Shown piece after piece: positions 1-64,000 of a stretch of DNA of 64,000 bases. The notes under the pieces are model-generated. The model was not told where the DNA came from. It ran no database searches and saw only the letters and a program-made list of their open reading frames with translations. Where the stretch lies: contig NZ_JAHVJA010000002.1 of NCBI RefSeq assembly GCF_019801465.1, forward strand, positions 248,001 through 312,000, in the 5' to 3' direction. The stretch comes from Leisingera daeponensis. GTDB taxonomy: Bacteria; Pseudomonadota; Alphaproteobacteria; Rhodobacterales; Rhodobacteraceae. Numbering within the stretch: position 1 is the first letter of the stretch; each line of letters begins with the position of its first letter. The translations under genes were made by a program, and so were the position numbers.

Positions 1-806
1 CTGGCGAAGGCGAGCCAGTAGGTGCCGTCGCCCTGCGCCTCCAGATTATCGGGGTAGCCGGGGAGGTTTTCGAGGAAGACCTCGCGCTCACCCGCCCTGT
101 CCCCCACGAGCCAGAGCCGGTGGACGCGGGCGCGGCCGGTCTCGTTGATCAGCAGGAAGTCCTCCTCCGGCGACAGCGCGATGCCGTTGGTGTAGACGAA
201 ACCGGTGGCGATCTTCTCCGCCTGCCCGTCCGGGGTGATCCGGGCCACATACCCGGTGTCCGACTGCTCCCAAATGGTCAGGATCGAGGTCGGCTTGGTG
301 CCGCCCATTGTTTCAGGGTCGAAGCGGTCGGAGGAGTTGGAGAAATAGACGGTGCCGTCGCGGGCCACGTCGAGCTGATTGGCATAGACGATCGGGGCGC
401 CGCCGATGCTGTCCGCCACGGCCTCCAGCGTGCCGGGGCCGGTCCAGCGCAGAATGCCGCGGAAGCTGTCGGCGATATAAAGCGCGCCGTCCGGGCCGGC
501 CCTGAGCCCCAGCGGGCGGCCGCCGAGTTGATCAATCAGGACAGGTTCCGCGCCGCCGATACGGTAGAGATTGCCAGCGAGGCTGGTGGTGTAGATGGCG
601 CCATCAGAGGTCTGGGCGATGTCCTCCGGCCCCAGCTCGCCCTCCGGCAGCCGGATCAGCGCGGCCGCGTCCAGCGCATTGTTTTCCGCATAGGGGCCGG
701 TGAAGCCCGGCGGTGCGGGCGGTTCATAGGCGACAGGGTCCACCGGCACCGGCCAGAACAGGAGGTAGCAGAGGGCGGCGGCCGTCAGGGCCAGGACAAT
801 GCGCAT
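1..806 (-). CDS. SMP-30/gluconolactonase/strictosidine-synthase-like protein, C-terminus cut by window edge
   Basis: The frame reads leftward from an ATG at 806 and stays open to base 1, so the C-terminal part lies outside the window. The product begins with a hydrophobic segment (about residues 3-18), probably a membrane anchor or uncleaved signal, followed by a proline-rich linker. The rest carries repeated beta-propeller-type strands, for example an LPEGELGPEDIA stretch, GPDGALYIAD, ANQLDVARDGTVYFSNSSDRF and YTNGIALSPEEDFLLINET, as in SMP-30/strictosidine-synthase-like six-bladed propellers. Family members bind a divalent metal and hydrolyse lactones or related esters; the substrate here is unknown. 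It is divergent from the aminotransferase starting at 901, with 94 bp between them. Family call is good, function is not determined. Confidence 0.8.
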   Translation of the reverse strand, partial: MRIVLALTAAALCYLLFWPVPVDPVAYEPPAPPGFTGPYAENNALDAAALIRLPEGELGPEDIAQTSDGAIYTTSLAGNLYRIGGAEPVLIDQLGGRPLGLRAGPDGALYIADSFRGILRWTGPGTLEAVADSIGGAPIVYANQLDVARDGTVYFSNSSDRFDPETMGGTKPTSILTIWEQSDTGYVARITPDGQAEKIATGFVYTNGIALSPEEDFLLINETGRARVHRLWLVGDRAGEREVFLENLPGYPDNLEAQGDGTYWLAFA

Positions 807-900
807 GAAAGAATCCCCGTCAAACTGCTGCGCAGACTGCGCGGGCTGCGGAGGCGACGCAAGCCTTGCCGGCGGCGCGCGCTTGCGCTTATCTGCCGCC

Positions 901-2010
901 ATGACTGGACCCCGCTACACCCCGCTTGCACAATCCCTGCCCGCCACCGTGCCCTTTGTCGGCCCCGAGACCCAGGAGCGCGCGCGCGGCCATGCCTTTG
1001 CCGCACGGCTGGGGGCGAACGAGAACATCTTCGGCCCCTCGCCCAAGGCCATAGAGGCAATGGCGGCGGCGGCGGCGGATATCTGGAAATACGGCGATGC
1101 GCAGAGCCATGACCTGCGCCACGCGCTGGCGGCGCACCACGGGGTGGCGCCGGAACATATCCTGGTGGGCGAAGGCATCGACGGGCTTCTGGGATACCTG
1201 GTGCGGCTGCTGGTCGGGCCGGGCGACGCGGTGGTCACGTCGCTGGGGGCCTATCCGACCTTCAACTATCACGTCGCCGGGTTCGGCGGGGTGATCCACA
1301 CGGTGCCCTACAAGGACGACCGCGAGGATTACGAGGCGCTGTTTGCCAAGGCGGCGGAGGTCGATGCCAGGATCGTCTATCTGGCCAACCCGGACAATCC
1401 GATGGGCAGCTGGCACAGGGGGGCGGAAATTGCCGCGGCGCTGGACCATCTGCCGGAGGGCTGCCTGCTGCTGCTGGACGAGGCCTATGTCGAATGCGCG
1501 CCGGAGGGCACCGCGGCGCCGGTCAGCGCGGATGACCGGCGGGTGATCCGGATGCGGACCTTCTCCAAGGCCTATGCGATGGCGGGCGCGCGGGCGGGCT
1601 ATGCCATCGGCCACCCGGAGCTGATTTCCGCCTTCAACAAGGTGCGCAACCATTTCGGCATGAACCGGGCGGCGCAGGCGGGGGCGCTGGCGGCGCTGCA
1701 GGATCAGGACTGGCTGGCGGAGGTGCTGGCGAAGATCGCGGAGGCCCGCGGCCGGATTGCGAAAATTGCGGAAGACAATGGGCTGCGCGCGCTGCCTTCG
1801 GCCACCAATTTCGTCGCCATCGACTGCGGCCGGGACGGAGCATTCGCCAAGGCGGTGCTGGAGACGCTGGTGGATCAGGGGATCTTTGTGCGGATGCCCT
1901 TTGCCGCGCCGCAGAACCGCTGTATCCGGGTGAGCTGCGGCCCGGCGGCGGAACTGGACGCCTTTGCCGCCGCGCTGCCGCGGGCACTGGCCGCGGCGCA
2001 GGCCGGCTGA
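901..2010 (+). CDS. HisC-like PLP-dependent aminotransferase (fold type I)
   Basis: A 369-residue aminotransferase of the histidinol-phosphate/aromatic aminotransferase subgroup. Visible landmarks are the substrate-binding GANEN near residue 38, NPDNP at 163-167, DEAY at 193-196, the Schiff-base lysine in TFSKAYAMAG (K223) and the following arginine of ARAGYA. The open frame extends upstream to about 799, but the ATG at 901 gives the normal family N-terminus and avoids overlapping the divergent gene's promoter. No other his gene is nearby, so this may be a paralogue acting on another amino acid rather than the dedicated HisC. Reaction: transfer of an amino group between an amino acid and a 2-oxo acid using pyridoxal phosphate. 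The exact substrate cannot be read from sequence. Confidence 0.85.
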   Translation: MTGPRYTPLAQSLPATVPFVGPETQERARGHAFAARLGANENIFGPSPKAIEAMAAAAADIWKYGDAQSHDLRHALAAHHGVAPEHILVGEGIDGLLGYLVRLLVGPGDAVVTSLGAYPTFNYHVAGFGGVIHTVPYKDDREDYEALFAKAAEVDARIVYLANPDNPMGSWHRGAEIAAALDHLPEGCLLLLDEAYVECAPEGTAAPVSADDRRVIRMRTFSKAYAMAGARAGYAIGHPELISAFNKVRNHFGMNRAAQAGALAALQDQDWLAEVLAKIAEARGRIAKIAEDNGLRALPSATNFVAIDCGRDGAFAKAVLETLVDQGIFVRMPFAAPQNRCIRVSCGPAAELDAFAAALPRALAAAQAG

Positions 2011-2100
2011 AACCTGCCTATCGCCATCTGATCGCGGCAGTTTTACCGGACATTCAACCCTCCCGGACTACCATCGGAAGGTATCACCGGGAGAATTGTC

Positions 2101-2295
2101 ATGCGTGACCCTGAACTGCCGGACGGAATGCCGGATTTCTTTACCGCCGCAATCATGTTTGCCGGCATCAACCTGATGTGGATCTTCTTTGTGGTCTGGG
2201 TGATGTACGGGCTGGTGCCGGTGCTGGTGCTGGCGGTGCTGATCAACCATTTCATCACCAGGCTGGACATCAGGCTGAATTCGCAACGGGCCTGA
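2101..2295 (+). CDS. small conserved-looking membrane protein, unknown function
   Basis: A 64-residue protein with one long hydrophobic stretch (about residues 12-53) that could form one or two membrane helices, between a short acidic N-terminus and a basic C-terminus. The start is supported by a GGGAGA ribosome site about 7 bp upstream of the ATG. It follows the HisC-like gene by 90 bp on the same strand and is convergent with the class V aminotransferase. I do not recognise a family and give no function. The clean ribosome site and the membrane-protein composition argue that it is a real gene rather than a chance frame. Confidence 0.6.
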   Translation: MRDPELPDGMPDFFTAAIMFAGINLMWIFFVVWVMYGLVPVLVLAVLINHFITRLDIRLNSQRA

Positions 2296-2322
2296 GGGCC
2301 GCCGCAGGCTGAGCGCGGGCCG

Positions 2323-3531
2323 TCAGCGGCCCGCAAGAACCCGTGCGGCCGCATCCAGCGCCCCGGACCCGTGCGGGATGTCCAGCGCGGCCAGGCCGGT
2401 TTCGATCCCGCCCAGCAGGCCCATCACCATCTGCCCGTTCACATGGCCCATGTGGCCCAGCCGGAAATAGCCGTGCCAGTCCGGGCTGCCCGGCGGCGCC
2501 ATGCCGAGGCCGATGCCCAGGGTGAGGCCCAGATTCGCCTGCAGCCATTCGCGCAGCCGGGTGCCGTCCGGCGCCCCGATGCGCAGCGCGGTGACGGCAT
2601 GGGAGCGCAAGCCGCGCTCTGCAACGTTCAGTCTGAGCGGGCCGGCGGCGCCCCAGGCCTCGCAGGCGGCCCAGATGGATTCGGCAAGACGGGCGTGGCG
2701 GTCCCACACGGCTTCGAGGCCTTCGCCGTGGATCATGTCCAGCGCGGCGCGCAGCCCGTAGAGGTGATGGGTCGGCGCGGTGCCGCCGAAATACTGGTAG
2801 AACTCGGCCGGGTTGGCGCGCGGTTCCCAGTCCCAGTAGCGGCTGATCCGCGGCAGCGCCGCCCGCGCCGCGGCGGCCTTCTGGTTGAAGAACACGAAGC
2901 TGAGGCCCGGCGGCATCATCAGCCCCTTCTGGCTGGCGGTGACCATGACATCGACGCCCCATCCGTCCATCTCGAACCGCTCGCATCCCAGCGAGGCGAT
3001 GCAGTCGGCCATCAGAAGCGCCGGGTGGCCGGCCTCGTCCAGCAGCTGGCGCAGCCCCGCGATGCCGTTGCGGATCGAGCTGGAGGTGTCCACATGCACG
3101 CCGAGGACCGCCTTGATGCGGTGATCCCTGTCGGCGGCCAGTGCCTCGGCGATGCGGGCCATGTCCCAGGGCGCGCGGGTGCCGAAATCGAGCACCTGGG
3201 TTTCGATCCCCAAACTGTCCGCCATTTCCGACCAGCCGATGGCAAAGCGGCCCGAGGCAGGCACCAGCACCAGGTCGCCGGGCTGCAGGGTGTTCTGCAG
3301 CGCCGCCTCCCAGGCGCCGTGGCCGTTGGCGATGTAGATCGCGGCGTGATGCTGGGTGCGCGCCACCCGGCGCAAGTCCGGGATCAGGCCTGCGGTCATC
3401 TCCACCAGGTCGCCCGCGTAGATGTTGGGGGACGGGCGGTGCATCGCCTGCAAAACCTGGTCCGGCACCACCGAGGGGCCGGGAATGGCCAGATACTGAC
3501 GCCCTGCAGATAGGTTCACCGGTCCGCTCAT
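2323..3531 (-). CDS. class V aminotransferase (alanine/serine-glyoxylate aminotransferase-like)
   Basis: A 402-residue fold-type I PLP enzyme of the AGXT/SgaA/PucG group. It has the family N-terminus (AIPGPSVVPDQVLQAM), the cofactor aspartate in LLMADCIAS (D176) and the Schiff-base lysine in VTASQKGLM (K202). The open frame runs up to 3585, but the ATG at 3531 gives the usual family start. Members transfer amino groups to glyoxylate or related acids, in photorespiratory-type C2 metabolism, the serine cycle or purine breakdown. No purine or serine-cycle genes are adjacent, so the donor is not assigned. It is divergent from the ABC exporter at 3740. Confidence 0.85.
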   Translation of the reverse strand: MSGPVNLSAGRQYLAIPGPSVVPDQVLQAMHRPSPNIYAGDLVEMTAGLIPDLRRVARTQHHAAIYIANGHGAWEAALQNTLQPGDLVLVPASGRFAIGWSEMADSLGIETQVLDFGTRAPWDMARIAEALAADRDHRIKAVLGVHVDTSSSIRNGIAGLRQLLDEAGHPALLMADCIASLGCERFEMDGWGVDVMVTASQKGLMMPPGLSFVFFNQKAAAARAALPRISRYWDWEPRANPAEFYQYFGGTAPTHHLYGLRAALDMIHGEGLEAVWDRHARLAESIWAACEAWGAAGPLRLNVAERGLRSHAVTALRIGAPDGTRLREWLQANLGLTLGIGLGMAPPGSPDWHGYFRLGHMGHVNGQMVMGLLGGIETGLAALDIPHGSGALDAAARVLAGR

Positions 3532-3707
3532 GCCTGAATATCCTTGCGTGCGCGGGCAGCCGCAGGGCCGCCGCAGTTGATCCATGGCGGCACAGTAGCC
3601 GGAACCTCTGCCGGGTCAATTGCTGCCGCTGCGGCGTCACGGCGAATTGCTTGCGCCCTGCTGCGCAGCTGCTTAAATGGCGCAGGAACGACAGGGAAAG
3701 GCCCGCA

Positions 3708-3743
3708 ATGACACGAATTTCCCGCCGGGACACGCTGGCATGA
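3708..3743 (+). other. candidate 11-codon leader ORF overlapping the ABC exporter start
   Basis: An ATG at 3708 follows an AGGGAAAG ribosome-site-like stretch (3693-3700) at good spacing and encodes MTRISRRDTLA, ending in a TGA at 3741-3743 that overlaps the ATG of the exporter (ATGA at 3740-3743). The exporter ATG has no clear ribosome site of its own, so translation could reach it by termination-reinitiation. It could equally be chance. No homopolymeric codon run suggests amino-acid sensing. Confidence 0.4.
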
Positions 3744-5602
3744 GCCGGAAACCGCACAAATCCTCGAAAGAGCTGTTCGGCTGGCTGTGGCGCGGATACC
3801 TGCGCCATTACATCGGTCTGCTGGGCATCGCGGTGATCTTCATGCTGCTGGAAGGCGCCACCATGGGCGCGCTCGGCTACATGATGCAGCCGATGTTCGA
3901 CCTGGTGTTCGTGGCCGGAAATTCCGACGCGCTGGTCTGGGTCAGCCTGGCGTTCCTGGCGATCTTCACCCTGCGCGGCGTGTCCAGCGTCACCCAGAAG
4001 GTGCTGCTGAGCAAGGTCTCCCAGACCTCTGCGGCGCATCTGCGCAAGGACATGCTGGCGCGGCTGATCCGCCAGGACCCGGCGTTTCACCAGCAGCACC
4101 CGCCGGGGCTGCTGCTGCAGCGGGTGCAAAGCGACGTCGGCGCGATCAACGCGGTCTGGCAGGCGGTGATCACCGGTGCGGGCCGCGATCTGGTGGCGCT
4201 GGTGGCGGTGCTGGGCGTGGCTTTCAGCATCGACTGGCGCTGGACATTGATCCTGCTGATCGGGGTGCCGGTGCTGCTGCTGCCAATCTCCACCATCCAG
4301 CGCTACGTGCGCAAGAAGGCGTCGCGGGCGCGCGATCTGGGGGCTGATCTGGCAACCCGGCTGGACGAGATTTTCCATGGCATCGTGCCGGTCAAGCTGA
4401 ACCGGCTGGAGGAATACCAGGTCAACCGGTTCTCCGAGCGCACCGATGAATTTGTCAAATCCGAGGTGAAGGCGGCCTTTGGCACCTCTTCCATCTCCGG
4501 CATGACCGACATCATGGCCGGCGTCGGCTTCATGGCAGTGCTGCTCTATGGCGGCAATGAGATCATCGCCGGCGAAAAGACCGTCGGTCAGTTCATGAGC
4601 TTCTTCACCTCGATCGGCCTGTCGTTCGAGCCGATGCGGCGGCTGGCCAATATCTCGGGCGTGTGGCAGGGCGCGGCGGCGGCGCTGGAGCGCATCAAGG
4701 AGCTGCTGGATGCGCCGATCCTGCTGAGCGAGCCCGCCGCGCCGAAGCCGGCGCCGCAGGGGCTGCCCGCGATCCGGCTGGAAGCGGTGGATCTGAGCTA
4801 TGGCGATGCAAAGATCCTGCACGGGCTGAACCTGGAGGCCGAGGCCGGCAAGACCACCGCGCTGGTGGGGGCCTCGGGGGCGGGCAAGTCGACGATCTTC
4901 AACCTGCTGACCCGGATGGTGGACCCGCAGGCGGGCGCGGTCACCGTCGGCGGGGTCGAGGTGCGCGACCTGAACACCGCCGACCTGCGCGGGCTGTTCT
5001 CGGTGGTGACGCAGGACGCGATGCTGTTTGACGAGACCCTGCGCGAGAACATCGTGCTGGGGCGCAAGGATGTCAGCGGCGAGGAGCTGCAGGCGGCGCT
5101 GGAGGCTTCGCATGTGGTGGATTTCCTGCCCAAGCTGGAGCATGGGCTGGAGACCCGGGTGGGGCCGCGCGGCTCTGCCCTGTCGGGCGGCCAGCGGCAG
5201 CGGGTGGTGATTGCCCGCGCGCTGCTGCGCAATACCCCGGTGCTGCTGCTGGACGAGGCGACTTCGGCGCTGGATGCGCAGTCGGAAAAGGTGGTGCAGG
5301 CGGCGCTGGACAAGCTGTCGGGCGGCCGCACCACGCTGGTGATCGCGCACCGGCTGTCAACCATCCGCAACGCCGACAAGATCGTGGTGATGGACCGCGG
5401 CCGGGTGGTGGATCAGGGCAGCCACGAGGAGCTGCTGGCACGCGGCGGGCTCTATGCCGATCTCTACCGGCTGCAGTTCCAGGACGGCAAGACGGTGGTG
5501 GACACCGCGGGCATTGCCGCGCAGGCGAAACAGCTGCCCGGCGGCGGCAAGCGCGGCCGCAACCGCTGGCTCCGCCGCTTTGCCCGCAAGGTGTTCGGCT
5601 AA
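3740..5602 (+). CDS. MsbA-type ABC exporter (fused permease and ATPase half-transporter)
   Basis: A 620-residue half-transporter. The N-terminal half carries a six-helix exporter membrane domain (hydrophobic stretches from about residue 22 to 290). The C-terminal half is the nucleotide-binding domain with Walker A GASGAGKST near 377, signature LSGGQRQR near 480, Walker B VLLLDEATSALD near 502 and the H-loop IAHRLS near 535. It ends in a basic tail of about 30 residues. Homodimers of this class export lipids, lipid A, peptides or drugs. The glycosyltransferase immediately downstream is on the opposite strand. The start was taken at the ATG overlapping a short leader frame; a longer in-frame start at 3677 lacks support. 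Substrate unknown. Confidence 0.88.
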   Translation: MSRKPHKSSKELFGWLWRGYLRHYIGLLGIAVIFMLLEGATMGALGYMMQPMFDLVFVAGNSDALVWVSLAFLAIFTLRGVSSVTQKVLLSKVSQTSAAHLRKDMLARLIRQDPAFHQQHPPGLLLQRVQSDVGAINAVWQAVITGAGRDLVALVAVLGVAFSIDWRWTLILLIGVPVLLLPISTIQRYVRKKASRARDLGADLATRLDEIFHGIVPVKLNRLEEYQVNRFSERTDEFVKSEVKAAFGTSSISGMTDIMAGVGFMAVLLYGGNEIIAGEKTVGQFMSFFTSIGLSFEPMRRLANISGVWQGAAAALERIKELLDAPILLSEPAAPKPAPQGLPAIRLEAVDLSYGDAKILHGLNLEAEAGKTTALVGASGAGKSTIFNLLTRMVDPQAGAVTVGGVEVRDLNTADLRGLFSVVTQDAMLFDETLRENIVLGRKDVSGEELQAALEASHVVDFLPKLEHGLETRVGPRGSALSGGQRQRVVIARALLRNTPVLLLDEATSALDAQSEKVVQAALDKLSGGRTTLVIAHRLSTIRNADKIVVMDRGRVVDQGSHEELLARGGLYADLYRLQFQDGKTVVDTAGIAAQAKQLPGGGKRGRNRWLRRFARKVFG

Positions 5603-5681
5603 ACAGCTTTGAATGTTTCGCCCGGCTGCCCCCATGGGCGGGCGCATTGGTTCCGCCCGCGGACAGGCGATGCCCTCTCCT

Positions 5682-6362
5682 TCACTTGCGGTAGGAGTTT
5701 GCCAGTTTTTCCGGCGCAGCGCCGAGAAAGTATCTGGCCAAAGTCCACAGGTTCCGCCCGCCGCGGCGCAGCCAGCCTGCGCGCTGGTAGCGCGCGGCGC
5801 TGGTCAGCGCCGCGGCGGGCAGCATTGTCAGCCCGCTGAGCCGCTGCGCCAGCGCCACGTCTTCCATCAGCGGCTGATCAGGGTAGCCGCCTGCAGCCTC
5901 GTAATCCGCGCGGCGGATCAGCAGCCCCTGATCGCCGTACGGCAGTCCGAACAGGCGCGAGCGCAGGTTGGCCCAGCCCGCCACCCAGGCCGGCATCAGC
6001 CCGCGGGCGCGGAAGCGCAGGCGGAAACAGGCGGCGGCACCCTGTCCCTCCTGGAGGTGCCGCGACACTGCCGCGGCCCAGCCCGGCTCCAGATGGGTGT
6101 CGGCGTGCAGCACCAGCAGCCACTCCCCCTGCGCCGCCGCGCAGCCCCTCCGCAGCTGGCCGCCGCGGGACGGCGCGCCGCTGATCCATTCGGCGCCGGC
6201 GGCCTGGGCAATGGCGCGGGTGGCGTCCGCCGAGCCGCCGTCGCTGATCACCAGCTCGCGGATCAGCCCCGCCGCCAGCCCCTCCATCAGATGCTCCAGC
6301 GCCGCGGGCAGTTCTGCCTCAGCGTTCAGGGTGGGGATGACGATGCTGACCGGCGCGGGCAT
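5682..6362 (-). CDS. family 2 glycosyltransferase, TIGR04283-like
   Basis: A 226-residue GT-A fold enzyme with the N-terminal VSIVIPTLNAE motif, DGGSADAT at 41-48 (nucleotide-sugar binding), SRGGQL at 65-70 and the acidic HADT motif at 86-89. The compact size and the SRGGQ/HADT pair match the 'transferase 2, rSAM/selenodomain-associated' type family. Some members of that family lie in arsenosugar clusters, but nothing here indicates arsenic metabolism. The ATG at 6362 gives the standard start. It is convergent with the ABC exporter and divergent from ygfZ. Acceptor and donor sugars are unknown. Confidence 0.8.
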   Translation of the reverse strand: MPAPVSIVIPTLNAEAELPAALEHLMEGLAAGLIRELVISDGGSADATRAIAQAAGAEWISGAPSRGGQLRRGCAAAQGEWLLVLHADTHLEPGWAAAVSRHLQEGQGAAACFRLRFRARGLMPAWVAGWANLRSRLFGLPYGDQGLLIRRADYEAAGGYPDQPLMEDVALAQRLSGLTMLPAAALTSAARYQRAGWLRRGGRNLWTLARYFLGAAPEKLANSYRK

Positions 6363-6460
6363 GGCGGCTCCTGAAGCGGATTTGCTGTTTTCTTCCGCCC
6401 TGCTTCCTATATCACTGGGCCAAGCAGTGAAACGCCCCTGAGGCATACAGGAGAAAACAC

Positions 6461-7195
6461 ATGAGCGACCGCCGCATCCTGCGCCTGACCGGAAGTGACG
6501 CCAAGAGCTTTCTGCAGGATCTTGTCACCAGCAACGTGGACCGGCTGAGCGAAGGCCTGGTCTATGCGGCGCTGCTGACGCCGCAGGGGAAATACATCGC
6601 GGATTTCTTTCTGGCGGCGGACGGCGATGCGGTTCTGCTGGATGTGGAGGCCTCGCTGGCCGAAGGGCTGCTGAAGCGGCTGAACATGTACCGGCTGCGC
6701 GCCGACGTGCAGCTGGAGATCACCGACCTGCAGGTGAAGCGCGGCACCGGCGCGGCACCGGAGGGCGCGCTGGCGGATCCGCGCCATGCGGAGATGGGCT
6801 GGCGGCTCTACGGCGCCGAGGGCGGCGATGACGGCACCGACTGGGACGCCATCCGGGTCGCCCACTGCATTCCCGAAACCGGCATCGAGCTGGGGCCGGA
6901 AACCTATATCCTGGAAGCCGGGTTCGAGGCGCTGAAGGGCGTCGATTTCCGCAAGGGCTGCTATGTCGGCCAGGAGGTGACGGCGCGGATGAAGCACAAG
7001 ACCGAGCTTCGCAAGGGGTTGCGCACGGTGGCGGTCGAGGGCGCGGCGCCGGTCGGCACGGAAATCACCGCGGACGGCAAACCGGTCGGCACGCTGTTCA
7101 CCCAGTCCGGCGGCCGGGGCATCGCCTATTTGCGCCTTGACCGCGCCAAGGGGGAGATGCAGGCGGGGGACGCCCGCGTCACCTGGCACGCGTGA
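6461..7195 (+). CDS. ygfZ: folate-binding YgfZ/GcvT-family protein
   Basis: A 244-residue protein with the YgfZ signature KGCYVGQEVTARM near residue 165, whose cysteine is the family hallmark. YgfZ proteins bind folate and support the maturation or repair of certain iron-sulfur enzymes, including MiaB-type methylthiotransferases; the window also encodes RimO, of the same enzyme class. A CAGGAGA ribosome site precedes the ATG. The stop overlaps the GTG start of the downstream kinase-like gene (GTGA at 7192-7195), indicating an operon with coupled translation. Confidence 0.88.
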   Translation: MSDRRILRLTGSDAKSFLQDLVTSNVDRLSEGLVYAALLTPQGKYIADFFLAADGDAVLLDVEASLAEGLLKRLNMYRLRADVQLEITDLQVKRGTGAAPEGALADPRHAEMGWRLYGAEGGDDGTDWDAIRVAHCIPETGIELGPETYILEAGFEALKGVDFRKGCYVGQEVTARMKHKTELRKGLRTVAVEGAAPVGTEITADGKPVGTLFTQSGGRGIAYLRLDRAKGEMQAGDARVTWHA

Positions 7196-7995
7196 CCGGG
7201 CTGGCCGAAACGGTTCTTTCTCTGCTGGGCGCGGGCATTGCGCGCAGCCGCCCGCTGCACGGCGGCGACCTGTCGGAGGTGCAGCTTCTTGACCTGACAG
7301 ACGGCCGCCGGGTGGTCGCCAAGACCGGGCCGCTGGTTGCGGCAGAGGCCACGATGCTGCGCGCGGTCCGGGACGCGGGCGCGCCGGCGCCGGAGGTGCT
7401 GGGCGTTTCCGGCCAGTTGCTGCTGATGGAAGCGCTGGAGGAAACCGCAGCCGGCGAAGCGGGCTGGCGGGCGCTGGGGCATTCCCTGCGGCAGCTGCAT
7501 GCCGCCTGCGGCCCGCACTACGGCTGGGCAGAGGATTACGCCTTTGGCGGCGTTGCGATCCCCAATGCGCCGCTGGAGAGCTGGCCGGACTTCTGGGCCC
7601 GCCGCCGCCTGCTGGCAGACCCGGGGGCCCTGCCCCGCGATCTGCGGCAGCGGGTTGCGGCGCTTTGCCTCCGGCTGCCGGAGCTGCTGCCCGCCGCGCC
7701 GCCTGCCGCGCTGCTGCATGGCGATCTGTGGAGCGGCAATGTGCTGTTCAGCGGCCCCGAAGCCTATCTGATCGACCCCGCCTGCTACTGGGGGCATGGC
7801 GAAGTGGATCTGGCGATGCTGCATCTGTTCGGCGCGCCGCCCGCGGCGTTTCACGGCGCCTATGGCGCGCTGGAACCGGGGCATGCGGCGCGCCGCCCGA
7901 TCTATCAGCTGTGGCCCGCACTGGTGCATCTGCGGCTGTTCGGCAGCGGCTACCGCAGCATGGTGGAGGCCCGGCTGAAGGTATTGGGCTTCTGA
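7192..7995 (+). CDS. fructosamine/ketosamine-3-kinase family protein
   Basis: A 267-residue aminoglycoside-phosphotransferase-fold protein. It starts at a GTG overlapping the ygfZ stop. It shows the N-terminal GGDLSEV loop, a catalytic-loop HGDLWSGN near 176-183 and the metal-binding IDPACYWGHGEVDLAM segment. Fructosamine kinases phosphorylate ketosamines on glycated proteins or low-molecular-weight Amadori products and so allow deglycation. Its coupling to ygfZ suggests a shared protein-repair or housekeeping role, which is inference. Confidence 0.85.
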   Translation: MTGLAETVLSLLGAGIARSRPLHGGDLSEVQLLDLTDGRRVVAKTGPLVAAEATMLRAVRDAGAPAPEVLGVSGQLLLMEALEETAAGEAGWRALGHSLRQLHAACGPHYGWAEDYAFGGVAIPNAPLESWPDFWARRRLLADPGALPRDLRQRVAALCLRLPELLPAAPPAALLHGDLWSGNVLFSGPEAYLIDPACYWGHGEVDLAMLHLFGAPPAAFHGAYGALEPGHAARRPIYQLWPALVHLRLFGSGYRSMVEARLKVLGF

Positions 7996-8055
7996 CAAGC
8001 CTCTGTTCACCTGATTGCGCTAGGGTCGCCGCCGGAATTGCAGAAAGGGTATTTG

Positions 8056-8601
8056 ATGCGTCTGATGTTTGCAGCTTGCGCCGCCGCGCTGGCGGCCTCC
8101 CCTGCTTTGGCGGACTACTGGAGCTACAAGGACTGGCATGTCGCCACAGAGCCGCATGAAACGGAACAGGACAGCTATCTGACCTGCCGCGCCTGGACCG
8201 GCGGCGATGGCGATCCGCTGCTGGCGCTGGAGGTGTTTTCCGGCGATGCCGGCCCGCCTGCCCGCTACCCGATGGCCAAGGTGCAGGAGTATGCTCCGCG
8301 CCATTACCCGACCCTGATGCAGCAGGGCGGCACGGTGGATTTCATCTTTGACTTTGACCGGACATTCTCCTTCGCGGCCGGGATCAATTCCTGGATCAGC
8401 GAGGAAGGGCTGGCCGAAGCCGAAAGCGCGCTTCGGTTTCAGGACCATCTGCCGATGCTGCAGGCAATGAAACAGGGCCGCTGGGTGGAGATCTGGGCCG
8501 GGACCGACATGTTTTATGAGGCGTCGCTCAGCGGCTTCACCGCCGCCTACGGCAAGATGATGGATGAATGCGGGTTTGACCTGGCGCTGCCTGCCGGGTG
8601 A
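8056..8601 (+). CDS. exported protein of unknown function
   Basis: A 181-residue protein with a cleavable signal peptide (about residues 1-20, cleavage after ALA before DYWSYKDW). The mature part is tryptophan- and acid-rich and contains two cysteines (in LTCRAW and DECGF) that could form a periplasmic disulfide. I recognise no domain. An AGAAAGG-like ribosome site precedes the ATG at 8056; a frame extending to 8038 would need a TTG start and would lengthen the signal unnaturally. It is the last gene before the bidirectional terminator shared with efp. Confidence 0.7.
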   Translation: MRLMFAACAAALAASPALADYWSYKDWHVATEPHETEQDSYLTCRAWTGGDGDPLLALEVFSGDAGPPARYPMAKVQEYAPRHYPTLMQQGGTVDFIFDFDRTFSFAAGINSWISEEGLAEAESALRFQDHLPMLQAMKQGRWVEIWAGTDMFYEASLSGFTAAYGKMMDECGFDLALPAG

Positions 8602-8682
8602 TCCTGCGGCGTCTGGGCGAAGCTTTCCGAAAACTGTTGCGCAAGACTTTTCAGAAAAGTCCCAGGTGCCGTTCCGCCATGG

Positions 8683-8713
8683 AAAAAGCCGCCCCCGAGG
8701 GAGGGCGGCTTTC
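8683..8713. terminator. bidirectional intrinsic terminator between 8601 and efp
   Basis: A 10-bp perfect stem (AAAGCCGCCC / GGGCGGCTTT) with an 8-nt loop. On the minus strand the stem is followed by TTTTT, which suits termination of efp; on the plus strand it is followed by a T-rich stretch. Confidence 0.8.
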
Positions 8714-8736
8714 TGCTTTCCGGGGTGCGTCTTGGG

Positions 8737-9300
8737 TCAGGCGCGCTCGGAATATTCCATGGTCTCGGTGTTCACCACGATCATCTCGTCCTGGCCGACA
8801 AACGGCGGCACCATCACCTTGACGCCGTTGTCGAGGATCGCCGGCTTGAAGGAGTTCGCTGCGGTCTGGCCTTTGACGACCGGCTCGGTCTCGACGATCT
8901 TGCAGGTGACCTTCTGCGGCAGGGTCGCGTTCAGCGCCTCGGATTCGTAGAATTCCACCACGATGGTCATGCCGTCCTGCAGGAACGGGCGGCGGTCGCC
9001 CAACAGGTCCGCGGGCAGTTCGATCTGCTCGTAGGTTTCGGCGTCCATGAACACCAGCATGCCGTCGCTCTCATAAAGAAACTGCTGGTCCTTCTGCTCC
9101 AGGCGGACGCGCTCCACCTTGTCCGCGGAGCGGAACCGCTCGTTCAGTTTGGAGCCGTTGCGCAGGTTGCGCATCTCGACCTGAGCGAACGCACCGCCCT
9201 TGCCGGGTTTGACGTGATCGACCTTCACCGCTGCCCAAAGGCCGCCATTATGTTCCAGCACGTTGCCGGGACGGATTTCGTTGCCGTTGATCTTGGGCAT
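8737..9300 (-). CDS. efp: elongation factor P
   Basis: A 187-residue EF-P with the three-domain layout (N-terminal KOW-like domain, then two OB folds). It binds between the P and E sites of the ribosome and relieves stalling at polyproline. The tip loop reads [10 protein letters not shown], placing a lysine at position 34, the residue modified by EpmA/EpmB in gamma-proteobacteria. Whether it is modified in this organism cannot be seen; no epm-like gene is in the window. The gene has its own promoter upstream and a strong terminator downstream. Confidence 0.97.
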
Positions 9301-9341
9301 GGGAAAATGCCTTTCAGATGGTTGATGATAATTTGCAAGAC

Positions 9342-9370
9342 CCTATATCTGGCGGGCTGATCGCTGGCAA
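9342..9370 (-). promoter_or_regulatory. predicted sigma70-type promoter for efp
   Basis: On the minus strand TTGCCA (9365-9370) and TATAGG (9342-9347) are separated by exactly 17 bp and lie about 40 bp upstream of the efp ATG. Confidence 0.55.
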
Positions 9371-9519
9371 GACAAGGATATGGTGTGAAAGCTGTGCGAA
9401 TGAGGTATGCGCAATTTGCATGAATGCTATGCATCTGCGCTCTATCCGAATCGTCACAATTCCGCCATAAGCAGCGCTACGCCGAAAATTGCAATAGCAA
9501 GAACAACAAGGGATACGAG

Positions 9520-9837
9520 ATGCGAGATTTCGTAGACGGCACCGCTTATAATAACGAGCAAGGCAACCGCGCCCGCAAACTGTTTGCAGCCGTTGTCCTG
9601 GCCGCACTGGATGACGCCATCGCCGACGACAAAAAGTACGGCAATGGCCCGGAACAGATCGCCCGCTGGGCGCGCTCGCGCGATGGCCGCGAAGTGCTGT
9701 CCTGCGCCGGCATCGACCCGAACGAACGGGTTGTGGAAGGCCTGATGGACTTCGTGGGCCGCGGTGTGCGGACCTCGGTTGCCCTGTCGCGTGAAGAAAG
9801 CGAACGCCGCAACGCTGCGCAGGCTGAAGCCGCCTAA
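9520..9837 (+). CDS. DUF6280-type small protein
   Basis: A 105-residue soluble protein beginning MRDFVDGTAYNNEQGNRARK, which I recognise as the Rhodobacteraceae-restricted DUF6280 type. It has an N-terminal acidic/polar segment, a hydrophobic helix (KLFAAVVLAALDDAIADDK) and a charged C-terminal helix. Function is unknown. An in-frame extension to 9424 has no ribosome site and is cysteine-rich in the manner of non-coding sequence, so the ATG at 9520 is preferred. It is monocistronic: it is divergent from efp and is followed by a strong terminator. Confidence 0.8.
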   Translation: MRDFVDGTAYNNEQGNRARKLFAAVVLAALDDAIADDKKYGNGPEQIARWARSRDGREVLSCAGIDPNERVVEGLMDFVGRGVRTSVALSREESERRNAAQAEAA

Positions 9838-9860
9838 AGGCCTCTGCCTGCATGCTGAAA

Positions 9861-9889
9861 AGCGCGCCCTGACGGGGCGCGTTTTTCTT
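9861..9889 (+). terminator. intrinsic terminator after the DUF6280 gene
   Basis: A GC-rich stem (CGCGCCC / GGGCGCG with a TGACG-like loop) immediately followed by TTTTTCTTTTT. Confidence 0.85.
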
Positions 9890-10030
9890 TTTGCACCCCA
9901 TCGCTTGCCGCAGCGTCAGCCTGTCGCGCGGCGGCTGCCGCGGGCCGGTTCCGGCACAGCGGCCATGGACGGCGCCGCTTAAGCTGCTATGCAGGCCCGT
10001 GACAAACGGGGCGCAGGCAGGGAGTGCAGA

Positions 10031-11485
10031 ATGGCGCGTTCGATCATGATCCAGGGCACCGGCAGCAATGTCGGCAAGTCGCTCATCGTGGCGGGGCTGG
10101 CGCGCGCCTATGTGCGGCGCGGGCTGAAGGTGGCGCCGTTCAAGCCGCAGAACATGTCGAACAACGCCGCGGTGACGCCCGAGGGCGGCGAGATCGGCCG
10201 CGCCCAGGCGCTGCAGGCGCGCGCCGCCAAACGTGCGCCGCATACCGACATGAACCCGGTGCTGCTGAAGCCCGAGACCGACACCGGCGCCCAGGTGATC
10301 GTGCAGGGCAAGCGCCGCGGCAGCCAGGGCGCAGGCTCGTTCCTGCGCGACAAATCCGGCCTGCTGGAGGCGGCGCTGGAAAGCTACCGCCGCCTGGCCG
10401 GAGATGCCGATCTGGTGCTGATCGAGGGCGCCGGATCGCCGGCCGAGACCAACCTGCGCAAGAACGACATCGCCAACATGGGCTTTGCCTGCGCGGCTGA
10501 GGTGCCGGTGGTGATTGCCGGCGACATCCACCGCGGCGGGGTGATTGCGCAGATCGTCGGCACCCATGCGGTGCTGGAACCGCAGGACCTGGAGCGGGTC
10601 GTGGGCTTCATGGTGAACCGCTTCCGCGGCGACCTGAGCCTGTTCGACGGCGGCCGCGATGACATCGCCGCCCGCACCGGCTGGCCCTCGCTGGGGGTGG
10701 TGCCTTGGTTCTGGGACGCCTGGAAACTGCCGGCCGAAGACATGATGGACATCGCCTCGCACAAGGGCGGCGCCTGCAAGGTGGTGGTGCCGCAGCTGGA
10801 GCGGATGGCGAATTTCGACGATCTGGACCCGCTGGCGGCGGAGCCGGAGGTGACGGTGGAGATCGTGCCGCCGGGCCGCGCCCTGCCCGGCGATGCGGAT
10901 CTGATTATCCTGCCGGGCAGCAAGTCGACCATCGGCGACCTGAATTACCTGCGCAGCCAGGGCTGGGACATCGACATCCTGGCGCATCACCGGCGCGGCG
11001 GCCATGTGCTCGGCCTGTGCGGCGGCTACCAGATGCTGGGCAGGACCATCGACGACCCCGAGGGCGTCGACGGGCGGCCCGGCAAGGTGGAGGGTCTTGG
11101 CCTGCTGGACGTGCATACGGTGATGGCGGGGGAAAAGCGCGTCACCCTGACCGAGGCGGTCACCCGCGATGGCAGCCTGCCGGTGAGCGGTTACGAGATC
11201 CACATGGGACGCACCACCGGTGCCGACTGCGGCCGGGCCTGGCTCAGCATAGACGGGCGGCCCGAGGGCGCGGCCTCAGCCGACGGACGCGTCAAGGGCT
11301 CCTACCTGCACGGGCTGTTCTCCTCGGATGCCTTCCGCGCCAGCGTGCTGGGCGCCCTGGGTCATGAAAGCCAGGCGGGATATGAGGACGGCGTCGAGGA
11401 AGTGCTGGACGCGCTGGCCGATCACCTGGAGCGCCACATGGACCTGGACCGGCTGCTGGAGCTGGCGCAGCCGGTGCGGTTCTGA
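10031..11485 (+). CDS. cobQ: cobyric acid synthase (glutamine-dependent)
   Basis: A 484-residue CobQ/CbiP. The N-terminal half has the dethiobiotin-synthetase-like P-loop GTGSNVGKS at 9-17 and the [13 protein letters not shown] segment. The C-terminal half is a class I glutamine amidotransferase with the nucleophile in [10 protein letters not shown] (about C329) and a histidine in GYEIHMGRT (about 390). It amidates side chains of adenosylcobyrinic acid diamide at four positions to give cobyric acid. The preferred start is the ATG at 10031 after GGGAG. No other cob gene and no cobalamin riboswitch is seen next to it. B12 supply would matter for the methylmalonyl-CoA mutase served by MeaB and Mce elsewhere in the window. 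Confidence 0.95.
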
Positions 11486-11552
11486 CCCCAGCCTAGGGGC
11501 ACGGCTCCCCATTTTCTCTTGAGCCGGAAGCGAAAATTTCAGCCAGTCCCGT

Positions 11553-12698
11553 TCACAGCAGATCGTGGGCGGCCAGGGCGCGGTGGATTTCGCGGCGGAC
11601 CAGCTTGCGCACGTTTCGGGTGATGCGTTCGCCCAGCGGGCCTTGCAGCTCCTCGCGGACGATGCTGGCAACCAGGTCGCGCAGGCTGTCCTCGTCGAGG
11701 TAGCTGTCGCCCTCCTCCGCCAGCCTGTCCATCGCCGCGCCGGTAACCGCCTCTTCCACTGCGGTTTCCGCGGATGCCCCGGCGTCTGAACCGCCGCGGT
11801 CCGTCCCGTCGCTGTCTTCAGCCGTCTCCCAGGCATCATCGGCCCGGCTGCCGCGGCGTGCCGGAACCGGCTCGTCCCGCCATTCGATGGTGTCAGGCCC
11901 GGCACCGGCAAAAGGCGCCTCGGTCTGGCTGTCCGGCTCCCAATGCTGCTGGGCGCGGCCCTGCGCAGCGGCGCTGCGCGCTTCCATCTCGGCGATCTTG
12001 CGGACAACCGATGCGGCGCGGGCGCCCGCGGTGCCGGCCGACAGGCCCTCGTCCTTGAGCCGGACCAGCTCGGGCGCCAGGACGATGGGCTCGGGCCCAT
12101 CGCCGCCTGCGGGCGCGTCACCGCCCCGGCTGGCGCCGGCTGCGGCCGCAAAGAGGGTGGTTTCGGGGTCGCCCCAGGGGGCGTCTGTTTCAGCCTGTTC
12201 CGCGCCGGCAGCTTCCGCCGCTGCGGCCGGCCGGGCCTGATCTCTGCCGGCCTCTTGCGCGGCGCCGGAATCAGCCCGCGCCGCGGACGGCTCCCTGTGG
12301 TGGCGGAACGCCAGCGGCGGCTCCTGCGCCGCAAGTTCTTCGGGATCCGCCGGGTCTTCGGGGTCTGCCGGTTCCGCGGCATCCCCGGCGCCGGGGATGG
12401 CTGCCGGGAACAGCGCTCCGGTTTCAGTCCCGGCTTCCGGGTCAGGCTCCTGCACCTGCTCCGCGGCCGCGCCCGCAACCGGTCCCGAATCCGCCGCAGG
12501 TTCCGCCGCCGCTTCCGGCTCTGCGGCAGCGGGCCGGCTGACGGGGGCTTCGGGCGCCTGCACCCGCAGGGCGGGTGTCAGCACCAGCCGCGCCGCCGGT
12601 TCCGGCGCCGCGGGCTGTTGCCGTGTGTCTTCGCTCACCAAGCGGCGGATCGAGGACAGGACATCTTCAATCTCGGCGTGGGTAACTGGGTCGGACAT
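11553..12698 (-). CDS. PopZ-type polar organising protein candidate (DUF2497-like)
   Basis: A 381-residue protein with conserved ends and a long low-complexity middle. The N-terminus (residues 5-24, HAEIEDVLSSIRRLVSED) matches the short helix at the start of PopZ/DUF2497 proteins. The C-terminal 50 residues (LRDLVASIVREELQGPL..., then a basic RKLVRREIHRAL helix) fit the oligomerisation helices. Between them are about 300 residues rich in Pro, Ala, Glu and Asp, expected to be disordered, as in Caulobacter PopZ but longer. The order pcm-tolC-this gene is one I recall from other alphaproteobacteria, where valS follows; valS is not in this window. PopZ condenses at cell poles and anchors the chromosome origin. 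Homology is inferred from ends and synteny, so moderate confidence. Confidence 0.65.
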   Translation of the reverse strand: MSDPVTHAEIEDVLSSIRRLVSEDTRQQPAAPEPAARLVLTPALRVQAPEAPVSRPAAAEPEAAAEPAADSGPVAGAAAEQVQEPDPEAGTETGALFPAAIPGAGDAAEPADPEDPADPEELAAQEPPLAFRHHREPSAARADSGAAQEAGRDQARPAAAAEAAGAEQAETDAPWGDPETTLFAAAAGASRGGDAPAGGDGPEPIVLAPELVRLKDEGLSAGTAGARAASVVRKIAEMEARSAAAQGRAQQHWEPDSQTEAPFAGAGPDTIEWRDEPVPARRGSRADDAWETAEDSDGTDRGGSDAGASAETAVEEAVTGAAMDRLAEEGDSYLDEDSLRDLVASIVREELQGPLGERITRNVRKLVRREIHRALAAHDLL

Positions 12699-12722
12699 TG
12701 CTTAAAACCACTCTTGCCTCTT

Positions 12723-12758
12723 GAGTCAGAGTGTAGCCGCCTTCCCGTCACCGCACAA
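12723..12758 (-). promoter_or_regulatory. predicted promoter of the PopZ-like gene with a GANTC site at the start point
   Basis: On the minus strand TTGTGC (12753-12758) and TACACT (12730-12735) are 17 bp apart, and GACTC (12723-12727), a CcrM-type GANTC site, falls where transcription would begin. In Caulobacter, GcrA activates promoters carrying methylated GANTC; gcrA itself is at 38.3 kb here. Confidence 0.5.
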
Positions 12759-12774
12759 CTGATAGGATGAATTG

Positions 12775-14199
12775 TCAGTTACGCCCCAAGGCCTTGAGCA
12801 CCCGGTCCAGGTCCTTGCCGCGCTTGCTGTGCTGGGCCGGCGCGTCCTTGACCAGGTTGTAGTACAGGGTGGGATCGTAGATCTCCACCGGCAGGCCGAG
12901 GTGCTCCGCGGTCAGCAGCCCCTGCGCCCGCAGCAGCTGATAGGCCGCCAGCGCCTGGTCGGCCCGGGCATTGACCTGCCCGGTCTGGGCGTCGAGGTAC
13001 TCCTGCTCTGCCTGCAGCACATCCAGCGTGGTGCGGGCACCGAGGGTCGCCTCCTCGCGGATGCCGTCAAAGGCCACCTTGGAGGCGCGCACCCGCTCAG
13101 CCGAGGAGATCAGGGTGGCGCGGGCAGTTTCAACGTTGAAATAGGCGGCGCTGACTGCCTGCTGGACCGAGCGCTGCACGTTGATCAGGGTGCCCCGCTC
13201 GGCGTCGGCCGAGGCGATGGCCCGGCGCCGGGTCGCGGCGTTGAGGCCGCCGGTGTAGAGCTGCTGATTGAGCGATAGCGTGGCAGTAAAATCGGAGGAC
13301 GTGCCGGTGCTTTCATTCAGGTTTTCGCCAACGCCGGCGCGGGCGGTGAAGTTAACGCTCGGGCCCAGCGCCTTGGTGGTGGCCTGCACCAGCAGATCGG
13401 AGGCCTTGACCGAAAACTGCTGCGCCAGAAGGTCCGGCTGGTTGCGCAGGGCAATGGACTGCGCCTGTTCGAGGGATGCGCTGCGCGACGGCAGGCGGGG
13501 CTGTCCGGCAATGCTGCCCGGCGCATGGCCGACGACCTGCAGATAGGTGGCGCGGGCGGTCCGCAGCGTGCCTTCGGAATCGGTCAGGTTGGCGCGGGCG
13601 GCAGCCACGCGGCTTTCGGCCAGCGCCACATCGGTGCGGGTGACCTCGCCGACCTCGAACCGGTCCTGCGCCGCCTTCAGCTCTTCCTGCAGCAGACGCA
13701 GGTTGTTGCGGCGCAGCGAGACGTTCTCCTGCCCCTGCAGCACCCCGACATAAGCCTGGACAGCCGCGAACAGCACCTGCTGCTCGATGCTGATCAGCCG
13801 CTGCCGCGTGGCCAGCACCAGTTCCTGCGCGGCCTCCTTGCGCAGGCGGGTTTCGCCGCCGTCATAGACCAGCTGGGTCAGCTGAAGCTGGGTGCGGATG
13901 TCGTTGTCGGTGAATTCGTTGAAGTTGCCAAACTGGCTGGTGCCGCGGGAATAGGAATGGGTGGCGGAAGTCGTCCATTCGATCACCGGGCGCAGCCGGG
14001 CGATGCCCAGCGCCACATCCTCATCGGCGGCGCGCAGGAGCGCCCGGTTCTGTTCCAGCAGGCCGCTGGTCCTGTACGCGCCGATCATCGCGTCGGACAG
14101 ATTGTCCGCCGCCGCCTTCAGCGGCACCAGCGCCGTGGCCGCCACGCCGCCGGCAAACACAAAAGCCTTGAACACACTCGCCGGAAATTTCATTCGCAT
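12775..14199 (-). CDS. tolC: TolC-family outer-membrane export channel
   Basis: A 474-residue outer-membrane factor with a signal peptide (about residues 1-32) and two internally repeated halves of long amphipathic helices and strands, e.g. LRKEAAQELVLATRQRLISIEQQVL and LRTARATYLQVVGHAPG. TolC trimers form the outer-membrane and periplasmic tunnel for type I secretion and RND efflux. No partner transporter is adjacent, and the channel is probably shared. The ATG at 14199 has AAGG six bases upstream; a second ATG at 14193 is possible. It is in the conserved group pcm-tolC-popZ. Confidence 0.9.
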   Translation of the reverse strand: MRMKFPASVFKAFVFAGGVAATALVPLKAAADNLSDAMIGAYRTSGLLEQNRALLRAADEDVALGIARLRPVIEWTTSATHSYSRGTSQFGNFNEFTDNDIRTQLQLTQLVYDGGETRLRKEAAQELVLATRQRLISIEQQVLFAAVQAYVGVLQGQENVSLRRNNLRLLQEELKAAQDRFEVGEVTRTDVALAESRVAAARANLTDSEGTLRTARATYLQVVGHAPGSIAGQPRLPSRSASLEQAQSIALRNQPDLLAQQFSVKASDLLVQATTKALGPSVNFTARAGVGENLNESTGTSSDFTATLSLNQQLYTGGLNAATRRRAIASADAERGTLINVQRSVQQAVSAAYFNVETARATLISSAERVRASKVAFDGIREEATLGARTTLDVLQAEQEYLDAQTGQVNARADQALAAYQLLRAQGLLTAEHLGLPVEIYDPTLYYNLVKDAPAQHSKRGKDLDRVLKALGRN

Positions 14200-14328
14200 C
14201 GGTTGCCTTATCTTTTGCCGCGCCGCCAGCCGCGGTGAGTTGTTGCATGCCCCGGGCGCCTGTATCCGCGGCGCCCGGCCAGTCCTTTCATCCGCGGCTG
14301 CTGCCGCCGCTGCGCCCGGCCCGGAGGC

Positions 14329-14982
14329 TCAGAGCGCAAATTCCCGTGCCGCGGCAAAGCCCGGCAGAACCGGCGCGCTGGCGTTGAACTCGAACCGCCA
14401 GGAGATCCGGCCGCCGGATTTGTAGCCGATCTTCACCTCACCCAGGGCGCCGGTCACCATCAGCGCGGCAACGCGGCCGCCGTCCTTGAGCTGGTCCAGC
14501 AGTGCCGCGGGCAGGTCCTCGGCGCCGCCCTGCACCAGGATCACGTCATAAGCGCCATGCTCCGCTGCGCCTTCGGCCAGCGGGCCGGTGTGCACGATGG
14601 CATTGTCGGCGCCGGTCTCGCTCAGCAGCTCCTGCGCGTCCGCCGCCATTGCCTCGTCCTCCTCGACGCCGATCACCATCTGCGCGATCCGTGCGGCAAC
14701 CGCTGTGGAATAGCCCAGGCCGCAGCCCACATCGAGCACCAGTTCATCGTTCTGCAGGTCCACTGCGTCCAGCATCTTGGCCAGCGTGCGCGGCTCCAGC
14801 AGCACCCGGCCGCCGCCCAGCGGCACATTCTGGTCGGCATAGGCCGCCTCGCGCTGCGCGTCCGGCACGAATTTCTCCCGCGGGACCGCCAGCATGGCCT
14901 CGATGATCGGGTATTTGGTGACATCCGAAGGGCGGATCTGGGTGTCCACCATCATACGGCGGCGCTCAGTGAAATCTGGCAT
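14329..14982 (-). CDS. pcm: protein-L-isoaspartate O-methyltransferase-like protein
   Basis: A 217-residue SAM-dependent methyltransferase with the family N-terminus (MVDTQIRP, PREKFVPDAQREAAYAD), LLEPRTLAKML before the SAM loop and VLDVGCGLGYSTA at 82-94. PIMT enzymes methylate isoaspartyl residues to start repair of aged proteins. This alphaproteobacterial subtype sits upstream of tolC and often shows reduced similarity in the active-site threonine region, so repair activity is not certain. The gap to tolC is about 130 bp. Confidence 0.82.
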   Translation of the reverse strand: MPDFTERRRMMVDTQIRPSDVTKYPIIEAMLAVPREKFVPDAQREAAYADQNVPLGGGRVLLEPRTLAKMLDAVDLQNDELVLDVGCGLGYSTAVAARIAQMVIGVEEDEAMAADAQELLSETGADNAIVHTGPLAEGAAEHGAYDVILVQGGAEDLPAALLDQLKDGGRVAALMVTGALGEVKIGYKSGGRISWRFEFNASAPVLPGFAAAREFAL

Positions 14983-15114
14983 CTGCTAAACTCATTTGTT
15001 CAGTCGGTCAGGCAGGTTGTGGCACATCCCGCCCGGCACGGCAACGGGGCCTTTGCGCGCGAAGGGCTAAAGTAGCGCGGCGCTGCTGCGCGGCAACGGC
15101 CCCGGCCCGATACG

Positions 15115-15145
15115 TAAAAAACCAGCAGCCCCGTGGGCCGCTGGT
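15115..15145 (-). terminator. intrinsic terminator for the second DksA-like gene
   Basis: On the minus strand an 11-bp stem (ACCAGCGGCCC / GGGCTGCTGGT, one G-T wobble) with an ACG loop is followed by TTTTTT. Confidence 0.88.
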
Positions 15146-15193
15146 CTGAAAGGAACGGGATGCGCGGCAGAGCCGCCGCCGAGGGCCGCGCGG

Positions 15194-15508
15194 CTACTGC
15201 GCGCAGGACTTACAGAAGGGAGAAGCCGGACGCTGGTCCAGCCAGTCGTCGCTCATGTCGTCGCCGCAGATCCGGCAATAGCCGTAGGAACCCTCGCGCA
15301 GGCGGGCCAGCGCGGCCTCGATCCGGCGCAGTTCCTCCAGGCTGCCGCGCGGCGGCACCTCGATGGCGCAGCCTGCCGGCCGCTCTGCCCGCGGCTGCCG
15401 GCGGGAGCCCATGCGGGCCGCCTGCGGCGCCTTTGCGGTTCGGGTCAGCAGTCCGGCCAGCTGCAGGCGGCGCGCCTCCAGCACTCGTTTTCTGGCGGAA
15501 AAGTCCAT
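15194..15508 (-). CDS. DksA/TraR-like zinc-finger protein lacking the acidic coiled-coil tip
   Basis: A 104-residue protein with a C-terminal four-cysteine zinc finger (C78, C81, C99, C102: CRICGDD ... CKSC) and a helical N-terminal half. It parallels the 108-residue neighbour at 15661: both start with ARK/TRK..LEARR and share LRRI(E/D)AAL.R. Its coiled-coil tip is basic (SRRQPRAERP) instead of the DxxDxA motif through which DksA acts inside the RNA polymerase secondary channel. It may therefore bind polymerase with different consequences, or act otherwise. An FNR-type palindrome ends 59 bp upstream of the ATG. Start chosen at 15508 to match its paralogue. Confidence 0.8.
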   Translation of the reverse strand: MDFSARKRVLEARRLQLAGLLTRTAKAPQAARMGSRRQPRAERPAGCAIEVPPRGSLEELRRIEAALARLREGSYGYCRICGDDMSDDWLDQRPASPFCKSCAQ

Positions 15509-15566
15509 CGTCCAAGCCCTCCAGTTCAGGTTTCGCGCAATTTGCCCCCGGGTCAATTCTGGCTCC

Positions 15567-15580
15567 TTGATCGAGGTCAA
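15567..15580 (-). promoter_or_regulatory. FNR/DNR-type operator upstream of the second DksA-like gene
   Basis: The minus strand reads TTGACCTCGATCAA, matching TTGAY-N4-RTCAA for FnrL/DNR-family regulators. It lies 59 bp upstream of the ATG at 15508, a distance that suits a class II site with a short untranslated leader. Confidence 0.6.
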
Positions 15581-15596
15581 GGTACTCGCGATTTAC

Positions 15597-15641
15597 GGGG
15601 ATTGCACTACCTTATAAGTTGCAATTTTCTGGTAAATCCCC
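15597..15641. repeat. nested inverted repeat between the two DksA-like genes
   Basis: Outer arms GGGGATT / AATCCCC (15597-15603, 15635-15641) enclose inner arms ATTGCA / TGCAAT (15601-15606, 15620-15625), with a perfect CTTATAAG palindrome in the centre (15611-15618). It could be an operator or an RNA structure; there is no U-run to make it a clear terminator. Confidence 0.45.
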
Positions 15642-15660
15642 ATCGAACCGGAGGCTGCGC

Positions 15661-15987
15661 CTACCCGGCTGCGGCGCCGGCGCAGGTCTTGCACAGGGGA
15701 GCTGCGGGCAGCAGGTCCAGCCGCGCGTCCGAAATCCGCTCTCCGCAAGCAGCGCAGACGCCGTAGGTGCCCGCCTTGATCCGCTCCAGCGCAGCGTCGA
15801 TCCGGCGCAGCTCGTCCAGCTCCGCCTTGCCGAGGCTTTCCAGCACCTCGTCGCCCTGGCGCTCGGAGGCGCGGTCCTCCCAGTCCTTCGGCATCGGCGC
15901 GTCCAGCGTGTGCTCGACCTTGGCAAGATGGCCGGTCAGTTCAGCGCGGCGCGCCTCCAGCGCCTGTTTGCGGGTGGTCAGGTCCAT
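15661..15987 (-). CDS. DksA/TraR-family RNA polymerase-binding zinc-finger protein
   Basis: A 108-residue DksA-like protein. The helical part carries DWEDRA at 35-40, matching the DxxDxA tip motif of DksA, and the C-terminal zinc finger has C78, C81, C99 and C102 (CAACGER ... CKTC). It is shorter than E. coli DksA (151 residues), like many alphaproteobacterial DksA/TraR proteins. Such proteins enter the RNA polymerase secondary channel and, often with ppGpp, reset promoter choice. It lies 150 bp upstream of its paralogue on the same strand. An FNR-like site ends 60 bp before its ATG. Confidence 0.87.
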   Translation of the reverse strand: MDLTTRKQALEARRAELTGHLAKVEHTLDAPMPKDWEDRASERQGDEVLESLGKAELDELRRIDAALERIKAGTYGVCAACGERISDARLDLLPAAPLCKTCAGAAAG

Positions 15988-16046
15988 TGGGTCAGTCCTC
16001 CTGTTCCGGTTCCGCCGCAGCCTGGCCCGGCGCGGCCTGCGCCGCC

Positions 16047-16060
16047 TTGACCTCGCTCAA
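16047..16060. promoter_or_regulatory. FNR-like palindrome upstream of the first DksA-like gene
   Basis: The plus strand reads TTGACCTCGCTCAA, one base off the TTGAY-N4-RTCAA consensus. It sits 60 bp before the minus-strand ATG at 15987 and 118 bp before the plus-strand lipoprotein at 16178. Confidence 0.45.
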
Positions 16061-16177
16061 CTCCGCCCGGTCCGTCCGCCTGCAAATCGGCCGGCCTGCA
16101 AATCCTCTGGTATGGGCCGGGGCGGCTTGCTAGACATCTGCAGACAAGGTTTGAGCAGAGATGAGGAGCCTTCACCG

Positions 16178-16315
16178 ATGATGCGGATTTTGACCTGTGC
16201 GCTGATGCTGCTGGGGCTGGCGGCCTGCGAGACCGCCAAGGGCGCCGGGCGCGACATTTCCAAGGCCGGCAACGCGATCAGCGGCGCCGCGCAGGACGTG
16301 CAGAACAGCTTCTGA
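16178..16315 (+). CDS. entericidin-like small lipoprotein
   Basis: A 45-residue protein with a lipoprotein signal (LMLLGLAAC, lipidated cysteine about residue 17) and a short mature part (ETAKGAGRDISKAGNAISGAAQDVQNSF) typical of EcnA/EcnB entericidins, which insert into membranes and are stress-associated. A GAGGAG ribosome site lies upstream; two adjacent ATGs (16178, 16181) are possible starts. It is followed by a strong terminator. Confidence 0.8.
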   Translation: MMRILTCALMLLGLAACETAKGAGRDISKAGNAISGAAQDVQNSF

Positions 16316-16350
16316 ACCGCCCTGCCCCGGAGCGGCAGAGCTGACCTGAA

Positions 16351-16379
16351 ACGCCCGGTTTGCCGCCGGGCGTTTTTCT
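16351..16379 (+). terminator. intrinsic terminator after the entericidin gene
   Basis: Stem ACGCCCGG / CCGGGCGT with a 7-nt loop, followed by TTTTTCTTTTT. Confidence 0.85.
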
Positions 16380-16388
16380 TTTTGCCGG

Positions 16389-16631
16389 TTATTCGATCCC
16401 CAGCAGCCCCTTGGCTTCGGCCAGGGTCGCGACCGAGGCATCATGATCGCCGCTGTCATGCAAGCTTTGCCCCTCGTCGCGGAGTTCCTGAACGGTTGCC
16501 AGGTCTTCCTCCGACAGCTCCGTCCCGGCCGCCAGCGCAGCATCGATGGCGGCGATGTCGGCGGGGCACTGCCCGGCCAGAAGCGGCGACGCCAAGAGGG
16601 TGATCGCGGCGGCCAAAGTCAGGTGTTTCAT
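16389..16631 (-). CDS. small exported protein, unknown function
   Basis: An 80-residue protein with a signal peptide (MKHLTLAAAITLLASPLLA, cleavage before GQCPADI) and an acidic helical mature region including one cysteine. I recognise no family. The ATG at 16631 is preceded by an AGGATAAC-type purine stretch, and the in-frame extension to 16742 lacks a ribosome site. It faces the entericidin gene tail to tail across a shared terminator region. Confidence 0.6.
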   Translation of the reverse strand: MKHLTLAAAITLLASPLLAGQCPADIAAIDAALAAGTELSEEDLATVQELRDEGQSLHDSGDHDASVATLAEAKGLLGIE

Positions 16632-16742
16632 GGTGTTATCCTCCCCAGATGAACCGGGCGGAGGATAACACGGAATGCGCGCGTTTTCAGCAGCGGAATG
16701 GTGGCCCGGCCGCGGATGCGCGGAGAGTGGCGCATGGGCCAA

Positions 16743-17066
16743 TCAGGCCTCCGTCAGCCAGATCATCGCTTCCCAACCGGCTTCGGCGGTGACTTCAGCC
16801 AGAACTTGCTTGTAGTAGCTGAAAGACGCAGCCAGGTCCTGCGCGCTGTTTTCGCTGAACTGAAACAGGAAAGACGCGATGGCAAGCGGGGCGTCCGGGC
16901 TTCCGGCCACTGGATAGCTGACAAGGTTTCCGCTGCCGTCCAGCGCCTCAATTCTGGCAATCGCCACCCCCTGTTTTCTGGCAAACGCCAGGAATCCGGC
17001 GATGTCCGAAAACGGCAGGATGAATGGTGAGTTCCGGGAAACCGCGGCGAAATCTGTCATGTGCAT
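16743..17066 (-). CDS. hypothetical cytoplasmic protein
   Basis: A 107-residue soluble protein (or 105 from a second ATG at 17060), rich in aromatic residues, without signal or membrane segment. I recognise no domain. AAAAGG lies just upstream of the first ATG. It ends about 110 bp before the start of the small exported protein on the same strand. Coding status is plausible from codon use, but function is unknown. Confidence 0.5.
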   Translation of the reverse strand: MHMTDFAAVSRNSPFILPFSDIAGFLAFARKQGVAIARIEALDGSGNLVSYPVAGSPDAPLAIASFLFQFSENSAQDLAASFSYYKQVLAEVTAEAGWEAMIWLTEA

Positions 17067-17160
17067 TGGGCCTTTTGGAAACCCTCGGTTCGATCAGCAC
17101 GCGGAGGGCAGCACCCGGTCCGAGGGTGGGTGCGAAGCGCCCGCCCGTGGGGGCGGATCG

Positions 17161-17190
17161 GGCGCTGCCCGGCCTCTCGGCCGGGCGGGA
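17161..17190. repeat. GC-rich hairpin in the lepA downstream region
   Basis: Arms GCCCGGCC / GGCCGGGC around TCTC, followed by GGGA, in a 276-bp stretch (17067-17342) that otherwise holds only the lepA terminator and short chance frames. Confidence 0.4.
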
Positions 17191-17212
17191 AGGTGGCAAT
17201 CGCCAGAAACAG

Positions 17213-17232
17213 AAAACGGGGCCGAAGCCCCG
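17213..17232 (-). terminator. intrinsic terminator for lepA
   Basis: On the minus strand CGGGGC-TTCG-GCCCCG is followed by TTTTCTGTTT. The UUCG tetraloop makes this a very stable hairpin about 110 bp after the lepA stop. Confidence 0.75.
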
Positions 17233-17342
17233 TGTTGCAACCGTTTGAAAAGGTCTCGTTTCCGCCGCAGAACGCCGGAGTGCGGGCACGCAGTTGGCTA
17301 TGCCAACCACTTTCGCCCGCGCGCCCTCGAGAAGGGACAGCC

Positions 17343-19157
17343 TTAGCTGTCCATTTTGAGGGCGGAAATAAACGCCTCTTGCGGGATGTCCACCTTGCCG
17401 AACTGGCGCATCTTCTTCTTGCCCGCTTTCTGCTTGTCCAGCAGTTTCCGCTTCCGGGTGGCGTCGCCGCCGTAGCATTTGGCGGTCACGTCCTTGCGCA
17501 GGGCGGAGAGGGTCTCGCGGGCGATCACCTTGCCGCCGATGGCAGCCTGGATCGGGATCTTGAACATGTGGCGCGGGATCAGCTCCTTGAGCTTCTCGCA
17601 CATCGCCCGGCCGCGCATCTCGGCCCGGTCGCGGTGGACCATGGTGGAGAGCGCATCGACCGGCTCGTCATTCACCAAGACCGACATCTTGACCAGATTG
17701 TCCTGGCGGTAGCCGGTCATCTGGTAGTCGAAGGAGGCATAGCCCTTGGTCACCGATTTCAGGCGGTCATAGAAGTCGAACACCACCTCATTGAGCGGCA
17801 GGTCATAGACCACCATGGCGCGGGAGCCGGCGTAGGACAGATCCATCTGGATGCCGCGGCGGTCCTGGCAAAGCTTCAGCACGTCGCCGAGGTATTCGTC
17901 CGGCACCAGGATGGTCGCCTTGATGCGCGGCTCCTGGATGTGGTCGACCTTGGAGGGGTCGGGCATGTCGGCGGGGTTGTGGAGCTCGATCATCTCGCCG
18001 GGCACATTGTCCTTGCCCTTCATGTAGACGTGGTAGATCACCGATGGAGCCGTCGTGATCAGCTCAATGTTGTATTCGCGTTCGATCCGGTCGCGGATGA
18101 CTTCCAGGTGCAAGAGGCCGAGGAAGCCGCAGCGGAAGCCGAAGCCGAGGGCGGCGGAGGTTTCCATTTCAAACGAGAAGGACGCGTCGTTCAGGGCCAG
18201 CTTGTCGATGGCGTCGCGCAGGTCTTCGAACTCAGCTGAATCGACCGGGAACAACCCGCAGAACACCACCGGCTGGGCGGGTTTGAAGCCCGGCAGGGCT
18301 TTGTCGGTGCCGTTGCGGTCGTTGGTGATGGTGTCGCCGACGCGGGTGTCGCGCACCTGCTTGATCGAGGCGGTGAGGAAGCCGATCTCGCCCGGCCCCA
18401 GCTCATCCACCACCTGCATGGCGGGGCGGAACACGCCGATGCGGTCGACGTGGTGCAGGGTGTTGTTGGACATGAACTTGACGCGCATGCCTTTTTTGAG
18501 GACGCCGTCCATGATGCGGACCAGAACGATCACGCCGAGGTAGCTGTCGTACCAGCTGTCGACCAGCATGGCCTTCAGCGGCGCGTCGCGGGTGCCCTGC
18601 GGCGCGGGCAGGTGCTGGACGATGGCCTCCAGGGTTTCGCGGATGCCCTGGCCGGTCTTGGCCGAGACCTGGATGGCGCCGGTGGCGTCGATGCCGATCA
18701 CGTCCTCGATCTGCTCCGCCACCCGGTCGCAGTCGGAGGCCGGCAGGTCGATCTTGTTCAGGACGGGAACGATCTCATGATCCGCGTCGATCGCCTGGTA
18801 GACGTTGGCCAGCGTCTGCGCCTCGACGCCTTGGGTCGAGTCGACGACCAGCAGCGAGCCTTCGACCGCGCGCATGGAGCGGGAGACTTCATAGGCAAAG
18901 TCGACGTGGCCGGGGGTGTCGATCAGGTTCAGCACATAGGTTTCGCCGTCCTGCGCCTTGTAGTCGATGCGCACGGTGTTGGCCTTGATGGTGATCCCGC
19001 GCTCGCGCTCGATGTCCATGGCGTCGAGCAGCTGTTCCTTCATGTCACGGTCCTTCACCGTTCCGGTCTCCTGGATGAGCCGGTCAGCGAGGGTGGATTT
19101 GCCATGGTCGATATGGGCGACGATGGAGAAATTGCGGATATGAGCGAGGTCAGTCAT
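17343..19157 (-). CDS. lepA: translation elongation factor 4 (LepA)
   Basis: A 604-residue GTPase of the EF-G-like family: the G domain begins [16 protein letters not shown] (P-loop 15-22), then [25 protein letters not shown], the beta-barrel and EF-G-like domains III and V, and the LepA-specific C-terminal domain ([30 protein letters not shown]). LepA acts on ribosomes, promoting back-translocation or 30S biogenesis. Length and the ATG at 19157 fit the family; the longer open frame to 19277 is not family-like. Confidence 0.97.
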
Positions 19158-19465
19158 GCTGAGGCATATGATTTGGATTCGGGGTTTGGTCAAGGTGGCA
19201 CGTTCACGGACCGGGCCCCTTATTGCATGCGGGCCGCCCGCAGCAGCAGGCTGCCGCCGCCGCTTCCCGCGCGGCACGGCTCTCGGCCCGGCGGAAGGCC
19301 GTGTTTGCGCCCCGGGAGGCCGCCCGCCGCCCCCTGCCGCCCCGCCCCGAACGCCTCAAATTCTCCCTGCCCCCTGCGCTTTCCGTCAAAATGCGCTATA
19401 GTCCCTCGGTACCCGCGAAACGCGCGGCCCTCTGGTGGGTGACACAGCAAAGGAGGACGACCCGC
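19158..19465. other. 308-bp divergent intergenic region
   Basis: Between lepA and the small gene at 19466. It is very GC-rich in the middle. A TATAGT hexamer at about 19396-19401 could be the -10 element for the plus-strand gene, which also has an AAGGAGGA ribosome site at 19451-19458. No credible gene is seen; open frames here are compositional. Confidence 0.4.
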
Positions 19466-19648
19466 ATGGATGCAATCAAAGCCACTGAATATGCCCGCGC
19501 GCTGTACAGCGCGCATGGCGACAAGGCCGAGGCCGAAGCCGCGCAGAAGATGCGCGCCTGCGAAGAGGCCGGCAAGGACGATGAGGCGGCGGACTGGAAA
19601 GCCGTGCGCCAGGCGGTGCGCGCAATGCGCGGACCGAACCAGGCCTGA
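19466..19648 (+). CDS. small conserved-type protein, unknown function
   Basis: A 60-residue charged helical protein (MDAIKATEYARALYSAHGDK...). A near-perfect ribosome site (AAGGAGGA) lies eight bases before the ATG, which is the strongest start evidence for any small gene in the window. Two predicted helices are rich in Ala, Glu, Lys and Arg, with a single cysteine. No known domain; small roseobacter proteins of this look are common. Function unknown. Confidence 0.65.
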   Translation: MDAIKATEYARALYSAHGDKAEAEAAQKMRACEEAGKDDEAADWKAVRQAVRAMRGPNQA

Positions 19649-19808
19649 GCAAAACCAGCGCTGGAGGGCCGGGCCGCCGGCGCTCCAGCCCCTTGTGGCC
19701 AGGCCCCGGGACCCCGTTTACCACGATTGAAAACAGCGCCGGATTGCGGCATAGTGCGGCCAATACCGCGGGCAGCAGACCCGCTTGCCAAAAACGGGGC
19801 ACAAGCAG

Positions 19809-20120
19809 ATGAAATCTTTCCTGACAACCGCGCTTTGCGCAGGCTTTCTTGCCGCACTGGCACCGGCCGGCGCCGAGGCCGGCGCCATTGAGCGCGCCTG
19901 CCGCCAGTCGGACCGCACCGCGGCCTCGCCGTCCCTGTGCAGCTGCATCCAGAAGGTGGCGGACCGCAGCCTGACGGCCTCGGAGCGCAAGAAGGTCTCC
20001 AAGTGGTTCGCCGATCCGCATCAGGCCCAGGTGGTGCGCCAGTCCAGCAACCGCAACGACGAGCGGCTGTGGCTGCGCTACAAGGCCTTCGGCGACCACG
20101 CGGCACGCAGCTGCGGCTGA
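19809..20120 (+). CDS. exported Cys-containing small protein
   Basis: A 103-residue protein with a signal peptide (MKSFLTTALCAGFLAALAPAGAEA) and a mature part with four cysteines (ERACRQ, SLCSCIQK, RSCG), likely forming disulfides in the periplasm, and a C-terminal YKAFGDHAARSCG motif. Relatives in roseobacters carry the label 'arginine transporter', but nothing in this sequence supports transport: there is no membrane segment beyond the signal and no known binding fold. Treat as unknown. It is followed by a terminator. Confidence 0.7.
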   Translation: MKSFLTTALCAGFLAALAPAGAEAGAIERACRQSDRTAASPSLCSCIQKVADRSLTASERKKVSKWFADPHQAQVVRQSSNRNDERLWLRYKAFGDHAARSCG

Positions 20121-20149
20121 ACCGGCACCGCCCGGACCGCGGCAGCGGG

Positions 20150-20178
20150 GGCGTCCTTCGGGGCGCCTTTTTGTTTTT
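20150..20178 (+). terminator. intrinsic terminator after the 19809 gene
   Basis: A 7-bp stem (GGCGTCC / GGGCGCC, one T-G pair) closed by TTCG and followed by TTTTTGTTTTT. Confidence 0.78.
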
Positions 20179-20339
20179 CTGAATGCCGGGCACTGTTTTC
20201 CCGCCGCCTCTGGGCCGGCCCTGCCTTTGATGCATCCGCTGTGCGGCATTTTCGCAAGGGGGAAAGGCTGCGGCATTGCCACCCTTGACCGGCCCGGCTC
20301 AAACCGCAAAGAACGGCGCAAGGTATTGGAGCAGTTCAT

Positions 20340-21305
20340 ATGTTGATCAAGGGCGTTACCCTGCGCGGGCTGGAAGTGTTTGAGGCTTTGGCCAAGACCG
20401 GGTCCGTAGCGCAGGCTGCCGAGATGACCGGCCTCAGCCAGCCTGCGGTCAGCCAGCAGATGCGCAACCTTGAAAAGGCGCTGGACAGCGAGCTGATCGA
20501 CCATGGCCGCCGCCCGATGGTGCTGACCGCCGCCGGGCGCAGCTTTCTGGCCCGGACCGAGGCGGTGCTGGGCGAGCTGCGGCTGGCCCAGAGCGAGCTG
20601 ACGGTGATGGATCTCACCCACCTGCAGGCGCTGTCGATCGGGCTGATTGATGATTTCGACAATGACCTGACGCCGCGGCTGGCCACCATCCTGGCCGACA
20701 GCCTGACCCAGTGCCGGTTCAAGATGATCACCGCCTCCAGCCATGACATCGTGCGGGCGATGGAGGCGCGCGACCTGCATATTGCCGTCGCCGCCACCGC
20801 CGGGGGCCTGCACGAAGGGCTGGTGGAGTACCCGCTGGTGCGCGACCCGTTCATCCTGGTTGCGCCGCGCGGCACGGTTTCCGACGCGGCGCAGGCGGCG
20901 GAACAGCTGCAGGGGCTGCCGTTCCTGCGCTATGCCCGCGAGCAGCTGATCTCGCAGCAGATCGAGGGGCTGCTGAGCCGCCAGAAGCTGGAATTCGAGA
21001 ACCGCTTCGAGGTCGGCTCGCACCTGGCGCTGATGGCGATGGTGGCGCGGCGGATCGGCTGGGCGATCACCACGCCGCTGGGCTACATGCGCGCCGGCCG
21101 TTTCCACGACCAGATCGACGCCTTCCCGCTGCCGTTCGGCGAGATGTCCCGCACGATCTCGCTGTTCACCGCCGCCGACTGGGCCGACCGGGTGCCGCGG
21201 GACGTGGCAGAGACCGTACGCCGCCTGGTGCAGACCCAGATGATCGACCCGGCGGTGCAGCAGCTGCCGTTCCTGGCAGGCGGCTTCCGGGTGATCGCCG
21301 GCTGA
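20340..21305 (+). CDS. LysR-family transcriptional regulator
   Basis: A 321-residue LTTR: winged helix-turn-helix in the first 60 residues (LEVFEALAKTGSVAQAAEMTGLSQPAVSQQMRNLEKAL), linker helix, then a periplasmic-binding-protein-like effector domain. The target is not obvious: the upstream gene points the same way, so the usual divergent LysR arrangement is absent. Its stop lies one base from the stop of the convergent phosphatase gene. Ligand unknown. Confidence 0.92.
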   Translation: MLIKGVTLRGLEVFEALAKTGSVAQAAEMTGLSQPAVSQQMRNLEKALDSELIDHGRRPMVLTAAGRSFLARTEAVLGELRLAQSELTVMDLTHLQALSIGLIDDFDNDLTPRLATILADSLTQCRFKMITASSHDIVRAMEARDLHIAVAATAGGLHEGLVEYPLVRDPFILVAPRGTVSDAAQAAEQLQGLPFLRYAREQLISQQIEGLLSRQKLEFENRFEVGSHLALMAMVARRIGWAITTPLGYMRAGRFHDQIDAFPLPFGEMSRTISLFTAADWADRVPRDVAETVRRLVQTQMIDPAVQQLPFLAGGFRVIAG

Positions 21306-21306
21306 C

Positions 21307-21744
21307 TCAGAGAGCGGCTTTCAGCCCCTTGGCGGCCGTTTCGATCAGGTCCAGGCAGCCGTCGAAATCGCGGGTGTAATAGGGATCCGGCACGTGATCG
21401 GCACCGGTGTCAGGCGCGTAGTCGGTGAACAGGCGCACCGGGGTCACGCTGCCTGCCGGGCGCAGCCTCTCGATGTTCTCCAGGTTGCTGGCATCCATCG
21501 CGATGATCAGGTCGAAAGCCTCGAAATCGCCGCGCCGGAACTGCCGCGCGCGCAGGTCGGAGATATCCAGCCCCCGCGCCCGCGCCGCTGCCTGCATCGG
21601 GCCGTAGGGCGGCTCTCCAACATGGTAGGAGGCAGTGCCGGCGCTGTCGGTCTCCGCCTCGGGGCAGAGCGCACGGAACACGCCCTCTGCCGCGGGGGAG
21701 CGGCAGATGTTTCCTAGGCAGACAAACAGAATACGGGTAGGCAT
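21307..21744 (-). CDS. low-molecular-weight protein-tyrosine phosphatase
   Basis: A 145-residue LMW-PTP with the P-loop CLGNICRS (C10-S17 in VCLGNICRSPAAEG) and the general-acid aspartate in DPYYTRDFDG. Enzymes of this family dephosphorylate phosphotyrosine, for example on polysaccharide-export kinases, or arsenate in related reductases. The ATG at 21744 is preferred over an upstream TTG. It is divergent from the sirtuin gene with a 50-bp gap, so the two may share a control region. Confidence 0.92.
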   Translation of the reverse strand: MPTRILFVCLGNICRSPAAEGVFRALCPEAETDSAGTASYHVGEPPYGPMQAAARARGLDISDLRARQFRRGDFEAFDLIIAMDASNLENIERLRPAGSVTPVRLFTDYAPDTGADHVPDPYYTRDFDGCLDLIETAAKGLKAAL

Positions 21745-21794
21745 TGGCAAACGGCTCCTGTGATCCTGGGCCAGTGATAGGAGGTTTGCGGCAA

Positions 21795-22499
21795 ATGGAA
21801 AAGAGCGCGAAGATCGTCATCCTGACCGGCGCCGGGATTTCCGCCGAAAGCGGGCTCGGCACCTTCCGCGATGAAGGCGGCCTCTGGGCGCAGCACCGGA
21901 TCGAGGATGTGGCGACACCGGAAGGCTTCGCGCGCGATCCGGGCCTGGTGCACCGCTTCTACAACACCCGCCGCGCCCAGGCCGCCGGAGCAGACCCCAA
22001 CCCGGCGCATCTGGCGCTGGCGCGGCTGCAAAGGGAGCATCCGGGCGAGGTGGTGATCGTCACCCAGAACGTGGACGGCCTGCATGAGGCGGGCGGCGCG
22101 CTGAAGGTGCTGCACATGCACGGCACGCTGGCGGGGGCGCTGTGCGGCGCCTGCGGCCACCGCTGGGCAGCGCCGGTGCGGATGCAGGCCGGCCAGCCCT
22201 GCCCCGCCTGCACGGCGCCTGCGGGGCGGCCCGACGTGGTCTGGTTCGGCGAGATGCCGTATTTCATGGAGGAGATTTACGCCCACTTGGCGGCGGCGGA
22301 TCTGTTTGCCGCCATCGGCACCTCAGGCGAGGTCTACCCGGCGGCGGCCTTTGTTGACGAGGCACAGCTGGCGGGCGCCCATACGGTGGAACTGAACCTG
22401 GAGCCCTCCGCCACCGCTTCCCGCTTTGCCGAGCGCCGCTTTGGCCCGGCCAGCGAGATTGTTCCGGCCTGGGTGGCGGAGCTGCTCGGCCCGCCCTAG
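21795..22499 (+). CDS. cobB: Sir2-family NAD-dependent protein deacylase (class III type)
   Basis: A 234-residue sirtuin: GAGISAESGLGTFR at 12-25, TQNVDGLH at 90-97, catalytic histidine in HMHG (H109), a four-cysteine zinc site (C117, C120, C136, C139) and GTSGEVYPAA. Residues Y56 and R59 (FYNTRR) form the Y-x-x-R pair that in SIRT5/CobB-type enzymes favours succinyl- or malonyl-lysine. It removes acyl groups from lysines using NAD+. The start at 21795 gives the family N-terminus. Confidence 0.93.
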   Translation: MEKSAKIVILTGAGISAESGLGTFRDEGGLWAQHRIEDVATPEGFARDPGLVHRFYNTRRAQAAGADPNPAHLALARLQREHPGEVVIVTQNVDGLHEAGGALKVLHMHGTLAGALCGACGHRWAAPVRMQAGQPCPACTAPAGRPDVVWFGEMPYFMEEIYAHLAAADLFAAIGTSGEVYPAAAFVDEAQLAGAHTVELNLEPSATASRFAERRFGPASEIVPAWVAELLGPP

Positions 22500-22503
22500 A
22501 CAG

Positions 22504-22533
22504 CCCAAAGCCCGCCAAGGGGCGGGCTTTGGG
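22504..22533. terminator. hairpin between convergent sirtuin and copper-chaperone genes
   Basis: A 13-bp perfect stem (CCCAAAGCCCGCC / GGCGGGCTTTGGG) with an AAGG loop, five bases after the sirtuin stop. A clear U-run is missing on either side, so termination is likely but not certain. Confidence 0.6.
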
Positions 22534-22587
22534 CGCAAAGGAGGGCTGCAGCGCAGCCTGACGCCGCGCCCGCCCCGCCCCTGCGGA

Positions 22588-23076
22588 TCAGTTGGAGTGG
22601 CCGGAGTCACCGCCATGGCCGTGGCCCCCGGCCTTGCGCTCCAGATCCACCGGCACGTCGATCTCAACCTCGCCGGCCTTTTCAAAGACCAGCGTGACCT
22701 TGACCACGTCACCGTGGTTCAGCGACTGGTTCAGGCCCATGAACATGATGTGGTCGCCGCCGCGCTTCAGCATGCGGGTTCCGCCCGCGGGCACGGCCAA
22801 GCCCTCCTCCACATGCATCATCTTCATGACGCCGTCGCCGCTTTCCTTGTGGGTGTGCAGCTGCACCTTGGCCGCCGCGCCGGAGCGCACCTCGATCAGC
22901 TGGTCGTCGGCTTCGCCCTTGTTCATGATCTCCATGAAGGCGGCGCCGGCCTTGGCCGCGGGCGAGGACACCCGCGCGTATTGATCGTGCACCATGATCA
23001 TGGCGTCACCTGCAAAGGCGGAGGTGGCAAAGGCAGCGGCTGCCGCGGCTGCAAAGACAACAGACTTCAGGGACAT
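22588..23076 (-). CDS. periplasmic copper chaperone, PCu(A)C family
   Basis: A 162-residue protein with a signal peptide (residues 1-22), the PCu(A)C/DUF461 core (YARVSSPAAKAGAAFMEIMNKGEADDQLIEV) and the Met/His copper ligands, including LHTHKESGDGVMKMMHV. The C-terminus is histidine-rich (GGHGHGGDSGHSN). Such proteins deliver Cu(I) to the CuA or CuB sites of cytochrome oxidases. A GAGGAG ribosome site precedes the ATG at 23076. It is 58 bp downstream of the Cys/His protein at 23135 on the same strand and probably co-transcribed. Confidence 0.9.
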   Translation of the reverse strand: MSLKSVVFAAAAAAAFATSAFAGDAMIMVHDQYARVSSPAAKAGAAFMEIMNKGEADDQLIEVRSGAAAKVQLHTHKESGDGVMKMMHVEEGLAVPAGGTRMLKRGGDHIMFMGLNQSLNHGDVVKVTLVFEKAGEVEIDVPVDLERKAGGHGHGGDSGHSN

Positions 23077-23134
23077 ATCCTGTCTCCTCATACTTTGATT
23101 TTCGAATTTCAGGCGGGTTGGTCCGGCTTGCCGG

Positions 23135-23485
23135 TCAGGCAGCCGCTGGCGGCGCCCGGGCGCTGGCGCAGAGAATTTTCTGAACGGACGCAAGGGCAGC
23201 AACCTGCCCCGCCACTGCGGCGCTGCGAGCCAAAAGCGGCAGCAGCAGCCCCGCAGGCTGCGCCACCGCGTCCAGCACATGCATCACGCAATCCGGGCAG
23301 CTGTGCGGCGGCTTTACCGGTCGGCCGCCGCTGTCGACATAAATGGTGACAGGGCCGGTGCCGGTGCAGATCACCATCTGCCCGGCAGCGTCACGCTCGC
23401 CCTGGCGGGCGGCGGCGCTGTGCGCGGTCAGGGCGACCGTCAGGGCCAGCAACAGGCCAAAGCATATGCGCAGGATGCGTGTCAT
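23135..23485 (-). CDS. exported DUF2946-like Cys/His protein, probable copper-related
   Basis: A 116-residue protein with a signal peptide or N-terminal anchor (RICFGLLLALTVALTAHSAAA) and a metal-site-like segment: C40 (VICTGTG), then SCPDCVMH with C63, C66 and H69, then a hydrophobic C-terminal stretch. This resembles DUF2946 proteins that accompany copper-handling genes. Directly upstream of the PCu(A)C gene, so a role in periplasmic copper is inferred from context. A GTG-started extension to 23560 is unlikely. Confidence 0.65.
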   Translation of the reverse strand: MTRILRICFGLLLALTVALTAHSAAARQGERDAAGQMVICTGTGPVTIYVDSGGRPVKPPHSCPDCVMHVLDAVAQPAGLLLPLLARSAAVAGQVAALASVQKILCASARAPPAAA

Positions 23486-23557
23486 CTCCGGCAGATATGC
23501 CTGCTTGCCCCGCGGCCTGCAAGGCCCGGCTCTGCGGCAGATTGCGCAAACGAGAAA

Positions 23558-23585
23558 CACCGCGCAGGGTTGCCCCTGCGCGGTG
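23558..23585 (-). terminator. intrinsic terminator of rpmB
   Basis: A 12-bp perfect stem (CACCGCGCAGGG / CCCTGCGCGGTG), followed by TTTCTCGTTT on the minus strand, about 40 bp after the rpmB stop. Confidence 0.78.
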
Positions 23586-23624
23586 TGTGTAATCCGATCC
23601 GGTGAAGGGATCAGGCCAGGATTA

Positions 23625-23915
23625 TCAAGCCTGTGCGGCTTGTGCCTTGGCGATCTCTTTCTTCACTTTCAGCGCGTTTGCCGACAGCTCTTCGTCCTTG
23701 GCTTTGGCCAGGAACGCGTCCAGGCCGCCGCGATGGTCGACAGAGCGCAGGGCAGCTGCGGAGATGCGCAGCTTGACGCCGCGGCCCAGAACTTCGGACT
23801 GCAGAGTCACGTCGTTCAGGTTGGGCAGAAAGCGGCGCTTGGTTTTGTTGTTGGCGTGGCTGACATTGTTGCCAGTCATCGGGCCTTTTCCGGTCAGTTC
23901 GCAACGGCGCGACAT
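23625..23915 (-). CDS. rpmB: 50S ribosomal protein L28
   Basis: A 96-residue L28 with the family opening [21 protein letters not shown] and the TKRRFLPNL segment. It is the alphaproteobacterial long form with a C-terminal helical extension. Monocistronic with its own terminator; rpmG is not adjacent. Confidence 0.97.
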
Positions 23916-24036
23916 ATCTTCATCCTTCGTTTCTGGAGGCGCCGGCAGCCCGGTGCCATATCACAAGGGGCGCGGCCATTGGCTGCGCCCGAAAACTGGT
24001 TGGATGCGTGTAGGAGGAATCGCGGGCGGGGTCAAG

Positions 24037-24849
24037 TCATCTGCCAGCGTTTTCCGGTGCTTTCCCCACCGCAACCTGCATATGACGCTGCCGGGCCTGC
24101 TGCGCAAGCTGTTTGCGGCCGAATTTTTCCGCCTGCGCCGCCAGATGCTGCCAGTAAACAGGGCTGTTGCGGCGCGCAGGCCGGTGCAGGGCGACGGCCC
24201 CCTGTGCCGCGGCTCCGCCGTGCAACAGGAGCTGCTGTAGTGCTGCAAACCCGCGGCCCTGGCGCAGCACCTGGGTCGCCGGATGGCCGCCGCCTGCCAG
24301 GCGGGCGATGGCCAGGCCCGGGAACACCATCTGGATCATTTCGGCATGCACCAGGTCCGCCGGGCGGAACGGATCCGCCAGCACCGCGCCCTGCACCGGG
24401 TGGCCGCGCCCTGCCAGCGCACCCTGCTCCGGATCAAAGCCATCGGCGTGTTTGCGATAGCGCCGGTCGAAGGGCACATGTTCCGGCGAGATCGAGATCT
24501 GCGGTGACACTGCCACCAGCCGGGAGAGGTTCAGCGCCCTGGCAAAACGCAGCGCCGCATAGCCGCCCATGGAGAAACCCATCGCGGCGACCTCATCAAA
24601 AGCAGCGGAGAACGCCTGCAATGCGGCCTCCAGCGCTGCGGTGTCGGGGTTGATGTACCAGTCGTTCAGCCGCGACTGCAGGTGCAGGTGGCTGAAGCCC
24701 GCGCGGGTGAAGGTCCTGACCGCTTGCGCCCGGGAAAACTGCCCGGCCTCCGCGGTGCGCTGGCGGAAGCTGACGAACAGCCTGGACTGCCCGGGATTGA
24801 ACAGCGAGGCGCGCAGATGCGTGCCGTCGAAGACCCGGGTTTCCCGCAT
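24037..24849 (-). CDS. alpha/beta-hydrolase-fold protein
   Basis: A 270-residue protein with the nucleophile elbow GFSMGGYA (S93) and an N-terminal core reminiscent of small esterases. A histidine in LAGGGHPATQVL and an acidic residue before it could complete the triad. The C-terminal 80 residues are Gln/Arg/Ala-rich helices. It starts six bases after the meaB stop, so the two are surely one transcription unit, and a role in acyl-CoA or ester metabolism is a weak inference. Substrate unknown. Confidence 0.65.
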   Translation of the reverse strand: MRETRVFDGTHLRASLFNPGQSRLFVSFRQRTAEAGQFSRAQAVRTFTRAGFSHLHLQSRLNDWYINPDTAALEAALQAFSAAFDEVAAMGFSMGGYAALRFARALNLSRLVAVSPQISISPEHVPFDRRYRKHADGFDPEQGALAGRGHPVQGAVLADPFRPADLVHAEMIQMVFPGLAIARLAGGGHPATQVLRQGRGFAALQQLLLHGGAAAQGAVALHRPARRNSPVYWQHLAAQAEKFGRKQLAQQARQRHMQVAVGKAPENAGR

Positions 24850-24855
24850 CCGGCC

Positions 24856-25833
24856 TCAACCCTTCAGGTGGTCCTGCAGCATCTGCTGCGCCGCCGCCGC
24901 CGGGGTCAGCACGCCTTCGGCCACCTGGCCGGACAGCTCTGCCATCGCGGCCTGGGCTCTGGCGGTGTGCAGCCGCGCCAGCAGCGCCTGGCGCACCTCC
25001 TGGTCGAACCAGTAGCAGGACTGATCGGCGCGGCGGCGGTCCCAATGGCCGTTTTCCTTGCGCCAGGCGGTCAGCGCCTGCATTTCCTCCCAAGCCTGTT
25101 CCAGCCCGTGCTCCTCCACCGCGGAGACCATCAGCGCCTTGGGGAAGCCCTCCGGGTCCTGCGGCCGCTTGCGCAGCAGGCGCAGGGCGCCAGCGTAATC
25201 GGCGCAGGTGCGAGTGGCGACGGGCTTCAGCGGCCCGTCCGCCTTGTTCACCAGAATGAGGTCGGCCATTTCCATGATGCCGCGCTTCACCCCCTGCAAT
25301 TCATCGCCGCCCGCAGGCGCCAGCAGCAGCAGGAACAGATCCGACATCTCTGCCACCACGGTTTCCGACTGGCCGACGCCGACGGTTTCGATCAGCACCA
25401 CGTCGAACCCTGCCGCCTCGCATAAGGCAACGGCCTCGCGCGAACGGCGGGCAACGCCGCCCAGGTGGCTCTGGCTGGGAGAGGGGCGGATGAAGGCATT
25501 GCGCTCGCGGCTGAGACGCTCCATCCGGGTCTTGTCGCCCAGAATGGACCCCCCGGAGCGCGCCGAGCTGGGATCGACCGCCAGCACCGCCACCCGCAGG
25601 CCGAGGCCGGTCAGCATCATGCCGAAGCTTTCAATGAAGGTGGATTTGCCCACGCCGGGCGTGCCCGACAGGCCAATGCGCAGCGATTGGCGTTTGTGCT
25701 TCGCAAGGCCCGACAGCAGCTCCCCCGCCTTGGCGCGGTGATCCTCGCGGCCGCTTTCCACCAGGGTGATGGCGCGGGCCAGCGCCCGGCGGTCGCCATC
25801 GAGGATTTTCTGTGTCAGCTGTTCGGTATCCAT
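24856..25833 (-). CDS. meaB: methylmalonyl-CoA mutase-associated GTPase MeaB
   Basis: A 325-residue G3E-family P-loop GTPase: Walker A GTPGVGKST at 57-65, DPSS(A)RSGGSILGDKTRM, the switch segment TVGVGQSE and NKAD. MeaB protects and reloads the B12 cofactor of methylmalonyl-CoA mutase. The mutase gene is not here, but methylmalonyl-CoA epimerase (57.2 kb) and cobQ are. In Rhodobacteraceae this pathway feeds the ethylmalonyl-CoA or propionyl-CoA route. The ATG at 25833 is the family start. Confidence 0.95.
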   Translation of the reverse strand: MDTEQLTQKILDGDRRALARAITLVESGREDHRAKAGELLSGLAKHKRQSLRIGLSGTPGVGKSTFIESFGMMLTGLGLRVAVLAVDPSSARSGGSILGDKTRMERLSRERNAFIRPSPSQSHLGGVARRSREAVALCEAAGFDVVLIETVGVGQSETVVAEMSDLFLLLLAPAGGDELQGVKRGIMEMADLILVNKADGPLKPVATRTCADYAGALRLLRKRPQDPEGFPKALMVSAVEEHGLEQAWEEMQALTAWRKENGHWDRRRADQSCYWFDQEVRQALLARLHTARAQAAMAELSGQVAEGVLTPAAAAQQMLQDHLKG

Positions 25834-26116
25834 GCGCGTCTTCCTGTCGTGATGGGCGGACCTTGGCGCAAGCCATGCCGCAAAGTCCAGCCCCTGCCGT
25901 CTGCCGCGCACCCTACATCAGACACGGCCCCGGGAAAGGCGGCAAATCCGCCGCGCCTGCCCCGGTTTGCGTATGGCAGATTTGCGAAAGGGGGGCGCAT
26001 CACTCCAAATACCGTCATCCATGTCCTGACCGGCGCCACGCCCGGCGGCGCTGCAGCCACGAAGTCCAGCCATGACGCCGCTAGACCTCCCCCTCCGCAT
26101 TGGCGATAAGGCGGAC

Positions 26117-28564
26117 ATGACAAGATTGCCGATCGAAGACGCCCTCCCCGACCTGCTGGACACGCTGCGCGCCCGCGGCCGTGCCGTGCTGCAGGCGCCG
26201 CCCGGCGCGGGCAAGACCACGCGGGTGCCGCTGGCGATGCTGGAGGCCGGGCTGACCCAGGGCCGCATCGTGATGCTGGAGCCGCGCCGGCTGGCCGCCC
26301 GCGCCGCCGCCGAGCGGATGGCGGAAACGCTGGGGGAGAAGCCGGGCCAGACCGTCGGCTACCGGGTGCGCGGCGATGCCAAGGTCTCCAAGGCGACCCG
26401 CATCGAGGTGGTGACCGAGGGCATCCTGACCCGGATGCTGCAGTCGGACCCGGACCTGCCCGGCGTTGGCGCGGTGATCTTTGACGAATTCCACGAGCGC
26501 TCGCTGAATGCCGATCTGGGCCTCGCCCTGTGCCTGGAGGTGGCGGGCGCGCTGCGCGATGACCTGATCCTCGTGGCGATGTCGGCGACGCTGGACGCCG
26601 AGCCGGTGGCGGGTTTGATGAAGGCGCCGATGGTGACCTCCGAGGGCCGAAGCTATCCGGTGGAGACCCGCTGGCTGGACCGCCCCCTGCCCGCCCAGGC
26701 GCGGCGCGTGGACGCCTTAGCGGACCTGGTGGTGCAGGCAGAGAGGGACACAAAGGCAACCGGCGGCGGCATTCTGGTGTTCCTGCCAGGCGAGGGCGAA
26801 ATCCGCCGTGCCGCCGGCGCGCTGGCAAAACGCCTGCCCGGCCACTGCCATATCCGGCCGCTGTTCGGCGCCCTGCCCTTTGCCGAGCAGCGCGCCGCGA
26901 TCCAGCCCGAGGCGCAGGGCCGCAAGGTGGTGCTGGCGACATCTATCGCCGAGACCTCATTGACCATTCAGGACATAAGGGTGGTGGTCGACATGGGCCA
27001 GGCGCGCCGCGCGCGGTTTGATCCCGGCTCCGGCATGTCGCGGCTGGTGACAGAGAAAGTGACCCGCGCCGAGGCCACCCAGCGGCAGGGGCGCGCAGGA
27101 CGTGTGGCGGAAGGCATCTGCTACCGGCTGTGGACCAAAGGCGAGGAAGGCGCCCTGATGGCGTTTCCGCCGGCAGAGATCGAAAGCGCCGACCTCACCG
27201 CGCTGGCACTGGAGCTGGCGCTGTGGGGGGCCGCGCCGGAGGACCTGATGTTCCTGACCCCGCCGCCTGTCGGTGCGATGGCCGAAGCGCAGGCGCTGCT
27301 GCACATGCTGGGCGCGCTGGATGCGCAGGGGCGGATCACGGAGCATGGCAAGGCGCTGGCCGCCCTGCCGCTGCATCCGCGGCTCGGCCACATGCTGCTG
27401 CAGGCAGGCCCTGCGGCGGCGCCGCTGGCAGCGCTGCTGGGAGAGCGCGACCCGCTGCGCGGGGCGCCTGCGGACCTGTCCCTGCGGCTGAAGGCGCTGC
27501 GGGACCCCAAGGGGTTCGAACGCAACCACCCCTATCAGCTGAACCGTCCCGTCGTGGAGCGGATCAAGAGCGAGGCGCGGCGGCTGGAGAAACAGGCGGG
27601 CCGCCGGGACGCAGGCCTGTCCGCTGCAATGATGGCCGCGCTGGCCTATCCCGACCGCATCGGCCAGCGCCGCAAGGGCGACAGCCCGCGGTTCGTGCTG
27701 TCGGGTGGCAAAGGGGCCGTTCTGGACGGCGGCGACACGCTGGCGGGCGCGCCGTTCCTCGTGGCGCTGGACACCGACGGCAACCCGCGCGAGGCGAATA
27801 TCCGGATGGCGGCGCAAATCTCGCAAGGGGAAATCCGCGAGCTGTTTGCCGATCAAATTGCCTGGGAGGACAGCTGCGAGTGGTCCAAGCGCGACCGCCG
27901 GGTGGCGGCGCGCCAGCAGGAACGTTTTGGCGCCGTGGTGCTGGACGACCGGATCTGGAAGGACGTGCCGCCGGACGCGGTGGCCCAGGCGATGCTGGAC
28001 GGGGTGCGTGATCTGGGCCTGCGGCTGTCAGGGGCGGCCGCGCGGCTGGCGGCGCGGGTGGAACTGGTGCGGGCGGAAGGCTTTGACCTGCCGGACTTCT
28101 CCCGTCCCGGCCTGACGGAAACGCTGGAGGACTGGCTGCTGCCGATGCTGGACGGGGTGAAATCCGCCGAGGACTGGAAACGCTTCGACCTGTTGCCCGC
28201 GCTGAAGGCGGCGCTCAGCTGGGAGCAGACGCAGCTGCTGGACCGTGAGGCACCGGGCAGTTTCATCACGCCGCTGGGGCGCAGAATCCCGATCAGCTAT
28301 GATGGCGAGATCCCGGAAATCTCGGTCCGCCTGCAGGAAATGTTCGGCGTCACCCGGCATCCGTCCGCGGGCGGGGTGCCGCTGAAGGTCTCCCTGCTGT
28401 CGCCGGCCCAGCGGCCGATCCAGATCACCCGCGACCTGCCGGGCTTCTGGGCCGGCTCCTATGCGGATGTGCGCAAGGACATGCGCGCCCAGTACCCCAA
28501 GCACCCCTGGCCCGAGGACCCTACCCAGGAAGACCCGACGCTGCGGGCAAAACGGCGCAAGTAG
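26117..28564 (+). CDS. hrpB: ATP-dependent helicase HrpB
   Basis: An 815-residue DEAH-box helicase: Walker A PPGAGKTT at 28-35, DEFH (about 125-128), SATLD, TSIAETSLTI and the QRQGRAGRV motif, then the winged-helix and HrpB-specific C-terminal domain ending in PWPEDPTQEDPTLRAKRRK. Its physiological RNA substrate is unclear. The ATG at 26117 is chosen over an upstream start at 26072 because the conserved N-terminus begins there. Confidence 0.95.
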   Translation: MTRLPIEDALPDLLDTLRARGRAVLQAPPGAGKTTRVPLAMLEAGLTQGRIVMLEPRRLAARAAAERMAETLGEKPGQTVGYRVRGDAKVSKATRIEVVTEGILTRMLQSDPDLPGVGAVIFDEFHERSLNADLGLALCLEVAGALRDDLILVAMSATLDAEPVAGLMKAPMVTSEGRSYPVETRWLDRPLPAQARRVDALADLVVQAERDTKATGGGILVFLPGEGEIRRAAGALAKRLPGHCHIRPLFGALPFAEQRAAIQPEAQGRKVVLATSIAETSLTIQDIRVVVDMGQARRARFDPGSGMSRLVTEKVTRAEATQRQGRAGRVAEGICYRLWTKGEEGALMAFPPAEIESADLTALALELALWGAAPEDLMFLTPPPVGAMAEAQALLHMLGALDAQGRITEHGKALAALPLHPRLGHMLLQAGPAAAPLAALLGERDPLRGAPADLSLRLKALRDPKGFERNHPYQLNRPVVERIKSEARRLEKQAGRRDAGLSAAMMAALAYPDRIGQRRKGDSPRFVLSGGKGAVLDGGDTLAGAPFLVALDTDGNPREANIRMAAQISQGEIRELFADQIAWEDSCEWSKRDRRVAARQQERFGAVVLDDRIWKDVPPDAVAQAMLDGVRDLGLRLSGAAARLAARVELVRAEGFDLPDFSRPGLTETLEDWLLPMLDGVKSAEDWKRFDLLPALKAALSWEQTQLLDREAPGSFITPLGRRIPISYDGEIPEISVRLQEMFGVTRHPSAGGVPLKVSLLSPAQRPIQITRDLPGFWAGSYADVRKDMRAQYPKHPWPEDPTQEDPTLRAKRRK

Positions 28565-28773
28565 CGCCGCGCATCCCGCGGGCCACGGTTACAACCGCCT
28601 TTTCCTGCGGGTTCCTGCAGCAGCCGCGATACCAGCGCAAAAAGTGCCGTGCCAATGCAGGATTTCCCGCCTGAGGCCGGCGCTTGCCTTGAAACTCCGG
28701 GCATTCACGCATATTTTTCCACAACTAAGCATAAAAAAACGGGACGATCCCAACACAACAAGGCTGAGCAGAC

Positions 28774-29232
28774 ATGACCCGCACGCTGACCCGCGCCTGG
28801 GAGGAAATCCTCAGGCCGATGCTGAAACGACCCAACCGCCTGCAAGTTGCTGCCATGTGCTACCGCACCGGCGAGCACGGCAAGGAAGTGCTGATGATCA
28901 CCAGCCGCGGCACCGGCCGCTGGATCATCCCAAAGGGCTGGCCGGTCGAGGGCAAGGACGGCCCCGCATCCGCGCTGCAGGAAGCCTGGGAGGAAGCCGG
29001 GGTCCGGAAAGCGTGCATATCCAAGCAGCCGATCGGCGAGTACCATTACGTGAAGCGCCGCGAGCATGGCCTGGATGAGCCGGTCACCACCCTGATATTT
29101 GCCGCCGAGGTGGAGCAGCTGGAGGATGACTACCCGGAATCCGCCGAACGCACCCGGCAGTGGATGACGCCGGAACAGGCCGCGGAACTGGTGCACGAGC
29201 CGCAATTGCAGGCCGTTTTGCGCCAACTGTAA
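28774..29232 (+). CDS. Nudix hydrolase (diphosphoinositol-polyphosphate-like subgroup)
   Basis: A 152-residue Nudix protein. The box region (residues 55-77) ends QEAWEEAGV: the metal-binding glutamates E70, E73 and E74 are kept, while the usual arginine is Q69 and the distal glutamate is K61, a variant common in this alphaproteobacterial subgroup. The flanking RWIIPKGWP is typical of diphosphoinositol/Ap4A-type hydrolases. It lies 90 bp upstream of the PiT transporter on the same strand, with a Pho box between them, so a link to phosphate metabolism is suggested by context only. Confidence 0.85.
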   Translation: MTRTLTRAWEEILRPMLKRPNRLQVAAMCYRTGEHGKEVLMITSRGTGRWIIPKGWPVEGKDGPASALQEAWEEAGVRKACISKQPIGEYHYVKRREHGLDEPVTTLIFAAEVEQLEDDYPESAERTRQWMTPEQAAELVHEPQLQAVLRQL

Positions 29233-29235
29233 AAA

Positions 29236-29257
29236 TTATGTGACATTTTTATGACAA
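29236..29257 (-). promoter_or_regulatory. candidate Pho box upstream of the PiT gene
   Basis: Read on the minus strand, TTGTCAT and ATGTCAC occur 11 bp apart, each followed by an A-rich tail, matching the PhoB direct-repeat consensus (CTGTCAT, 11-bp period). It lies 66 bp before the PiT ATG and points away from it. In Sinorhizobium, PhoB represses a pit operon; the reverse orientation would suit repression. Confidence 0.6.
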
Positions 29258-29322
29258 AACCTTGCGCCCGGGCGGCTGCGAGGATAGGCGCGTGCGCAAC
29301 TCTCTGAATCAGGAATTCGACG

Positions 29323-30804
29323 ATGAGCGATGCAGAACAGCGCACGCAATGGACCACGCTGGACAAGGATCTGAACCGGATCTCCCAGCTTGAACTGGCG
29401 ACAAGCTATGTCTCCCGCCCGCTGGTGGCGCCCGGCATTGCGCTGGCCTTCATCGTGCTGGCTGGCCTCGGCGCCGGTGTCTTCTTCGGCGGCTCCGCCA
29501 TGAGCATGGTGGTGATCGCCGCCGCCGCATTCGGCGCCTATATGGCGATCAACATCGGCGCCAATGACGTCGCCAACAACATGGGCCCGGCAGTTGGCGC
29601 AAACGCGCTGACCATGGGCGGCGCCATCGTAATCGCCGCCGTGGCCGAAAGCGCGGGCGCCCTGCTGGCAGGCGGCGACGTGGTCTCGACCATTTCCAAG
29701 GGCATCATCGACCCCGCCGCGGTGGCCAGCAGCAACGTGTTCATCTGGGCGATGATGGCGGCGCTGATCTCCTCGGCGCTGTGGGTGAACCTGGCCACCT
29801 GGGTCGGCGCGCCGGTCTCCACCACCCATTCGGTGGTCGGCGGCGTGCTGGGCGCCGGCGTGGCCGCCGCGGGCACCGCCGCGGTGAACTGGCCCACCAT
29901 GGGCAAGATCGCCGCCAGCTGGGTGATCTCGCCGGTGCTGGGCGGTGTTATCGCGGCGCTGTTCCTCGCCTTCATCAAGGCCAAGATCATCTACCAGGAG
30001 GACAAGATCGCTGCCGCCCGCCGCTGGGTGCCGGTTCTGGTCGCCATCATGGCGGGCGCCTTCGCCTCGTACCTGGCGCTGAAGGGACTGAAGAGGATCG
30101 TCAAGATCGACCTGCAGACCGCGTTGCTGATCGGCGCCGGCATCGGGGCGCTGGCCTATGTCGTCACCGCGCCGCTGATCAAGCGCCAGTCCGAAGGCAT
30201 GGAAAACCGCAACAAGTCGCTGAAGGCGCTGTTCGGCCTGCCGCTGGTGATCTCCGCCGCGCTGCTGTCCTTTGCCCATGGCGCCAACGATGTCGCCAAC
30301 GCGGTCGGCCCGCTGGCGGCCATCGTGCACGCCACCGAATTCGGCGATTTCGCCACCAAGGTGGCGATCCCGACCTGGGTGATGGTGATCGGCGCTTTCG
30401 GCATCTCCTTCGGACTGTTCCTGTTCGGCCCTAAGCTGATCCGCATGGTCGGCAGCCAGATCACCAAGCTGAACCCGATGCGCGCCTACTGCGTGTCGCT
30501 GTCGGCGGCGATCACCGTGATTGTGGCCAGCTGGCTGGGCCTGCCGGTCTCCTCCACCCATATCGCAGTGGGTGCGGTGTTCGGCGTCGGCTTCTTCCGC
30601 GAGTGGCACATGGAGCGCCGCCTGAAGAAATCCGCCGCGGGCCGCCCGGAGGCAAAGCGCATCGCGCCGGAAGAACGCCGCCGCCGCAAGCTGGTGCGCC
30701 GCAGCCACTTCATGACTATCGTGGCTGCCTGGGTGATCACGGTGCCCGCCGCCGCGCTGCTGTCCGCGGTGATCTACATGCTGCTCAACACCTTTGTCGG
30801 CTAA
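29323..30804 (+). CDS. pit: PiT-family inorganic phosphate transporter
   Basis: A 493-residue membrane protein with the two PiT signature repeats: GANDVANNMGPAVGA (around residues 80-94) and GANDVANAVGPLAA (around 320-333), each followed by PVSTTH (GAPVSTTHSVVG and GLPVSSTHIAVG). About ten to twelve membrane helices, with a basic cytoplasmic loop. It imports phosphate, probably coupled to protons and as a metal-phosphate complex. A terminator follows. The N-terminal 35 residues are cytoplasmic. Confidence 0.95.
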   Translation: MSDAEQRTQWTTLDKDLNRISQLELATSYVSRPLVAPGIALAFIVLAGLGAGVFFGGSAMSMVVIAAAAFGAYMAINIGANDVANNMGPAVGANALTMGGAIVIAAVAESAGALLAGGDVVSTISKGIIDPAAVASSNVFIWAMMAALISSALWVNLATWVGAPVSTTHSVVGGVLGAGVAAAGTAAVNWPTMGKIAASWVISPVLGGVIAALFLAFIKAKIIYQEDKIAAARRWVPVLVAIMAGAFASYLALKGLKRIVKIDLQTALLIGAGIGALAYVVTAPLIKRQSEGMENRNKSLKALFGLPLVISAALLSFAHGANDVANAVGPLAAIVHATEFGDFATKVAIPTWVMVIGAFGISFGLFLFGPKLIRMVGSQITKLNPMRAYCVSLSAAITVIVASWLGLPVSSTHIAVGAVFGVGFFREWHMERRLKKSAAGRPEAKRIAPEERRRRKLVRRSHFMTIVAAWVITVPAAALLSAVIYMLLNTFVG

Positions 30805-30826
30805 GCCGCACCGCTATTGAACAAAG

Positions 30827-30863
30827 AACCCCCGCGCCAATCCGGCCGCGGGGGTTTTTCTTT
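30827..30863 (+). terminator. intrinsic terminator after pit
   Basis: Stem AACCCCCGCG / CGCGGGGGTT, loop of 10 nt, followed by TTTCTTTTC. Confidence 0.85.
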
Positions 30864-30866
30864 TCA

Positions 30867-31586
30867 TCAGAACCGCTCCACCCAGGGCCGCAGCACCAGC
30901 TCATCGCTCCAGGCGGAGCGGTGCTGGCGGATCAGATGCATGTATTCCCGGGCGATGGCCTCCGGGTCGAGCATGCTGTCGGGGTTGTCCGCGGCCTCAA
31001 CCCGCTCCGGCCGCGACGCATTGCGGATGCCGCCATCGATATTGACCCAGGCGACATGAATGCCCTTGGGATGCAGCTCCCGCGCCATCGACTGCGCCAG
31101 GCCCCGCTGCGCGAATTTGCCCATGGCAAAAGGCGCGGAGTGCGCGAACCCCTTCACCCCCGCAGAGGCCCCGGTGAACAGGATGGTGCCAAGCCGCCCG
31201 TCCGCGGACTGCTGCGCCAGCATCCGTTTGGCCGCCGCCTGCCCCAGCACAAAGGCGCCATAGGCGGTGATCTCCACCGCCTTGCGCACCGCCTCCGGGT
31301 CCAGCTCCGCCACCGGGCCGCGCAGCCGGGCCGACGGGTTGTAGCAGGCCACCCGCAGATCGCCGGGCAGGCTGTCTATCAAGGCAGAAGTTCCTTCAGC
31401 GTCGGTGCCGTTCAGCGGATGCAGCTCTGCCCCGGTTTCCGCCGCCAGCAGCTCCAGCTTGGCCGGATTGCGCGCTGCCAGATGCACCGCATAGCCCGCA
31501 GGGGAGAGCTGCCGGGCGAAGGCCGCGGAAAGACCTGTCCCCGCCCCGACGATCAGCGCCTGCGGCGCTGCCGGATTCCGTGCCAT
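30867..31586 (-). CDS. SDR-family protein lacking the catalytic tyrosine
   Basis: A 239-residue Rossmann-fold protein with a partly matching glycine motif (GAGTGLSAA at 14-22), NPSA at 83-86 in place of NNAG, S141, and FAMGK at 153-157 where classical SDRs have YxxxK. The lysine (K157) is kept but the tyrosine is F153. This fits the divergent classical-SDR subgroup (SDR_c10, cd05373), in which Phe replaces Tyr. Ordinary dehydrogenase chemistry is therefore doubtful. The protein is convergent with pit and shares its terminator region. Confidence 0.82.
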   Translation of the reverse strand: MARNPAAPQALIVGAGTGLSAAFARQLSPAGYAVHLAARNPAKLELLAAETGAELHPLNGTDAEGTSALIDSLPGDLRVACYNPSARLRGPVAELDPEAVRKAVEITAYGAFVLGQAAAKRMLAQQSADGRLGTILFTGASAGVKGFAHSAPFAMGKFAQRGLAQSMARELHPKGIHVAWVNIDGGIRNASRPERVEAADNPDSMLDPEAIAREYMHLIRQHRSAWSDELVLRPWVERF

Positions 31587-31677
31587 GGCTTACCCTCCCC
31601 TTTCCCGTGCAGAAATGCTGACGGCAATCCGCAGGCGGCGCAAGGCCTGTCAAGCGGCGGCTCTGGCGGCCGGCGTG

Positions 31678-32253
31678 TCAGGTTTCCGCCCCGGCGGGCA
31701 GCTGCGCCAGCACATCCTCCGCGCGCACCACTTTGCCAAAGCCTGCGTGCAAAGCCGACAATGTGACCTCGAGCACCACCTCGGCATCCAGCATGCCGCC
31801 GTTGCGGGCGGGCAGGTCAAAGGCGATCAGCGCGTCCTCCGCCACTACGACATCAAAGCCCAGATTGGCAGCAGAGCGCGCGGTGGAGTTCACGCAGAAC
31901 GCCGCCACGCCGCCAACGATCACCAGCCGGCTGACGCCCGCGTCACGCAAATGGCTGTCCAGCCCGGTGCCGCAGAACCCGGAGGATCCGGACTTCCAGA
32001 ACACCGCCTCGCCGTCCTGCGGCGCTGCGCAGAGCAAGGGCCGGCCGCTGGGCAGATCGCGGCGGAACCTGCTTTCGGGGCGCGGGTCGTCATGCAGCAC
32101 ATGCACCACCGGCAGCCCCGCCGCACGGAAGGCCGCGGCGATCCTTGCCACCGTCTCCTCCGCCCCGGGGTTGGCCTGCGGGCGGCCCGTGGCCGCCACA
32201 TTGGCCATTTCCTGCTGCATGTCGACGATCAGAAGGGCTGTGCTGCGATCCAT
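31678..32253 (-). CDS. isochorismatase-family cysteine hydrolase
   Basis: A 191-residue protein with the family triad: D11 (LLIVDMQQEM), K88 (VFWKSG) and C120 (GVAAFCVNSTAR). Members hydrolyse amides or vinyl ethers such as nicotinamide, N-carbamoyl compounds or isochorismate. No siderophore or NAD genes surround it, so the substrate is not assigned. The start at 32253 replaces an upstream-extended frame lacking a ribosome site. Confidence 0.88.
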   Translation of the reverse strand: MDRSTALLIVDMQQEMANVAATGRPQANPGAEETVARIAAAFRAAGLPVVHVLHDDPRPESRFRRDLPSGRPLLCAAPQDGEAVFWKSGSSGFCGTGLDSHLRDAGVSRLVIVGGVAAFCVNSTARSAANLGFDVVVAEDALIAFDLPARNGGMLDAEVVLEVTLSALHAGFGKVVRAEDVLAQLPAGAET

Positions 32254-32418
32254 GGAAAAATCCTTGCGGTGAAATCCTCGGCAGGAAGGGTTGCCGATCG
32301 CGGGTGCAAGGGCCAGCGCAAAAGCCAATGCCCTTGCGTTACTTAGGCCAGCCGCATGAAAAAGGCGCACAGCAGGATGAACTGCTGTGCGCCCTGGCAG
32401 GAGCGGAACGCGGCGGCG

Positions 32419-33345
32419 TCAGCCGCCCAGGCACCAGCGCATGATCGCCTTCTGCGCGTGCAGCCGGTTCTCGGCCTCGTCAAAGATCACCGACTGCGGG
32501 CCGTCCATCACGGCAGAGGTCACCTCTTCCTCGCGGTGGGCCGGCAGGCAGTGCATGAACAGCGCATCCGGCTTGGCAGCGGCCATCAGCGCGTCGTTTA
32601 CCTGATAGGGCCGCAGCATGTTGTGGCGGCGCTCTTTGGAGGACTGGCTGTCATGCATCGACACCCAGGTATCGGCGACCACCAGATCAGCACCCTCAAC
32701 CGCCTTGAAGGCATCACGTTCGACCACGATCTTGGAGCCCGCCTTGCGCGCCAGCCCCATGAACTCCCCCTCCGGGTCCAGCTGCGCCGGGCCGGTGAAG
32801 GTGAGGTCGAAGCCGAACTGCCCGGCAGCGTGAATAAAGGACGCGCAGACGTTGTTGCCGTCACCGGCCCAAACCACCTTCTTGCCCCTGATCGGGCCGC
32901 GATGCTCTTCGTAGGTGAGGATATCGGCCATGATCTGACAGGGATGGGTGCGGTCTGTCAGGCCGTTGATCACCGGCACATCGGCATATTCCGCCATCTC
33001 GGTCAGCACGGTCTCGTCGAAGGTGCGGATCATGATCATGTCGACGTAGCGGCTCAGCACCCGGGCGGTGTCGGCAATGGTCTCGCCATGGCCCAGCTGC
33101 ATGTCCTTGCCGCTGAGCACCATGGTCTGGCCGCCCATCTGGCGCACGCCGACGTCGAAGGACACCCGGGTCCGGGTCGAGGGCTTCTCGAAGATCAGCG
33201 CCACCATCCGGTCCTTCAGCGGCAGCTCGTCATCCAGCGCCGCCTTGGGGCGGCCGAGACGCGCCAGCTTGGTGGATTTGGCCTGGTCGATGATCCCCCG
33301 CAGCTCGGCCGGATCAGTTTTGTGGATGTCGAGGAAATGGTTCAT
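32419..33345 (-). CDS. argF: ornithine carbamoyltransferase
   Basis: A 308-residue OTCase with the carbamoyl-phosphate motif STRTR at 56-60, the ornithine-binding region ([13 protein letters not shown]) and FMHCLPAHR near the C-terminus. It catalyses carbamoyl phosphate + ornithine to citrulline in arginine synthesis. It lies 79 bp downstream of argD on the same strand; a GC-rich repeat element sits in that gap. The ATG at 33345 is the family start. Confidence 0.97.
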
Positions 33346-33372
33346 GGTCGTATCGCTTTGTTCTGACGAAGG

Positions 33373-33420
33373 CCGGGGGCTGCCTGCCCCCGGACCCCCG
33401 GGAGTATTTCTGCAAAGGTG
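33373..33420 (-). repeat. argD-argF intergenic repeat, copy 1
   Basis: On the minus strand: CTTTGCAGAAATACTCCCGG, then a palindromic GGG-CCC run and a CCGGGGGC / GCCCCCGG hairpin (33373-33393). A related copy lies at 34876-34930. I have seen sequences like this in other roseobacter genomes, but this is unverified. Confidence 0.55.
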
Positions 33421-33424
33421 AAGA

Positions 33425-34600
33425 TCAGGAGGCTTCCACCTGGGCGGCGGTTTTTTCAAGGCGGCTGACGGCCTCGGCGATGTCCTCGTCCGTCAGGGTC
33501 AGCGGCGGCAGCAGGCGGATCACATTGTCCGCAGCCGGGACGGTAATGAGCTCATTGTCATACCCCGCCTTCACCACATCGGCATTCACCGCCTTGCATT
33601 TGAGCCCCAGCATCAGGCCCGCGCCGCGGACCTCCTCGAAGACCTCGGGGTGATCGGCAACCAGCCCTTCCAGCTTCTGCCGCATGAGGCCCGCTTTGCG
33701 GTTCACTTCCGCCAGAAAGGCCTCGTCGGCGATGTGATCCATCACTGCACAGCCCACCGCGCAGCCCAGCGGATTGCCGCCGTAGGTGGAGCCGTGGGTG
33801 CCTGCGGTCATGCCGCTGGCGGCCTCCTCGGTGGCCAGCACCGCGCCCAGCGGGAAGCCGCCGCCGATGCCCTTGGCCACCATCATGATGTCCGGGGCCA
33901 CGCCCGCCCATTCATGGGCAAACAGCTTGCCGGTCCGCCCGACGCCGCATTGCACCTCGTCGAGGATCAATAGCAGGCCGTGCTCGTCGCAGATCGCGCG
34001 CAGCGCCTTCAGCTCGGCATCCGGCACCGGACGGATGCCGCCCTCGCCCTGCACCGGCTCGATCAGGATGGCGGCGGTTTTCTCGGTGATGGCATTGGTG
34101 ACGCCGTCCAGATCGCCGAAGGTCAGATGCACGAAGCCGGGCAGCAGCGGGCCGAAGCCCTTGATCATCTTCTCGGACCCCGCCGCAGCAATCCCCGCCG
34201 AAGACCGGCCGTGGAAGGAGCCGTCAAAGGTGATGATCTCCACCTTTTCCGGCTGGTCCTTGTCGTAGAAATACTTGCGCGCCATCTTCACTGCCAGCTC
34301 GCAGGCCTCGGTGCCGGAGTTGGTGAAGAACACGGTGTCGGCAAAGGTATGCTCCACCAGCTTGTCCGCCAGCGCCTGCTGCTGCGGGATCTGGTAGAGG
34401 TTGGAGACATGCCACAGGTTCTGCGCCTGCGATGTCAGCGCCTCCACCAGCGCCGGATGGGCATGGCCCAGCGCGTTGACGGCAATGCCCGATCCCAGAT
34501 CCAGGAAGCGTCGCCCGTCCGCCGCGGTCAGCCAGGCGCCTTCGCCTTTGACGAACTCAAGCGGGGCACGGTTGTAGGTCGGCAGAACGGACGGGATCAT
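33425..34600 (-). CDS. argD: acetylornithine aminotransferase
   Basis: A 391-residue class III PLP aminotransferase: [16 protein letters not shown] start, [31 protein letters not shown] and the Schiff-base lysine in [15 protein letters not shown] (about K240). It makes N-acetylornithine, and the product can also serve lysine synthesis. Candidate starts at 34618 (TTG) and 34609 were rejected: AAAAGG lies nine bases before the ATG at 34600. It is preceded by a candidate arginine leader peptide. Confidence 0.95.
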
Positions 34601-34626
34601 CGGGATCATCCTTTTCAAAGGTGGAA

Positions 34627-34651
34627 GCCAAAGCTGTGACGTAAGCTTGGC
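34627..34651 (-). promoter_or_regulatory. hairpin before the argD ribosome site
   Basis: In the argD transcript GCCAAGC pairs with GCTTTGGC (one bulge) across a TTACGTCACA-like loop. It ends about 27 nt before the argD ATG and could influence translation or hold an alternative pairing partner for the leader. Confidence 0.45.
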
Positions 34652-34690
34652 CTTGGGTCAACGGTGGATCAGCGGATTTCAAATGGGGGA

Positions 34691-34710
34691 TGTGCTGCAC
34701 GGCAGGCACA
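34691..34710 (-). promoter_or_regulatory. hairpin in the argD leader between leader ORF and argD
   Basis: In the transcript TGTGC / GCACA, extended inward by TGC/GCA around a CGT loop with one bulge. No U-run follows, so it is not a classic terminator on its own. Confidence 0.4.
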
Positions 34711-34726
34711 GGGGATCAGGAGCCGG

Positions 34727-34780
34727 TCACGCCAGGCGGCGTCGGCGTCGCGAGATGGTGATATAAGCGCGTTTGATCAT
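34727..34780 (-). CDS. candidate arginine leader peptide (attenuator) of argD-argF
   Basis: A 17-codon frame, ATG at 34780-34778 to TGA at 34729-34727, encoding MIKRAYITISRRRRRLA. Five consecutive arginine codons (CGA CGC CGA CGC CGC), including two rare CGA codons, sit near the 3' end. It is 127 bp upstream of argD on the same strand. Such a cluster at the 3' end of a short ORF before the matching biosynthetic genes is the hallmark of ribosome-mediated attenuation, in which arginyl-tRNA shortage stalls the ribosome and refolds the leader. A U-run terminator is not visible downstream, so the mechanism may act on translation or involve longer folds. A purine-rich GGAA lies just upstream of the ATG as a weak ribosome site. 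Confidence 0.6.
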   Translation of the reverse strand: MIKRAYITISRRRRRLA

Positions 34781-35038
34781 GGTGGGGTTCCATAGTGGAG
34801 GTTTCGGTGAAAGAAAACCCCTTTTGTGCAGCCTGCCCCGCCGTTTCGCCGCAGCCCGCCGCCCGGCTCATTCTTCTTTGCTGAAATACTCCGGGTGAAT
34901 TGGCCGCCAGGCCAAGAGGGCAGCGCCCCTTTTCCGAGCAAGCCTGCGGGGCAGCGCCCCTGCCCTAGCGGTAAATTACGTCAGCGGCCGAGGCCTTTCC
35001 GCTTGCATCCCGCGGCGGCTTGCCGCACCGCTTGTGCC
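34781..35038. other. 258-bp intergenic region between the arg leader and the DMT transporter
   Basis: Contains the second GC-rich repeat copy and a duplicated GGGCAGCGCCCC (about 34918-34929 and again near 34950), but no credible gene. Promoters for both divergent units must lie here or in the leader; none is convincing by eye. Confidence 0.4.
34876..34930 (+). repeat. roseobacter-type repeat, copy 2
   Basis: CTTTGCTGAAATACTCCGGG (34876-34895), a TTGGCC-GCCA-GGCCAA hairpin (34900-34915) and GGGCAGCGCCCC. It matches copy 1 at 33373 (minus strand) over the CTTTGC(A/T)GAAATACTCC core. Confidence 0.5.
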
Positions 35039-35950
35039 ATGAGCATCGCAACACCGCAGAACCCGGCCCTGGCCGCCGCCCTGATCCTGGCGGCAACCAC
35101 CTTCATTGCCGGCACCACGCTGATGGCCAAGGCGCTGGGAACGGATCTGCTGGGGGCGCCGCTGCACCCGATGCAAATCAGCCACGGGCGGTTCCTGTTT
35201 GCCTTCATCGGCATTTCAACCGCCGTGCTGATCCTGCGGCCCAGATTCACCCGGCCGCACTGGGGCTATCACATCGGCCGCACGACCTTCGGCTGGGCCG
35301 GGGTCACGCTGATGTTTGCCTCGGTGGCCTACATCCCGCTGGCGGATGCCACCGCGATCACCTTCCTGAACCCTGTGTTCGGCATGCTGTTGGCGATCCC
35401 GCTCCTGGGAGAGCGGGTCGGCCCCTGGCGCTGGGGCGCTGCGCTGGTTGCGATGGTCGGCGCGATGATCCTGCTGCGGCCCGCGCCGGCCAGCTTTCAG
35501 CCCGCGGCGCTGCTGGCCCTGGGGGCGGCAGCGGTGATGGGGCTGGAGCTGATCTTCATCAAGAAGCTGGCGGGCCGCGAAGGGCCGCTGCAGGTGCTGT
35601 GGTTCAACAACCTTCTGGGGATGATGATCGCCAGCTGCGCGGTGCTGCCGGTCTGGCAGATGCCGGGCGCGGCGCAATGGGGCGCGCTGGCAGCGCTTGG
35701 CCTCCTGATGGCCTGTGCCCAGGCCTGTTTCATCAACGGCATGGCGCGGGCCGATGCGTCCTTTGTCGCGCCGTTCAGCTATGCCACGCTGGTCTTCGCG
35801 GCGCTTTACGACTTCCTCGGCTTCGGCGAGGTGCCGGATGCGGTGTCCTTCCTTGGCGCCTGCATCATCCTGGCCGGGGCTGCCATCCTGGCCTGGCGCG
35901 AAGGCCGGGTGCGGCCCCCTGCAGGCCGCGCGGCGGCTGCGGTGAAATAG
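35039..35950 (+). CDS. DMT-superfamily transporter (EamA-like)
   Basis: A 303-residue protein with ten predicted helices in two EamA repeats, e.g. ALILAATTFIAGTTLMAKAL and ATAITFLNPVFGMLLAIPLLGERV. Family members export amino acids, nucleotides or other metabolites. No ribosome site is obvious; the ATG at 35039 (MSIATPQNPA) gives the natural membrane-protein start. Substrate unknown, and the adjacent gene set gives no clue. Confidence 0.88.
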   Translation: MSIATPQNPALAAALILAATTFIAGTTLMAKALGTDLLGAPLHPMQISHGRFLFAFIGISTAVLILRPRFTRPHWGYHIGRTTFGWAGVTLMFASVAYIPLADATAITFLNPVFGMLLAIPLLGERVGPWRWGAALVAMVGAMILLRPAPASFQPAALLALGAAAVMGLELIFIKKLAGREGPLQVLWFNNLLGMMIASCAVLPVWQMPGAAQWGALAALGLLMACAQACFINGMARADASFVAPFSYATLVFAALYDFLGFGEVPDAVSFLGACIILAGAAILAWREGRVRPPAGRAAAAVK

Positions 35951-36081
35951 CCCGCGCCCGAACCGTCCCCACGAAAAGTTATTTCACTTGAATGGCCCGG
36001 CGGCGACGCCGAGGTCGAAAACCGGCAATTTCCGCCTGCCCGGCGCGCCACCCTGCCTGTTAGCAGGACAGGAGATGACAG

Positions 36082-37320
36082 ATGCACGAAAGGCGAATCC
36101 CCGAATGGCTGCGCCACGCGCCGGTGCCCTCGGTCCGGGATTTCGGAATCCTGGCCGGGCTTGAGGCGGTGGTGCGCGGCACATTGATCTCGGTGTTTCC
36201 GCTGATCATGTACCGGGCGCTGGGGGATGCCGGGCTGGTTTCTGCCTCCTATTTCGCGGTTGGCGTCCTGTCGCTGCTGGCCGGGCTGATGGTGCCCGCG
36301 CTGATCCGGCTGGTGCCGCGCCGCTGGGCCTACAGCCTGGGCGCTCTGATGTTCGTGGCCTCGGCAGCCCTGGCGGTCGAGGGCAGCCCGCCTGCGGTGC
36401 TGGCGGCGCTGGCGCTCAACACCGTGGCGGCGGTCACCACCTTCATCTGCTTCAACGCCTATGTGCTCGACTACATCGCCCGGGTCGAGCTGGGCAGATG
36501 CGAGACCTCGCGGATGTTCTATTCGGCGCTCGGCTGGACCGCCGGGCCGATGACCGGCGTGCTGCTTCTGGAGGTCTGGGCGCCCGCCCCCTTCCTGATC
36601 TCCGCCGCCGCCGCGGCCCTGATGCTGGCGGCCTTCTGGTGGATGCGGATGGGCAACGGCAAGCAGATCGCCCGCGCCCGCGGCCCGGCCTCCAGCCCGC
36701 TCAAATACCTGCCACGGTTTCTGGAGCAGCCGCGGCTGGTCACCGGCTTCCTCTTTGCGGTGATCCGCTCCTCCGGCTGGTGGATCTATGTCGTCTACCT
36801 GCCGATCTTTGCCATCGAGAAGGGCCTGGGGCAGGAATTGGGCGGCATCCTGCTGTCAGCGACCAACGCCTGCCTGTTCGCCGCACCGCTGCTGCAGCGC
36901 TGGGTGCAGCGGCATTCGATCCGCATGGCGGTGCGCACGGGGTTTCTGGCCGTCTCCGCCTGCTTCGGCGCCGCGGCGGCGCTGCAGGGCTGGCCCGCCG
37001 TTTCGGTGGCGCTGCTGATGGCGGGATCGGCGGCGCTGATTCTCCTGGACATCTGCGGCGGGCTGCCCTTCCTGATGGCGGTGAAACCCTCCGAGCGCAC
37101 CGAAATGTCGGCGGTCTATTCCAGTTACCGGGATATTTCCGGCATTCTGACGCCGGGGGCCGCCTGGCTGGTGCTGATGGCGGCGCCGCTGGCCGGGATC
37201 TTTGCCGCCGGGGCCGCCGCCACCGCCTATGCCGCCTTCCTGGCGGGCAAGCTGCATCCGCGGCTGGGGCGCGGCAAGCTGGCGCCGGTCTCCGCGGAAG
37301 ACCCGCTGCCCGCGGAGTAG
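36082..37320 (+). CDS. MFS transporter
   Basis: A 412-residue protein with about 12 hydrophobic helices and a weakly conserved MFS pattern. An AGGAG ribosome site precedes the ATG. The N-terminal 20 residues are basic/polar. Substrate unknown; no regulator is adjacent. It is convergent with the ABC-2 permease, with 19 bp between their ends. Confidence 0.8.
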   Translation: MHERRIPEWLRHAPVPSVRDFGILAGLEAVVRGTLISVFPLIMYRALGDAGLVSASYFAVGVLSLLAGLMVPALIRLVPRRWAYSLGALMFVASAALAVEGSPPAVLAALALNTVAAVTTFICFNAYVLDYIARVELGRCETSRMFYSALGWTAGPMTGVLLLEVWAPAPFLISAAAAALMLAAFWWMRMGNGKQIARARGPASSPLKYLPRFLEQPRLVTGFLFAVIRSSGWWIYVVYLPIFAIEKGLGQELGGILLSATNACLFAAPLLQRWVQRHSIRMAVRTGFLAVSACFGAAAALQGWPAVSVALLMAGSAALILLDICGGLPFLMAVKPSERTEMSAVYSSYRDISGILTPGAAWLVLMAAPLAGIFAAGAAATAYAAFLAGKLHPRLGRGKLAPVSAEDPLPAE

Positions 37321-37339
37321 CGGCGCCGGGGACAGGACC

Positions 37340-38152
37340 CTAGGGTTTCAGCCGGTAGCCGGTGCGCAGCATCACCCAGGCCAGCAGGCAGACGGCAAAG
37401 GTGGCGCCGCTGCAGACCGCCAGCCCCAGCATCGGCGGGCTGTCGGAGGTGCCGATCACCCCGAATCGCACTCCGTCGATCAGGTAGAACACCGGGTTCA
37501 GATGCGAGATCACCTTGAGCACCGGCGGCAGCGCCTCCACGGAATAGAAGGTGCCAGAGAGGAACGCGAGCGGCGTCACAATGAAATTGGTGATCGCCGC
37601 CATCTGGTCGAACTTGTCGGCAAACACCCCGGCAACGATGCCCAGGCCGCCCAGGAACGCCGCGCCCAGCACGATGAACACCAGCGCCGTCAGCGGATGT
37701 GCGGGCACGATCTGAAGCACCGCCATCAGCCCCAGACCGATGCCCAGCGCCACCAGCGTGCCGCGGGCCACCGCGCCCGCCAGGTAGCCCAGCAGGATCT
37801 CCAGCCCCGACAGGGGCGGCATCAGCGTGTCGACGATATTGCCCTGCACCTTGGCAATCACGATGGAAGATGAGGTGTTTGCAAAGGCATTCTGGATCAC
37901 CGTCATCATCATGATGCCCGGCGCCAGGAAGGTCAGGAACGGCACCCCCATCACATCGCCGCGCCTGGGGCCGATGGCGATGTTGAAGATCATCAGGAAC
38001 AGCGCCGCGGTCACCAAGGGCGCCAGCAGGGTCTGGGTCCAGACCGCCAGGAACCGCTTCACCTCGCGCCAGGCCAGCGCCCTGAGCCCCAGCCAGTTCA
38101 CCCGCCCGAAGCGGCGCGCGCCCAATTCCACCTGATAGCCACGGTCTGCCAT
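37340..38152 (-). CDS. ABC-2 type transporter permease, no ATPase adjacent
   Basis: A 270-residue permease with six hydrophobic helices and the ABC-2 region (FLAPGIMMMTVIQNAFANTSSSIV..., then FLSGTFYSVEALP). This looks like the YadH/NodJ subgroup of drug or polysaccharide exporters rather than KpsM. Its partner ATPase is not next to it; the kpsT-like gene at 43.1 kb is a different subgroup. Start at 38152 (MADRGYQVEL). Confidence 0.85.
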   Translation of the reverse strand: MADRGYQVELGARRFGRVNWLGLRALAWREVKRFLAVWTQTLLAPLVTAALFLMIFNIAIGPRRGDVMGVPFLTFLAPGIMMMTVIQNAFANTSSSIVIAKVQGNIVDTLMPPLSGLEILLGYLAGAVARGTLVALGIGLGLMAVLQIVPAHPLTALVFIVLGAAFLGGLGIVAGVFADKFDQMAAITNFIVTPLAFLSGTFYSVEALPPVLKVISHLNPVFYLIDGVRFGVIGTSDSPPMLGLAVCSGATFAVCLLAWVMLRTGYRLKP

Positions 38153-38313
38153 GATGCCCCCTGAATTTCCTTGGCCTGACTGCATAACGGCTGAGGCAAT
38201 AGGCGCAAGATGCCTTGTAACTCCGCCCGCAGTGATTAAAATAGGGCGATCATACGGATTAGGATGGCGGCCGCAGAAACCCTGGGGCCGCTATTAGCTT
38301 GGAAAGGCAACAT

Positions 38314-38910
38314 ATGTCCTGGACAGACGAGCGCGTCGAACTGCTCAAGAAAATGTGGGGCGAGGGCCAGTCGGCCAGCCAGATCGCCAAGGAACTGGGC
38401 GGCGTGACCCGCAATGCCGTGATCGGCAAGGTGCACCGGCTCGGCCTGTCCAACCGCAACAGCGGCGGCGCCAAAGCGGCCGAGCCCAAGGAAAAGCCCG
38501 CCGCGGCCCCTGCCGCCGCCGCGCCCAAGCCTGCCGCCGCGCCCAAGCCCAAGCCGCAGCCCAAGACCGAACCGGCGCGCCCGGCCGCGGCGCAGCCCGC
38601 GTCGGACGCCAAGCCGGCAACGCCTGCGCGCCGCCAGATCATCCCGGCCGGCCAGCCGCTGCCGCCGCAGCCCTCGGCCAATGAAATCAGCCCCGAGGCG
38701 CTGGCCAAGGTCAACGAGATCGAGAAGAAGGCCAAGAAGCTGGGCCTGATGGAGCTGACCGAGCGCACCTGCAAATGGCCGGTGGGCGACCCGGCGACCG
38801 AGGACTTCTGGTTCTGCGGCCTGCCCGCCCAGCAGGGCAAGCCCTATTGCGAGGCGCATGTGGGCGTGGCCTTCCAGCCGATGTCCTCGCGCCGCGACCG
38901 CCGCCGCTGA
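38314..38910 (+). CDS. gcrA: cell-cycle regulator GcrA
   Basis: A 198-residue GcrA with the DNA-binding N-terminus (MSWTDERVELLKKMWGEG..., GGVTRNAVIGKVHRLGLS), a long Pro/Ala/Lys-rich linker (about residues 50-110) and the sigma-interacting C-terminal domain with CKWPVGDP and the Cys/His cluster (FCGLP ... YCEAH). GcrA binds sigma70 and activates promoters with methylated GANTC sites in alphaproteobacteria. The ATG at 38314 is the family start. A terminator follows. Confidence 0.96.
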   Translation: MSWTDERVELLKKMWGEGQSASQIAKELGGVTRNAVIGKVHRLGLSNRNSGGAKAAEPKEKPAAAPAAAAPKPAAAPKPKPQPKTEPARPAAAQPASDAKPATPARRQIIPAGQPLPPQPSANEISPEALAKVNEIEKKAKKLGLMELTERTCKWPVGDPATEDFWFCGLPAQQGKPYCEAHVGVAFQPMSSRRDRRR

Positions 38911-38935
38911 GCGCATCCCGCGATCGGAAGAATTG

Positions 38936-38965
38936 AAGGCGTCCGCGAGGGCGCCTTTTTCTTGT
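38936..38965 (+). terminator. intrinsic terminator after gcrA
   Basis: AAGGCG / CGCCTT stem around an 8-10 nt loop, followed by TTTTTC. Confidence 0.75.
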
Positions 38966-39075
38966 CCGCGGCGCCGGCGGCCTCGCCTTCTGCCGGAAAC
39001 CTCTGAAACCGTGTATGATGGGGGCGTCCGCCACCGCCCTGGCGGCGGCGGGCCTGACCCATCGAGGAGGCCAAA

Positions 39076-39471
39076 ATGAAACGCACTGCATCCGCGGCCT
39101 GCGCCGCCCTTGGCACAGCGATCGCCCTGTCTCTCAGCCCGGCATCAGCCGACACCGTATCGGAAACGGTCCTGAAGACCGAACTGGAAGGAATGCCCGG
39201 AACCGAAGCCCATATCGTTGTCTTCGACGTTGATCCGGACTGGCAGACCGAGCATCACTACCACCCGGGACACGTCTTCGTCTATGTGATCGAGGGAACC
39301 GTCAAGATTGACGTCGACGGAGAAGCTCCTGTCGAATACGGCGCAGGCCAAGCCTTCTATGAAAGGCCGAACATCAGTATGACCGGCTCAAACGCCAGCA
39401 CAACGGAGCGGGCCAAGATCGTTGTCTTCCAGGTGGGAGAGGCCGGCAAACCGCTGATGGTGGCCAACTAG
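39076..39471 (+). CDS. exported cupin-domain protein
   Basis: A 131-residue protein with a signal peptide (residues 1-26) and a single cupin barrel: EHHYHPGHVFVYVIEG provides H60, H61, H63 and H66 as metal ligands, and PVEYGAGQAFYERPN forms the second motif. It is preceded by a GAGGAGG ribosome site. Codon use is less GC-biased than in its neighbours, which could mean more recent acquisition, though the signal is weak. Function unknown. Confidence 0.78.
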   Translation: MKRTASAACAALGTAIALSLSPASADTVSETVLKTELEGMPGTEAHIVVFDVDPDWQTEHHYHPGHVFVYVIEGTVKIDVDGEAPVEYGAGQAFYERPNISMTGSNASTTERAKIVVFQVGEAGKPLMVAN

Positions 39472-39554
39472 CCGGTTTCCGCCGCACGAGCCCGGCACCG
39501 GACGCCGCCCCCTGCTGTCTGAACAACCGGGAGCGGCGCAGCGGCCTGCTGCCG

Positions 39555-40073
39555 TCAGTTGGCGACCGGCCCTTCCGAATTGAATTTCGGGATCACGCTG
39601 TCAGAGGCCGCTTTCCCCTCGATGCCCGGCCAGTTGCCTTCGGCCAGGGTGATGTTGCCGGGGATGTCCTCTTCCCAGAAACCGACCACCACGTCGGTGA
39701 TGTTGAGGTACAGCTTGTCATCGACGATGCGCCACAGGTTAGGGTTGGCCGGAACCTTGCCGCCCTTCGAGACGCCATAGGCGCAGTGGCCGTCATACTG
39801 CGGCGCGTAATAGGCCGGGTTTTCCAGGAAGGCGTCGCGGTTCTCTGCCGAGGCGAAGGCCCAGGTTGCGCCATTGTAGTCCGCAGTGAACGCGGTGCTG
39901 CCGCGCACCGGTGCCGTCTGCGGGCTGCCGACCGGGTTCATCTCCAGGCTGCGGTAGGCGACCACGTCATAGCCGGACACCGCATAGCCGGTGCCATCGA
40001 CATATTGCTCCCCGGCAAAGGCCGGCAGGGCAAAGGACAGCGCTGCCGCAGCAGCAAATGCAAGACGCTTCAT
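39555..40073 (-). CDS. exported YHS-domain protein
   Basis: A 172-residue protein with a signal peptide (residues 1-20) and the YHS core: AVSGYDVVAYRSL..., AFTADYNGATWAFASAENRDAFLENPAYYAPQYDGHCAYGVSKG, a probable metal-binding module. Roseobacters often have this small YHS protein of unknown role. It is convergent with the cupin gene and has an 83-bp gap to it. Confidence 0.85.
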   Translation of the reverse strand: MKRLAFAAAAALSFALPAFAGEQYVDGTGYAVSGYDVVAYRSLEMNPVGSPQTAPVRGSTAFTADYNGATWAFASAENRDAFLENPAYYAPQYDGHCAYGVSKGGKVPANPNLWRIVDDKLYLNITDVVVGFWEEDIPGNITLAEGNWPGIEGKAASDSVIPKFNSEGPVAN

Positions 40074-40344
40074 GAAATCATCCCTTCCATCGGTGATCGC
40101 TTCTGGTTTGGCAGCGGCCCGCAGGCCGGCTTCGGCATTGACATTACCGCCCCCGCGGCAAATGCGAAGGGGGGCTCACGGCTCTGTGTCCAGGGACGAG
40201 AGGATGTGAGCGGATTGTAAAATTTCCGCGCGCAGACCTTCCCGTCATTGGAATTTCCGAAAATCTCCTTATCTCTGCCGGAACCGATCGCCGCAGCGCG
40301 CGCGATTGCCCCGCAACCGGAAACAATCAGGACAAGGCCGACAG

Positions 40345-41220
40345 ATGAGCGACACCCCCTATACCCCGCCGAAAGTCTGGAAATGGGAACAGGCGAACGG
40401 CGGCGAGTTTGCCGCCATCAACCGCCCCATCGCCGGTGCGACCCACGACAAAGAGCTGCCCGCGGGCAAGCACCCCTTCCAGCTCTACTCGCTGGCGACG
40501 CCGAACGGGGTGAAGGTCACCGTGATGTTCGAAGAGCTGCTGGCGGCAGGCCACGCGGGTGCCGAATACGACGCCTGGCTGATCAGGATCGGCGACGGCG
40601 ACCAGTTCGGCTCCGGCTTTGTCGGGGTGAACCCGAACTCCAAGATCCCGGCGCTGCTGGACAACAGCGGCGCGGAGCCGGTGCGGGTGTTCGAAAGCGG
40701 CTCGATCCTGCTGCACCTTGCGGAGAAATTCGGGGCCTTCCTGCCCAAGGCGGGCGCAGACCGCACCGAGACCCTGAACTGGCTGTTCTGGCAGATGGGC
40801 AGCGCGCCTTATCTGGGCGGCGGCTTCGGGCATTTCTATGCCTATGCGCCGGAGAAGTTCCAGTATCCGATTGACCGCTTCACGATGGAAACCAAGCGCC
40901 AGCTGGATGTGCTGGACCGGCAGCTGGCGGAGCATGAGTTCGCCGCAGGCAGCGAATACACCATTGCCGATATCGCCATCTGGCCCTGGTACGGCCAGCT
41001 GGTGCTGGGCCGCACCTATGGCGATGCCGCCGAGTTCCTGGATGCAGGGAGCTACAAGAACGTGGTCCGCTGGGCCAAGGCCATCGACGCCCGCCCGGCG
41101 GTGCAGCGCGGCCGCATGGTGAACCGCACCTCCGGCGATCCGTCCACCCAGCTGCATGAGCGCCATGACGCCAGCGATTTCGAGACACGCACCCAGGACA
41201 AGCTGGAAGCGGCGGAGTAA
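40345..41220 (+). CDS. yghU: glutathione-dependent oxidoreductase, YghU-type glutathione S-transferase
   Basis: A 291-residue GST: thioredoxin-fold N-terminal domain (KHPFQLYSLATPNGVKVTVMFEEL), the cis-proline region NPNSKIPALLD, ESGSILLHLAEKFG, and an all-helical C-terminal domain with a YghU-type insert. YghU/YfcG proteins reduce disulfides with glutathione. The ATG at 40345 is preferred over an upstream frame. It is followed by the multi-hairpin repeat element A. Confidence 0.92.
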   Translation: MSDTPYTPPKVWKWEQANGGEFAAINRPIAGATHDKELPAGKHPFQLYSLATPNGVKVTVMFEELLAAGHAGAEYDAWLIRIGDGDQFGSGFVGVNPNSKIPALLDNSGAEPVRVFESGSILLHLAEKFGAFLPKAGADRTETLNWLFWQMGSAPYLGGGFGHFYAYAPEKFQYPIDRFTMETKRQLDVLDRQLAEHEFAAGSEYTIADIAIWPWYGQLVLGRTYGDAAEFLDAGSYKNVVRWAKAIDARPAVQRGRMVNRTSGDPSTQLHERHDASDFETRTQDKLEAAE

Positions 41221-41290
41221 CCGAGCCCCCGTCTTTGGCCGGATCAGGGGCTGCGCCGGCAGACGCGCAACGCGCGGTTCTCCCTTGAGG

Positions 41291-41451
41291 CGGTCAAAGG
41301 CGGCTACACCCTCGATATGGCGCTTCAAGGGCAAAACTGCCCTTGAACGCTTCTCAGAAAAAGAGCACCCGCGCTGTGCGCAGCACAGCGCCACGCCCAA
41401 CCGTGACGCACATCCAAAAGATGTGCAGGAACAGGCGGGAGCGCTCCCGCC
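41291..41451. repeat. multi-hairpin repeat element, copy A
   Basis: Lies between the convergent yghU and SseB-domain genes. In order: a hairpin TTCAAGGGCA / TGCCCTTGAA (41320-41350), a CTTCTCAG spacer, a 9-bp stem GCGCTGTGC / GCACAGCGC (41371-41391), a conserved CACGCCCAACC spacer, a hairpin GCACATC / GATGTGC (41408-41426) and a palindrome GGCGGGAGCGCTCCCGCC (41434-41451). Copy B at 56592 keeps the same order, with compensating changes in the stems. Confidence 0.7.
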
Positions 41452-41454
41452 CGG

Positions 41455-42246
41455 TCAGACCAGCCGCGGCGGCTTTTCCGGGTCGCTGCCGGGCTTCACC
41501 GGCTTCAATTCCTGCGGCGCCTTCGGCTGCGGCAGGTCAAAGCGTAGGCCGACGCGGGCCAGGCTGGCCGCGACCGGATCCCCGGCCTCGAAGAACCCGA
41601 CATCCATCGCCCCTGCCTCGATGCCCGAGAAGGTGAGCGCCTCGCCGGCGGCCTTGGCCAATGAAGCCTGCGCGGCCTCCTTGGCGCCGACAAAGCCCAG
41701 AAGATGCCCCTGCCCGCCGCTTTCGTAGCGCACGCCGGCCAGATAGGCCGCCGCCGCCAGCCCGCCCGCGGTGGCGAGCTTGGCGTCCAGCGCGGTCAGC
41801 AGCGCTTCCGGCAGACCCTTGGGGGCAGTGAATTCGATGACGCCTGCCTCCACCTCCTGCGGCGCGTGGCCCAAGGTCTGATGCAGCCAGCTGATGGCTT
41901 CCGCCGGGATCAGGAAGGCGGACGGCGCCACCTCCAGGTTCAGCCCCAGCCCGATCTCCTGCCCGGCCAGCATCTGCGCAACGATCCGGCCCGACAGCGC
42001 CGCGTACGGCACGGGCCTGCCGGCAAACTGGGCCAGCCGCTCCTCGCGGTCGAACACCAGGACAAAGGCGCCCTCCGGCGTCTCGAACAGCTCGGGCGAG
42101 ATCTGATCCCCGTCCGCCTCCTCCGTCAGCATCAGGAACAGCTCGGCATCCGCCAGCCGCTCGTAAAACCGCAGCCGGGCGGCATCATCCTGCGGCGCGG
42201 CCTCCATCGCGGCATGGGCCAGGTCCAGCGGGGTTTGTTCGGTCAT
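41455..42246 (-). CDS. SseB-N-domain protein
   Basis: A 263-residue soluble protein with an SseB-type N-terminal domain (FYERLADAELFLMLTEE..., FVLVFDREERLAQFAGRPVPYAALSG) and an extended C-terminal half. SseB N domains occur in enhanced-serine-sensitivity and putative regulatory proteins; the function here is unknown. Its ATG overlaps the stop of the uracil-DNA-glycosylase-like gene (ATGA at 42243-42246), so the two are translationally coupled. Confidence 0.8.
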   Translation of the reverse strand: MTEQTPLDLAHAAMEAAPQDDAARLRFYERLADAELFLMLTEEADGDQISPELFETPEGAFVLVFDREERLAQFAGRPVPYAALSGRIVAQMLAGQEIGLGLNLEVAPSAFLIPAEAISWLHQTLGHAPQEVEAGVIEFTAPKGLPEALLTALDAKLATAGGLAAAAYLAGVRYESGGQGHLLGFVGAKEAAQASLAKAAGEALTFSGIEAGAMDVGFFEAGDPVAASLARVGLRFDLPQPKAPQELKPVKPGSDPEKPPRLV

Positions 42247-42860
42247 GTCATCAGCTCCTTCACCCGGGCCCGCAGTACCGGCAGCAGCTCCGCCTCGAAC
42301 CAGGGGTTTTTCTTCAGCCATCCGGTATTACGCCAGGACGGATGCGGCAAGGGGAAGACCTGCGGCGCATGATCCCGCCAGCCGCGGACAAGCTCCGTCA
42401 CCGGCCCCTTGATGCCCAGGTGGTAGCGCTGCGCATGGGCGCCGACCAGCACCTTCAGCCGCACATCCGGCAAGTGCTCCATCACCTGATCATGCCAGGT
42501 TTTTCCGCAGACCGCGGGCGGCGGCAGATCGGCCTTCTTCCCGTTGTAGCCGGGGAAGCAGAAGCCCATCGGCACCACCGCGACCCGGTCCTTGTCGTAA
42601 AACGCCGCCTCCGTCAGCCCCAGCCAGGCCCGCAGCCGGTCGCCGGAGGGATCGGTGAAGGGCCGGCCGCTCTCATGCACCCGCAGCCCCGGCGCCTGGC
42701 CGGCAATCAGGATGCGGGCGGAGGGGCGGAACCACACCACCGGGCGCGGGTCATGCGCGGTGGCGGTGGCGGCAAAACGTTCCGCGCAGATCCGGCAGCT
42801 GCGAATCCGGTCCTTCAACTGCTGCGCGGTGCCAATTGTTTCAACTTTGGAAACAGGCAT
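42243..42860 (-). CDS. uracil-DNA glycosylase-like protein
   Basis: A 205-residue UDG-superfamily protein with a Cys-containing start (IRSCRICAERF), the motif A-like GQAPGLRVHESGRPF at 54-68 and the HPSWRNTG C-terminal motif. The pattern fits the 'uracil-DNA glycosylase family protein' of alphaproteobacteria, distinct from Ung. It would excise damaged bases, but activity is inferred from the superfamily only. Stop overlaps the start of the SseB-domain gene. Confidence 0.75.
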   Translation of the reverse strand: MPVSKVETIGTAQQLKDRIRSCRICAERFAATATAHDPRPVVWFRPSARILIAGQAPGLRVHESGRPFTDPSGDRLRAWLGLTEAAFYDKDRVAVVPMGFCFPGYNGKKADLPPPAVCGKTWHDQVMEHLPDVRLKVLVGAHAQRYHLGIKGPVTELVRGWRDHAPQVFPLPHPSWRNTGWLKKNPWFEAELLPVLRARVKELMT

Positions 42861-42947
42861 CTTTCCCCCCGAACCCCTCCTCTGCCTGCAATTTCCGCCC
42901 CCTGCGGCCCAGTGGCAAGGCAAATTGGTTAAGACTTGGCTGATGAT

Positions 42948-42968
42948 TTATGTCACAATTCGACATAA
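42948..42968. promoter_or_regulatory. perfect inverted repeat between the UDG and capsule genes
   Basis: TTATGTC (42948-42954) and GACATAA (42962-42968) flank a 7-bp spacer, in the 241-bp divergent gap before kpsT. A possible operator for a capsule regulator; the factor is unknown. Confidence 0.45.
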
Positions 42969-43101
42969 TAAGGCCAAATTCCCGGCGTAGGCCATTAACA
43001 CTCTTTTGATAAGAAAGAGCCAAGGGCGCGCTGCAAGCGCCTGGAAAATGAGGCATACAAGAGCCCGGCACAGGGCCGAACGGGCAGTACCGGAACAAGC
43101 G

Positions 43102-43761
43102 ATGCTTGAGTTTGAGAACGTCAGCAAGTCCTTTTGGACAGGAACCCAGCGCAAGGTGATCCTTGACCGCGTGTCGTTCCGCATCGAGCCCGGCAAATCG
43201 CTGGGCGTGCTGGCCCCGAACGGCACCGGCAAGACCACGCTGATCAACATGATGGCCGGGCTGGAAAAGCCGGATGAGGGCGAAATCCGCCGCAACTGCA
43301 AGGTCTCCTTCCCGCTCGGATTCATGGGCGGCGTCATCAGCCGCCTTTCGGCAATGGAGAACTGCCGCTACATCGCCAAGCTCTACGGGCTGGACCCGGA
43401 CTACGTGGAGGCCTATTGCCGCTGGCTCTGCGGGCTCAAGGAATACTTCGACCAGCCTGTCGGCACCTATTCCTCCGGGATGCGGGCGCGGTTCAGCTTT
43501 TCGCTGATGCTGGCGCTGGATTTCGACATCTACCTGATCGATGAAGGCATGCCCAGCACCACCGATGTGGAGTTCAACCGCAAGGCCGGGGAAATCCTGC
43601 AGGAGCGGCTGGCGACCACCACCATCATCATCGTCTCGCATCAGGCCAAGACGCTGGAAAAATTTGCCCGTTCGGCTGCCGTCCTCCTGCAGGGGCAGCT
43701 GCACATGTTTGACACTCTGGAAGAAGCGAAACAGCTCTATGACTATGAAACCGAGAGCTAA
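43102..43761 (+). CDS. kpsT: capsule/polysaccharide export ABC ATPase, KpsT-like
   Basis: A 219-residue ATPase with the KpsT-group Walker A APNGTGKTT (38-46), Q-loop region, signature YSSGMRARFSF and Walker B IYLIDEGMP, ending in a short C-terminus typical of KpsT. It energises export of capsular polysaccharide through a KpsM permease, which is not in the window. Start at 43102 (MLEFENVSKSF). Its 3' end overlaps the next gene by 17 bp, so the genes are co-transcribed. Confidence 0.92.
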   Translation: MLEFENVSKSFWTGTQRKVILDRVSFRIEPGKSLGVLAPNGTGKTTLINMMAGLEKPDEGEIRRNCKVSFPLGFMGGVISRLSAMENCRYIAKLYGLDPDYVEAYCRWLCGLKEYFDQPVGTYSSGMRARFSFSLMLALDFDIYLIDEGMPSTTDVEFNRKAGEILQERLATTTIIIVSHQAKTLEKFARSAAVLLQGQLHMFDTLEEAKQLYDYETES

Positions 43762-45355
43762 GAAGTTCCGCATCCGCCGCAGCGCCTCGGTTGCCGGCGA
43801 CAGCAGTGCCGCGGCCCGGCCGCAGGCGCCCGCGCGGCCCGAACCCGCTGCCGCTGCCGAAGCAGCCAATGCGCCGATGTCGGGCATGGTCAGCTCGGCC
43901 CGCGAAACCAGGATGGAAACCGATATCGACGCAATCCGCCAGGAAGGCCTGACCGGCCGCCAGCTGCGCCTGGCGCGGCGGATGGCGCAGAAGCACAACC
44001 TGCCCGCGACTTCCGATTTCGAGGCGGTGCGGATGCTGCGCGAACGCGGCATCGACCCGTTCAAGCGCGCCAACATGCTGGAGCTGGTGGTGCCGCAGAA
44101 CAAGGCGCAGCCCGCAGGCACGCCGCCCGCCCCCGGCACGGTCCAGCTGCCGCAGACGGTGCCGGCAGGCAAGACCACCCTGCCATCGACGGAGCTGAGC
44201 CCGGCGGAACGGCGCGCCCGCGAAATCCAGGACATCCAGCGCGACATCGCCCGCCGCCGCCGCCGCAAGCTGACGCTGCTGGCCGCCCGGCTGGCCTTCT
44301 TCGTGATGCTGCCGACCCTGGCGGCGGGCTATTACTTCTATTCGGTGGCGACGCCGATGTATTCTTCCAAGTCGGAATTCCTGGTGCTGAAGGCCGACAG
44401 CGCCGCCGGCGGCGTCGGCGGGCTGCTGTCCGGCACCCAGTTCGCCACCAGCCAGGACTCGATTGCGGTGCAAAGCTACCTGATGTCGAAGGAGGCCATG
44501 CTGCGGCTGGACGACGAGGCCGGCTTCAAGGCGCATTTCACCCAGGACTGGCTGGACCCGATTCAGCGGCTGGAGAGCGCCCCGACCAACGAGGAGGCCT
44601 ATGCCACCTACAACCGCAATGTGAAGATCGGCTATGACCCGACCGAGGGCGTGGTCCGGATGGAAGTCTCGGCCGCGGACCCCGAGGTGGCGGCGGAGTT
44701 TTCCCGCAAGCTGATTTCCTATGCCCAGGAGAAGGTCAACAACCTGTCGCATCAGAAACGCGCCGATCAGATGTCCGAGGCGGAAACCGCCCTCGCCGAT
44801 GCCGAGGCCGAGCGCCGCGCGGCGCAGGAGCGGCTGGTGGTGCTGCAGCAGCAGGGCGCGGTTCTCGATCCCGAGGGTGTGGTCGCCTCGCTTCGCCAGC
44901 AGATCAGCACATTTGAAATCCAGCTGGAGGAGAAACGGCTGGAACTGGCGGCGCTGCTGGACAATGCCCGCCCCAACCGGGCCAAGGTGTCCGGCGCCGA
45001 GGCGGACATCAAGCGGCTGGAGGCGGTGATCGAAAGCCTCAACAACCGCATGGTCGACGCCTCTGCCGGCGAAAATTCGCTCGCCAACCTGCGCATCCAG
45101 ATCCAGATGGCTCAGGCCGATCTCGCCACCCGCGACCTGATGCTGCAATCGGCCTTGCAGCAAGTGGAAACAACGCGCCTGGAAGCCAACCGCCAGGTCC
45201 GCTACCTGACCACCGCGGTGGAACCTGTGCCCAGCCAGGAGCCCTCATATCCGCGCAAGTTCGAGAATACCGTTTTGGCATTCCTGATCTTTTCCGGTAT
45301 CTACCTGATGTGTTCGCTCACCGCGTCCATCCTGCGGGAGCAGGTGTCATCGTAA
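43745..45355 (+). CDS. kpsE: capsule export inner-membrane protein, KpsE-like, with long N-terminal extension
   Basis: A 536-residue polysaccharide co-polymerase-type protein: a cytoplasmic N-terminal region of about 175 residues, TM1 at about 177-199, a long periplasmic coiled-coil region (residues 290-440, e.g. SEAETALADAEAERRAAQERL) and TM2 near 508-530. Standard KpsE starts close to TM1. The extension contains a structured-looking block (DIDAIRQEGLTGRQLRLARRM ... DFEAVRMLRERGIDP, about 60-110) that I cannot assign. The protein links KpsT/KpsM to KpsD. The ATG at 43745 overlaps kpsT. Confidence 0.85.
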   Translation: MKPRAKKFRIRRSASVAGDSSAAARPQAPARPEPAAAAEAANAPMSGMVSSARETRMETDIDAIRQEGLTGRQLRLARRMAQKHNLPATSDFEAVRMLRERGIDPFKRANMLELVVPQNKAQPAGTPPAPGTVQLPQTVPAGKTTLPSTELSPAERRAREIQDIQRDIARRRRRKLTLLAARLAFFVMLPTLAAGYYFYSVATPMYSSKSEFLVLKADSAAGGVGGLLSGTQFATSQDSIAVQSYLMSKEAMLRLDDEAGFKAHFTQDWLDPIQRLESAPTNEEAYATYNRNVKIGYDPTEGVVRMEVSAADPEVAAEFSRKLISYAQEKVNNLSHQKRADQMSEAETALADAEAERRAAQERLVVLQQQGAVLDPEGVVASLRQQISTFEIQLEEKRLELAALLDNARPNRAKVSGAEADIKRLEAVIESLNNRMVDASAGENSLANLRIQIQMAQADLATRDLMLQSALQQVETTRLEANRQVRYLTTAVEPVPSQEPSYPRKFENTVLAFLIFSGIYLMCSLTASILREQVSS

Positions 45356-45370
45356 AGCCATCGGGTACCC

Positions 45371-46204
45371 ATGAAAAACATCGATATCGCCGGCCTAACC
45401 ATCGGCAATGATCGTCCGCTGACCTTCATTGCCGGCCCCTGCCAGCTGGAAACCGCAGACCACACCCGGATGATTGCCGGGCAGCTGAAGGAAGCCTGCG
45501 ACAAGGCCGGCGCCCAGTTCGTGTTCAAGGCCTCCTACGACAAGGCCAACCGCACCTCGCTCTCGGGCAAGCGCGGCCTCGGCATCGACGAGGGGCTGAA
45601 AGTGCTGGACATGATCCGCAGCGAATTCGGCGTGCCGGTGCTGACCGATGTCCACACCGAGGCGCAATGCGCCGTGGCGGCCGAGGCCGTCGACATCCTG
45701 CAAATCCCGGCCTTCCTGTGCCGCCAGACCGACATGCTGCTGGCCGCCGGCAACACCGGCAAGGCCGTCAACATCAAGAAGGGCCAGTTCCTGGCGCCCT
45801 GGGACATGGCCAATGTGGTGGCCAAGGTCGAAAGCACCGGCAACACCAACATCCTGCTGACCGAGCGCGGCACCTCCTTCGGCTACAATACCCTGGTCGC
45901 CGACATGCGCTCGCTGCCGCAGATGGCACAGGGCGGCTATCCGGTGGTGATGGACGCCACCCACTCGGTGCAGCAGCCCGGCGGCAAGGGCGGCTCCACC
46001 GGCGGCCAGCGCGAGTTTGCGCCGCTGATGGCGCGCGCGGCGGTGTCGCTCGGCATCGCGTCCGTGTTCATCGAGACCCACCAGGACCCGGACAACGCGC
46101 CCTCCGACGGGCCGAACATGATCTACCTTGACCAGATGCCGCAGCTGATCGAAAGCCTGATGCGCTTTGACGCGCTGGCCAAGGCCGACCCCATCCGTAT
46201 TTGA
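45371..46204 (+). CDS. kdsA: 3-deoxy-8-phosphooctulonate synthase
   Basis: A 277-residue KDO-8-phosphate synthase with FIAGPCQLETAD at the start, a KASYDKANRTS region, the GTSFGYNTLVADMRS metal/PEP-binding part and ATHSVQQPGG. It condenses arabinose-5-phosphate and PEP to KDO-8-P for lipopolysaccharide and KDO-linked capsule. It sits 15 bp after the KpsE-like gene, consistent with a capsule whose polymer carries a KDO linker. Confidence 0.96.
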   Translation: MKNIDIAGLTIGNDRPLTFIAGPCQLETADHTRMIAGQLKEACDKAGAQFVFKASYDKANRTSLSGKRGLGIDEGLKVLDMIRSEFGVPVLTDVHTEAQCAVAAEAVDILQIPAFLCRQTDMLLAAGNTGKAVNIKKGQFLAPWDMANVVAKVESTGNTNILLTERGTSFGYNTLVADMRSLPQMAQGGYPVVMDATHSVQQPGGKGGSTGGQREFAPLMARAAVSLGIASVFIETHQDPDNAPSDGPNMIYLDQMPQLIESLMRFDALAKADPIRI

Positions 46205-46225
46205 CCTTCAAAAGAGATTTCAGAC

Positions 46226-47722
46226 ATGACCAAACCGCTGTCCGAGGTGACCCCGAACACCTGGAGCTTTCTGCGCGACGCGATGATCAAGCCCACCGGC
46301 TTCCGCGAATACGACGCGCGCTGGAAATACCCGGAGGAGATCAACCTCCCCGGCATGACCGCCCTGGGCCTCGGCCTCGGCACCCAGATGCGCAAGCGCG
46401 GCATCGAGCCGGTAATTGCCGTCGGCAACGACTACCGCGACTATTCGCTGGCCATCAAGAACGCGCTGATCCTAGGCCTGATGCAGGCCGGCATCCAGGT
46501 CAAGGACATCGGCCCGGCACTGTCGCCGATGGCCTATTTCGCCCAGTTCCACCTGGATGTGCCCGCCGTCGCAATGGTCACCGCCTCGCACAACCCCAAC
46601 GGCTGGACCGGCGTCAAGATGGGCTTTGACCGCCCGCTGACCCACGGCCCCGACGAAATGGGCGAGCTGCGCGACATCGTGCTGAACGGCGAAGGCCAGC
46701 CCGCGCCCGGCGGCTCCTATGAGTTCGTGGACGGCGTCAAGGAGGCCTATCTCGATGACCTGGCGGGCGACTTCAAAATGTCCCGCCCGCTCAAGGTGGT
46801 CTGCGCCACCGGCAACGGCACCGCCTCGGCCTTTGCGCCGGAGCTGTTCAAGCGCATCGGCGTCGAGGTGGTCGAAAGCCACAACGAGCTGGACTACACC
46901 TTCCCGCACTACAACCCCAATCCCGAAGCCATGGAAATGCTGCACGACATGTCGGCATCGGTGAAGGCCTCCGGCGCCGATCTGGCGCTTGGCTTTGACG
47001 GCGACGGCGACCGCTGCGGCGTGGTCGATGACGAGGGCGAGGAGATCTTTGCCGACAAGGTGGGCGTGATCATGGCCCGCGACCTGTCCAAGCTCTATCC
47101 GAATTCGACCTTTGTGGCGGATGTGAAATCCACCGGCCTGTTTGCCTCTGACCCGGAGCTGCAGAAGAACGGTGTCACCGCCGACTACTGGAAGACCGGT
47201 CACAGCCACATGAAGCGGCGCGTCAAGGAAATCGGCGCCCTGGCAGGGTTCGAGAAGTCCGGCCACTACTTCCTGGCCGAACCGGTGGGCCGCGGCTACG
47301 ATTGCGGCATGCGGGTCGCGGTCGAGGTCTGCAAGATGCTGGACCGCAACCCGGATCAGGCGATGTCCGATCTGCGCAAGGCGCTTCCCAAGACCTGGTC
47401 CACACCGACCATGTCGCCCTACTGCGCCGACACCGAGAAATACGCCGTGCTGGAGCGGCTGGTGCAGAAGCTGGCGGCCAAACATGAGGCGGGCGAAAGC
47501 TTTGCCGGCCGCGCGATCAAGGAAGTCGTCACCGTGAACGGCGCCCGGGTGATCCTGGACAACGGCTCCTGGGGGCTGGTGCGGGCCTCGTCCAACACGC
47601 CGAACCTGGTGGTGGTCTGCGAAAGCTCCGAGAGCGAAGCCGAGATGCGGGCGATCTTTGCGGATATCGACGCGGTGATCCGCACCGAGCCGCTGGTCGG
47701 CGAGTACGACCAGACCATTTGA
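46226..47722 (+). CDS. manB: phosphomannomutase/phosphoglucomutase
   Basis: A 498-residue alpha-D-phosphohexomutase: phosphoserine loop TASHNP (about 119-124), the magnesium loop GFDGDGDRCGVVDD (about 256-269), the sugar-binding loop (AEPVGRGYDCG) and the C-terminal phosphate-binding loop (RASSNTPNLVV). It interconverts hexose 1- and 6-phosphates for sugar-nucleotide supply. Coupled by location to kdsA and the capsule export genes. A strong terminator follows. Confidence 0.95.
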   Translation: MTKPLSEVTPNTWSFLRDAMIKPTGFREYDARWKYPEEINLPGMTALGLGLGTQMRKRGIEPVIAVGNDYRDYSLAIKNALILGLMQAGIQVKDIGPALSPMAYFAQFHLDVPAVAMVTASHNPNGWTGVKMGFDRPLTHGPDEMGELRDIVLNGEGQPAPGGSYEFVDGVKEAYLDDLAGDFKMSRPLKVVCATGNGTASAFAPELFKRIGVEVVESHNELDYTFPHYNPNPEAMEMLHDMSASVKASGADLALGFDGDGDRCGVVDDEGEEIFADKVGVIMARDLSKLYPNSTFVADVKSTGLFASDPELQKNGVTADYWKTGHSHMKRRVKEIGALAGFEKSGHYFLAEPVGRGYDCGMRVAVEVCKMLDRNPDQAMSDLRKALPKTWSTPTMSPYCADTEKYAVLERLVQKLAAKHEAGESFAGRAIKEVVTVNGARVILDNGSWGLVRASSNTPNLVVVCESSESEAEMRAIFADIDAVIRTEPLVGEYDQTI

Positions 47723-47745
47723 GTCCGGCGCACATGAGAGGTTTC

Positions 47746-47791
47746 GCCTGCGAAGCAGGCGATCCGCGCCCGCCTTCGGCGGGCGCTTTTT
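47746..47791 (+). terminator. terminator region after manB
   Basis: Two successive hairpins: GCCTGC-GAA-GCAGGC (47746-47762) and GCGCCCGCC-TTC-GGCGGGCGC (47766-47786) followed by TTTTTCG. Confidence 0.82.
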
Positions 47792-47977
47792 CGTTTGGCT
47801 GAGAAGCTATGTGAGGGTGAGGGCCGTCTTGGAACAGATCCGGAGGATCAATTCAGGCCCGAAGGGGCGGAGCACGGCCCTTACATGCGCCAATGCAAGG
47901 TGCTGCCGCGTCAAGGCCACGCCGGGCAAAGCCCGGAGGCCTGCGGCCTCCCATGACCCCGCCTCCGGCTGGTCGCG

Positions 47978-49897
47978 TCAGTCGCCGCCCAGAAGCTTCA
48001 GCAGCTGATCGCGGGCCTCCTGTTCGATCCGCTGCCTCAGCACGTCGTTCAGGTCCTGCTCCGGCGCGGTCTCCGTGTCCAGGTTCAGCTCTTCGGCCAG
48101 CTTCTGGCGCACCCGGTCCTTGGCTTCCTGCTCAACATCGTCAATCCGGGTCTGCAGCGCCTGGCTGAAATCAGGGCGGATGTCCGGATTGTCCCAGCTG
48201 CCGCGGATGCGGACCGGGATCGTCAGCACCTGATCGCGGCCCGCCCGAACGATCTGCGGCGAGAACAGGTAATCCAGATCGCGCGCGCCCAGCCCGATCC
48301 GCCCGTTGCCCTCGGCCCGGAAGCCCTTGAGCAGCACCAGCAGGTCCTGGTTGCGGAGGTTGCCGCCCTCGATCGCGAAGCTGGCGGTCAGCTGGTCGAA
48401 CACAGTGCTGCCGCCGTTGCCGCCCGAGCGCATCAGCTGCTCCAGGTCGAAGCCGGTGAAGAAGCCCTTGCCCGCCTCCAGCCAGCCCTTGCCGCTGAGC
48501 GACTGCATGATGGCGGCAACCGAATGTCCGGAGCCGAGGAATTCCAGCTCGCCCAGCGCCTCGCCGTTCAGCCGGTCATAGCCCGCGGTTTCGCCCAGGG
48601 CGCGTTCCAGCCGGATGCCGGTGAAGGTCATCTTGCCGCCCACCGACAGCCCGCCCCGGTTATTGGCGACCACCTGCCCCTGCACCTGGCCGCCGAACAT
48701 CGACGCCGGCAGGAATTTCAGCACCGCGCGCTTCTGCTCCACGGTCAGGTTCAGCTTGCTGGCCCCCAGGTTCACACCGCCGGTCCGGAGGCTGTCGAAG
48801 GTCAGATCCACAACCGCATCCGCCAGCCCCAGCGCAGAGGCGTCTATCGGCGTCTCCGGCCATCCGCTTGCTGCGGAGCCGCTGGCGGGAGCGCCGCCCT
48901 GCGCGGCGGCCAGGCCGGAGAAATCCAGCGCCCCGCCCCGCAGCTGCGCGGTGATGCTCGGGCGTTCCTTGATCACCACATCCGCCGCTCCGGTCAGCCG
49001 GTTGGCACCCAGTTCCAGCGCCAGATCGCGCATCGCAAGGCGCCCGTCGGCGGTATAGGTCACGTCAGCGCCAAGCACCGCCTTCTGCGCCAGCGCATCG
49101 GGCAGAAACACCCCCAGCGCCACGCCGGTTTGCAGCAGGTCATCCGCGCCGAAGGTCAGCCGCCCGCTGGCCTCGCCGCTGATGCCGGCATGGCCGTCAA
49201 ACCGCCCCTTGCCGCCCGGCGCCGTCACCGTTGCCCCCACCGAGGAGACCTTGCCCGCCAGGAAGGCCGCGAAAGTGCCGATCTCGGCATCCACCTCCAC
49301 CGGCTCCCCCGCCGGGCGCAGGGTCACCCTGGCGTTCACGGTGCCGTCAGGGTCCGGCCACTGCAGGCTGAGGTCGACGTTCTTCATCTCCACCGGATCC
49401 TGCCCGTGCGCCGCATAGCGCAGCGAGGCCCCGGTCAGCTCCACCGCCTCGATCCGGAGCGGCAAAGCGCTGCCGCCCTCGGACCCGCTGCCGCCCGGTG
49501 CCGCCGCGCCGCCGCCGCCCATGACCCAGTTGCCAATGCCGTCCGCGTTGGTGGCAAGGTTCAGATGCGGCAGGATGGCGGACACCTCGGTGATGCGCAC
49601 ATCGCCCTGCATCAGCTCCGCCGCAGACACGCCGATGGTCAGCCGCTCCGCCCGCAGCATCGGCTCCGGCCCGGCCCAGTCCGCATTGGACAGCGTCACC
49701 GCGTCGGCCTTGACGCCCAGCGTCGGCCAGAAGGTGAAGCGCAGCTTGCCGCCGAACTCCAGCTTGCGCCCGGTCTGGGTCTCCAGCTGATCGGCGGCCA
49801 GCCGCGCGATCTTCTCGCCCGGCAGCAGCAGCACCAGCGCCACCAGCAAGACCACCGTCAGCACCAGCGCCGACACGACCCGGATTATCAGCTTCAT
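47978..49897 (-). CDS. AsmA-family protein
   Basis: A 639-residue AsmA-like protein: a single N-terminal membrane helix ([21 protein letters not shown]), then a very long beta-rich periplasmic part ([28 protein letters not shown] ...) ending in a helical C-terminus rich in charged residues. AsmA proteins bridge the envelope and are implicated in lipid transport to the outer membrane. An AAGGAG ribosome site spaced eight bases selects the second of two adjacent ATGs (49900 and 49897). Confidence 0.88.
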
Positions 49898-50130
49898 CAT
49901 CCCGCTCCTTCTGCCTTGCCCCCCGTCTTCCCCGCGGGCTTTTGCCCAGCTTACCGCCTGTGCGCGGGGGCGCAATGCACGAAGCCCCCGCCCCGCATCA
50001 ATGCTTCGCGCATATGCGGCCAAGGACTCCCGCAGCCGGGCCCGCCGGCGCAGGCCAAGCCCCCGCTTCACGACGGGCCGCGCCACCCGTTTTCCTTGCC
50101 TCCTGCCGCATTCCTGATATATGCGCGCGC

Positions 50131-51549
50131 ATGACCAGTACCCCGTCCAGCAACCCGCCCAGCCTCCGCCCCGACCTCGCCCCGGAACCGCAGTTCCGCG
50201 AGGCGCCCCGTGACGGCCAGCCGACCCTCGGCATGGTCTCGCTCGGCTGCCCCAAAGCGCTGGTCGACAGCGAGCGCATCCTGACCCGGCTGCGCGCCGA
50301 AGGATACGGCATCTCGCCCGATTACGCGGGCGCCGACGCGGTGATCGTCAACACCTGCGGGTTTCTCGACAGCGCCAAGGCGGAAAGCCTCGAGGCGATC
50401 GGCGAGGCGCTGAAGGAGAACGGCAAGGTGATCGTGACCGGCTGCCTCGGCGCCGAGCCGGACTACATCCGCGAGCATCACCCGCGCATCCACGCCGTCA
50501 CCGGCCCGCATCAGTATGAGCAGGTGCTGGACGCGGTGCATTCCGCGGTGCCGCCCAGCCCGAACCCCTATGTGGATCTGCTGCCCGCGGCGGGTGTGAA
50601 ACTGACCCCGCGGCACTTCAGCTATCTGAAGATTTCCGAGGGCTGCAACCACAAGTGCAAGTTCTGCATCATCCCCGACATGCGCGGCAAACTGGCGTCA
50701 CGCCCCGTCCACGCGGTGCTGCGCGAGGCGGAGAAGCTGGTCGAGGCAGGTGTGCGCGAGCTTCTGGTGATCAGCCAGGACACCTCCGCCTACGGGCTGG
50801 ACCGCAAGTATTCCACCCACCCCTGGAAGGGCGAGGAGGTGCGCAGCCATATCCAGGACCTGTCGCGGGAACTGGGCAAGCTAGCCCCTGCCGATGAGTT
50901 GTGGGTGCGGCTGCATTATGTCTACCCCTACCCGCATGTGCGCGAGCTGATCCCGCTGATGGCGGACCCGGACAACGCGCTGCTGCCCTATCTGGACATC
51001 CCCTTCCAGCACGCCCACCCGGACGTGCTGCGCCGCATGGCCCGCCCCGCAGCGGCGGCCAAGACGCTGGACGAGATCCGCGCCTGGCGCGAGACCTGCC
51101 CGGACATCACCCTGCGCTCCACTTTCATCGTCGGCTTCCCCGGCGAGACCGAGGCGGAGTTCCAGCACCTGCTCGACTGGATGGACGAGGCGCAGCTGGA
51201 CCGGGTCGGCTGCTTCAAATACGAAAACGTCGACGGAGCGCGGTCGAACGATCTGCCGGACCACGTGGCGGAAGAGGTCAAGCAGGAGCGCTGGGAGCGC
51301 TTCATGGAGAAGGCCCAGGCGATCTCCGAGGCCAAGCTGGCGGCCAAGGTCGGCCAGACTATGCAGGTCATTGTGGATGACATCGACGAAGACGGCATCG
51401 CCACCTGCCGCACCAAGGCCGACGCGCCGGAAATCGACGGCAACCTGTTCATTGACGAGGAAACCGAGGGCTTGCAGGCCGGTAATCTGGTCACGGTCGA
51501 AGTGGACGAGGCCGGGGAATATGACCTGTGGGGGCGCTTGCCCCGGTAA
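50131..51549 (+). CDS. rimO: ribosomal protein S12 methylthiotransferase
   Basis: A 472-residue radical-SAM methylthiotransferase: the N-terminal UPF0004 domain ([34 protein letters not shown]), the radical-SAM cysteines C172, C176 and C179 in [12 protein letters not shown], and a C-terminal TRAM-like domain ending MGR-like LWGRLPR. It methylthiolates Asp89 of S12. Two [4Fe-4S] clusters are required, and YgfZ (6.5 kb) supports this class of enzyme. The ATG at 50131 is preferred over an upstream in-frame start. Confidence 0.96.
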
Positions 51550-51577
51550 CCCGCGCAGCTAACTTCCGATTTCCTGC

Positions 51578-51607
51578 AAAGGCGGCCCGTCGTTCGGGCC
51601 GCCTTTT
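51578..51607 (+). terminator. intrinsic terminator after rimO
   Basis: A 12-bp perfect stem AAAGGCGGCCCG / CGGGCCGCCTTT around a TCGTT loop, ending in a short T-run. Confidence 0.82.
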
Positions 51608-51722
51608 GCCTGTCAGCCGCAGCGCCCGGAAAAATTTATTTCCGAATCTCCACTTTCAGTTATGTTTGTTTCCCAGTGGGAAAATAACCCCCCGGCCAAA
51701 AGGCCCAACAGTGGAGACGACC

Positions 51723-52079
51723 GTGAACAAACCTGCAATGACCAAACTGCCCGACCGTTCCGTCGAACCGGTTCTGGACGATCTAGAGGGCTGGAGGAAG
51801 GTCGAGGGCAGCCCCTCGATGAAGACCTGGATCGAATACACTTCCGGGGACGGCGGCATCATCAGCGGCTGGTGGGAGGCCACCCCGGGCACCTATCACG
51901 CCACCTATGATGCCTGGGAATTCGTTCACATGATCGAAGGCCGGATCATCATCACAGCAGAAGGCGAAGAACCGAGGGAGGTTGGCCCCGGCGATGCTTT
52001 CGTGATCGAAAAAGGCTTCGCAGGCACCTGGGAGATCAGGGAAAAAGTGCTGAAACACTTCGTGATCAAGCTAAAGTGA
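51723..52079 (+). CDS. cupin-domain protein (DUF861-like)
   Basis: A 118-residue cupin with SGWWEATPGTYHATYDAWEFVHMIEGRIIITAEGEEPREVGPGDAFVIEKGFAGTWEI, the DUF861/EutQ-like pattern. A GTG at 51723 has GGAG seven bases upstream, whereas the ATG at 51738 has no ribosome site, so the GTG is chosen. It lies behind the rimO terminator and in front of the CDGSH gene with a 67-bp gap. Substrate unknown. Confidence 0.75.
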   Translation: MNKPAMTKLPDRSVEPVLDDLEGWRKVEGSPSMKTWIEYTSGDGGIISGWWEATPGTYHATYDAWEFVHMIEGRIIITAEGEEPREVGPGDAFVIEKGFAGTWEIREKVLKHFVIKLK

Positions 52080-52146
52080 GTTTGCGGGGCGGCAGTTGCG
52101 GGCCGCCCCGCCCAACGCATGAACCAGCCAGGGAGAGCCCCCAGCC

Positions 52147-52389
52147 ATGACAAACACCCCGGATATCGCCCAGAAAGCCCCGTTCCCTGTCGAGGTGAAG
52201 GAGGGCAAGACCTATTTCTGGTGCGCCTGCGGCAAGTCCTCGCGGCAGCCGTTCTGCGATGGCTCGCACAAGGACTCGGCGTTTGAACCGGTGAAATACA
52301 AAGCGGAAAAGGACGGCAAGGTGTTCTTCTGCGGCTGCAAGCATTCGGGCAGGAAGCCGCTGTGCGACGGCACCCATTCCAAACTTTGA
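52147..52389 (+). CDS. small tandem CDGSH iron-sulfur protein
   Basis: An 80-residue protein with two CDGSH modules: CACGKSSRQPFCDGSHKDSAF (first) and CGCKHSGRKPLCDGTHSKL (second), each expected to hold a [2Fe-2S] cluster with one histidine ligand. Such proteins are implicated in iron-sulfur transfer and redox sensing. It follows the cupin gene closely and may share its transcript. Confidence 0.88.
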   Translation: MTNTPDIAQKAPFPVEVKEGKTYFWCACGKSSRQPFCDGSHKDSAFEPVKYKAEKDGKVFFCGCKHSGRKPLCDGTHSKL

Positions 52390-52437
52390 CCGCACGGTCC
52401 GCAGCAGCGGGCCGCACATCCGCCCGGCTCCGCGGCG

Positions 52438-52713
52438 TCAGCGCATCAGACGCTTGAAAACGTCCGCCCGGGGGCAGAACTCCGGCACCGCAGGCGCATC
52501 GTCCCGGCGGGCGGACAGCCACAGGGCGCAGGACTTGCTGCAGCCCGCGCCGCGGCAGGCGGTGACCATACGGGCATACTCCAGCCCGCTCAGCCGCCCG
52601 GCCCGCATCTCCCGGTCCAGATCGACACCCGCGGCCTGCGCCACGGCGCGCAAGAGCCACAAATGGCGGAAGATGTTGCCAAGGCCCTCTGCCTCCGCTG
52701 CCATGTCTTTCAT
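52438..52713 (-). CDS. DUF6455-type Cys-rich protein, paralogue 1
   Basis: A 91-residue soluble protein with the DUF6455 pattern: an N-terminal helical half (HLWLLRAVAQAAGVDLDREMRAG) and a C-terminal cysteine module with C53, C58, C62 and C80 (TACRGAGCSKSCALWLS...). Function unknown; the cysteines may bind metal or an iron-sulfur cluster. It is the last of three adjacent paralogues and its start overlaps the stop of the middle one (ATGA at 52710-52713). Confidence 0.75.
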   Translation of the reverse strand: MKDMAAEAEGLGNIFRHLWLLRAVAQAAGVDLDREMRAGRLSGLEYARMVTACRGAGCSKSCALWLSARRDDAPAVPEFCPRADVFKRLMR

Positions 52714-52970
52714 GTCCGGCGCTCCTTCAACTGTATCAGCGCGTCCGCATTGCGGCAGCCCGGCATGGGGCCGGCGGCATGCCCGCGGGCGGCCAGAAAC
52801 GCCGCGCACTGGTTTGGCGCCGCGCAGCCGCGGCAGCGTGTGATCATTTCGGCCCAGCCCTCGGGGCTGATGTCCCCGGCCGCAAGCGCCGCAGACAGAT
52901 CGGCGCCGGCGGACTGACCCATCCGGGCCATCAGGCGCAGGTGATACAGAGGGTTGCCCAGAGGCTGCAT
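52710..52970 (-). CDS. DUF6455-type Cys-rich protein, paralogue 2
   Basis: An 86-residue protein of the same design with C46, C49, C55 and C72 (RCRGCAAPNQCAAFLAARG...). The cysteine spacing C-x2-C-x5-C is shared with paralogue 3. It ends 13 bp after the upstream paralogue's stop and overlaps the downstream one, so all three are co-translated. Confidence 0.72.
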   Translation of the reverse strand: MQPLGNPLYHLRLMARMGQSAGADLSAALAAGDISPEGWAEMITRCRGCAAPNQCAAFLAARGHAAGPMPGCRNADALIQLKERRT

Positions 52971-52983
52971 GCCATCCGCCCCG

Positions 52984-53247
52984 TCAGGCCTGCTGCTCGC
53001 TCAGGTATCCCAGCAGGTCGCGGTTGCGGCAGAAATCCGGCGCAGCGGCACTCGGACGCACGCCATCCGCCAGCCACTTGCGGCAGGCGCCGACTCCGCC
53101 GCAGCGGGTGCAGCGCAGCACCGCCTCGGCGATCTCGTCAAAGCGCAGGGTGCCGGACACTGCCTCTTCTTCCAGATCCAGCCCCACGGCGCAGGCCATC
53201 CGGTCGAACAGTTCGGCGTGGGTTTTCAGGTCAGCTTCGGCGGTCAT
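52984..53247 (-). CDS. DUF6455-type Cys-rich protein, paralogue 3
   Basis: An 87-residue protein with C46, C49, C55 and C73 (RCTRCGGVGACRKWLADGVRP) and one extra cysteine at 19. As the first gene of the trio it is the one nearest the promoter: an FNR-type palindrome ends 61 bp before its ATG at 53247. An upstream ATG at 53271 is possible. Confidence 0.72.
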   Translation of the reverse strand: MTAEADLKTHAELFDRMACAVGLDLEEEAVSGTLRFDEIAEAVLRCTRCGGVGACRKWLADGVRPSAAAPDFCRNRDLLGYLSEQQA

Positions 53248-53308
53248 CGCGCATACCCCGTAATCATGCATTGCCGGGACAGCTTAGCGATTGCAGGCGG
53301 GAGCCGAT

Positions 53309-53322
53309 TTGACTCAGGTCAA
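53309..53322. promoter_or_regulatory. FNR/DNR-type palindrome upstream of the DUF6455 trio
   Basis: TTGACTCAGGTCAA, a perfect TTGAC-N4-GTCAA palindrome, 61 bp upstream of the first trio gene's ATG. This spacing matches that of the sites before the DksA-like genes (59 and 60 bp). Confidence 0.65.
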
Positions 53323-53335
53323 CCGGAGCGAAAAT

Positions 53336-53728
53336 TCACGCGGGCCTGCCGCCCCGGTGATCAAGATAGGCGCGCACCGCGTCCTGCACCCGCCGGAAGC
53401 GGTCGCCGCCCAGTTTCTTGCCGCCGTACCAGCGGGTGACGACGATGACGTGATCGGTGATCCCTTCGCGCTCCATCATCCGCAGGATCACCATTCCCGC
53501 GCCGCTTTCGCCGTCATCGGCCTTCAGCCCCCCCGCCGGCAGCACCGCCGCCCAGGTGTTGTGTGTGGCCTTGGCATAGGCGCGCTCGGTCTTCAGTTCC
53601 GCCAGCACCGCGTCCACCTCCTCGCGCGAGGTCACCCGCGCGCCGGTGACCGCGTATTTCGAGCCGCGGTCGGTCAGCACAACGCCGAGCTTTTCCAGCG
53701 CGGGGGCGGAGGTGTCCTTGGCCGCCAC
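53336..53728 (-). CDS. YigZ/IMPACT (UPF0029) domain protein, short form
   Basis: A 130-residue protein with the UPF0029/IMPACT core (THNTWAAVLPAGG..DDGESGAG..., VIVVTRWYGGKKLGGDRFR) but without the C-terminal ferredoxin-like domain of full YigZ. The DDGESGAG variant differs from the DDGEPSGTAG of the standard family. Function unknown; IMPACT relatives bind ribosomes or Gcn1 in eukaryotes. Its ATG lies two bases after the stop of the M48 gene. Confidence 0.8.
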   Translation of the reverse strand: MAAKDTSAPALEKLGVVLTDRGSKYAVTGARVTSREEVDAVLAELKTERAYAKATHNTWAAVLPAGGLKADDGESGAGMVILRMMEREGITDHVIVVTRWYGGKKLGGDRFRRVQDAVRAYLDHRGGRPA

Positions 53729-53730
53729 GG

Positions 53731-54444
53731 TCAGTTCAGGCCGTTGCGCTCGATGGTGGCCTGCACCACCCGCACCCGGTCCGGGTTGGCCGGGTGAGTG
53801 CCGAGGAAGCGGTCGCCCGGGTCCGGCAGCCGGTTGAAGAAGCGCACACCGACACTGGGCCGGTAGCCGGCGTTGTGGGTGATGATCGTCCCCAGCTCAT
53901 CCGCCTCCAGCTCGAAATCCTTGGAGTACCTGCGCGCGCCGACAAAGCCGCCGATATCCTGCGCGGAGGAAACCGCGCCGGCGTCACCGCCGACCAGCGC
54001 GGTCAGAATCCCGGCACCGGCGCTGGCCAGCGCCGAATTCGTCGCCTGCCGCGCCAGGTGGCCGCGGATATGGTGCGCCGCCTCATGCGACATCACAAAG
54101 GCCAGCTCGTCGTGGTTGGCGATCTGCCCCAGCATCCGCCGGGTGAAGGTGATCACCGGGCGGCCCGAGCGGTCCAGGCTCTGATAGGCGTTGGGGGCGG
54201 CATTCGGATTCGGGTCGATGCGGATCAGGAAGTCGCAGTTCATCCCTTGTGTCCGGCTGCGGCATTCCCGCTCGGCCACCGGCTCCACCCGCCGCGTGAC
54301 AGCGGCAAAGGCACTGCTCGCCTCGCCCGGCGCCAGCCCCTGCACCGGCTGCTGCGGTGCAGTCCGGACTGGCTGGGGCGCGGGTTCCACCACCATGTTG
54401 CAGGCGCTGGCAGTCAGGGCAATCAGACACAGAAAACGGCGCAT
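53731..54444 (-). CDS. M48-family metalloprotease, lipoprotein
   Basis: A 237-residue protein with a lipoprotein signal (SACNMVV, C15), the zinc motif HEAAHH (H120-H124) and a third ligand glutamate in FELEADELG. M48 lipoproteins such as YcaL/LoiP cleave periplasmic or outer-membrane proteins. It carries a non-catalytic repeat-like stretch (NAYQSLDRSGRPVITFTRR). It is upstream of the IMPACT-domain gene by two bases, so they form a unit. Confidence 0.88.
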   Translation of the reverse strand: MRRFLCLIALTASACNMVVEPAPQPVRTAPQQPVQGLAPGEASSAFAAVTRRVEPVAERECRSRTQGMNCDFLIRIDPNPNAAPNAYQSLDRSGRPVITFTRRMLGQIANHDELAFVMSHEAAHHIRGHLARQATNSALASAGAGILTALVGGDAGAVSSAQDIGGFVGARRYSKDFELEADELGTIITHNAGYRPSVGVRFFNRLPDPGDRFLGTHPANPDRVRVVQATIERNGLN

Positions 54445-54593
54445 GGCACATCCTTTTGCAGTTCGTCCGCACAGTACCGCGCAAGCCCCGGGGATAGCAA
54501 TTGCCGGGCGGCGGAAGTCCGCCGTTACATTGGAACGATCGCCTGCAATTGCAAGGCCTTGCCAGCAGGCGGCGCGCAGTGCAGGCTGGGGGC

Positions 54594-54830
54594 ATGTTTA
54601 CCATCGAACATGAATTCGACTCGACGGTCATCACCCTGGTTGACGAGAACGGAACTCCGCTCAACGAGGATGTGACCATCAATTCCTTTGCCGAGTGCGT
54701 CACGGTCGAGCAATACGACCCGCGCACCGACAGCGTGCAGAAAATCACCCTCTCGCACCTGCAGGTGCGGGATCTCGCCGCCGCGCTGGACCTGCCCGAA
54801 GGCGTCTACCGCCTGGTCGGCGAGGACTAG
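54594..54830 (+). CDS. small conserved-type protein, unknown function
   Basis: A 78-residue acidic beta-rich protein (MFTIEHEFDSTVITLVDENG...). The ATG at 54594 lies in the divergent gap from the M48 gene, and its stop is three bases from the DUF167 gene's stop. I recognise no function, but the frame has good codon bias and a hydrophobic/acidic alternation typical of a folded domain. Confidence 0.6.
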   Translation: MFTIEHEFDSTVITLVDENGTPLNEDVTINSFAECVTVEQYDPRTDSVQKITLSHLQVRDLAAALDLPEGVYRLVGED

Positions 54831-54833
54831 CGC

Positions 54834-55115
54834 TCAGCCCGACCCGGTATAGACGAAGACCTTGCCGCGGGAGGTCGCGCCGCGGCGCAGTTCAAGGTTT
54901 GACGCCGCGGTGCCCATTGCCATTGCCAGCAGGCTGCGGACGGCTTCGGTCGCCTTGCCGTTCTCCGGCGCCGCGGTCACGGAAATCTTCAGCGCCTCCC
55001 CGGCCTGCACAACGGCATTGCGCGCCGCCTTGGGCGCGGCGCGCACCGTGATTTCCGCGCCCGGCACGCGCAAATGGCGCAGATCCGGCAGGTCTTTCTT
55101 CTTCGGCTTTCCCAT
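54834..55115 (-). CDS. DUF167/YggU-type protein
   Basis: A 93-residue YggU/DUF167 protein with ITVRAAPKAARNAVV and the conserved APENGKATEAVRSLLA segment. The family is small, basic and of uncertain function, often near PSRC or proline-metabolism genes; neither is seen here. Start at 55115 (MGKPKKKDLPDL), excluding an implausible upstream extension. Confidence 0.85.
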   Translation of the reverse strand: MGKPKKKDLPDLRHLRVPGAEITVRAAPKAARNAVVQAGEALKISVTAAPENGKATEAVRSLLAMAMGTAASNLELRRGATSRGKVFVYTGSG

Positions 55116-55312
55116 GAGGCACTGATGCCCTGTGCAGGCGGCAAAAGCCATAGACTTTGCCATCCTGACACCGCTATCACCCTGCCAGCGAAACCCAAGC
55201 CCCCGCCGCCTGCTGCATTTTCGGCACAGGCAGCGCGCAAGGCCCATTGGCTCTTGAAAAAACACCCAACGCCGCCGAGATAGGCAGCACCAGATGTAAA
55301 AAGGTTTCACAT

Positions 55313-55891
55313 ATGCCCGCACGCAATGATGCCGCCCTCGAATTCCTGCTGTCGCGCCGCTCGCGCCCGGCCAAGACGCTGGTGGCGCCCGCCCCCACGC
55401 GCGAAGAGCTGCTGCCGATCCTGACCGCCGCCGCCCGCTCCCCCGACCATGGCAAGCTGGAGCCCTGGCGCTTCATCGTGGTGGAGCAGCCCGCGATGGC
55501 GCGGCTTGCGGCGCTGGCAGAAGAAACCGGCAGGCGCCTCGGCAAAAGCCCCGAAGACATTGCCAAGGGCCGCGGCCAGTTCGACCAGGGGCAGCTCGCG
55601 GTGGTGGTGGTCGAGGTGCAGAAGGACAGCCCCAAGATCCCGCCGGTCGAGCAAAGCTACTCCGCCGGCGCGGTCTGCCTGGCGCTGCTGAACGCCGCAC
55701 TGGCCTCCGGCTGGGGCGCCAACTGGCTCAGCGGCTGGGCCAGCCACGACCGCGGCTTCAGCGCGGCCGCCTTTGGCCTGGCGGAAAACGAGCGCATCGC
55801 CGGCATTGTCCATATCGCCACCGAAAGCTCCGCCCCGCCCGAGCGGCCGCGCCCGGACCTGGAGACCCTCACAACCTGGATGAGCGCATGA
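55313..55891 (+). CDS. nitroreductase-family protein (YdjA-like)
   Basis: A 192-residue FMN-dependent nitroreductase fold: LSRRSRPAKTL, ILTAAARSPDHGKLEPWRFIVVE and the C-terminal GWGANWLSGWASHDRGF segment. Short length fits the YdjA subgroup, minimal nitroreductases with unknown physiological electron acceptor. Its TGA overlaps the ATG of the EI24 gene (ATGA at 55888-55891), so they are co-translated. Confidence 0.88.
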   Translation: MPARNDAALEFLLSRRSRPAKTLVAPAPTREELLPILTAAARSPDHGKLEPWRFIVVEQPAMARLAALAEETGRRLGKSPEDIAKGRGQFDQGQLAVVVVEVQKDSPKIPPVEQSYSAGAVCLALLNAALASGWGANWLSGWASHDRGFSAAAFGLAENERIAGIVHIATESSAPPERPRPDLETLTTWMSA

Positions 55892-56577
55892 TCTTCACCG
55901 CCTTTTTCAAGACCCTCGGCCAGACCGGCGATCCGCGCTTCCGCAAGGTGCTGTTCCTGGGGCTGGGCCTGACCGTGGCCCTGCTGATTGCTGCCTATGC
56001 GGGCTTCCTGATGCTGATCCAGTGGCTCGTCGGCCCGGAGGCCACACTGCCCGTTCTGGGCGAGGTCACCTGGGTCGACGATCTGCTGTCGTTCGGATCG
56101 CTGTTCTTCATGCTGTTCCTGTCGGTGTTCCTGATGGTGCCGGTGGCCTCCGCCATCACCTCGATGTTCCTCGAGGAAGTCGCCCAGGCGGTGGAGGACA
56201 AGCACTACCCCGCCCTGCCGCCGGCAGCCAAGGTGCCGCTCTGGGACGCGGTCAAGGACACGGTGAACTTCCTCGGCCTGCTGATTGCGGCCAACATCCT
56301 GGCGCTGTTCCTCTATGTGCTGTTCCCGCCTGCGGCGCTGTTCATCTTCTGGGCGCTGAACGGCTTCCTGCTGGGGCGGGAATATTTCACCCTCGCCGCC
56401 GCCCGCCGGGTCGGCACCGCCGAGGCCAAGAAGCTGCGCCGCCAGCATTCCGCCACCATCTGGGCGGCCGGAACCCTGATGGCGGTGCCGCTGTCGGTGC
56501 CGCTGGTGAACCTGGTGATCCCGATTCTGGGCGCCGCCACCTTCACCCACATCTACCACGCGCTGGCCCGCCGCTAG
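55888..56577 (+). CDS. EI24/CysZ-like membrane protein
   Basis: A 229-residue protein with four to six membrane helices (e.g. GLGLTVALLIAAYAGFLMLI and FLGLLIAANILALFLYVLF) and the EI24/CysZ-type signature AAVKDTVNFLGL-like, GREYFTLAAARR. CysZ-like proteins transport sulfate; this subgroup in roseobacters is of unknown substrate. Translation is coupled to the nitroreductase gene. The repeat element B lies just downstream. Confidence 0.82.
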   Translation: MIFTAFFKTLGQTGDPRFRKVLFLGLGLTVALLIAAYAGFLMLIQWLVGPEATLPVLGEVTWVDDLLSFGSLFFMLFLSVFLMVPVASAITSMFLEEVAQAVEDKHYPALPPAAKVPLWDAVKDTVNFLGLLIAANILALFLYVLFPPAALFIFWALNGFLLGREYFTLAAARRVGTAEAKKLRRQHSATIWAAGTLMAVPLSVPLVNLVIPILGAATFTHIYHALARR

Positions 56578-56591
56578 GCCGGCCGCAGCCG

Positions 56592-56797
56592 GGTCAAGGC
56601 CGGAATACACTGGAAATGGCGCTTTCGAGGGCAGTCCTGCCCTCGAAGCGCTTCTCAGCAAATATCTTCCGGGTTCAATCTGGCACTGCGGCCCGCTCCA
56701 GCCCGCCGGGCTGGCCGCAACCGCGCCGCGCATCGCGCGGCGCCATGCCCAACCGGTGCCGAGGCATTTCAATGCCTCCAAACCGGGCGGGAGAGTC
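56592..56797. repeat. multi-hairpin repeat element, copy B
   Basis: Between the convergent EI24 gene and DUF1467. In order: hairpin GCGCTTTCGAGGGCA / TGCCCTCGAAGCGC (56620-56653), CTTCTCAG, a hairpin CCAGCCC / GGGCTGG (56698-56714), a 9-bp stem GCGCCGCGC / GCGCGGCGC (56723-56743), CATGCCCAACC, a hairpin GAGGCATT / AATGCCTC (56761-56778) and GGCGGGAGAG. Stem positions differ from copy A but remain paired. Confidence 0.7.
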
Positions 56798-56828
56798 TGC
56801 TGTCTTGAAGGTCAGGCGCAGAGCCCGG

Positions 56829-57104
56829 TCACTGCCGCTCCGGCAGCATTCCCATCCAGTCGAAATCACGCACCGAAATCGCCCCGGAGATGACAATCGC
56901 GCAGATGATGGCCCACAGCACCGCCGCCACGGCGGTGGTGATCCAGGCTTTCTGCTTCAGAAAGTGCTTCTCCGGCGCGCCCGCATGGGTGCCGGGCACC
57001 ACGTCCCCCCTGTCGCCCTGGGTTTCCAGCCGGATCGGAATGATCACCAGGAAGCTCATGAACCAGATCACCGCATAAAGCACGATTGCTGATGTAACGC
57101 CCAT
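56829..57104 (-). CDS. DUF1467-family membrane protein
   Basis: A 91-residue protein with two membrane helices (SAIVLYAVIWFMSFLVIIPIRL and ITTAVAAVLWAIICAIVISGAI) separated by a polar loop ending HAGAPEKHFLKQKAW. DUF1467 proteins accompany methylmalonyl-CoA epimerase in many alphaproteobacteria; mce starts 56 bp upstream on the same strand. Function unknown. Confidence 0.88.
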   Translation of the reverse strand: MGVTSAIVLYAVIWFMSFLVIIPIRLETQGDRGDVVPGTHAGAPEKHFLKQKAWITTAVAAVLWAIICAIVISGAISVRDFDWMGMLPERQ

Positions 57105-57160
57105 TTCACTGGCCTCCTGGAATTGCCCTGCCCCGCAGCCGGGACAGGTTGCTCATACTC

Positions 57161-57565
57161 TCAAACTTCCTCGAGTTCCACCAGGCAGCCGTTGAAATCC
57201 TTCGGATGCAGGAACAGCACCGGCTTGCCATGGGCGCCGATCTTCGGCTCGCCCGATCCCAGCACCCGCGCGCCTTCGGCTTGCAGGTGGTCGCGGGCTG
57301 CCAGGATGTCCTCGACCTCATAGCAGACATGGTGGATGCCGCCCGCCGGGTTCTTCTCCAGAAAGCCGTTGATGGGCGAGTTGTCGCCCAGCGGGTACAG
57401 CAACTCGATCTTGGTGTTGGGCAGTTCGATGAACACCACGGTGACGCCGTGATCCGGCTCATCCTGCGGATCCCCCACCTTGGCGCCCAATGCGTTGCGG
57501 TATTGCGCGGCTGCCGCCTCCAGGTCCGGGACAGCAATGGCAACATGGTTCAAACGGCCGATCAT
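57161..57565 (-). CDS. mce: methylmalonyl-CoA epimerase
   Basis: A 134-residue VOC-superfamily enzyme with LNHVAIAVPDLEAA at the start, HHVCYEVEDI in the middle and the C-terminal FLHPKDFNGCLVELEEV; the histidines and the glutamate are the metal ligands of epimerases. It converts (2S)- to (2R)-methylmalonyl-CoA. Together with meaB (24.9 kb) and cobQ (10 kb) it supports B12-dependent propionyl-CoA metabolism, though the mutase is outside the window. Confidence 0.95.
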   Translation of the reverse strand: MIGRLNHVAIAVPDLEAAAAQYRNALGAKVGDPQDEPDHGVTVVFIELPNTKIELLYPLGDNSPINGFLEKNPAGGIHHVCYEVEDILAARDHLQAEGARVLGSGEPKIGAHGKPVLFLHPKDFNGCLVELEEV

Positions 57566-57681
57566 CTCTGTTGTGCTCCTCTCACAAACAATCCTCCGCT
57601 GCGGTTATGGGCGCTTTGCTGCGCCGCGGCAAGTGCGCCAATCCGCACGGCAGAAGCCGCCCGGCGCCCGCGCACGCCCTG

Positions 57682-57696
57682 TTAACGAGTAATTAG
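57682..57696. promoter_or_regulatory. CtrA-like half-site pair upstream of the response regulator
   Basis: TTAACGAGTAATTAG: TTAA and TTAG separated by 7 bp, close to the CtrA consensus TTAA-N7-TTAA, with a GATTC (GANTC) site five bases downstream, 47-61 bp before the response-regulator ATG at 57743. Confidence 0.4.
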
Positions 57697-57742
57697 CCTC
57701 GATTCCCTAGCGTCAGAGCATATCCCGCAAGGAGGATGCGTC

Positions 57743-58462
57743 ATGGACGATTCGGAACTGTTAGCTGCCGCCCAGCGCCTGCCCACCAGCCGGCGCCCGC
57801 TTCTGGGCCTGACCATCCTGGTGGTCGAGGACAGCCGCTTTGCCTGCGAGGCGCTGCGCCTTCTGTGCCTCCGCAGCGGCGCCCGGATCCGGCGCGCCGA
57901 CTGTTTGAAATCCGCCCGGCGCCACCTGCAGGTCTACCGCCCTTCGGTGCTGATTGCCGATGTCGGGCTGCCGGACGGCTCCGGCCTCGACCTGATCCGC
58001 GAACTGGCCGACGCCAGCCCGCGCCCCGGCGTGATCCTGGCCACCTCCGGCGACTCCAGCCTGGCAGAGGCCGCGCTGGCGGCCGGTGCCGCCGGTTTCC
58101 TGGAGAAGCCGGTCACCTCGCTCGCCGCTTTCCAGCAGGCGGTGCTGTCCAGCATGCCGGCCGACCGCCAGCCGTGCGGCCTGCGCGTGTTGGATGACGA
58201 GACCGTGGAACCGGACCTGCTCGCCTACCGGGATGACATGGCGCATGCCGCCGATGTGCTGAACATGGGGCAGGAAGAAAAGACCCTGGCCTATCTGGCG
58301 CAATTCCTGGGCGGCGTCGCCCGCAGCGCCGGCGACCGGCCGCTGGCCGATGCCGCCGACCGCCTGGCCCGGTCCCGGCAGAATGGCGAGCCGCTGAAAC
58401 AGGATGCCGCCACCCTGGCCGGCCTTGTGCAGGAGCGGCTGCAGCGCCGCGCGGCGATCTGA
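57743..58462 (+). CDS. response regulator with a C-terminal helical domain
   Basis: A 239-residue protein. Residues 20-125 form a receiver domain with E29/D30, phospho-acceptor D73 (IADVGLPDGSG), T101 and K122 (EKPV). The C-terminal 110 residues are helical and lack a recognisable DNA-binding fold, resembling a histidine-phosphotransfer or dimerisation helix bundle, though no Hpt histidine motif is evident. It may act in a phosphorelay. No histidine kinase is adjacent. Confidence 0.82.
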   Translation: MDDSELLAAAQRLPTSRRPLLGLTILVVEDSRFACEALRLLCLRSGARIRRADCLKSARRHLQVYRPSVLIADVGLPDGSGLDLIRELADASPRPGVILATSGDSSLAEAALAAGAAGFLEKPVTSLAAFQQAVLSSMPADRQPCGLRVLDDETVEPDLLAYRDDMAHAADVLNMGQEEKTLAYLAQFLGGVARSAGDRPLADAADRLARSRQNGEPLKQDAATLAGLVQERLQRRAAI

Positions 58463-58463
58463 G

Positions 58464-58607
58464 ATGCTGCAGGCCTGCCTCATCGCTCTCGCCACGCTGA
58501 TCATCGTGCTGTACGGCCAGGTCCGCCTGGAAGCCCGCGCCATCCGCCGCAACCGCACCGGCAAAGCCAGCGGCCGCGCGCTGGTCCTGCAGCCGCACAG
58601 GCATTAA
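58464..58607 (+). CDS. small single-helix membrane peptide
   Basis: A 47-residue protein starting one base after the response-regulator stop: a hydrophobic helix (residues 3-18) followed by an arginine-rich tail. The close spacing suggests co-translation with the regulator. Function unknown, and coding status is moderate. Confidence 0.45.
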   Translation: MLQACLIALATLIIVLYGQVRLEARAIRRNRTGKASGRALVLQPHRH

Positions 58608-58822
58608 GCTCGGCCGGGCGCACCTGCTGCCCGCTTGTTCCGCAAGCCGCCTGAGACAGCCGGGCTGGCAGTCAGGCCCGGTTCAGCTGCCGCCAGCGCC
58701 TGCCGCACAGCAGCGGACTGACCGCGCGCCCCGAAAGCTTCCAAAACTCTCCCGCGCCCGCAGCCGCACCGCTTGCGCCGTACCGCTTGGCGCCTGCTCT
58801 GCGGAAACTACGGAGGCCGCCG
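58608..58822. other. 215-bp GC-rich intergenic region
   Basis: Between the small peptide gene and the DUF1501 gene, which are convergent. No gene is supported. On the minus strand it contains CGGGAGAG-type sequence that weakly resembles the 3' end of repeat element B. Confidence 0.35.
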
Positions 58823-60049
58823 CTACAGCAGCAGGCCCGGGTCGCCGCCCATCTCCAACCCGGGGAACACAGCTGTTTCGAGCCCGCTCCTGCCCGCGCC
58901 GGTGAGCCCGTGCAGCAGCCAGGCAAGCGGGCTGCGCACATCCCCGGTCGGCATCAGGTCGCGGCGGTCATAAAGGTCCGCCTCCGCCAGCCCCGGCCAG
59001 CGCCCCAGCACCCGGCCGCCGCGGATCGCGCCGCCCGCCAGCAGCATCGCGCCGCCGGTGCCGTGATCGGTGCCGCCGGTGCCGTTCTCGCGCGCGGTGC
59101 GGCCGAATTCCGTCACGGCCGCCACCGCAGTCTTGCCCCAGGCTTCCGGCCCCAGGCCGTTTTGCAGGGCCAGGATCGTCTCAGACAGCCGGCCGAGCGC
59201 GTTTTTCAGCGCCCCGGCCTGCCGGGAATGGGTATCCCAGCCATTGATGGAGAACGCCGCAATCCTGGTATCGCCGCGCAGCTGCTGTGCCGCATAGGCG
59301 GCAACTTCTTGATGCACCTTGCCTTTCGGCGCGGTCATCATCGACATCATCATGTCCTCGCCTTCATCGCCGCTGCTGTCCCCCGCACCCAAAGACAGGT
59401 CCTGCCGGGTCAGCTCCAGCGCCCCGTTCAGCGCGGCGTGGAACAGCGGGTCGTCCTCCATCAAGAGGCCTGCCAGCCGTTCCGCCTGCGGGCTCATCGC
59501 CAGCCCCGCGCCCGGCGCCCATTGCGCGACCGGCGCCGCGCCTTCCAGCAGCAGCATCCGATCCTGGCCGACGGCAAAGGCGGTGCGCGCCTCCACCCCC
59601 GGCACCAGCTGCAGCAGGCGGTTCAGCCAGCCGCCCTCGGCCTGCCCCGGCGCGGCGGTTCCTGCCTCCAGCAGGTCCTGGCCGTCGAAATGGCTGCGCC
59701 GGTCGCGGTACGGGGTGGAAACCGCCTGCACAAACCCCAGCTGGCCTGCGCGCCACAGCGGCAGCAGCGGCGCCAGCCCCGGGTGCAGCGCGTAGAATCC
59801 GTCCAGGTCGGCCGCGCCAGTGCCGGGGCCGCCTGCCAGGCTCTGCCGCAAGCCGGCATAATCCGGGTCCCCGTAGGGCTGCACCGCATCCAGCGCATCC
59901 ATGCCGCCGCGCAGGATGATCACCACCAGCCGGGTGTCCCAGGGCGCGGCGGCGAAGGTGACCGGGGTCAGCAGCGGGCTGGCCGCCAGCGAACAGCCCA
60001 GAGCGGCAGAGCGGGCCAGAAGAGATCGGCGGGTCAGGTGCATCGGCAT
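58823..60049 (-). CDS. DUF1501-family Tat-exported protein
   Basis: A 408-residue protein with a twin-arginine signal (LTRRSLLARSAALG) and the DUF1501 core (LVVIILRGGMDALDAVQPYGDPDY..., HFDGQDLLEAG, GWDTHSRQ, EFGRTARENGTGGTDHGTGGAML), a metal-dependent alkaline-phosphatase-like/sulfatase-like fold. It always pairs with a DUF1800 protein; that gene lies nine bases upstream. Function unknown. Confidence 0.93.
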   Translation of the reverse strand: MPMHLTRRSLLARSAALGCSLAASPLLTPVTFAAAPWDTRLVVIILRGGMDALDAVQPYGDPDYAGLRQSLAGGPGTGAADLDGFYALHPGLAPLLPLWRAGQLGFVQAVSTPYRDRRSHFDGQDLLEAGTAAPGQAEGGWLNRLLQLVPGVEARTAFAVGQDRMLLLEGAAPVAQWAPGAGLAMSPQAERLAGLLMEDDPLFHAALNGALELTRQDLSLGAGDSSGDEGEDMMMSMMTAPKGKVHQEVAAYAAQQLRGDTRIAAFSINGWDTHSRQAGALKNALGRLSETILALQNGLGPEAWGKTAVAAVTEFGRTARENGTGGTDHGTGGAMLLAGGAIRGGRVLGRWPGLAEADLYDRRDLMPTGDVRSPLAWLLHGLTGAGRSGLETAVFPGLEMGGDPGLLL

Positions 60050-60058
60050 AACCTCCAG

Positions 60059-61444
60059 TTAGCGGCGCTGAAACGCGGGAGAGGACAGGATCAGGCCGAT
60101 CCCTTCGGACCGGGTTTCCGCCGCGCGCGCGGCAAAGCGGACCCGCTCATTGGCGTATCCGCCCAAAGCGGCCTCGGCAAACTCCCGCGGGTCCGGCAGG
60201 GCCTGCAGCAGCTGCCGCGGCGCCGCCAGCGCCCAGCGCAGCCGCGCCGCCAGCGCCTGCGGCGTGATCCAGGCCCGGTCCTCCTCCGCCCAGCCGTCCG
60301 GGCCGTTGGGGAACTCCCAGCGCTGCCCCATCGGGGTCAGCGGCGCCAGCAGCAGCCGGTATATCTGCCCCGGCTTCAGGCCTGCAATCCCCGCCTCCGG
60401 CACCGCCAGCGCCCGGCAGGCCGAGGCCAGGAAATCAAACGGCGGCTTCACATTGCCCAGCCCGGGCGCCCAGGCCGCCGGATGCTCCAGCAGCGCCTCA
60501 TACACCGGCAGCAGCGCCCCGCCTGTTTCCAGATAGCGGGCGGCCAGATGGTCCACCAGCGCCCGCTCCGGCGTGTCGGAGGTGAAATGCACCGCCAGCT
60601 TCCAGGCGATATGGCGCGCGGTGGCGGGATGGCGGGCCAGATCGCGCAAGGCCGCCAGCACTTGCTCCAGCTCCGGCCTGCCGCCGCCGTAGGTCCGCCC
60701 CAGCACCATTTCCGGGCCGGGCTCGGCCATCCCGGGCCGGAACAGAAACCCGTCGCTGCCTTGCACGGACAGCCCGGTGAACAGCTCCGCCAATTGCCGC
60801 ACATCCGTCTGGCTGTAAGGGCCATCCGCGCCCAGCGTGTGCAATTCCAGCACCTCGCGGGCCAGGTTCTCGTTCAGCCCGCTGATGCGCTTGCGCCGCT
60901 GCGCCGCCCGGCTGCCCGGCCCGGCAGAGCGCTCCTGGTCCAGGTAGTGCAGCATCAGCGGGCTGGTGACGGCGGCGATCAGCATGTCCTCGAACCGCCC
61001 CGCCACATGCGGCCGGATCACGGTCTCGGCATAGGGGGCCGCCAGAACGCGGTACAAGCCGGTCTTGCCCTGCGCGGAAAGATGATCCGCCCAGAACAGA
61101 ACCAGCCGTTCGCGCAGGCCGTCAGAGGTGTGGATATGCCGCAGCAGACGCTGCCCGTGCCAGCGGCGGTGCTCCCGGTTGCGCGCCCGGCGGTAGGCCC
61201 TGAAGGCGTCATCGGCAGCCTCATAGCCCGCCTGCCCCCGCGCCTTGTAGCGGGCGCGGCGCAAGCGGCGGAATTCCCTGGTGTCTTGAAAGGCGGCATC
61301 AAAATCCGGCAGCGGAAAGGCCTGCGCAGCCCGATCCGGCCGCTTCAGGCGCGCCAGCATCTCCTCTGCCGACGCCGGCGGCGGCAGCCGCGGCGACAGC
61401 CCTGCGCCAAAGCGGATCTCAGCCAAATCCCCGTCAAACCGCAT
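60059..61444 (-). CDS. DUF1800-family protein
   Basis: A 461-residue DUF1800 protein with RLVLFWADHLSAQ near the first third, LNENLAREVLELHTLG in the middle and a C-terminal helical half. No signal sequence is obvious, in contrast to its DUF1501 partner. The pair is widespread and of unknown function, thought to act together in export or processing of a surface or planctomycete-type protein. Start at 61444 (MRFDGDL). Confidence 0.9.
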   Translation of the reverse strand: MRFDGDLAEIRFGAGLSPRLPPPASAEEMLARLKRPDRAAQAFPLPDFDAAFQDTREFRRLRRARYKARGQAGYEAADDAFRAYRRARNREHRRWHGQRLLRHIHTSDGLRERLVLFWADHLSAQGKTGLYRVLAAPYAETVIRPHVAGRFEDMLIAAVTSPLMLHYLDQERSAGPGSRAAQRRKRISGLNENLAREVLELHTLGADGPYSQTDVRQLAELFTGLSVQGSDGFLFRPGMAEPGPEMVLGRTYGGGRPELEQVLAALRDLARHPATARHIAWKLAVHFTSDTPERALVDHLAARYLETGGALLPVYEALLEHPAAWAPGLGNVKPPFDFLASACRALAVPEAGIAGLKPGQIYRLLLAPLTPMGQRWEFPNGPDGWAEEDRAWITPQALAARLRWALAAPRQLLQALPDPREFAEAALGGYANERVRFAARAAETRSEGIGLILSSPAFQRR

Positions 61445-61580
61445 TGTCCCGTTCTCTCCCCGGATTGCCTGTCCCCTGCAGGTTAGAGCATCGCCGCCCA
61501 GGCCCACAGGTGAATTTTCTGTGATACGCAAAACTCCGCGGGTTCCGCCGCCGGCACAGGCATTTTTATGGCGGCAAAGG

Positions 61581-61607
61581 AAAAGGCCCGGGCGTTTGCC
61601 CGGGCCT
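61581..61607 (-). terminator. intrinsic terminator after aspS
   Basis: A 10-bp stem AGGCCCGGGC / GCCCGGGCCT with a short loop, followed on the minus strand by TTTTCC. Confidence 0.82.
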
Positions 61608-61627
61608 CTCTCAAATCCTTGCGGCGG

Positions 61628-63412
61628 TTACTGATCCTGCGGGATCACCCGCAGCCCCAGCTCCATAAGCTGCTCCGCCATCGGCTCGGACGGCGCTGAC
61701 ATCATCAGGTCCTCGGCGCGCTGGTTCATCGGGAACATGATGACCTCGCGGATGTTCGCCTCGTCGGCCAGCAGCATCACCATCCGGTCGATGCCAGCCG
61801 CGCAGCCGCCATGCGGCGGGGCGCCGTACTGGAACGCGTTGACCATGCCGCCGAAGCGCTTCTTCACCTCGTCCTCGCCGTAGCCCGCGATCTCGAAGGC
61901 CTTGAACATGATTTCCGGCTTGTGGTTCCGGATCGCGCCGGAAACCAGCTCATAACCGTTGCAGGCCAGGTCGTACTGGTAGCCCTTGACCGACAGCGGG
62001 TCGGACAGCAGCGCGTCCATGCCGCCCTGCGGCATCGAGAACGGGTTGTGCTCGAAATCGATCTTGCCGGTTTCCTCGTCCTTCTCGTAGATCGGGAAGT
62101 CGACGATCCAGGCAAAGGCAAAGCGGTCCTTGTCAATGAGGCCCAGCTCCTCGCCGATGACGGTGCGGGCCTTGCCTGCGACGCCTTCGAACGCCTTCGG
62201 CTTGCCGCCCAGGAAGAAGGCCGCGTCGCCGACGCCCAGGCCCAGCTGCTGGCGGATCGCCTCGGTGCGCTCGGGGCCGATGTTCTTGGCCAGCGGGCCT
62301 GCGGCCTCAATGCCCTCGCCCTGATCGCGCCAGAAGATATAGCCCATGCCCGGCAGGCCTTCGCCCTGGGCAAACTTATTCATCCGGTCGCAGAACTTGC
62401 GCGAGCCGCCTGTGGGGGCCGGAATGGCGCGGATCTCGGTGCCTTCGTTTTCCAGGAGGCTGGCGAAGATCGCAAAACCCGAGCCGCGGAAATGCTCGGA
62501 GCAGTCCTGCATCTTGATCGGGTTGCGCAGGTCCGGCTTGTCGGTGCCGTACCATTTCGCCGCATCCTTGTAGGAGATCTGCGGCCATTCATGCGCCGGG
62601 TCGACCTTGCGGCCGCCGCCGAACTCCTCGAACACGCCCGCCATCACCGGGGCGATGGTGTCGAACACGTCCTGCTGGGTGACGAAGGACATTTCCATGT
62701 CGAGCTGGTAGAAGTCGGCAGGCGAGCGGTCGGCGCGCGGGTCCTCGTCGCGGAAGCAGGGCGCGATCTGGAAATACTTGTCGAAGCCCGACACCATCAT
62801 CAGCTGCTTGAACTGCTGCGGCGCCTGCGGCAGCGCGTAGAACTTGCCCGGATGCAGGCGCGACGGCACCAGGAAGTCGCGCGCGCCTTCGGGGGAGGAC
62901 GCGGTGATGATCGGGGTCTGGTATTCGTTGAATCCGATGTCCCACATGCGCTTGCGGATCGACTGGATCATGTTGGCGCGCAGCACCATGTTCTTCTGCA
63001 TCTTCTCGCGGCGCAGGTCGAGGTAGCGGTAGCGCAGGCGGGTTTCCTCCGGGTATTCCTGCTCGCCGAAGACCATCAGCGGCAGTTCCTCGGATTTGCC
63101 GAGCACCTCGATGTCGCGGATGAAGACCTCGATCTCGCCGGTCGGGATCTTGGGGTTCACCAGGCTCTCGTCGCGCGCCAGCACGTTGCCGTCGATGCGG
63201 ATGCACCATTCGCTGCGGACCTTTTCGATCTCGGCAAAGACCGGGCTGTCCGGGTCGGCCATCACCTGGGTCACGCCGTAATGGTCGCGCAGGTCGATGA
63301 ACAGCAGGCCGCCGTGGTCGCGGACGCGGTGGACCCAGCCCGACAGGCGGACGGTTTCACCGACATTCGATTTGTTCAGTTCGGCGCAGGTATGGCTGCG
63401 GTAAGCGTGCAT
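61628..63412 (-). CDS. aspS: aspartyl-tRNA synthetase
   Basis: A 594-residue class II synthetase of the bacterial long form: an N-terminal OB-fold anticodon-binding domain ([15 protein letters not shown]), motif 2 ([24 protein letters not shown]), the bacterial GAD insertion and motif 3 ([25 protein letters not shown]). The ATG at 63412 has AAGGG spaced nine bases; in-frame ATGs at 63418 and 63421 are alternatives. Whether it also charges tRNA-Asn cannot be judged here. Confidence 0.97.
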
Positions 63413-63501
63413 CGTCATCATCCCTTCGGGCGGCATCAATGGTCGCGGTGATACACCGCGCCAGCGCCCGGAAGTCAAGGGAACTTGGGTGTTTCAGCGC
63501 G

Positions 63502-64000
63502 TCAAAATGGCCGGACCACGGCACCGGAGAAGAAATAGGCCCCCATCCCGGCGGTGAACAGGATGTTTCCGGCCAGCGCATGCAGCAGCACCGCATAGAG
63601 GAAGGAGCCGCGCCGCAGGTAGGCATAGGTGAAGATCAGGCTGCCGCCGAAGGTCAGCAGCGACACCACCACGCTCCAGTACATCAGATGCGCCAGCGAG
63701 AATACCGCCGCATTGATCAGCGCCGCCTGAAGGCCATCGGGCAGGATGGCATCGTAGCGCCGGAAGAACAGCACCCGGAACAGCAGCTCCTGCGGCAGCG
63801 CCGAGGCCACGGGATAGCCCAGCCAGACCGCCGCCAGCAGCAGCGGATTGCCCTGCAGCAGGTCAAAGGCCGCATCCGGCTGCAGCATCTGCACCAGCAG
63901 CCAGGCGCCCGCGGCGGACACCGCGGCGAAAAGCGCCGCCTCCCGCCAAGGCCAGTCGCGCCAGCCGTTGCCCAGCTCGCGCCAGCGGAACCCGGGTGTT
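63502..64000 (-). CDS. CPBP-family intramembrane protease-like protein, N-terminus beyond window
   Basis: The frame enters from the right edge and ends at 63502. The visible 165 residues have several membrane helices and the three CPBP motifs: QELLFR (motif 1, usually EExxxR, here with Gln first), FSLAHLMYW (FxxxH) and LLHALAGN (HxxxN). The Glu-to-Gln change in motif 1 affects a metal-proximal residue, so activity is uncertain. Confidence 0.78.
   Translation of the reverse strand, partial: TPGFRWRELGNGWRDWPWREAALFAAVSAAGAWLLVQMLQPDAAFDLLQGNPLLLAAVWLGYPVASALPQELLFRVLFFRRYDAILPDGLQAALINAAVFSLAHLMYWSVVVSLLTFGGSLIFTYAYLRRGSFLYAVLLHALAGNILFTAGMGAYFFSGAVVRPF

Follow-up and report, generated by a model that had tools for sequence, protein, structure and literature searches.

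An arginine-codon leader ORF conserved before argD-argF in Rhodobacterales, a candidate arginine-sensing leader-peptide regulator

How do marine alphaproteobacteria adjust the synthesis of arginine? The question is left open, since the arginine repressor known from gammaproteobacteria, ArgR, is described as missing from other classes in the available part of the source (PMC5343134). We approached it from the argD-argF locus of Leisingera daeponensis, which lies in the window, that is, the whole stretch of 64,000 nucleotides analysed. A preliminary description of this DNA had pointed to a 17-codon minus-strand frame with five consecutive Arg codons upstream of argD, and had proposed that the level of arginyl-tRNA controls argD-argF through it. 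The frame was confirmed at 34780-34727; its stop codon is separated from the argD start (34600) by 126 nt, and argF is the next gene after argD (Table 1).

Table 1. Features of the argD-argF leader region, in positions of the window; promoter elements are predictions
Feature	Position	Strand	Basis
argF, ornithine carbamoyltransferase	32419..33348	minus	TIGR00658 above cut-off
argD, acetylornithine transaminase	33425..34600	minus	TIGR00707 and NF002325, both above cut-off
argD Shine-Dalgarno, AAGGA	34609..34613	minus	sequence; Shine-Dalgarno count over the leaders
Hairpin H2	34627..34651	minus	between P2 -35 and argD; would occur only in P1 transcripts
P2 -10, CACAGC (predicted)	34633..34638	minus	17-bp spacer; predicted start about 34626; prediction only
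P2 -35, TTGACC (predicted)	34656..34661	minus	conservation of TTGAC
C-rich linker	34662..34690	minus	nearly G-free before TTGAC in leader-bearing relatives; less clean here (2/14)
Hairpin H1, UGUGC..GCACA	34691..34710	minus	both-side changes in 5/6 pairs
Helix A, 3' arm, UGAUC, past the leader stop	34714..34718	minus	5 bp in this genome; extended in many relatives
Hairpin B, Arg codons GCCGACGC with GCGU..CGGC across the stop codon and beyond	34722..34746	minus	predicted fold; 5' arm nearly invariant
Leader ORF, 17 codons, MIKRAYITISRRRRRLA and stop	34727..34780	minus	such an ORF in 186/219 upstream regions
Arg run CGA CGC CGA CGC CGC, proposed stall site	34736..34750	minus	codon counts over 186 leaders
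Helix A, 5' arm, GAUCA, at the leader start	34774..34778	minus	compensatory changes
P1 -10, TATGGA (predicted)	34789..34794	minus	8 nt before the leader ATG; TA box statistics
P1 -35, TTTTCT (predicted)	34812..34817	minus	T-rich element 30-40 nt before the leader ATG; prediction only

Relatives were taken as the best 80 named ArgD matches, the closest of which came from Leisingera. In 79 of the 81 sequences (window included), an ORF starting with ATG 130-230 nt before argD encoded at least three Arg in five residues, and the remaining two had RR instead of the Arg cluster. ArgD was present in 149/149 Rhodobacterales genomes, whose upstream regions came from 30 loci with the ArgD search and 119 that were fetched; once 10 duplicates and L083, a copy of the window, had been dropped, 219 distinct regions (window included) were at hand. 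Of these, 186 have, before argD, a short ORF that begins with ATG and contains an Arg cluster; the same test passed 5 of the 219 antisense sequences and, in five dinucleotide shuffles, 3, 8, 2, 4 and 5 of 219. The leader ORF is real, conserved and beyond what chance provides. Its Arg run has Arg at positions 2-4 in 96%, 95% and 81% of the 186 leaders, and the distance from the first Arg to the stop ranges from 3 to 10 codons, most commonly 7 (83 leaders) or 4 (52 leaders). The peptides themselves vary in length and at the N-terminus (e.g., MMTRATMNVRRRR, MIARTTHIARPRRRRASA, MTAAANIRRRRRA). The pattern that the preliminary description had named as its check was thus borne out: the Arg run and its position before argD are kept across Rhodobacterales, and the other residues of the peptide drift. 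A leader present in 186 of 219 argD upstream regions offers a concrete and testable answer to how arginine synthesis may be adjusted in marine alphaproteobacteria.

Six regions with only two adjacent Arg (L050, L071, L147, L153, L156 and L157) stand outside the 186, and were treated as leader-bearing in the arm-swap test of H2 described below. By the tests used, 27 of the 219 regions had neither an Arg cluster nor an RR leader. In three leader-less regions, L171, L172 and L187, the end of a co-directional gene (GYRLKA, TRLKA or GYRMKP) lies just upstream of argD; as the end of another gene adjoins argD there, loss of the leader may have gone with a change of the neighbouring gene. A group of five regions (L058 and L078, both of Salipiger, L115, L118 and L128) carries reduced leaders with the ends RIRRA or RIRRV, and L058, L115 and L118 have in common a TTGGCACCAATCGGGC block around the predicted -10 element of P2.

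The choice of codons within the run points to what it may sense. A single tRNA, with inosine in the anticodon, reads CGA, CGC and CGT, and CGA is its poorest codon. The first Arg codon was CGA in 178 of the 186 leaders, and the four positions of the run comprised 691 Arg codons, namely 360 CGA, 290 CGC, 35 CGT, 4 CGG and 2 AGA, so that 685 of them belonged to the CGA/CGC/CGT set. For comparison, CGA accounted for 92 of 1223 Arg codons (7.5%) and CGG for 236 of 1223 in the bodies of the argD genes, a background drawn from 80 loci and hence from a set of genomes differing from that of the 186 leaders. Judged by this codon bias, the run looks built to test one tRNA, with the slowest codon first. 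Because of this choice of codons, we read the leader as a probable sensor of a single arginyl-tRNA, which would be its likely signal; such a leader would also offer a natural system for the study of CGA decoding.

The run is conserved at the level of codons, mostly as CGACGCCGACGC, and its RNA can pair in hairpin B, as it might if the Arg codons simply came with a conserved DNA or RNA motif that is not translated. However, other codon orders occur, such as CGA CGA CGC, and start and stop codons stay in frame even though the peptides vary in length and sequence. Nor is the motif enriched: the 12-mer of the run has 8 exact occurrences in this genome, compared with 19 for a reversed-pattern control, and only the copy before argD belongs to such a leader. 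We regard an untranslated motif as hardly credible.

Motifs resembling a Shine-Dalgarno sequence preceded the leader in 23 of 186 cases (background 13%) as opposed to 185 of 186 before argD. A TA at -15..-10 of the leader ATG was present in 181 of 186 leaders (background 9%), a count somewhat inflated by the fact that the -10-like element helped to decide on the start where a leader offered more than one in-frame ATG. As no Shine-Dalgarno sequence above background and a -10-like TA just upstream were seen, the leader mRNA is probably leaderless, with transcription from a predicted promoter, P1, starting at or next to the leader ATG. The putative promoter is arranged in the window as TTTTCT, 17 bp, TATGGA, 8 nt and ATG, and a T-rich element upstream of the leader was found in 145 of 186 cases by a loose pattern counted without a background. 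Promoter-like elements upstream of the leader ORF are thus conserved, as far as sequence can tell. A scan of 34500-35100 for promoters of the E. coli consensus type found none, a consensus that may not suit alphaproteobacterial promoters: according to the accessible part of the source, these often have no T at -7, which such a scan demands (PMC8407463). Upstream of predicted P1, positions 34860-34895 of the window match about 37 bp of another contig at 89% (G000:C9:19289-19325, L002), perhaps as a small repeat.

A second element of promoter type lies downstream of the leader. Of the 219 regions, 211 have TTGAC at 40-100 nt before argD, compared with 27 of 876 background windows; in the window it stands 57-61 nt before argD. 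A CA follows at +23 of TTGAC, and the first two positions of the predicted -10 are C in 77% and A in 68%. The element looks like a sigma70 promoter of the alphaproteobacterial type and would be a second argD promoter, P2. Since TTGAC resembles a promoter, some of the argD mRNA is likely to begin past the leader. An argD mRNA start downstream of 34727 had been named in advance as evidence against the leader's role; the predicted P2, with its start at about 34626, points to such a start. Through P2, much of the expression of argD could be independent of the leader. In a group of nine leader-less regions (L196, L203, L215, L216, L219, L220, L221, L225 and L226), the first TTGAC is preceded at 23 nt by a second one, which lies in a similar block that resembles TTGACCCCATCA and in some of them follows TGATCATG. 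The feature is found at about 90-60 nt before argD, and another regulator of argD may act there.

Pairing of the leader start with the sequence past its stop (helix A) occurs as GATCAAA/TTTGATC, in the compensated forms GATCAC/GTGATC and GATCGA/TCGATC, and in L075 as GTTCAAA/TTTGAAC, and it is broken in some leaders (L024, L059 and L063 have no complement). A perfect complement of at least 5 bases was found in 86 of 97 leaders (random partner about 74) and one of at least 6 bases in 67 of 97 (random partner about 46). As random partners are nearly as good, the length of the complement says little, and the double changes are what count. Among 45 sequences, both-side changes occurred in 12 of 22 pairs of the domain (shuffled 6.0) and in 35 cells (shuffled 15.0), values as high being reached in 0 of 500 shuffles in either case; further pair types numbered 29 (shuffled 23.3), which was equalled by 4 of 500 shuffles. 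Pairing was possible in 87% of cells, compared with 24-40% when the arms were slid, a control favoured by the drawing of the structure from the same sequences. The covariation result was alike with the first 39 sequences (set A2), from which L067, L073, L075, L077, L081 and L082 had been omitted, and the count was repeated on all 45 (set A3); both sets were picked for a GATC at most 24 nt from the stop, which favours the four GATC pairs of helix A and not the other pairs.

Hairpin B adds little covariation because its 5' arm hardly varies. Its letters persist where the leader stops right after RRRR and the region is non-coding (L030 and L035). In a GC-matched arm-swap scan, helix A scored t -3.84, which is not strong on its own because lineage effects reached t +4.5 in the same scan; the double changes are strong. 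RNAalifold recovered only helix A (6 pairs) from A2, and its folds of whole regions disagreed with one another. With 68 of these, helix A, hairpin B and H1 all appeared, H2 being replaced by a shorter hairpin. From 24 whole regions it returned H2, together with a pairing of CGAC in the Arg run with GUUG of TTGAC and one of the leader start with the argD start. The last of these was attributed to the palindrome GATC and discounted. As to CGAC-GUUG, both sides hardly vary, and TTGAC stays in leader-less regions. Compensatory changes support an RNA domain that the leader start would close by pairing with the sequence past the stop, and a hairpin that follows it. A search of the whole window with Rfam 15 at the gathering score gave 0 matches.

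The two hairpins between leader and argD noted in the preliminary description, H1 and H2, are both present at the positions given there. The stretch between them is depleted of G in relatives with a leader: at -16..-2 of TTGAC, G made up 5.2% in leader-bearing regions vs 23.6% in the 20 leader-less ones. H2 goes with the leader too. Its own arms paired better than swapped arms in 140 leader-bearing regions (t -6.8) but not in 17 leader-less ones (t +0.8, a small sample), and a perfect stem of at least 5 was formed by 54 of 137 own pairs, with 24 expected from swaps. In the GC-matched scan of 68 region pairs, H2 came first (t -5.55) and helix A next.

A covariance model of the leader domain, built from 39 sequences including that of the window, found one strong copy in this genome. 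In 61 genomes of the family it gave a match in 38 at E up to 1, and the 12 strongest of the 51 matches listed (E up to 5.1e-4, that of the window included) all lie before argD. In this genome, argC, argG, argJ and argH had no Arg-rich short ORF within 400 nt upstream; the five matches of the Arg-ORF test near these genes comprised one about 435-490 nt before argC and others inside or downstream of the gene. A search of a plasmid collection gave no match. As to other families, ArgD was matched in 100 of 114 genomes of the class, and 40 of these were fetched. By the looser ORF test alone, 7 of these 40 other alphaproteobacterial families passed, and only L241 ends in RRRR. The ORF of L241 has 25 codons and extends from -130 to -52 before argD. 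Judging from these searches, the device looks largely confined to Rhodobacterales.

These distributions bear on the idea that the main role of the leader RNA is that of an independent small RNA or peptide, with argD transcribed from P2 alone. TTGAC lies downstream of the leader and is also present in 20 leader-less regions, and in an alphaproteobacterium, Sinorhizobium, the leaderless trpL leader has functions in trans through rnTrpL/peTrpL, as stated in the available part of the source (PMC10117765). However, the leader is tied to argD in the 12 strongest model matches, and both H2 and the G-poor linker, which lie downstream of the leader, go with it. We consider a separate RNA or peptide rather unlikely, and return to a leader that acts on argD-argF.

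The next point is how the state of the leader could be passed on to argD. The preliminary description had named the element a candidate arginine attenuator, had suggested a search for mutually exclusive folds, and had remarked that a classic U-run terminator was not visible. The remark held: 34500-35100 contains 0 terminator-like sites (shuffle mean 0.8), and the window has no intrinsic terminator with a U run before the first gene. The exclusive folds were not borne out, as none rose above noise in the scan of 68 region pairs or in constrained folds, tests of which the swap kind is escaped by pairings of invariant letters such as CGAC-GUUG. In that scan, no alternative pairing for either arm of H2 stood above noise, and pairing of the leader start with the loop or 3' arm of H2 reached at most t -2.2, next to lineage effects of up to +4.5. 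Windows rich in T follow H2 in 55 of 184 relatives (background 5%), a figure that cannot be counted towards termination because the U content after H2 is equally high in leader-less regions and may belong to P2. When folding was constrained by a ribosome on the run as compared with one at the stop, H2 lost 0.52 (SEM 0.17) of about 4.5 pairs, a small change in the expected direction; in the window itself, H2 remained almost unchanged between the two positions.

A trp-type attenuator with mutually exclusive terminator and antiterminator would explain why a leader ORF with codons for the regulated amino acid precedes a biosynthetic operon in 186 of 219 regions, and the T-rich windows after H2, the slight weakening of H2 with a ribosome on the run and a never-varying pairing such as CGAC-GUUG, unseen by swap tests, can be placed on its side. 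Against it stand the scan of region pairs, from which no alternative pairing emerged, and the window, which is devoid of a terminator-like site, along with the occurrence of the same T-richness in leader-less regions. We judge this form improbable.

The same leader might instead alter access to the ribosome site of argD or the decay of its mRNA. A precedent exists in Salmonella orf34-speF, where consecutive Arg codons occur in the leader ORF (PMC6386406, in the part available), and in constrained folding a ribosome on the run opens hairpin B. However, pairing of the argD Shine-Dalgarno sequence was weaker than swapped controls in 10 of 11 upstream regions, in 6 of them at t above +2, and modelled access to this site was equal for the ribosome positions tried. 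As access did not change, a translational switch appears unlikely, and we hold the same of the translational or stability reading as a whole.

The reading that we consider somewhat probable is an arginine-sensing leader-peptide regulator of argD-argF that would act on the P1 transcript at the level of transcription. Comparison across relatives supports the ORF, its codon bias, helix A, H1, H2 and the TTGAC element. From the proposal of arginyl-tRNA control, the ORF, the Arg run and the codon choice speak for it, exclusive folds and a terminator were not found, and P2 complicates it; the core of the interpretation, a leader peptide, is right, and its classic attenuator form is not supported by the findings.

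In such a regulator, P1 would start the mRNA at the ATG of a leaderless ORF that ends in the Arg run, with the slow CGA codon first, and the leader, helix A, hairpin B, H1, the G-poor linker and H2 would be transcribed from it as one unit. When arginyl-tRNA is plentiful, the leader would be translated to its stop and the ribosome would depart; helix A, hairpin B and H1 would then fold, to be followed by the exposed C-rich linker and H2, and little P1 transcript would reach argD. When arginyl-tRNA is scarce, the ribosome would stall in the run and keep hairpin B and helix A open, and more transcript would run on into argD-argF. P2, the core of which overlaps H2, would supply basal expression of argD. 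We infer the use of both promoters, the stalling, the direction of the response and transcription as the controlled step; derepression on arginine shortage is the likely direction because the leader sits before argD-argF. For the controlled step itself, we favour a Rho-dependent or coupling-based event in transcription, which the G-poor linker would aid.

More tentatively, the locus may represent a new layout, in which a leaderless, single-tRNA, CGA-first ORF is joined to a leader RNA that closes on itself, a linker poor in G and a covarying hairpin inside the P2 core. The attenuated transcript and the basal promoter would then share 30 bp, and control would proceed without an antiterminator, via Rho or ribosome-polymerase coupling.

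As the preliminary description had supposed, no arginine attenuator of this group was found in the literature searched (open-licence papers); the argD leader would add a leader for arginine synthesis, a case not met in that literature, to the known amino-acid leaders of bacteria. The fungal arginine attenuator peptide is likewise an upstream ORF through which arginine controls arginine synthesis, but it is eukaryotic, and its nascent peptide responds to arginine itself without a run of Arg codons. Among bacteria, the leader ORF orf34 (speFL) of Salmonella senses arginine and, like the argD leader, has consecutive Arg codons, through which arginine is sensed by a slow-down of the ribosome. Unlike the argD leader, it belongs to a gammaproteobacterium, encodes another peptide, controls ornithine decarboxylase instead of arginine synthesis, and is described as acting by way of RNase G, Rho and an RNA structure that covers the ribosome site of speF (PMC6386406, as far as its available text goes). 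The core HIRRT..HIMM of the speF-leader family (DUF2618), given in the same available text (PMC6386406), was absent by eye from the argD leader peptides. A closer relation in taxonomy is uORFC-8-2 of cysS, which also occurs in Rhodobacterales and also has tandem codons for the amino acid concerned. These are Cys codons before cysS, with a 3' U run in all cases according to the accessible part of the source (PMC8632094), in contrast to the Arg codons before argD. Finally, trpL/rnTrpL of Sinorhizobium meliloti, which lies before trpE and encodes a 14-residue peptide, combines an attenuator with a dual-function sRNA, in which it differs from the argD leader; it resembles that leader in being an alphaproteobacterial attenuator system with a leaderless leader ORF, by the available portion of its description (PMC10117765).
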